A stretch of 20,274 bases of DNA, taken from assembly GCA_023424585.1 (NCBI GenBank), contig JAFADT010000942.1, positions 1 to 20,274 on the forward strand, given 5' to 3'. Shown one piece after another: positions 1 through 20,274 of this stretch; the first letter of the stretch is position 1; each line of letters begins with the position of its first letter. The position numbers and the translations under genes were made by a program. The notes beneath the pieces are model-generated. The model searched no databases. It was not told where the DNA came from and worked only from the letters and a program-made list of their open reading frames with translations. This DNA comes from Pseudomonadota bacterium (GTDB lineage: Bacteria; Myxococcota; Myxococcia; Myxococcales; Myxococcaceae).

Positions 1-2391
1 CACGGGGCCGGTGGCCGCCATGACGAACGTGGTGCGCAGGGCGGGGTGGCGGGCCACCAGCATCTCGAAGGCGCCCCTCAGCGCGGCGGCGTCCAGCCCC
101 GCGCGCACGCGCACCGCGACGGGCACGTGGTAGGCCGCGCTGTCCGGCGCGAGCTGGTGCATGAACCACAGCGCCTGCTGGCCGCCGGACAGGGGCGCGT
201 CACCGGTGGCGGACGTGGCGGCCACCGCGCTCGACGCCCGCTGGGACGGGGGCGCCGACATCAGCGTCACCACGACCTCCGCCAGCTTCGACAGCGACAC
301 GCCCTGGAGCACGTCCGACAGCGGCAGGTCGATGCCCAGCCCCGCGTCCACCGCGCTCTTGAAGTCCACCGCCATCAGCGAGTCCACGCCGTAGGCGTGC
401 AGCGGCTTCTGCGCGTCCACCTGCGCGGTGGGCAGCCGCAGCACCTGCGCGGCCTGCTCCTGGAGGAACACCGCCACCATGGCCCGGCGCGCGGTGGGGT
501 CCTGCACCGCCGCCAGCATCTTCTGGAGCATGCTCGTGTCCGGGCCCACGGGCGCGGCTTCCGCGGTGGCCTCGGGCGCCTTCACGGGCTCGGGCGCCGG
601 GGCGGGCGCCGCGGCGACGACGCTCTTGTGCAGCGCCTCCAGCGTGTCCGCGACGTACTCCGCGCGGGTGGCGAAGCGCTGGATCTTGCCGCTGGACGTC
701 TTCGGGATGGCGCCCGGCCCCAGCAGCACCACGCCCTGGGCCTGGAGGTCGTGCCCGGCCGCGACGGCCTGCCGGATGCCCTGCGCCAGCGCGTCCAGGT
801 CCACGCCGTCGCGCTCCACCGCGCGGCGGTCCACCTCCGTCACGACGACCAGGCGCTCCTCGTCGTCCTGCTCGATGGAGAACGCCGCCGTGCAGCCGGG
901 GCGGATGGCGGGGTGGGCGGACTCCACCGTGCGCTCGATGTCCTGCGGGTAGTGGTTGCGCCCGCGGATGATGATCAGGTCCTTCAGGCGGCCCGTGACG
1001 AACAGCTCGCCGTCCGCGAGGAAGCCCAGGTCGCCCGTGCGCAGGAACGGCGTCGGGTCCCCCGTGCCGGCCAGCGGCTGCTGGAAGGTGGCCCGCGTCT
1101 GCTCCTCGCGGCCCCAGTAGCCCTGCGCGATGCTGGGCCCGGCGACGCGGATCTCGCCCACCTGGCCCGCCGGCAGCGGCGCGCCCGTCTCCGGATGCGC
1201 GATGACCAGGCGCTGATCCGCGAGGTTGCGGCCGGAGCCCACCAGCGTCTGGGCGCCGGGGCTCGCCGCCTCCTTCGCCACCACGCGGTTCTCCTTCAGC
1301 GCGCCCGCGTCCACGGTGCGCTGCACCGGCAGCTCGCGCTTGTCACCGCCCGAGGCGATGAGCGTGCCCTCCGCGAGCCCGTAGCACGGGTAGATGGCCT
1401 CCGAGCGGAAGCCCTGCGGCCCGAACGCCTCCGCGAAGCGCCGGAGCGTCTCCGGCATGATGGGCTCCGCGCCGTTGAAGGCCAGGTCCCACTGGCTCAG
1501 GTCCAGCTTCGCCCGCTCCTCCGGCGTGGACTTGCGCACGCACAGGTCGAACGCGAAGTTGGGGCCGCCGCTCGTGGTGGCCTTGTAGCGGGAGATGGCC
1601 TCCAGCCAGCGCATGGGGCGCTTGAGGAAGTCCACCGGCGAGAACAGCGTCACCGGGAAGCCGCCATACAGCGGCTGGAGGATGCCGCCGATGAGCCCCA
1701 TGTCGTGGTACGGCGGCAGCCAGATGACGCCCTGGCTCCTGTCCGAGTGCCCGAAGCACGAGTGGATCAGCTTCGAGTTGTGCAGCAGGTTGCCGTGCGT
1801 CAGCACCACGCCCTTGGGCGACGACGTGGAGCCGGACGTGTACTGGAGGAACACCCGCGTGTCCGTCGCCACGCCGGGGTCCTTCCAGCCTTCGGCGACC
1901 TCCGCGTCCAGCGTGTCCGTGGCGATCCAGTGCAGCTCCCGCAGCTCCGGCGCCTGCTCGAAGAGCATCTCCCCCATGCCGTAGATGAAGTCGGTGGTGA
2001 GGGCGATGGTGGCCTGCGCGTCCTGGCTGATGGCCAGCAGGCGCGGCAGCGTGCGCGCCAGGCGCATGGGGTCCGGCGGGTAGATGGGGACGGCGATGAC
2101 GCCCGCGTACAGACAGCCGAAGAACCCGGCGATGTAGTCCAGCCCGGGCGGGTACAGGAGCAGCGCCCGCTGCCCCTGGGCGCCGCGCGCCTGGAGCGCC
2201 GCCGCGATGGCGCGGGCCTTCTGATCCAGCTCCGCGTAGGTCAGGTGCGCTTCGTCCGTCTCGCCGTCCAGCAGGAACGTAAAACCGCGGCGGTCTCCCT
2301 GGGTGCTCGCGCGGACGCGCAGCAATTCAACCAGGGTGGAAAAAGCAAAGTCGGGGGCCGGGGAAGAACCGGGCAGGGTTCCAATGGACAT
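1..2391 (-). CDS. Fatty acyl-AMP ligase (FAAL) - carrier protein - condensation domain loading module, partial at left edge
   Basis: The visible 797 codons are the N-terminal part of a lipid-starting NRPS or NRPS/PKS protein. An ATP-dependent FAAL domain (about residues 15-590) would make an acyl-adenylate from a free fatty acid and load it on the following carrier protein. Seen: adenylate-forming motif YTSGSTSSPKG (184-194), LPPYHDMGL (225-233), the FAAL-like SQWDLAFNGAEP segment, LRTGDLG, GRLKDLIIIRGRNHYPQD and PKTSSGKIQR with the C-terminal lysine K569. An Ala/Pro-rich linker leads to a carrier domain with GVDSL, where S671 is the phosphopantetheine site. From about residue 735 a condensation domain begins (SGGQQALWFMHQL) and the window ends inside it. 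The ATG at 2391 has AGGAG 8 nt upstream. The fatty acid and the product are unknown because the rest of the cluster lies outside. Family assignment is confident; the length is not known. Confidence 0.93.
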   Translation of the reverse strand, partial: MSIGTLPGSSPAPDFAFSTLVELLRVRASTQGDRRGFTFLLDGETDEAHLTYAELDQKARAIAAALQARGAQGQRALLLYPPGLDYIAGFFGCLYAGVIAVPIYPPDPMRLARTLPRLLAISQDAQATIALTTDFIYGMGEMLFEQAPELRELHWIATDTLDAEVAEGWKDPGVATDTRVFLQYTSGSTSSPKGVVLTHGNLLHNSKLIHSCFGHSDRSQGVIWLPPYHDMGLIGGILQPLYGGFPVTLFSPVDFLKRPMRWLEAISRYKATTSGGPNFAFDLCVRKSTPEERAKLDLSQWDLAFNGAEPIMPETLRRFAEAFGPQGFRSEAIYPCYGLAEGTLIASGGDKRELPVQRTVDAGALKENRVVAKEAASPGAQTLVGSGRNLADQRLVIAHPETGAPLPAGQVGEIRVAGPSIAQGYWGREEQTRATFQQPLAGTGDPTPFLRTGDLGFLADGELFVTGRLKDLIIIRGRNHYPQDIERTVESAHPAIRPGCTAAFSIEQDDEERLVVVTEVDRRAVERDGVDLDALAQGIRQAVAAGHDLQAQGVVLLGPGAIPKTSSGKIQRFATRAEYVADTLEALHKSVVAAAPAPAPEPVKAPEATAEAAPVGPDTSMLQKMLAAVQDPTARRAMVAVFLQEQAAQVLRLPTAQVDAQKPLHAYGVDSLMAVDFKSAVDAGLGIDLPLSDVLQGVSLSKLAEVVVTLMSAPPSQRASSAVAATSATGDAPLSGGQQALWFMHQLAPDSAAYHVPVAVRVRAGLDAAALRGAFEMLVARHPALRTTFVMAATGPV

Positions 2392-2418
2392 CGACGCGAC
2401 TCCTGGGAGGCGGGGTGT

Positions 2419-2439
2419 TCCGTGCACGGGGGGCACGGA
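2419..2439. promoter_or_regulatory. 7-bp hairpin in the FAAL leader
   Basis: TCCGTGC (2419-2425) pairs perfectly with GCACGGA (2433-2439) across a 7-nt loop. It lies 28 bp upstream of the FAAL ATG, outside its Shine-Dalgarno sequence. It could be a leader stem-loop or a protein-binding palindrome; function is inferred from position only. Confidence 0.3.
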
Positions 2440-2698
2440 GACGCGGATTCAGGGGCCGGGGGCGGCGGTCTCCCGGCGAGACAGGGTTTCAAGAGGTCAG
2501 TCGCAAACAGCACCCGCCGTGAAGGGGCGTTGTCTCGCGCATGTATCGCCTGGCGCGTGCGCTAGCAATCCCCCCCCACCCACATTGGAGCCATGCCGGG
2601 CCTCGGGCACGGCGGGGGCTCGTGAATCAGGCGAGGAGCAGGGGGCGGATTTCATGGTGACGGAATTCGGAGAGCGTCTGGGCCGGCGGTCACTTCAT

Positions 2699-2762
2699 CG
2701 CGAACAGGGGCACATTCAAATGACCCCCAAGGTCGGAAACCCGGGGACCTCCCCTGTTCGCG
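2699..2762. repeat. Perfect 12-bp inverted repeat with 40-nt spacer
   Basis: CGCGAACAGGGG (2699-2710) is exactly reverse-complementary to CCCCTGTTCGCG (2751-2762). Inside the spacer a second, short stem AGGTC (2730-2734) / GACCT (2746-2750) stacks directly on the right arm of the outer stem. The element sits about 310 bp upstream of the FAAL start and 280 bp upstream of the cytochrome start. It may be a structured RNA, a terminator/attenuator of a long leader, or a paired operator. Confidence 0.6.
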
Positions 2763-3045
2763 GGAAATGGCGCGCGGCGACCGTCTAAACGTGACACATC
2801 GGATCATGCGACGGGAACACGCGGAGTGTATGGGTCCACCCCCCGCTGGCCTCTCCCAACACCATGACGCTCCGTGAATCGTGTCTGTGTCTGTGAATTG
2901 CAGGCGAAAATAGGATTCCTTGGATTTGTCTGGAGAGTGTTTGAGGAGGATACGGGGTGGGTCCGACATGTCCCTGCGCGCTCTTGCCGCACGGGGGGCC
3001 CTGGACGCGCGTGGTAGACGCCGCCCGGGAGGGCGCGTGAGAGCC

Positions 3046-3909
3046 ATGCTGGGATCAGGTCGTGAGGTGACGCGGTGGACGTGGACGGCGCTGCTCTGGT
3101 GCGGCGCGTTGGGCTGCTCCGCGGAGCCGGCCATGGCGGTGGTGGTGGACGCGGGCGTGGTGGACCCGGGCCCGGACAGCCTGCCCTGTGACGTCCAGGC
3201 GGTGATCGCGGAGCGCTGCGCGTCCTGCCACGCGACGCCCGCGAAGGCGTTCGCCCCCATGGCGCTGCTGGCGCGCTCCGACTTCCAGCGGGCCTCGACG
3301 GTCGAGCCTCAGCGCAGCGTGGGGCAGCGCAGCCTGGCGCGGCTGGAGGACGCGGCGTCTCCGATGCCGCCGGCCTCCGAGCCGCCCATGCCGGAGGCGG
3401 AGCGGGCGCTGCTCACGGAGTGGCTGAAGGCGGGGATGCCCGCGGGGACCTGCGGCAGCCTCCCCGCCGGGCCCGCGCCGACGACGTGCGCGAGCGGGAG
3501 CTTCTGGTCCGAGGCGAGCGGCACCGGGGCCGCCATGGCGCCCGGCCTCGCCTGCCGGAGCTGCCACCTGGTGGAGGCGCCCCACGTGGCGTACTTCTTC
3601 ATGGGCACGGTGTTCCCGACGCTCCACGAGGCGGACGGGTGTGAGGCTCGGCTGCGGGAGCCGTCGAGCGTGAAGGTGGAGATCCTGGACATGGAGGACC
3701 AGGTGCGGCTCACGCTGGTGCCGAACTCCGCGGGCAACTTCACGTCCACGACGCTCCAGCCCTCCTTCCCCATGCCGTACCGGGCACGGCTGGTGGGGCC
3801 GGAGGGCACGTCGCGGAGGATGAGCACGCCGCAGAGCAACGGGGACTGCAACACCTGCCACACCGAGCAGGGCGCCCAGCACGCCCCGGGGCGCATCCAG
3901 CTGCCGTGA
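3046..3909 (+). CDS. Lipoprotein with three CXXCH haem-binding motifs (cytochrome c-like)
   Basis: A 287-residue envelope lipoprotein. The N-terminus has a basic stretch, a short hydrophobic core and a lipobox ending GALGC (C24). Three c-type haem motifs are visible: CASCH (58-62), CRSCH (170-174) and CNTCH (268-272). The first lies in a segment resembling small cytochrome c domains (AVIAERCASCH, later MPPASEPPMPEAERALLTEW, where methionines could serve as distal ligands). A beta-rich stretch without Cys fills about 205-260. The ATG at 3046 was chosen because it puts the lipobox at a normal distance; a GTG at 3067 would give an even more typical signal, and the frame is open further upstream. 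It is followed 94 bp later by the DUF1775 gene. An electron-transfer role is likely; partner and true haem number are unknown. Confidence 0.75.
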   Translation: MLGSGREVTRWTWTALLWCGALGCSAEPAMAVVVDAGVVDPGPDSLPCDVQAVIAERCASCHATPAKAFAPMALLARSDFQRASTVEPQRSVGQRSLARLEDAASPMPPASEPPMPEAERALLTEWLKAGMPAGTCGSLPAGPAPTTCASGSFWSEASGTGAAMAPGLACRSCHLVEAPHVAYFFMGTVFPTLHEADGCEARLREPSSVKVEILDMEDQVRLTLVPNSAGNFTSTTLQPSFPMPYRARLVGPEGTSRRMSTPQSNGDCNTCHTEQGAQHAPGRIQLP

Positions 3910-3925
3910 GGAGGGCTGACGCGGG

Positions 3926-3948
3926 CGCTGCGACAAATGACCGCAGCG
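3926..3948 (+). terminator. Putative hairpin terminator after the cytochrome gene
   Basis: CGCTGCG (3926-3932) and CGCAGCG (3942-3948) form a perfect 7-bp stem around a 9-nt loop, 17 bp past the cytochrome stop codon. Only two T follow, so Rho-independent function is uncertain, but it suggests partial separation from the next gene. Confidence 0.4.
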
Positions 3949-4003
3949 TTCGCTCCGCGGAGGGCTGATATCCGGGATGCTCCTTTCTTCCTGGAGTCAT
4001 CCG

Positions 4004-4720
4004 ATGAAGTCCTTCCTGAGGCCGCTGTGCGTCGTCGCGGGTTCGCTGCTGTCCTCCACCGTCTACGCGCACGCGGCGGTGTCGGGGGCCACGCCTCCGT
4101 ACGCGGGGGCGACCTTCGACGCGGACGTCACGGTGAGCCACGGCTGCGACGGCGCGGACACGTACCAGATGCGGGTCCAGCTTCCGGAGGGGGTGACGAA
4201 CGTGCGCCCGGTGGACTCGGTGTTCGGCAGGGCCGAGGTGGAGAAGGATGCCTCCGGCAACGTGACGGCGGTGACGTGGACGCGGACGGGGGAGGTGCGG
4301 GCGGCGGACACGCACTTCTTCCGCCTGGGGCTGCGCATGAAGCTGCCCTCGAGGCCGTTCACCACGCTGTTCTTCCCCACGACGCAGACGTGCCGCACGC
4401 CGGCGGGCGCGGAGTCGGTGGTGGAGTGGACGGGCACCGAGGGCGGGGAGCACGACCACGACGGGGACGCGGGCACGGCGCCCTCGGAGAACCCGGCGCC
4501 GTCGCTCTACCTGCTGCCCTCGCGGCTGCCGGGCTGGAACCAGTACACGGTGGAGGAGCACGTGCACGACCTGACCGTGTTCAAGGACGCGCTCATCGTC
4601 TGGTCCGGCGCGCAGGCGTACAGCTTCAACCCCGCCACGCAGGCGCTCATTGAGAAGGAGCCCGGCGTCACCGCGCTCACCCAGATCCACCCGGGCACGG
4701 TCATCTGGGTGAAGTACTAG
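4004..4720 (+). CDS. DUF1775 / YcnI-like periplasmic copper-binding protein with C-terminal extension
   Basis: A 238-residue exported protein. The signal peptide runs to VYA, so predicted cleavage leaves a histidine (H23) as the mature N-terminus (HAAV). Members of DUF1775 such as Bacillus YcnI use this N-terminal His, with a Glu and a Trp, to bind Cu(II). Family landmarks seen are SHGCDG (45-50), RVQLPEGV (57-64) and FPTTQTC (124-130) followed by VVEWTG, giving the candidate Trp W142. A His/Asp-rich patch EHDHDGD (149-155) follows. After about residue 170 there is an extension of about 65 residues (GWNQYTVEEHVHDL onward) with H186 and H188, beyond the usual domain; I do not recognise it. The start has GGAG 9 nt upstream. 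A tiny lipoprotein gene follows at 22 bp, and the MbnP-MbnH pair converges from the right, which suggests a copper role. Confidence 0.78.
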   Translation: MKSFLRPLCVVAGSLLSSTVYAHAAVSGATPPYAGATFDADVTVSHGCDGADTYQMRVQLPEGVTNVRPVDSVFGRAEVEKDASGNVTAVTWTRTGEVRAADTHFFRLGLRMKLPSRPFTTLFFPTTQTCRTPAGAESVVEWTGTEGGEHDHDGDAGTAPSENPAPSLYLLPSRLPGWNQYTVEEHVHDLTVFKDALIVWSGAQAYSFNPATQALIEKEPGVTALTQIHPGTVIWVKY

Positions 4721-4742
4721 GCCCGCACGGGAGACCGCGATC

Positions 4743-4943
4743 ATGCGCCACTGGCTCTTCGTGTTGTGTGTCGGCGTTCTCGCCGGCTGTTCGGACAAGC
4801 CCTCGTCTCCGCCCCCGGAGCAGACGGACGCGGGCGCTGTCGTGGAGGACGCGGGCACGGCGTCCGGGGTGGAGCGGCCGGGGGCGCTGGAGCGTCCGCC
4901 GCTGGAGCGGTTGCCGGACGACCTCAAGCCGCCCTCGCGGTAG
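4743..4943 (+). CDS. Small hypothetical lipoprotein (66 aa)
   Basis: The N-terminus MRHWLFVLCVGVLAGC is a textbook lipoprotein signal with the lipidated Cys at 16. The mature part of about 50 residues is Pro, Glu, Asp and Ala rich (PSSPPPEQTDAG, then RPPLERLPDD) with no fold-like hydrophobic pattern, so it is probably disordered. It starts 22 bp after the DUF1775 gene and is likely cotranscribed with it. I recognise no family. The signal peptide and position favour a real gene over chance. Confidence 0.65.
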   Translation: MRHWLFVLCVGVLAGCSDKPSSPPPEQTDAGAVVEDAGTASGVERPGALERPPLERLPDDLKPPSR

Positions 4944-5008
4944 GGCGGGCTTCAGGGGGCGCGGCGCTGCCCACCGCGCTCCAGGTCGGGCCCGTCTCGC
5001 GGCATGGG

Positions 5009-5035
5009 GTGGCCGGCTGGAGCCCCGCCGGCCAC
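5009..5035. terminator. Shared hairpin terminator between convergent units
   Basis: GTGGCCGGC (5009-5017) and GCCGGCCAC (5027-5035) form a perfect 9-bp stem with a 9-nt loop. It sits between the stop of the small lipoprotein gene and the stop of the di-heme gene arriving from the right. There is no T-run, as in many high-GC terminators. It could serve both directions. Confidence 0.6.
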
Positions 5036-5044
5036 GAGGCCGGC

Positions 5045-6187
5045 TCAGGGCGCGGTGGCCGGGTCCGCGAAGCGCGGGTCGGTCAGGAACGCCGTGTCCG
5101 TGAGCGACTCCAGGAACGCGATGACGTCCGCCTTCTCCTCGGGCGTCAGCTCGAAGCCGCGCACGAAGGCGCTCTGCAGGGGGCTTGGCTGTCCGCCGTT
5201 CGCGGCCGTCGCCCGGCCTCCCGCCGCGTAGTGGTCCAACACGTCGGAGAGCGTCGCCACGCTGCCGTCGTGCATGTACGGCGCGGTGACGGCCACGTTG
5301 CGCAGCGACGGCGCCTTGAAGCGCCCCATGTCCTCCGGGCGGCCCGTGAGCTCGATGAGGCCTGGATCCCCGAGCGGATAGGCGCCCTGGCCATCCTCGT
5401 TGTAGAGCCCCGTGTTGTGGTACGGCAGCACCGGCTCCGGCGTCTGCTCGTGCACGGTCGCGTCCTGGAAGTTGAAGCCGGAGTGGCAGTGGTCGCACTC
5501 CAGGCGCTCGGACAGGAACAGCTGCAGGCCCCGCTTCGCCGCGGGGCTCAGCGCGTCCACCTCCTTGCCGTACAGGTAGCGGTCATACGCGGACGTGCCC
5601 GACAGCAGGGACCGCTCGAACGCCGCCAGGGCCCGCGTCAGCGTGGCCAGCGACACCGGCGTGGCCTCGTTCGGGAACGCCTCCGCGAAGCGCGCCGCCA
5701 GGTCCGGATCCGCGCGCAGCCGCTCCAGCAACACCTCCTGGTCGTCCCCGAACCCCAGCTCCACCGGCTCGCGGCCGAACAGCGGCACCAGCGCCTGGGC
5801 CTCCAGCGAGGTGAGCGCGGAGTTGGCCCAGGTGAGGCTCGTCGCGTACGCCACGTTCGCCAGGCCCTGCGCGTTGCGGCGGTGCGCCTGGCCCGTGCTG
5901 CCCACCGCGTGCACGCGGCCGTCCGTGAAGGCCCGGGCCTGCTCATGGCAGGAGGCGCAGGACTGCGTGCCGTTCAGCGACAGGCGCTTGTCGTAGAAGA
6001 GGCGCCGGCCCAGCTGGACCTTCGCCTCCGACATGGGGTTGTCCTCCGGCACGCGCGGCGTGGGGAAGCCCGCCGGCAGCCTCCAGTCGTAGGGCGTGGA
6101 CTCCTCGGGGGGCCCCGAGGGATCCGCGCAGCCCGCGGCCAGCAGCGCCGCCGTCGCCAGCGCCTTCCACGCTCGTGCTCGTGCCAC
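5045..6187 (-). CDS. mbnH: Di-heme MauG/CcpA-like enzyme of the metallo-mystery pair (MbnH-like)
   Basis: A 380-residue di-heme enzyme of the bacterial cytochrome c peroxidase/MauG superfamily. MbnH-type members are known to form a high-valent bis-Fe(IV) state and oxidise a Trp of the partner MbnP to kynurenine, enabling copper binding. Seen: lipoprotein signal ending LLAAGC (C20), haem motif CASCH (77-81), haem motif CDHCH (231-235) and the superfamily segment PYMHDGSVATL (303-313). The length fits the family. The start is a GTG at 6187 with GGAGA 8 nt upstream; it begins 12 bp after the mbnP stop, so the two are surely cotranscribed. The adjacent partner gene distinguishes it from an ordinary peroxidase. 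The family is also known as the MXAN_0977 type. Peroxidase activity alone remains an alternative. Confidence 0.88.
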   Translation of the reverse strand: MARARAWKALATAALLAAGCADPSGPPEESTPYDWRLPAGFPTPRVPEDNPMSEAKVQLGRRLFYDKRLSLNGTQSCASCHEQARAFTDGRVHAVGSTGQAHRRNAQGLANVAYATSLTWANSALTSLEAQALVPLFGREPVELGFGDDQEVLLERLRADPDLAARFAEAFPNEATPVSLATLTRALAAFERSLLSGTSAYDRYLYGKEVDALSPAAKRGLQLFLSERLECDHCHSGFNFQDATVHEQTPEPVLPYHNTGLYNEDGQGAYPLGDPGLIELTGRPEDMGRFKAPSLRNVAVTAPYMHDGSVATLSDVLDHYAAGGRATAANGGQPSPLQSAFVRGFELTPEEKADVIAFLESLTDTAFLTDPRFADPATAP

Positions 6188-6199
6188 GTCGGACGTCTC

Positions 6200-7075
6200 C
6201 TATTCGGCCCGGATGAAGGTCTGCGCGGCAGGGTCCGCCGCCTGGCTGCCGAAGCCCAGGCCCAGGCGCTGGAAGAGGGGACCGCAGTCCGCGTCGGTGG
6301 GCGACGACATGCAGCCCGAGGCCGTGCTGGGGGCGTTCGCGTCCAGGTCGGAGCCCGCGAAGAGCGCGCCCAGGTCCATCACCACGCGGCCCTTCGTCAC
6401 GTCGAAGCCCTCCAGGTGGAACTCCGGACGGTTGGGGTTGTCGCACCCGGCGGTGCCCTGCGTCTGGCCCTCGGGCGGCGGCGCGCAGGACGTGCTGCCC
6501 AGGTGCAGGACGTGCTGGGGCAGGCCCTGCGTCCGGCCCTCGATGTGGGCGAAGACGAAGCCGCTCTGCCAGCTCCAGTGCAGGCTCATGTCCCCCAGCG
6601 GGGCGCCCAGCGTCGTCGGGTCGCCGTGGTTCAGGTCCTCCGGCACGCCCAGCGTGAAGCGCAGGCCCGTGTAGTCACCCTGGGGCACCGTGCCCCGGAT
6701 GGACGCGTTCATGCCCGCCGTGCCCTGCGTGCACAGGCCGTCCTTGTTCGCGAAGTCCAGGAGCACCACGCCCGAGTGCTGCCACGTGCCGTCCTCGGTC
6801 AGCGTCACGGGCACCTCCTGCCCGCCCCGCGTCACCAGCCGCACGTCGTGCACGTACACCCGGAAGTCCATGGGCTCGTAGGTCGTCCCCGTCGTCCCGA
6901 CGTTCGTGTACGTCTGGCCGCACGCGAACGGCTCCGCGCCCACGCGGGCGACGACGGGGAGGTCCACCGTCAGCACCTCGGGCGTCTGGGGTTCGTCCTC
7001 CCCACAGCCGAGCGCGCCCACGAGGGCCAGCGGGAGGAGGAGGCGGGAGCGGAGCAGGGTGCGCATGGGTTTCAT
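6200..7075 (-). CDS. mbnP: MbnP-like copper-binding lipoprotein (metallo-mystery pair four-Cys motif family)
   Basis: A 291-residue lipoprotein partner of the di-heme enzyme. MbnP proteins bind copper after one Trp is converted to kynurenine. Seen: signal peptide with lipobox GALGC (C24); six further cysteines at 52, 115, 197, 211, 255 and 264; family segments FRVYVHDVRLV (71-81), LLDFANKDGLC (105-115), GVPEDLNH (143-150) and MSLHWSWQSGF (163-173). The W167/W169 pair and W98 are the only tryptophans, so the modified residue should be one of them; W167 or W169 is my guess from their place in the conserved segment. ATG 7075 has GGAGG 12 nt upstream; an in-frame ATG at 7066 with AAGG 9 nt upstream is equally possible. 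The family is also called the MXAN_0976 type. Exact copper ligands are not assigned here. Confidence 0.9.
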   Translation of the reverse strand: MKPMRTLLRSRLLLPLALVGALGCGEDEPQTPEVLTVDLPVVARVGAEPFACGQTYTNVGTTGTTYEPMDFRVYVHDVRLVTRGGQEVPVTLTEDGTWQHSGVVLLDFANKDGLCTQGTAGMNASIRGTVPQGDYTGLRFTLGVPEDLNHGDPTTLGAPLGDMSLHWSWQSGFVFAHIEGRTQGLPQHVLHLGSTSCAPPPEGQTQGTAGCDNPNRPEFHLEGFDVTKGRVVMDLGALFAGSDLDANAPSTASGCMSSPTDADCGPLFQRLGLGFGSQAADPAAQTFIRAE

Positions 7076-7111
7076 CCTTGGAAGGTGCCTCCGTCTAGCG
7101 CACCGGGGGCG

Positions 7112-7135
7112 CGGGCATGCCGTGGCATGTTGCCG
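7112..7135. promoter_or_regulatory. Interrupted inverted repeat between xdh and mbnP
   Basis: CATGCC and GGCATG (7116-7129) face each other around GT, flanked by GCGG and CCGC after a small internal loop. It lies 37-60 bp upstream of the mbnP ATG and just past the xdh stop. It could end xdh transcripts or act as an operator for mbnP. The 2-nt gap makes a protein-binding palindrome at least as likely as an RNA hairpin. Confidence 0.35.
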
Positions 7136-7150
7136 CACCCGCCGCCCGCC

Positions 7151-10100
7151 TCACGCCACCTCGCGCGCTTCGTCCGGGGCCGGGAGCCCCGCGCCCCGCG
7201 CCTTGCGCCGCTGGATGGCCAGGAAGAGGGCCTCGTGCGTGGCGGGCGAGGGCAGCGCCACGTCGCCGCCCGGCGCTCCGAAGGCGGCCACCGCGTCGCG
7301 CAGCGCCTCGCGCACGGACAGGGCCAGCATCAGCGGCGGCTCGCCCACGGCCTTGCTGCCGTGGATGGTGCCCTGCTGCCCGGCCCGCTCCACGAACGCC
7401 ACGCGCAGGTCGATGGGCGCGTCGCTGAAGGCGGGCACCGCGTAGGTGCTGGCGGAGTGCGTGAGCAGCCGGCCGCTCGCGTCCCACTTCAGCTCCTCGC
7501 CGGTGAGCCACCCCATGCCCTGCACGAAGCCGCCCTCCACCTGGCCCCGGTCCACGCCGGGGTTGAGTGAGTCACCCACGTCCTCCAGCAGGTCCGAGCG
7601 CAGCACGCGCTTCATGCCCGTGTCGCCGTCCACCTCCACCTCGCTCACCGCCGCGCCGTAGGCGAAGTAGAGGAACGGCCTGCCCCGGCCCTTCTCCCGG
7701 TCGTAGCCGATGCCCGGCGTGCGGTAGTAGCCCGTGACGGACAGGCCCACGCGGTCGCGGTAGGCCTCCTCCACCACCGCCGCGAAGTCCAGCCCCTGGT
7801 CCGGCCGCGCCGCCGCCGCGATGCGCCCGCCCGCGAACACCAGCGCGTCCGGCGACACCGCCTGGCCGTGCAACTGCACCAGCATCCGCGCGGCCACCGG
7901 GGCCAGCCGCTCGCGCACCTGGATGCAGGCCTCGCGCACCGCCGCGCCGTTGAGGTCCGAGCCGCTGGAGGCCGCCGTCGCGGACGTGTTGGGCACCTTG
8001 TCCGTGGCCGTCTGCGCCACGCGCACCAGCTCCGCGGGCAGGCCCAGCTCGCGCATCGCCACGCCTTGAATCTTGGTGTGCAGCCCCTGGCCCATCTCCG
8101 TGCCGCCGTGCGACAGCAGCACGGAGCCGTCGCGGTACACGTGCACCAGCGCGCCCGCCTGGTTGAGGAAGGTGGCGGTGAAGGAGATGCCGAACTTCAT
8201 GGGCGTGATGGCCAGGCCGCGCTTGATGCGGGGGCTGGCCGCGTTGAAGGCAGCCACCTCCGCGCGGCGCCTCGCGAAGTCGGAGGACTCCAGGAGGTCG
8301 CTCCACAGCTTCGGCAGCCGGTTGTCCTCCAGCTCCTGGCCGTAGTGCGTGGTGTTCGTCTCGCCCACGCCGTCGTAGAGGTTGCGCTGGCGCACGGCCT
8401 CGGGCGCCAGGCCCAGGGTGCTCGCGATGCGCGCCAGGATGTCCTCCATCACCAGCATGCCCTGGGGGCCCCCGAAGCCGCGGAACGCCGTGTTGGACAC
8501 CAGGTGCGTCTTCGCCACGCGGCCGGAGTAGCGCACCGCCGGCACGTAGTAGCCGTTGTCCAGGTGGAAGAGGGCGCGGTCGGTGATGGACTCGGACAGG
8601 TCCAGGGACCAGCCGCCGTTGGACGTGAGGTCCGCCTTGAGCGCGAGCAGCCGCCCCGTGGCGTCGAAGCCCACCTCCCAGGCCGCGTGGAACGGGTGGC
8701 GCTTGCCCGTGACGACCATGTCCACGTCGCGGTCCAGCATCCACTTCACCGGCCGGCCCGTGTGCACCGCCGCCAGCGCCACCAGCGCCGCGGGCGCGTT
8801 GCCCTGCGTCTCCTTGCCGCCGAAGCCGCCGCCCATGCGCGGCGCCTTCACCACCACGCGGCTCCGGGGCAGGTGCAGCACGTGCGAGAGGATGGCCTGC
8901 ACCTCCGACGGGTGCTGCGTGGAGGACGTCACCGTGACGTCGCCGTCCTCGCCCACCTCCGCGAAGGCCGCGTGCGTCTCCAGGTAGAAGTGCTCCTGGC
9001 CGCCCAGGGTCAGCTCGCCGGACAGCCGGTTCGGGCTGGAGGCGAGCGCGCTGTCCACGTCGCCCCGGCGGATGACGTGCGGGTCGGTGTGGAAGCTGCC
9101 CTGCGCGAGGGCCTCGGCCAGCGTGAGCACCGCGGGCAGGGGCTCGTAGTCCACCACCACCTGCCGGGCGCCCTCGCGGCAGGCCTCGGGCGTCTCGCCG
9201 ACGACGAGCGCCACCACCTGCGAGTGGAAGCGCACCTCCTCCTTCGCGAGCAGCGGCTCGTCGTGGCGGATGGGGCCCGTGTCGTTCATGCCCGGGATGT
9301 CCTCGGCGAGCAGCACCTTCACCACGCCGGGCACCTTCAGCGCGGCGCTGGCGTCGCGGCGGAGGATGCGCGCGTGCGCGTGCGGCGACAGCACCGGCCA
9401 CACCGTCAGCATGGGGCGGCGCTGCGCGAGGTCGTCCACGTACTGCGCGCTGCCCGTCACGTGGCCCAGCGCGCTCTCATGGCGCAGCTCGCGGCCGGCG
9501 TCCGCCGTGGCGGAGGGCGCGCCCGGGGCGAACCGGGGGCGTCCGTCCAGCACGCGGCTGCGCGCGCCGGAGGCGAACTTCTCCAGCAGCGACACCACCA
9601 GCCCGCGGCGGTAGTCCGCGCTGCCGCGCAGGTCCGTGAGGGGCGTGAACTCGCGCTCCAGCGTGGCGCGCACGCGTTCCACGGCCTCCGCGTTCCACGG
9701 GTGGCCCACGAGCAGGGCCTCCGTCTGCCTCGCTCGCGACGGGGTGGCCGCGACGCCGCCGTAGCCCAGCCGCGCGGTGCGCACGACGCCCTGCGCGTCC
9801 GTCTCGATGCAGAAGCCCGCCGCGACGATGCTGATGTCCAGCTCGCGGCGCTTGGACACCTTGAAGCTGTCCGAGTGGCGCGTCAGCCCGCTGTCCTTCG
9901 CCGGGGCGTGGGGGATGACGATGAAGCGGACGACCTCGTCCGGCTGGAGCGCCGTCTTGCGGTAGGCGAGGAAGAAGTCCGACAGCGCCACCGTCCGCTC
10001 GCCGCGCGCGGACGCGAGCACCAGCCGCGCGTCCAGCGCCAGCAGCACCGGCGCCGTGTCCCCGATGGGCGACGCCGTCACCAGGTTGCCCGCCAGCGTG

Positions 10101-10984
10101 GCGCGTTGACGGATCTGCCGCGAGGCGAAGACGTTGAGCATCTTCGCCAGCTCCGGCACCTCGTGGCCCAGCGCGTCCTCCACGTCCACCAGCGACGCGG
10201 CGCCGCCCACGTACCAGCCGTCCTCCTCGCGGCGGATGGCGCGCAGGGCCTCCACGCCCTCGGTCGAGATGAGGAACGGGTAGCGGCGGGCCTTCTTGGT
10301 GATGTCCACGCCCAGCTCGGTGGCGCCGGCCACGAGCATCGCCTCCGGGTGCAGGGCGCGCAGCGCGAGCAGGTCCTCCCAGGTGGTGGGGCGCAGGAAC
10401 AGCCCGTCGCGGGCCTCGTAGCGCAGGGGCGGGGTGGGGGAGGGCGGCCCCTCCAGCGAGACGCAGGGCAGTCCGGGGCCGGCGCCCTTCGCGTCGCGGA
10501 GGGCGAGCGCGTCCATCATCGCGTCGCGGATGGGGCGGTAGCCGGTACAGCGGCAGATGTTGCCGCAGAGCTGATCCGCCACCGCCTCCGGCGAGCCCGC
10601 GTCCCTGCGACAGTAGGCCTCCACCATGGAGACGACGAAGCCCGGCGTGCAGAAGCCGCACTGCGAGCCGTAGTGCTTCACCATCGCCTGCTGGACGGGG
10701 TGCGGCGCGGCGCGGCTGCCCACGCCCTCCACGGTGATGAGCTCGCGCCCGGCCACCATGGGCACCAGCGCGATGCAGCTGTTGAACGCGCGCAACGTCC
10801 TCTGCCCGCGCGTGTCCCGGTCCACCATCGCCACGGTGCACGCGCCGCAGTCGCCCTCGGCGCAGCCCTGCTTCGTGCCCGTCAACCCGCGCGCGCGCAG
10901 GTAGTCCAGCAGGGTGGTGTTGGACGACGCGTCGTCCACGCGGACCGGCTGTCCGTTGAGCCGGAACTCGAAGGGGGTGCTCAT
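7151..10984 (-). CDS. xdh: Single-chain xanthine dehydrogenase (2x[2Fe-2S]-FAD-molybdopterin)
   Basis: A 1277-residue cytoplasmic molybdo-flavoenzyme that oxidises hypoxanthine and xanthine to urate. Cluster I cysteines are C41, C46, C49 and C70; cluster II cysteines are C109, C112, C144 and C146 (CRC). The FAD domain spans roughly 195-475. The molybdenum domain spans about 500-1277, with GGGFGGKET (718-726; E725 matches bovine E802), SITDRALFHLDN (R803 matches R880), NTAFRGFGGPQ (F837 matches F914), EMGQGLHTK and VGEPPL (E1215 matches catalytic E1261). Conservation of both Glu and the Arg argues for true xanthine specificity. Most bacteria split this into XdhA and XdhB; here the frame is continuous across the junction, as in eukaryotes. 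The ATG overlaps the xdhC stop codon in an ATGA, so the two are translationally coupled. Confidence 0.95.
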   Translation of the reverse strand: MSTPFEFRLNGQPVRVDDASSNTTLLDYLRARGLTGTKQGCAEGDCGACTVAMVDRDTRGQRTLRAFNSCIALVPMVAGRELITVEGVGSRAAPHPVQQAMVKHYGSQCGFCTPGFVVSMVEAYCRRDAGSPEAVADQLCGNICRCTGYRPIRDAMMDALALRDAKGAGPGLPCVSLEGPPSPTPPLRYEARDGLFLRPTTWEDLLALRALHPEAMLVAGATELGVDITKKARRYPFLISTEGVEALRAIRREEDGWYVGGAASLVDVEDALGHEVPELAKMLNVFASRQIRQRATLAGNLVTASPIGDTAPVLLALDARLVLASARGERTVALSDFFLAYRKTALQPDEVVRFIVIPHAPAKDSGLTRHSDSFKVSKRRELDISIVAAGFCIETDAQGVVRTARLGYGGVAATPSRARQTEALLVGHPWNAEAVERVRATLEREFTPLTDLRGSADYRRGLVVSLLEKFASGARSRVLDGRPRFAPGAPSATADAGRELRHESALGHVTGSAQYVDDLAQRRPMLTVWPVLSPHAHARILRRDASAALKVPGVVKVLLAEDIPGMNDTGPIRHDEPLLAKEEVRFHSQVVALVVGETPEACREGARQVVVDYEPLPAVLTLAEALAQGSFHTDPHVIRRGDVDSALASSPNRLSGELTLGGQEHFYLETHAAFAEVGEDGDVTVTSSTQHPSEVQAILSHVLHLPRSRVVVKAPRMGGGFGGKETQGNAPAALVALAAVHTGRPVKWMLDRDVDMVVTGKRHPFHAAWEVGFDATGRLLALKADLTSNGGWSLDLSESITDRALFHLDNGYYVPAVRYSGRVAKTHLVSNTAFRGFGGPQGMLVMEDILARIASTLGLAPEAVRQRNLYDGVGETNTTHYGQELEDNRLPKLWSDLLESSDFARRRAEVAAFNAASPRIKRGLAITPMKFGISFTATFLNQAGALVHVYRDGSVLLSHGGTEMGQGLHTKIQGVAMRELGLPAELVRVAQTATDKVPNTSATAASSGSDLNGAAVREACIQVRERLAPVAARMLVQLHGQAVSPDALVFAGGRIAAAARPDQGLDFAAVVEEAYRDRVGLSVTGYYRTPGIGYDREKGRGRPFLYFAYGAAVSEVEVDGDTGMKRVLRSDLLEDVGDSLNPGVDRGQVEGGFVQGMGWLTGEELKWDASGRLLTHSASTYAVPAFSDAPIDLRVAFVERAGQQGTIHGSKAVGEPPLMLALSVREALRDAVAAFGAPGGDVALPSPATHEALFLAIQRRKARGAGLPAPDEAREVA

Positions 10985-11811
10985 TCCCCGGAGGATAGCA
11001 GGGGCTCGGGCGGCGGCTGAGCGCCTGCTTCCGGGGCCAGCCCCTGGGCAGGTCCATGGTGGAGCTGGAGCAGGCCGGCCGCGATGCTCACGGCCACCTC
11101 CTGTGGTGACTTCCCGCCGATGGGCAGCCCCATGGGGCACTGGACGCGGGCCACCTGCCCGGCGGGCACCCCCTTCGCCTCCAGCCGCTGCCGGAAGCGG
11201 GCCCACTTGGTGTCGCTGCCGATGAGGCCGATGTAGCGGGCCGGCCGCTGGATGGCGAAGGCGATGATGTCCTGATCCACGTCGTGGCGGTGCGTCATCA
11301 CCGCCACGTAGGTGCGCCGCTCGTCCCAGGCCGCGCGCGGCGCGAAGTCGTCCCACGCCTCCTCATGACGCACCACGCCCGCGGGCACGAGCGGGGAGTG
11401 GACCCACTCGGCGCGCTCGTCCACCAGGTGCACGCGGAACGGGGTGCCCTCCAGGATGCGGCACAGCGCCTGCCCCACGTGGCCCGCGCCGAAGAGATAG
11501 AGCTGCGGCCCGTGATTGACGGGCTCGACGAAGACGTCCACGACCCCTCCACAGCACTGGCCCAGCCTCGCGCCCAGCGGATAGCGGAACGTGCGCGCCT
11601 CGCCCCTGCCCAGGCAGGCGCGGGCGTCCTGGAGCACCAGCTGCTCCAGGTGGCCGCCGCCGATGGTCCCGTGGAAGGTGCCGTCCGCGCGCACCAGCAG
11701 CTTCGCGCCGGGGGCCGCGGGCGTGCTGCCCTTGCACTCCGTCACCGTCACGACGGCGAACGGCGCGTCCCCCCGTGCCCACTCCGAGAGCTGGTGAACC
11801 CAGTTCCACAT
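10981..11811 (-). CDS. xdhC: Xanthine dehydrogenase accessory protein XdhC
   Basis: A 276-residue chaperone that binds molybdenum cofactor, helps its sulfuration and inserts it into xanthine dehydrogenase. The N-terminal XdhC/CoxI domain shows VVTVTECKGSTP (20-31), GTIGGGHLE (48-56) and LGQCCGG (83-89), where the cysteines are family hallmarks. The C-terminal Rossmann domain has LYLFGAGHVGQAL (104-116) and RYIGLIGS (192-199). The last 30 residues are Gly/Pro-rich and variable. The gene comes first, upstream of xdh and overlapping it by 4 bp, whereas in many bacteria xdhC is last. No good Shine-Dalgarno precedes the ATG at 11811, but the N-terminus fits the family. Confidence 0.93.
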   Translation of the reverse strand: MWNWVHQLSEWARGDAPFAVVTVTECKGSTPAAPGAKLLVRADGTFHGTIGGGHLEQLVLQDARACLGRGEARTFRYPLGARLGQCCGGVVDVFVEPVNHGPQLYLFGAGHVGQALCRILEGTPFRVHLVDERAEWVHSPLVPAGVVRHEEAWDDFAPRAAWDERRTYVAVMTHRHDVDQDIIAFAIQRPARYIGLIGSDTKWARFRQRLEAKGVPAGQVARVQCPMGLPIGGKSPQEVAVSIAAGLLQLHHGPAQGLAPEAGAQPPPEPLLSSGE

Positions 11812-11862
11812 GCGGCCAGGGAGTCTGCCACGGCCGCAGGCACGCGTCTCCGCTCACCTTCC

Positions 11863-11880
11863 GCTGGGCCGCCGCCCAGC
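11863..11880. promoter_or_regulatory. GC-rich 7-bp hairpin upstream of xdhC
   Basis: GCTGGGC (11863-11869) and GCCCAGC (11874-11880) form a perfect stem with a 4-nt loop, 51 bp before the xdhC start. It may lie in the xdhC leader (attenuation) or be an operator. Position and symmetry are the only evidence. Confidence 0.35.
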
Positions 11881-11948
11881 CGGATTGGACTCAAACCCTG
11901 TCCGCTGGAATGGTCGCGCGTGTCTGGACTTGATGTGTTTGGTTTGTG

Positions 11949-11964
11949 TGGAAAATTATTTGCA
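11949..11964 (+). promoter_or_regulatory. Possible sigma-54 (-24/-12) promoter for the small lipoprotein
   Basis: The 16-mer TGGAAAATTATTTGCA has TGG and TTGCA at exactly the spacing of the sigma-54 consensus (GG and GC separated by 10 nt). The central CACG of the consensus is replaced by AAAA. It lies in the most AT-rich segment of the window and would start a transcript about 70 nt before the ATG at 12044. Myxobacteria use sigma-54 heavily. The match is partial. Confidence 0.4.
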
Positions 11965-12043
11965 AGCGAATTCGATAGGGGTCTGAGAGGCATTGCTGTA
12001 TAGCTTTGCCCGCTGTCGCGGTTGATCACTAACGGGAGGATGC

Positions 12044-12313
12044 ATGCGGAAGATTGTGATGCGGGGGGCGATGATGCTGGCGATGACTGGGTGCGGTGCG
12101 GGCGTTCAAGAGGACACCGGAAGCCAGGAGATTGGCTCGAATGAAGCAGCCGTCTGCAGTGGCGTGCCACTACATGGCATGTGTCAGGCAGGATCCTGCT
12201 TTGGACCGACGGGGTCTCAAGCGGCCTGCAATGGCGAGCCCTGTCTGACCGCGGATGACTGCGGGTCTGCCTGCGTCAATGGCGAATGGGCTTGCGTTGG
12301 GAACGGTGGGTAG
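12044..12313 (+). CDS. Cys-rich small lipoprotein (89 aa)
   Basis: The N-terminus MRKIVMRGAMMLAMTGC is a lipoprotein signal with lipidated C17. The mature part carries eight more cysteines (38, 47, 52, 62, 67, 73, 77, 84) in about 47 residues, enough for four disulfides, with motifs such as MCQAGSCFG and DDCGSACVNGEWAC. This looks like a small disulfide-knit module on the cell surface. GGGAGG lies only 4 nt before the ATG. Its GC content and codon choice (AAG, ATT, GAA, GGA, CAA, ACT present) are clearly lower in GC than its neighbours, suggesting recent acquisition or a fast-evolving gene. I recognise no named family. Confidence 0.7.
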   Translation: MRKIVMRGAMMLAMTGCGAGVQEDTGSQEIGSNEAAVCSGVPLHGMCQAGSCFGPTGSQAACNGEPCLTADDCGSACVNGEWACVGNGG

Positions 12314-12485
12314 GTCCGTGTTGCCGGTGTGAAGTCCGATGTGAGGGAGCGTTGGGGCTCGTTGCCCAGCGCACCTTCGGATGGTTGTTCAGCGGACGAG
12401 GAGGCCAGCGCGCGTTGCCGGCTCGCCGCGGCGCACCACCTTTGCGCCAGTCGAGTTCATTCACCGGAACCAAGGAGATGACGTC

Positions 12486-12923
12486 ATGGCGAACACGGAC
12501 ATCGAGACGCTGAACTCCTTCCTGCGCGGTGAGCTGTCCGCCGTGGAGACCTACCGGCAGGCGAGCAAGCACATGAAGAGCGACATCGCCCGGACCGAGG
12601 TGGATGCCTGCCTCCATGACCACGAGGCCCGCGTCGACGCGCTCAAGGAGCGCATCGAGAAGCTGGGCGGCAGCCCGGCGGAGAGCTCCGGCGTCTGGGG
12701 GGCCTTCGCGAAGATCGTCCAGGGCGGGGCCGACCTGCTGGGGGAGAAGGCCGCCATCGACGCGCTGGAGCAGGGCGAGGACCACGGCCTGGCGGACTAC
12801 AACCGCGACGTGGCCAAGCTCCACGGCGAGGCGCGCAGCTTCGCGCGTCAGCAGCTCCTGCCGGCCCAGAAGCAGACGCATGATCGGCTCAGCCGCCTGA
12901 AGCACAATCCCACCCTGCACTGA
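12486..12923 (+). CDS. DUF2383-type ferritin-like four-helix protein
   Basis: A 145-residue soluble, fully helical protein. Acidic and histidine residues placed as in ferritin-like bundles are seen in GELSAVETY (E16, E21), CLHDHEARVD (H44, H46, E47) and ALEQGEDHGLADY (E95, E98, H100). The overall pattern matches DUF2383 (PA2169-type) proteins, which are often stress-related; a metal site is an inference. AAGGAG lies 8 nt before the ATG. It stands 172 bp from the preceding gene and is followed by a strong terminator, so it is probably monocistronic. No cofactor role is proven for this family. Confidence 0.72.
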   Translation: MANTDIETLNSFLRGELSAVETYRQASKHMKSDIARTEVDACLHDHEARVDALKERIEKLGGSPAESSGVWGAFAKIVQGGADLLGEKAAIDALEQGEDHGLADYNRDVAKLHGEARSFARQQLLPAQKQTHDRLSRLKHNPTLH

Positions 12924-12955
12924 GCGTGTGAGGGTGCGCAGTGCCGGACATCGCG

Positions 12956-12988
12956 AGGTGCCCATCCTGGATGAGGGGATGGGCACCT
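12956..12988 (+). terminator. Strong hairpin terminator
   Basis: AGGTGCCCATCC (12956-12967) pairs perfectly over 12 bp with GGATGGGCACCT (12977-12988) around a 9-nt loop, 32 bp after the DUF2383 stop codon. Only a weak T pair follows. It is the longest perfect stem in the window and should isolate the DUF2383 gene from the next one. Confidence 0.75.
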
Positions 12989-13091
12989 TGTGGTGCATCT
13001 CACGTCCGCGCATCCTGGCCTGGAGGCCCCGGGAAGCGTGCGATATTCGGAAGGAGGACGCTTTCTCCGGCGAACGAGGGTGAAGAGGCAC

Positions 13092-13931
13092 ATGGGGCGT
13101 GAGCACACGGTGCCGGGGCCGCGCGAGCCCGGGCCCGGCACCGACGGCGAGGACGCGGGGCCACGGGCTGCCCGCCCACCCGAGGCGCGCGCCGGGGACG
13201 CGGGACCCGCGTCCGTGCCCTCCCCGACGACCGCCGACACCAGCTACGCCGCGGGGGCCCTGGGCACCGGCGTGGAGGTGCTCTTCACCACCTCCGAGCG
13301 CGCCCTCCAGTGGGCCTGGCGCGTGCTCCAACTGGCGCGCGGCGTGGTGGAGAACTCGCCCAAGGGCGACGCCTACCTCCGCGAGGCCCGCGCGAGCGTG
13401 GTGGACTTCCTGGACCACATCCCCCCGCACGTGCGCCGCGGCGTCGACGAGGTGCTCGTCTTCTGCAACCTGTGGCAGGCCGTGGGCGTGCGCCTGCGCC
13501 GCCTGGGCGGCTTCCCCGCGGGGGACGACGTGGCCTTCCACCAGCTCTGCGAGGACGTGGAGCTGCTCCAGCGCGCCGCCCAGGCCCGCCTGGGCACCGC
13601 CGCGGCCTTGGAGCAGGGGCTGCTCAAGGACCTGGGCCACCTGCGCGCGCTGGCCCTGTCCTGCGGCGACACCGCGAACGAAGTCACGGTGGGCATGGAG
13701 GTGTTCACCCGCTGCATCGCGGAGCTGATGGCCGTGGCCAGCGCCATGCGCCGCGCGTGGGAGGCCACCGCCCATGAGCTGGCCGAGTCCGCCGCGTGGC
13801 TGCGCGCGGGCGACCCGGCCTTCAGCGCGTGGCTGGCGGAGCACCTGGTCGCCGCCGAGCCCGCGTGGGAGCGCACCCAGAAGATCGCCCGCTGGCTGCG
13901 CGACGTGGGCGCCTTCGCGGGCCAGCCTTGA
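13092..13931 (+). CDS. Hypothetical helical protein with disordered N-terminus
   Basis: A 279-residue protein of unknown function. Residues 1-48 are Pro/Gly/Asp/Glu/Ala-rich and probably disordered. Residues about 52-275 are predicted helical, with amphipathic repeats of Ala, Leu, Arg and Glu. No signal peptide, membrane segment or catalytic motif is visible. The ATG at 13092 is preceded by GAAGAGG; a GTG at 13080 and an open frame back to 12990 are alternatives, though the upstream part overlaps the terminator region. Its stop lies 6 bp from the stop of the convergent Cys-cluster gene. The third-position GC bias is strong and continuous, supporting a real gene. Confidence 0.72.
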   Translation: MGREHTVPGPREPGPGTDGEDAGPRAARPPEARAGDAGPASVPSPTTADTSYAAGALGTGVEVLFTTSERALQWAWRVLQLARGVVENSPKGDAYLREARASVVDFLDHIPPHVRRGVDEVLVFCNLWQAVGVRLRRLGGFPAGDDVAFHQLCEDVELLQRAAQARLGTAAALEQGLLKDLGHLRALALSCGDTANEVTVGMEVFTRCIAELMAVASAMRRAWEATAHELAESAAWLRAGDPAFSAWLAEHLVAAEPAWERTQKIARWLRDVGAFAGQP

Positions 13932-13937
13932 CCGGGC

Positions 13938-15032
13938 TCAGGGCTCGGTGAGGATGCGGTGCCGGTACAGCTCCAGGAGGATGTCCGGATCCAGGTCCGC
14001 CTGCCGGTGGTCGCGCAGGTGCTGGCGGACGGCCTCCACGGGCTTCTGGCCGGTGAACTCCACCAGCAGCGCGTAGGCCTCGCCGGGCAGCGCCACCGCG
14101 TCGTATTCGCTGTACGAGCCCAGCGCCACGCTGCCGTCCGGCAGCCACTTCACCGTGGCGTCCGGGTTGAAGCGCAGGACGCGCGGCAGCGAGGGCGCGG
14201 TGGCGCTCGTGTGCAGCTTCTCCAGCACCTTCTGCTCGATGGTGCCGTCCAGGCCCAGCATCCGCTCCAGCCCGTCCCGGGACACGGCGCGCACGGCGTC
14301 GTAGCAGGCGCGGTAGAAGTCCTTCTCCAGCCCGGCGTACCCCTGCCAGAGCGCGGCGTACGCCTTCGCCGGGGGCGCCGCGTCGTCCAGGTCCTCCACG
14401 GACAGCGGGCCGCTGGCCACCTCCGCCTTGTCGCGGCCCTCCAGGAGGAACTCCGGCATCAGGTGGAGCAGCGCGTGGCGCGACAGCTGGAACTCCGCCA
14501 GCGTCAGGTACGTCTTGAGCGACATCCAGAAGCGCTGGCCGTCGCGGCCCGCCACGTACTTGCAGAAGAACGTGGAGCAGACGGACTCGCGGTACGCCCA
14601 GATGGTGCAGCCGCCGGACTCCAGCGCGTAGTACGGGCAGCGCAGCGACGACGCGCGGCCGAAGAACTGGTGCGCGTTCTTGTAGAGGTGGTTGAACTTC
14701 GCCGGCGGCTTCACCCACTGCGGGCTCACGCCGATGCGGCTGTCGATCTTCGCCTCGATGCGCCGGCGCCCCTCCGCCATCTGCGGCGAGTCATCCGACA
14801 GGAGCGCGCCCACGAGGTAGTTGGGCAGCCGGGGCTGGTACGTGCAGCACTTGGTGTCCGGCCGGAACAGGTGCTCCGCCCCGTCCACCGAATCCACCGT
14901 GGCCCGCGCGGAGGCGCGGCTCATGGCGCAGTTCGAGCAGGTGGCCTTCGTCTCCGTGGGCGCGTCCTTCTGGAAGAAGGCCGGCAGGAGGTCCTGGTAG
15001 AGGGCGGGCAGCGTCGAGAGGATGGAGGACAT
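13938..15032 (-). CDS. YkgJ-like Cys-cluster protein with long C-terminal domain
   Basis: A 364-residue cytoplasmic protein. Eight cysteines fall in the N-terminal half: CSNC (32-35), CC (62-63), C132, C142, C152 and C157. The segment CPYYALESGGCTIWAYRESVC then FFC resembles the second half of YkgJ/CxxCxxCC proteins, which bind iron or zinc. In that family the first block is a compact CxxCxxCC; here 26 residues separate CxxC from CC, so the metal site is split. Residues about 165-364 are helical and then mixed, with no recognised domain. The ATG is preceded by a pyrimidine-rich stretch and no Shine-Dalgarno, and lies 12 bp after the stop of a 58-codon gene, so it may depend on coupling. The YkgJ link is moderate; function unknown. 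Confidence 0.7.
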   Translation of the reverse strand: MSSILSTLPALYQDLLPAFFQKDAPTETKATCSNCAMSRASARATVDSVDGAEHLFRPDTKCCTYQPRLPNYLVGALLSDDSPQMAEGRRRIEAKIDSRIGVSPQWVKPPAKFNHLYKNAHQFFGRASSLRCPYYALESGGCTIWAYRESVCSTFFCKYVAGRDGQRFWMSLKTYLTLAEFQLSRHALLHLMPEFLLEGRDKAEVASGPLSVEDLDDAAPPAKAYAALWQGYAGLEKDFYRACYDAVRAVSRDGLERMLGLDGTIEQKVLEKLHTSATAPSLPRVLRFNPDATVKWLPDGSVALGSYSEYDAVALPGEAYALLVEFTGQKPVEAVRQHLRDHRQADLDPDILLELYRHRILTEP

Positions 15033-15044
15033 GAAGGGAAGGGG

Positions 15045-15221
15045 TCAGGAGGACCGGTCGGCCCACTCCAGGTGATAGGTGGCTGCTTCGGGCGAGTGGC
15101 GGGTGCGGTGCAGGGTGAGCCCCCGCACCCCCACGCGCAACATCCCTTCCTCCAGGGTGCCGTCCACGAAGCCCTCCAGCGTCTGCGGCTCGTTGAACCA
15201 GATGACGCGCGCGTCCCTCAT
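15045..15221 (-). CDS. Small hypothetical protein (58 aa) upstream of the Cys-cluster gene
   Basis: The frame reads MRDARVIWFNEPQTLEGF to LEWADRSS and stops 12 bp before the next start. AGGGGA lies just upstream of the ATG. The peptide alternates hydrophobic and charged residues in a beta-like way (ARVIWF, GMLRVGVRGLTLHR, TYHLEW), giving the look of a small beta-barrel or sheet domain rather than noise, and third positions are GC-biased. No signal peptide is seen. Family unknown. It is short enough to be missed by standard gene length cut-offs. Confidence 0.6.
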   Translation of the reverse strand: MRDARVIWFNEPQTLEGFVDGTLEEGMLRVGVRGLTLHRTRHSPEAATYHLEWADRSS

Positions 15222-15251
15222 GGTCCCCTGACCTCGGCGGAGGCCCGGAGC

Positions 15252-15282
15252 GGCCCCGGGCGCGCATTCTTCGCCCAGGGCC
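15252..15282 (-). terminator. Putative terminator of the M4 protease gene
   Basis: GGCCC-C-GGGCG (15252-15262) pairs with CGCCC-A-GGGCC (15272-15282): ten base pairs with one C/A mismatch and a 9-nt loop. It lies 70 bp beyond the protease stop and 31 bp before the 58-aa gene, so it likely separates the two transcripts. No T-run follows. Confidence 0.5.
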
Positions 15283-15351
15283 CGGACGGAGGCCAGCCCC
15301 AGGTGCCCCCCTCCCGCGGGGCCGCGGCGAGGGCGAGCGCCGGGTGGTGCG

Positions 15352-17241
15352 TCAGTAGTGCACGGACAGGCTCACGCCGCTGTAGGCCGTGTAGCCCCAG
15401 AGCATGATCCACTGCCGGCCGGCGGTGGACTGCGCCCCCAGGCTGCACGTCTCGTTGTTGCCTCCCATGTAGGGACGGCAGGAGTACGTCGTCGCGGTGG
15501 GCGCGGCGCCAAAGCGCGTGTAGAGGTCCACGTCCCCGGTGCCGCTGGAGAGGGTCACCGTGGAGGGCGTGTTCGCCGGCACGTCGAAGCAGAAGTACTG
15601 CTTCGAGTTGGCCGCGCCGGAGAGCAGGGACACCGTGGTGTTGTTGGGCAGCAGGGTGCACGCGGGCGCCGGCGTCACCGCGCCCACGCCCACCGCCATC
15701 CACGCCGCGTCCACCGCGTCCTGGACGTCGGTGCGGTAGCCCAGGTTCACCGCCGCCTGCCGCGTCGCCGTCTTCGCCGCGGCCAGGGTGGTGCTGGCCG
15801 TGAAGAGGTGGGCGTTGGCGTAATAGAAGATGCGGGCCGCGGCCTGCACGCCGATGCCCGGCACGCTCACCGTCGTCTTGCCGCGCGGGTGCGTGCCGCC
15901 GGTGGACAGCAGCTTGAACGCGAGGTTGGGCACGCCGGAGCCGGAGTGGACGTCCGTGGCGCTCGTCACGTCCGGGGCGTAGTCCAGCGAGGCGCCGTCC
16001 GCGGCGGGGTCGTTCATGTAGCGCAGGGCGTCCCCGGGCGTGCTCGGCGTCCAGGCCGTCTCGCCAATCTGCCAGACGGACGCCGCGGTGCTCCAGGTGC
16101 CCGTCGCCCAGCTGGAGCAGGCGGCGGCGAAGATGTCCGACAGGGACTCGTTCAACGCGCCGGACTGGCCGCTGTAGGTGAGGTTGGACGTGCTCTCCGT
16201 GACGGCGTGCGTGTACTCGTGCACGACGATGTCCGGGTCCTCGCAGGGCGGCCCGGACTGGGGCAGGTTGCCGTCGTCGCACACCAGCTTCGTGCCGTCG
16301 AAGTACGCGTTCGCGGACTGGCCGCCGGCGTGCACCTGCGCCACCAGCTGGCCGCCCGAGCCGTTGTACGAGTCGCGGTTGAAGTTCGCGAGGAAGCAAT
16401 CGTAGAACAGGCCCAGGTGGCCGTACGTCGTGTCGATGCCGGTGTCCCCCGTGGGCAGCTGGCCCTCCATCCGGCACCAGCCGTGGGTCGCGCCGCCCAC
16501 GGAGCACACCTTGCGGTTGCGCGCGGTGTGGATCTCCGGCGCGCGCAGCACCTCGTGGCCGTCCTCCGCGCTCACGTAGACGCGGTCGCGCAGCGGCAGG
16601 CCGTCCGAGTGCTGGCCGGACACCACCACCTCGAAGGCGCGGACCAGGGCCGCCTCCGGCGCCGGGCGGACGAGCACCTCCCGGACGGACTCCGCGATGC
16701 CACCGGCGGTCGCCGCCAGCGCCGCCTCGCTCGCGGCCTCCGCGCTGATGCGAGCCGCGACCGGCAGGGGCTCGCCCCCGCGCGCGGTGCCGTTCACCGC
16801 GTACACCTGGCCCCGCGCGTCCACGTGGACGATGAGCTCCTCGTTCACCACCGGCAGGCCGCCCAGGGTCTGCGCGTAGCGCAGGTGCGTGTGGCCCAGC
16901 TCGTCCCGCTGGACGCGCAAGGGCACCACGTCCTTCGTCGTCAGCCGGAAGGCGGGCAGCACGCGCTGGAGGGTGGGCTCCAGGAGCGCGTGCGCCTGCC
17001 AGGCGCTGGCGCCGGGAATGGGCCGGCCCGTCGTGCCCAGCGCGCCCTGGATGAACTGGGGCACGCCGTCCTCGTGCACCCCCAGCACCTCCGCGCCGGG
17101 CAGCGCCCCCAGCGCGGCCTGGAGGTCGCCCAGGCGGGCCTCGGAGCGGGCGGAGGGCGCCTCGGCCTCGGGGCCGCCCGCACCACATGCGGACAGCGTG
17201 AACGTCAGGCCGGCGAGGAGCCAGCGGTTCTTTCGCGTCAT
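15352..17241 (-). CDS. M4 (thermolysin) family metalloprotease lipoprotein with PPC domain
   Basis: A 629-residue secreted zinc endopeptidase. Order: lipoprotein-type signal ending LSACG (C19); an N-terminal propeptide (about 35-235) of the fungalysin/thermolysin-propeptide and PepSY type, with [17 protein letters not shown] (122-138); the peptidase domain with HEYTH (341-345, catalytic E342), third zinc ligand E365 in ALNESLSD and catalytic H432 in [10 protein letters not shown]; and a C-terminal pre-peptidase beta domain (about 535-629, DVDLYTRFG). All catalytic residues are intact. Such enzymes mature by removing the propeptide; here the lipid anchor would stay with the propeptide, so the mature enzyme could be released. 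The ATG at 17241 follows GGGG 8-10 nt upstream. It is divergent from purL. A role in prey or protein digestion is an inference. Confidence 0.93.
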
Positions 17242-17497
17242 GACCTGCCCCCAGTGTGACGAAACGAATCGATGCAGCCTGGCGAGCAAAGCATGGAGCA
17301 CTGACTGTCAGGTGAATTCTCGGAAGACTGGGAGTGTTGGGGGAGGCCGGGGACGGAGGAGGGCCCACGTCGGCGGTGGTTCACCCACCTGGGTGCCGTG
17401 CGGGCGTGCTGGCACGAACTCCGGACGTTGTGACGCGAGGCGCGGTGATAAGGACGGCCCCGCTGTTACCTCCCGTCACCCGCTCGCAAGGACCTTC

Positions 17498-20274
17498 ATG
17501 CTCACGCTGCGCGGGGCTCCGGCCCTCTCCGAATTCAGGCTCGCCAAGCTGCTCGCCCGTTGCCGGGAGCGGGTGCCTTCGGTGGCCACCCTCTACTCGG
17601 AGTTCGTGCACTTCGTGGACGCGTCCGCGCCGCTGACGCAGGACGAGGCGGAGCGGCTGGAGCGCCTCCTGGAGTACGGCCCCCACGCGGCGAGGCGCGA
17701 GCGCGCCGGCACGCTGCTGCTGGTGGTGCCGCGTCCGGGCACGGTGTCGCCCTGGGCCTCCAAGGCGACGGACATCGCGCACCACTGCGGCCTCGCGCAG
17801 GTGCGCCGCATGGAGCGCGGCATCGCGTTCTTCCTCACCGGCCCCGGCGGCCGGCCGCTGGACGCGAACGAGGCGGAGGGCGTGCAGGCGGTGCTCCACG
17901 ACCGGATGACGCAGGCGGTGCTGCCCCGGCTGGAGGACGCGGAGGTCCTGTTCCGCACGCACGCGCCCCGGCCGCTCACGCGGGTGGACGTGCTGGGCGG
18001 GGGCCGCGCGGCGCTGGCGAGGGCCAACGGCGAGCTGGGCCTGGCGCTGGCGGAGGACGAAATCGACTACCTGGTGGCGCGCTTCACGGAGCTGGGGCGC
18101 AACCCCACCGACGTGGAGTTGATGATGTTCGCCCAGGCGAACAGCGAGCACTGCCGCCACAAAATCTTCAACGCGTCGTGGACGGTGGACGGCCAGCCGC
18201 GCGAGCGCTCGCTGTTCCAGGCCATCAAGAACACCTACGCCCAGAGCCCGGGCGGCGTGCTGTCCGCGTACAAGGACAACGCCGCCGTCATCGAGGGCTT
18301 CGAGGTGGAGCGCTTCTTCCCCCAGGGCGAGGCGCGCGAGTGGGGCACCGTGCGCGAGCTGGCCCACATCATGATGAAGGTGGAGACGCACAACCACCCC
18401 ACCGCCATCTCGCCGTACCCGGGCGCGGCCACGGGCGCGGGAGGTGAGATCCGCGACGAGGGCGCCACCGGGCGCGGCGCGAAGCCCAAGGCGGGCCTCA
18501 CCGGCTTCTCCGTCAGCCACCTGCGGCTGCCGGACTTCGCGCGGCCCTGGGAGGCGCCCTATGGGAAGCCGGACCGCATCGTGTCCGCGCTGGACATCAT
18601 GGTGGACGGGCCGCTGGGCGGCGCCGCGTTCAACAACGAGTTCGGCCGGCCCAACCTCGCCGGCTACTTCCGCAGCTTCGAGCAGCACGTGCCCACGCCG
18701 GAGGGCGTGGAGGTGCGCGGCTACCACAAGCCCATCATGCTGGCGGGCGGCCTGGGCAACATCCGCGCGGGCCACGTGAAGAAGGCCCCGCTGCGGGCGG
18801 GCGACAAGCTCATCGTGCTGGGCGGCCCGGCGATGCTCATCGGCCTGGGCGGCGGCGCGGCGTCCTCCATGGCGCAGGGCGCGAGCGCGGCGGACCTCGA
18901 CTTCGCCTCCGTGCAGCGGGACAACGCGGAGATGGAGCGCCGCTGCCAGGAGGTCATCGACCAGTGCTGGATGCTGGGCGAGCGGAACCCCGTGCGCTCC
19001 ATCCACGACGTGGGCGCGGGCGGCCTGTCCAACGCGCTGCCGGAGCTGGCGCACGACAACGACCTGGGCGGCCGGCTGGAGCTGCGGGAGGTGCCCAACG
19101 ACGAGCCGGGCATGTCCCCGGTCGAGATCTGGTGCAACGAGGCGCAGGAGCGCTACGTGCTGGGCGTGGCGCCGGAGGACCTGCCGCGCTTCGCCGCGCT
19201 GTGCGAGCGCGAGCGCGCCCCCTTCGCCGTGCTGGGCGAGGCCACCGCGGAGCAGGTGCTCACGCTCACGGACCGCGAGCTGGGGGACACGCCCATCGCG
19301 CTGCCCATGGACGTCCTCTTCGGCAAGGCGCCGCGCATGCACCGCGAGGGCGTGTCGCGCCCGCTGGAGCACGCGCCGCTGAGCCTCCCGTCCGACCTGA
19401 AGGCCCTGGGGCACGCGGTGCTGTCGCACCCGACGGTGGCGGACAAGTCGTTCCTCATCACCATCGGCGACCGCTCCGTGGGCGGCCACACGGCGCGCGA
19501 CCAGATGGTGGGCCCGTGGCAGGTGCCGGTGGCGGACTGCGCGGTGACGCTGTCCTCGCTGATGTCCACCACGGGCGAGGCCATGGCGCTGGGCGAGCGC
19601 ACCCCGGTGGCGCTGGTGGACGCGGCCGCCTCCGCGCGCATGGCGGTGGGCGAGGCGCTCACCAACCTCGCCGCGGCGCGCATTGAGAAGCTGTCGGACG
19701 TGAAGCTGTCCGCGAACTGGATGGCGGCGGCGGGCAGCCCCGGCGAGGACGCGAACCTCTACGCCGCGGTGCACGCGGTGGGCATGGAGCTGTGCCCCGC
19801 GCTGGGTCTCGCCATCCCGGTGGGCAAGGACTCCATGTCCATGCGCACGCAGTGGCAGGAGGACGGCCAGCAGAAGGCGGTGACGGCGCCCCTGTCGCTG
19901 ATCATCACCGCGTTCGCGCCGGTGCTGGACGCGCGCGTCACGCTGACGCCGCAGCCTGTGGACGTGGCGGCAGACACGCGCCTGCTGCTCCTGGACGTGG
20001 CGAAGGGCCGGCAGCGGCTGGGCGCGTCCGTGCTGGCGCAGGTGCACCAGCAGGTGGGCCCCGAGTGCCCGGACGTGGATGACCCGGCGGCGCTGAAGGG
20101 CTTCTTCGCGGCGGTGCAGGAGCTCCAGGCGGCGGGCGTGCTGCTCGCGTACCACGACCGCTCCGACGGCGGCCTCTGGGCCACGCTCGCGGAGATGGCC
20201 TTCGCGGGCCACTGCGGCCTGGACGTGGACCTGGCCTCGCTGGGCGGCGACGCGGTGGCGGCCCTCTTCAACGA
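17498..20274 (+). CDS. purL: Phosphoribosylformylglycinamidine synthase, long single-chain PurL, partial at right edge
   Basis: The enzyme converts FGAR, ATP and glutamine to FGAM in step four of de novo purine synthesis. The 925 visible codons cover the PurS-like N-terminal domain (1-160), the linker with [14 protein letters not shown] (211-224), the first synthetase half with [19 protein letters not shown] (295-313), [18 protein letters not shown] (about 505-525) and the second half with [10 protein letters not shown]. The glutaminase domain, expected after about residue 1030, lies beyond the window. It is the long type of about 1300 residues seen in E. coli and many Gram-negatives, not the PurS/PurQ/PurL trio. 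ATG 17498 has AAGGA 5 nt upstream. I see no purine riboswitch or clear operator in the 196-bp leader. No frameshift is seen. Confidence 0.97.

What the first reader, a model, noticed from the sequence alone, without database searches (positions are those of the whole stretch)
3046..7075. Envelope copper/redox module: MbnP-MbnH pair convergent with a DUF1775 protein and a multi-haem lipoprotein
Seen: mbnP and mbnH in tandem (12 bp apart), facing a unit of CXXCH lipoprotein, DUF1775 protein and mini-lipoprotein, with a shared terminator between. Known: MbnH makes kynurenine in MbnP, creating a copper site, and DUF1775/YcnI binds Cu(II) through its N-terminal His. Inference: these five genes form one copper-handling system in which the three-CXXCH lipoprotein may supply or drain electrons for the di-heme enzyme. 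Four of five carry lipoboxes, so chemistry would occur on a membrane face. The coupling of a His-brace protein with a kynurenine-forming pair is the best candidate for an undescribed system here.
Basis: partly seen in the sequence, partly recalled or inferred. Interest (0 to 1): 0.72.

Follow-up and report, generated by a model that had tools for sequence, protein, structure and literature searches.

The report
Copper-protein genes with haem partner
A soil bacterium carries, side by side, two sets of genes for handling copper on its outer layers, and relatives show that a small haem protein belongs with these copper proteins, sometimes even fused to one of them, which points to an overlooked electron-carrying part of this copper system.

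Summary
The five genes are real. MbnH (TIGR04039) and MbnP (TIGR04052) score far over their cut-offs. DUF1775 is a YcnI-fold protein with an N-terminal His and a C-terminal extension. The CXXCH lipoprotein has three haem motifs, but only its C-terminal two-haem domain is constant. The "shared terminator" is not supported.

The convergent layout is a Corallococcus-type feature: in 14 of 16 such genomes the units lie within 10 kb (the other two have them on different contigs); 4 of 14 are tight. The link recurs in other layouts: MbnP–MbnH–DUF1775 in two other Myxococcaceae, DUF1775–lipoprotein–MbnH in another, and same-strand rows in a Comamonadaceae MAG and Agitococcus. A shared copper role is likely, but not wholly undescribed: a 2022 paper lists YcnI and MbnPH-like genes among copper-responsive operons.

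What seems new: (1) relatives of the two-haem domain lie between mbnP and mbnH in at least 9 of 93 Myxococcota MbnP loci, also in Polyangium and Nannocystis, and are fused to MbnP in 10 proteins; (2) a tiny lipoprotein follows DUF1775 in about 45 of 50 Myxococcota loci; (3) the trio exists in a genome without MbnP, so it is separable. I favour a Cu(II)/Cu(I) electron relay. No biochemistry was tested.

The parts
3046..3909 (+). c-type cytochrome lipoprotein: N-terminal one-haem cytochrome c domain plus C-terminal two-haem domain ('P1C' here)
   Evidence: three CXXCH; Cytochrom_C 25.2 bits, residues 51-128; C-domain family
4004..4720 (+). DUF1775 (YcnI-type) protein, His23 after the signal peptide (cleavage read by eye), with ~70-residue C-terminal extension
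4743..4943 (+). 66-aa mini-lipoprotein ending in a ..RPP..LP..LKPP.. motif, near-constant neighbour of DUF1775 in Myxococcota
5045..6187 (-). mbnH, di-haem enzyme of the MauG/bCcP superfamily
6200..7075 (-). mbnP, copper protein with WxW (W164, W166 in the numbering of A1 row 1) whose first Trp is the predicted kynurenine

Best explanation
This is an envelope copper-handling neighbourhood made of two units that evolve separately but repeatedly come together. Unit 1 (mbnP-mbnH): MbnH oxidises the first Trp of the WxW motif of MbnP to kynurenine, which lets MbnP hold Cu(I) (known for the family, recalled; inferred here). Unit 2 (haem lipoprotein, C-extended DUF1775, mini-lipoprotein): DUF1775 holds Cu(II) through its N-terminal His (inferred from homology and fold), the mini-lipoprotein is its partner or membrane anchor (inferred from linkage), and the two-haem lipoprotein is an electron carrier. 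My preferred mechanism is that the two-haem domain supplies electrons for the Cu(II)-to-Cu(I) step between a Cu(II)-type holder (DUF1775) and a Cu(I)-type holder (MbnP), all on membrane faces. Shown: gene identities, recurrent linkage, related cytochromes between mbnP and mbnH, and fusion to MbnP. Inferred: direction of electron flow, copper transfer, co-regulation.
Against: 33 of 50 DUF1775 loci have no MbnH in the stretch fetched. Of the 16 genus-g1 loci, 3 lack the haem lipoprotein (L054, L055, L074) and one (L069) is cut by a contig end. Only 2 of 79 wider MbnH loci have DUF1775, and in one of them, L194, MbnP lies in two reading frames. The window's cytochrome is only remotely related (20-30% identity) to the one between mbnP and mbnH. 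The family is large (502 relatives, 120 listed), and of 80 matches, 57 lie neither at mbnP-mbnH nor beside DUF1775. The profile scored three one-haem cytochromes (5.8e-5 to 1.6e-4) as well as the two-haem proteins (4.7e-5, 1.5e-4). The fusion search could not return proteins under about 267 aa, so 'ten of ten fused' is partly built in. In 10 of 14 genus-g1 genomes other genes stand between the units. Redox potentials, haem ligands and copper states are unknown; the cytochrome's AlphaFold model was poor (pLDDT 54).
Confidence: 0.5

Rival explanations
1. The haem lipoprotein serves MbnH: it brings the di-haem enzyme to its active mixed-valence state or drains/supplies electrons during Trp-to-Kyn oxidation.
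For: A family member lies between mbnP and mbnH in at least 9 of 93 over-cut-off MbnP loci of the phylum survey and in L170 and L197. bCcP-type enzymes generally need pre-reduction (recalled).
Against: In the ten proteins the domain is fused to MbnP; no fusion to MbnH was listed, though its length would have been allowed. It pairs with DUF1775 in G002, which has no MbnP match and no MbnH over the cut-off. The window gene is in the other transcription unit.
Confidence: 0.25
2. Two independent copper units that happen to be neighbours by synteny in one genus; no joint function.
For: Tight convergence was seen only in the window's genus, and 10 of 14 same-contig genomes have genes between the units. 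33 of 50 DUF1775 loci lack MbnH nearby.
Against: Re-associations in other layouts: G147, G186, G178, L194, L199. Chance of lying within 10 kb in a ~10 Mb genome is about 0.2-0.6% per genome (my arithmetic). 47 of 50 DUF1775 genomes also have MbnP, against 33 of 143 others (confounded by ancestry).
Confidence: 0.2
3. The C-terminal two-haem domain is a sensor or structural anchor rather than an electron relay, and the cytochrome is linked to general respiration.
For: Large paralogous family; 57 of 80 matches lie away from both copper places, and one search gives 502 relatives.
Against: The subfamily closest to A7 was found only between mbnP and mbnH in the 193 genomes, though A7 was built from those copies; fusion to MbnP.
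Confidence: 0.05

Closest known systems
MbnP-MbnH pair (TIGR04052/TIGR04039, GenProp0940; PMC3621798, passages read)
   Same: Both window genes score over the curated cut-offs, tandem pair, WxW motif; solved relatives 7l6g (named 'Metallo-mystery pair system four-Cys motif protein') and 6e1c found by sequence
   Different: Faces a DUF1775 unit; relatives add a two-haem domain between the genes or fused to MbnP. Methanobactin genes were not searched for
YcnI/DUF1775 of Bacillus subtilis (PMC8424229, passages read; PMC12154828, abstract read)
   Different: No Glu near the Glu50 position in the 15 aligned sequences, where His46-Gly47 is invariant; a ~70-residue C-terminal extension. YcnJ and YcnK neighbours were not searched for
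CruR (DUF2946) copper-responsive operons (PMC9426467, section 10 and passages read)
   Same: That paper lists YcnI, PCuAC, ScoC, CopC and MbnPH-like genes among CruR-headed operons, so the gene repertoire overlaps
   Different: No DUF2946 in 9 of 9 Myxococcota genomes tested; the parts I read mention neither a two-haem lipoprotein nor the mini-lipoprotein
MopE/CorA with SACCP/CorB (PMC3912023 abstract, PMC3621798 passages)
   Same: Kynurenine copper(I) site with a di-haem enzyme as gene partner
   [quoted passage not shown] not tested here

Membership tests
MbnP (TIGR04052) | score over curated cut-off (140 bits) | tested here: met
   271.6 bits
MbnP (TIGR04052) | conserved WxW motif and cysteines | tested here: met
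   W164, W166, C112, C194, C208, C252, C261 invariant in the 20 rows of A1; WxW in 130 of 130 hits over 150 bits
MbnP (TIGR04052) | first Trp converted to kynurenine; Cu(I) bound | not testable with these tools
   needs mass spectrometry and metal analysis; known for M. trichosporium MbnP (recalled; the PNAS paper was not held)
MbnH (TIGR04039) | score over curated cut-off (362.85 bits), two CXXCH | tested here: met
   504.7 bits; CASCH and CDHCH in the translation
MbnH (TIGR04039) | adjacent to mbnP | tested here: met
   12 bp apart
DUF1775 / YcnI copper-binding domain | Pfam domain over cut-off and YcnI fold | tested here: met
DUF1775 / YcnI copper-binding domain | N-terminal His after signal peptide and conserved Trp | tested here: met
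   script found the AxAH pattern in 51 of 53 and I read it by eye in the other two (window, L060); Trp by a loose pattern in 53 of 53; W142 and H46 invariant in the 15 rows of A3; no signal-peptide program was run
DUF1775 / YcnI copper-binding domain | Glu50 ligand | tested here: inconclusive
   His46-Gly47 stands at or beside it, judged by the alignment to 3esm; PMC8424229 describes a class with only His and Trp kept, and His plus Trp in about 95% (passages)
CruR-type copper operon | DUF2946 upstream gene | tested here: not met
   0 of 9 related genomes have PF11162; the window's own genome is not held
two-haem (P1C) family | G..C..CH ... GT ... GNF ... M ... G.CN.CH framework | tested here: met
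   invariant columns of A4 (9 rows, window first)

The most novel reading that the evidence does not exclude
Kynurenine-type copper proteins in Myxococcota have a third, so far unnamed component: a dedicated two-haem cytochrome (sometimes covalently fused to MbnP) that switches copper between Cu(II), held by C-extended DUF1775 with its mini-lipoprotein, and Cu(I), held by MbnP. A bolder corollary, not excluded, is that MbnH can also act on DUF1775's invariant Trp next to its copper site: in G178 a complete MbnH stands in a DUF1775-mini-lipoprotein-MbnH row with no MbnP beside it (I give this corollary about 0.05).
Probability: 0.35. Interest if true: 0.7.

Novelty: new variant of a known kind. 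Interest (0 to 1): 0.5.

Why it matters
How bacteria use MbnP-MbnH outside methanobactin systems is open. A genetically linked, sometimes fused cytochrome gives a concrete candidate for the redox step of these copper sites, and named strains (Corallococcus, Enhygromyxa salina, Paraliomyxa miuraensis, Polyangium, Nannocystis) in which to test it. It also singles out a tiny lipoprotein as the near-constant partner of C-extended DUF1775.

Tried and rejected
Rejected: a shared terminator. Rejected: CruR-type regulation, no DUF2946 in 9 of 9 related genomes. Not usable: the haem lipoprotein's AlphaFold model, mean pLDDT 54, so it was not searched for folds. The DUF1775 C-terminal extension was not folded alone; that the structural matches span only residues 19-173 says nothing about its fold. 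An automatic count of cytochrome genes in mbnP-mbnH operons was spoiled because MbnH itself was counted in most rows; its total is not used. Read by eye it adds one-haem genes in L122 and L200 and unclear ones in L160 and L215. Searches scanned the mini-lipoprotein out of frame; redone as P0006 with nothing over a cut-off. An alignment of one-haem cytochromes was made and not used further. Literature: searches listed no paper that I could recognise as describing a cytochrome fused to or between MbnP and MbnH; one search found 55 papers with the word MbnP, of which 30 were listed, nearly all with unrelated meanings. The 2021 PNAS paper on MbnP, which as I recall includes a neighbourhood analysis, is not held, so I cannot say that this is unreported there. 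Mentions of M. xanthus MXAN_0976/0977 gave no function.
Full report
What is there. Five genes occupy 3046-7075. On the + strand: a haem lipoprotein 3046-3909 with three CXXCH, a DUF1775 protein 4004-4720 and a 66-residue lipoprotein 4743-4943. On the - strand: MbnP 6200-7075 and MbnH 5045-6187, 12 bp apart. MbnH scores 504.7 bits against TIGR04039 (cut-off 362.85) and MbnP 271.6 bits against TIGR04052 (cut-off 140). Four of the five match a lipobox pattern. The claimed shared terminator has no support: z -0.41 and no terminator-like site in the gap. A haem lipoprotein 99% identical to the window's is on record for Corallococcus sp. RDP092CA, and the next relatives are also from Corallococcus, so the window is most likely Corallococcus; its own assembly is not held.

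Survey of the phylum. In 193 Myxococcota genomes MbnP occurs in 80 (93 loci over the cut-off, counted by me from the listing), DUF1775 in 50, and MbnH over the cut-off in 80. 47 of the 50 DUF1775 genomes also have MbnP, against 33 of the other 143; many of these belong to one family, so ancestry confounds this. In the window's genus (g1 in the tool's labels) 16 genomes have both. In 14 they lie on one contig within 10 kb; in G075 and G123 they lie on different contigs. Only G092, G094, G118 and G148 are as tight as the window; the other ten carry genes in between (one such 321-aa protein has no Pfam match at E 0.01).

Other layouts. I fetched the neighbourhoods of all 50 DUF1775 genes, up to about 9 kb each side and less at contig ends. 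MbnH lies in 17 of 50 and MbnP in 16 of 50. Outside the genus these are G147 and G186 (barrel-like protein - lipoprotein - MbnP - MbnH - DUF1775 - one-haem lipoprotein - TonB receptor - HmuY, with HemS and a periplasmic binding protein checked in G147; 'barrel-like' is by eye) and G178 (DUF1775 - mini-lipoprotein - MbnH without MbnP). On the DUF1775 tree the label 'MbnH within 10 kb' needs 7 changes; two of these come from G075 and G123, whose contigs are split. The two Myxococcaceae groups that carry it fall in separate, supported clades. The window's own genus counts as one event.

Beyond the phylum. A scan of one genome per species with an MbnH alignment gave 79 loci, among them Myxococcota and short contigs. 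With my own profiles, DUF1775 is on the same strand within 10 kb in 2 of 79. One is a Comamonadaceae MAG with PCuAC - PCuAC - a 403-aa protein - DUF1775 - MbnP - MbnH, its MbnP lying in two reading frames. The other is Agitococcus lubricus with MbnP - MbnH - a 373-aa protein - DUF1775 (PCuAC by Pfam). Both DUF1775 proteins carry the C-terminal extension seen here. This agrees with a 2022 report that operons headed by the copper-responsive CruR gene contain YcnI, PCuAC, ScoC, CopC and MbnPH-like genes (PMC9426467; section 10 and passages read). So a shared copper role is likely, and it is not wholly undescribed. DUF2946 itself was absent from the 9 Myxococcota genomes I tested.

The haem lipoprotein. 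Its C-terminal two-haem domain (residues about 139-287) is the constant part: six relatives in the genus and G002 match over that part. In L128 and L129 a two-haem lipoprotein gene stands between mbnP and mbnH. From I picked seven more genomes by their gap of about 700 bp between the two genes, plus two with a normal gap: all seven hold such a gene there and the two others do not. So the figure is at least 9 of 93 loci. Homology to the window protein: a first profile scored these proteins at 4.7e-5 and 1.5e-4, but three one-haem cytochromes scored alike. A profile-profile comparison gives 97.5% probability, E 6e-12, 107 columns, 24% identity, while controls against MbnH, which also carries CXXCH, give 11.9% over 30 columns and 48% over 14 columns.

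A search of the 193 genomes with the profile of this second group, which was built from those same nine copies and three others, gave 80 matches in 58 genomes. The nine source copies are the only strong ones (E 7e-76 or better, the next at 1e-13); G122 keeps a short piece between its mbnP and mbnH; 13 matches lie beside DUF1775; the other 57 lie at neither place and were not examined. Among the 79 wider loci the gene also lies between mbnP and mbnH in Polyangium sp. y55x31 and Nannocystis sp. RBIL2, and in Paraliomyxa miuraensis it is part of one reading frame with MbnP. A protein search with that part gave 10 proteins of 480-502 residues, the query included, all with MbnP's Pfam domain, one of them from Enhygromyxa salina; proteins under about 267 residues could not be returned (two sequences read). 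The window-type form is beside DUF1775 in 15 of 50 loci. Against a copper-only role, the family is large (502 relatives, 120 listed).

The small lipoprotein. A script that asked for a lipobox and a P..LP motif printed a candidate right after DUF1775 in 46 of 50 loci; one of them (L085) looks false, and in the broken G047 locus it starts farther away; the rest are 56-75 residues long and start within about 26 bases. It has no match over a cut-off in Pfam or NCBIfam. In G002, from another family, the order two-haem lipoprotein - DUF1775 - mini-lipoprotein is that of the window, yet G002 has no MbnP match and no MbnH over the cut-off. So the trio can stand alone.

Limits. Nothing here shows copper binding, kynurenine, expression or electron flow. 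Loci were annotated with a simple GC-based gene caller and with six-frame profiles of my own making. The survey drew 193 genomes, and the first look of some searches scored only the best 10-19 candidates per genome, so absences are soft.

Noticed in passing
L114, L119, L121, L123, L124, L125, L134 (and L173, which looks like the same contig as L119): A second, divergent MbnP-like/MbnH-like pair stands convergent to the canonical pair. The MbnP-like protein keeps a WMW motif but has only 1-2 Cys in its frame; two of its MbnH-like partners were scored, at 228 and 211 bits, under the TIGR04039 cut-off. It may be a separate kynurenine-type family.
   Followed up: partly
L059, L062 (4727-16317 in L059): MbnP-MbnH-DUF1775 sits upstream of haem-uptake genes (TonB receptor, HmuY, HemS/ChuX, periplasmic binding protein; Pfam checked in L059 only) in two genomes.
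   Followed up: partly
L100, L107, L110-L112, L135, L178, L185, L191; L077: A barrel-like protein (by eye) and/or a lipoprotein (clusters c18, c19) lie beside MbnP-MbnH in several distant lineages, and beside DUF1775 in L077; the L059 lipoprotein has no Pfam or NCBIfam match.
   Followed up: partly
L073 9916-11022: A complete MbnH next to DUF1775 and the mini-lipoprotein without any MbnP match in the stretch; the genome has another MbnP-cytochrome-MbnH set elsewhere.
   Followed up: partly
L049, L050, L052, L054, L063, L068 between MbnH and DUF1775: Variable genes of unknown kind stand between the two units in many Corallococcus-type genomes.
   Followed up: no
L064 (7939-8553), L079, L086, L089: SCO1/SenC lies near DUF1775 in 12 of 50 loci, three of them in genus g1, often with a YtkA-like protein, again a copper context.
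   Followed up: partly
L173, L190, L211 record titles: Titles such as Comamonas sp. KCTC 72670, Bifidobacterium breve MAG and Bordetella parapertussis MAG look doubtful; L173's contig length equals that of contig C2 of the Myxococcaceae genome G074.
   Followed up: no
window 15352-17241 -, 12486-12923 +, 13938-15032 -: Neighbours: an M4 thermolysin-type peptidase, a DUF2383 protein, and a protein with only a weak CxxCxxCC match; a large - strand frame 7151-10984 reads like a xanthine dehydrogenase (by eye).
   Followed up: no
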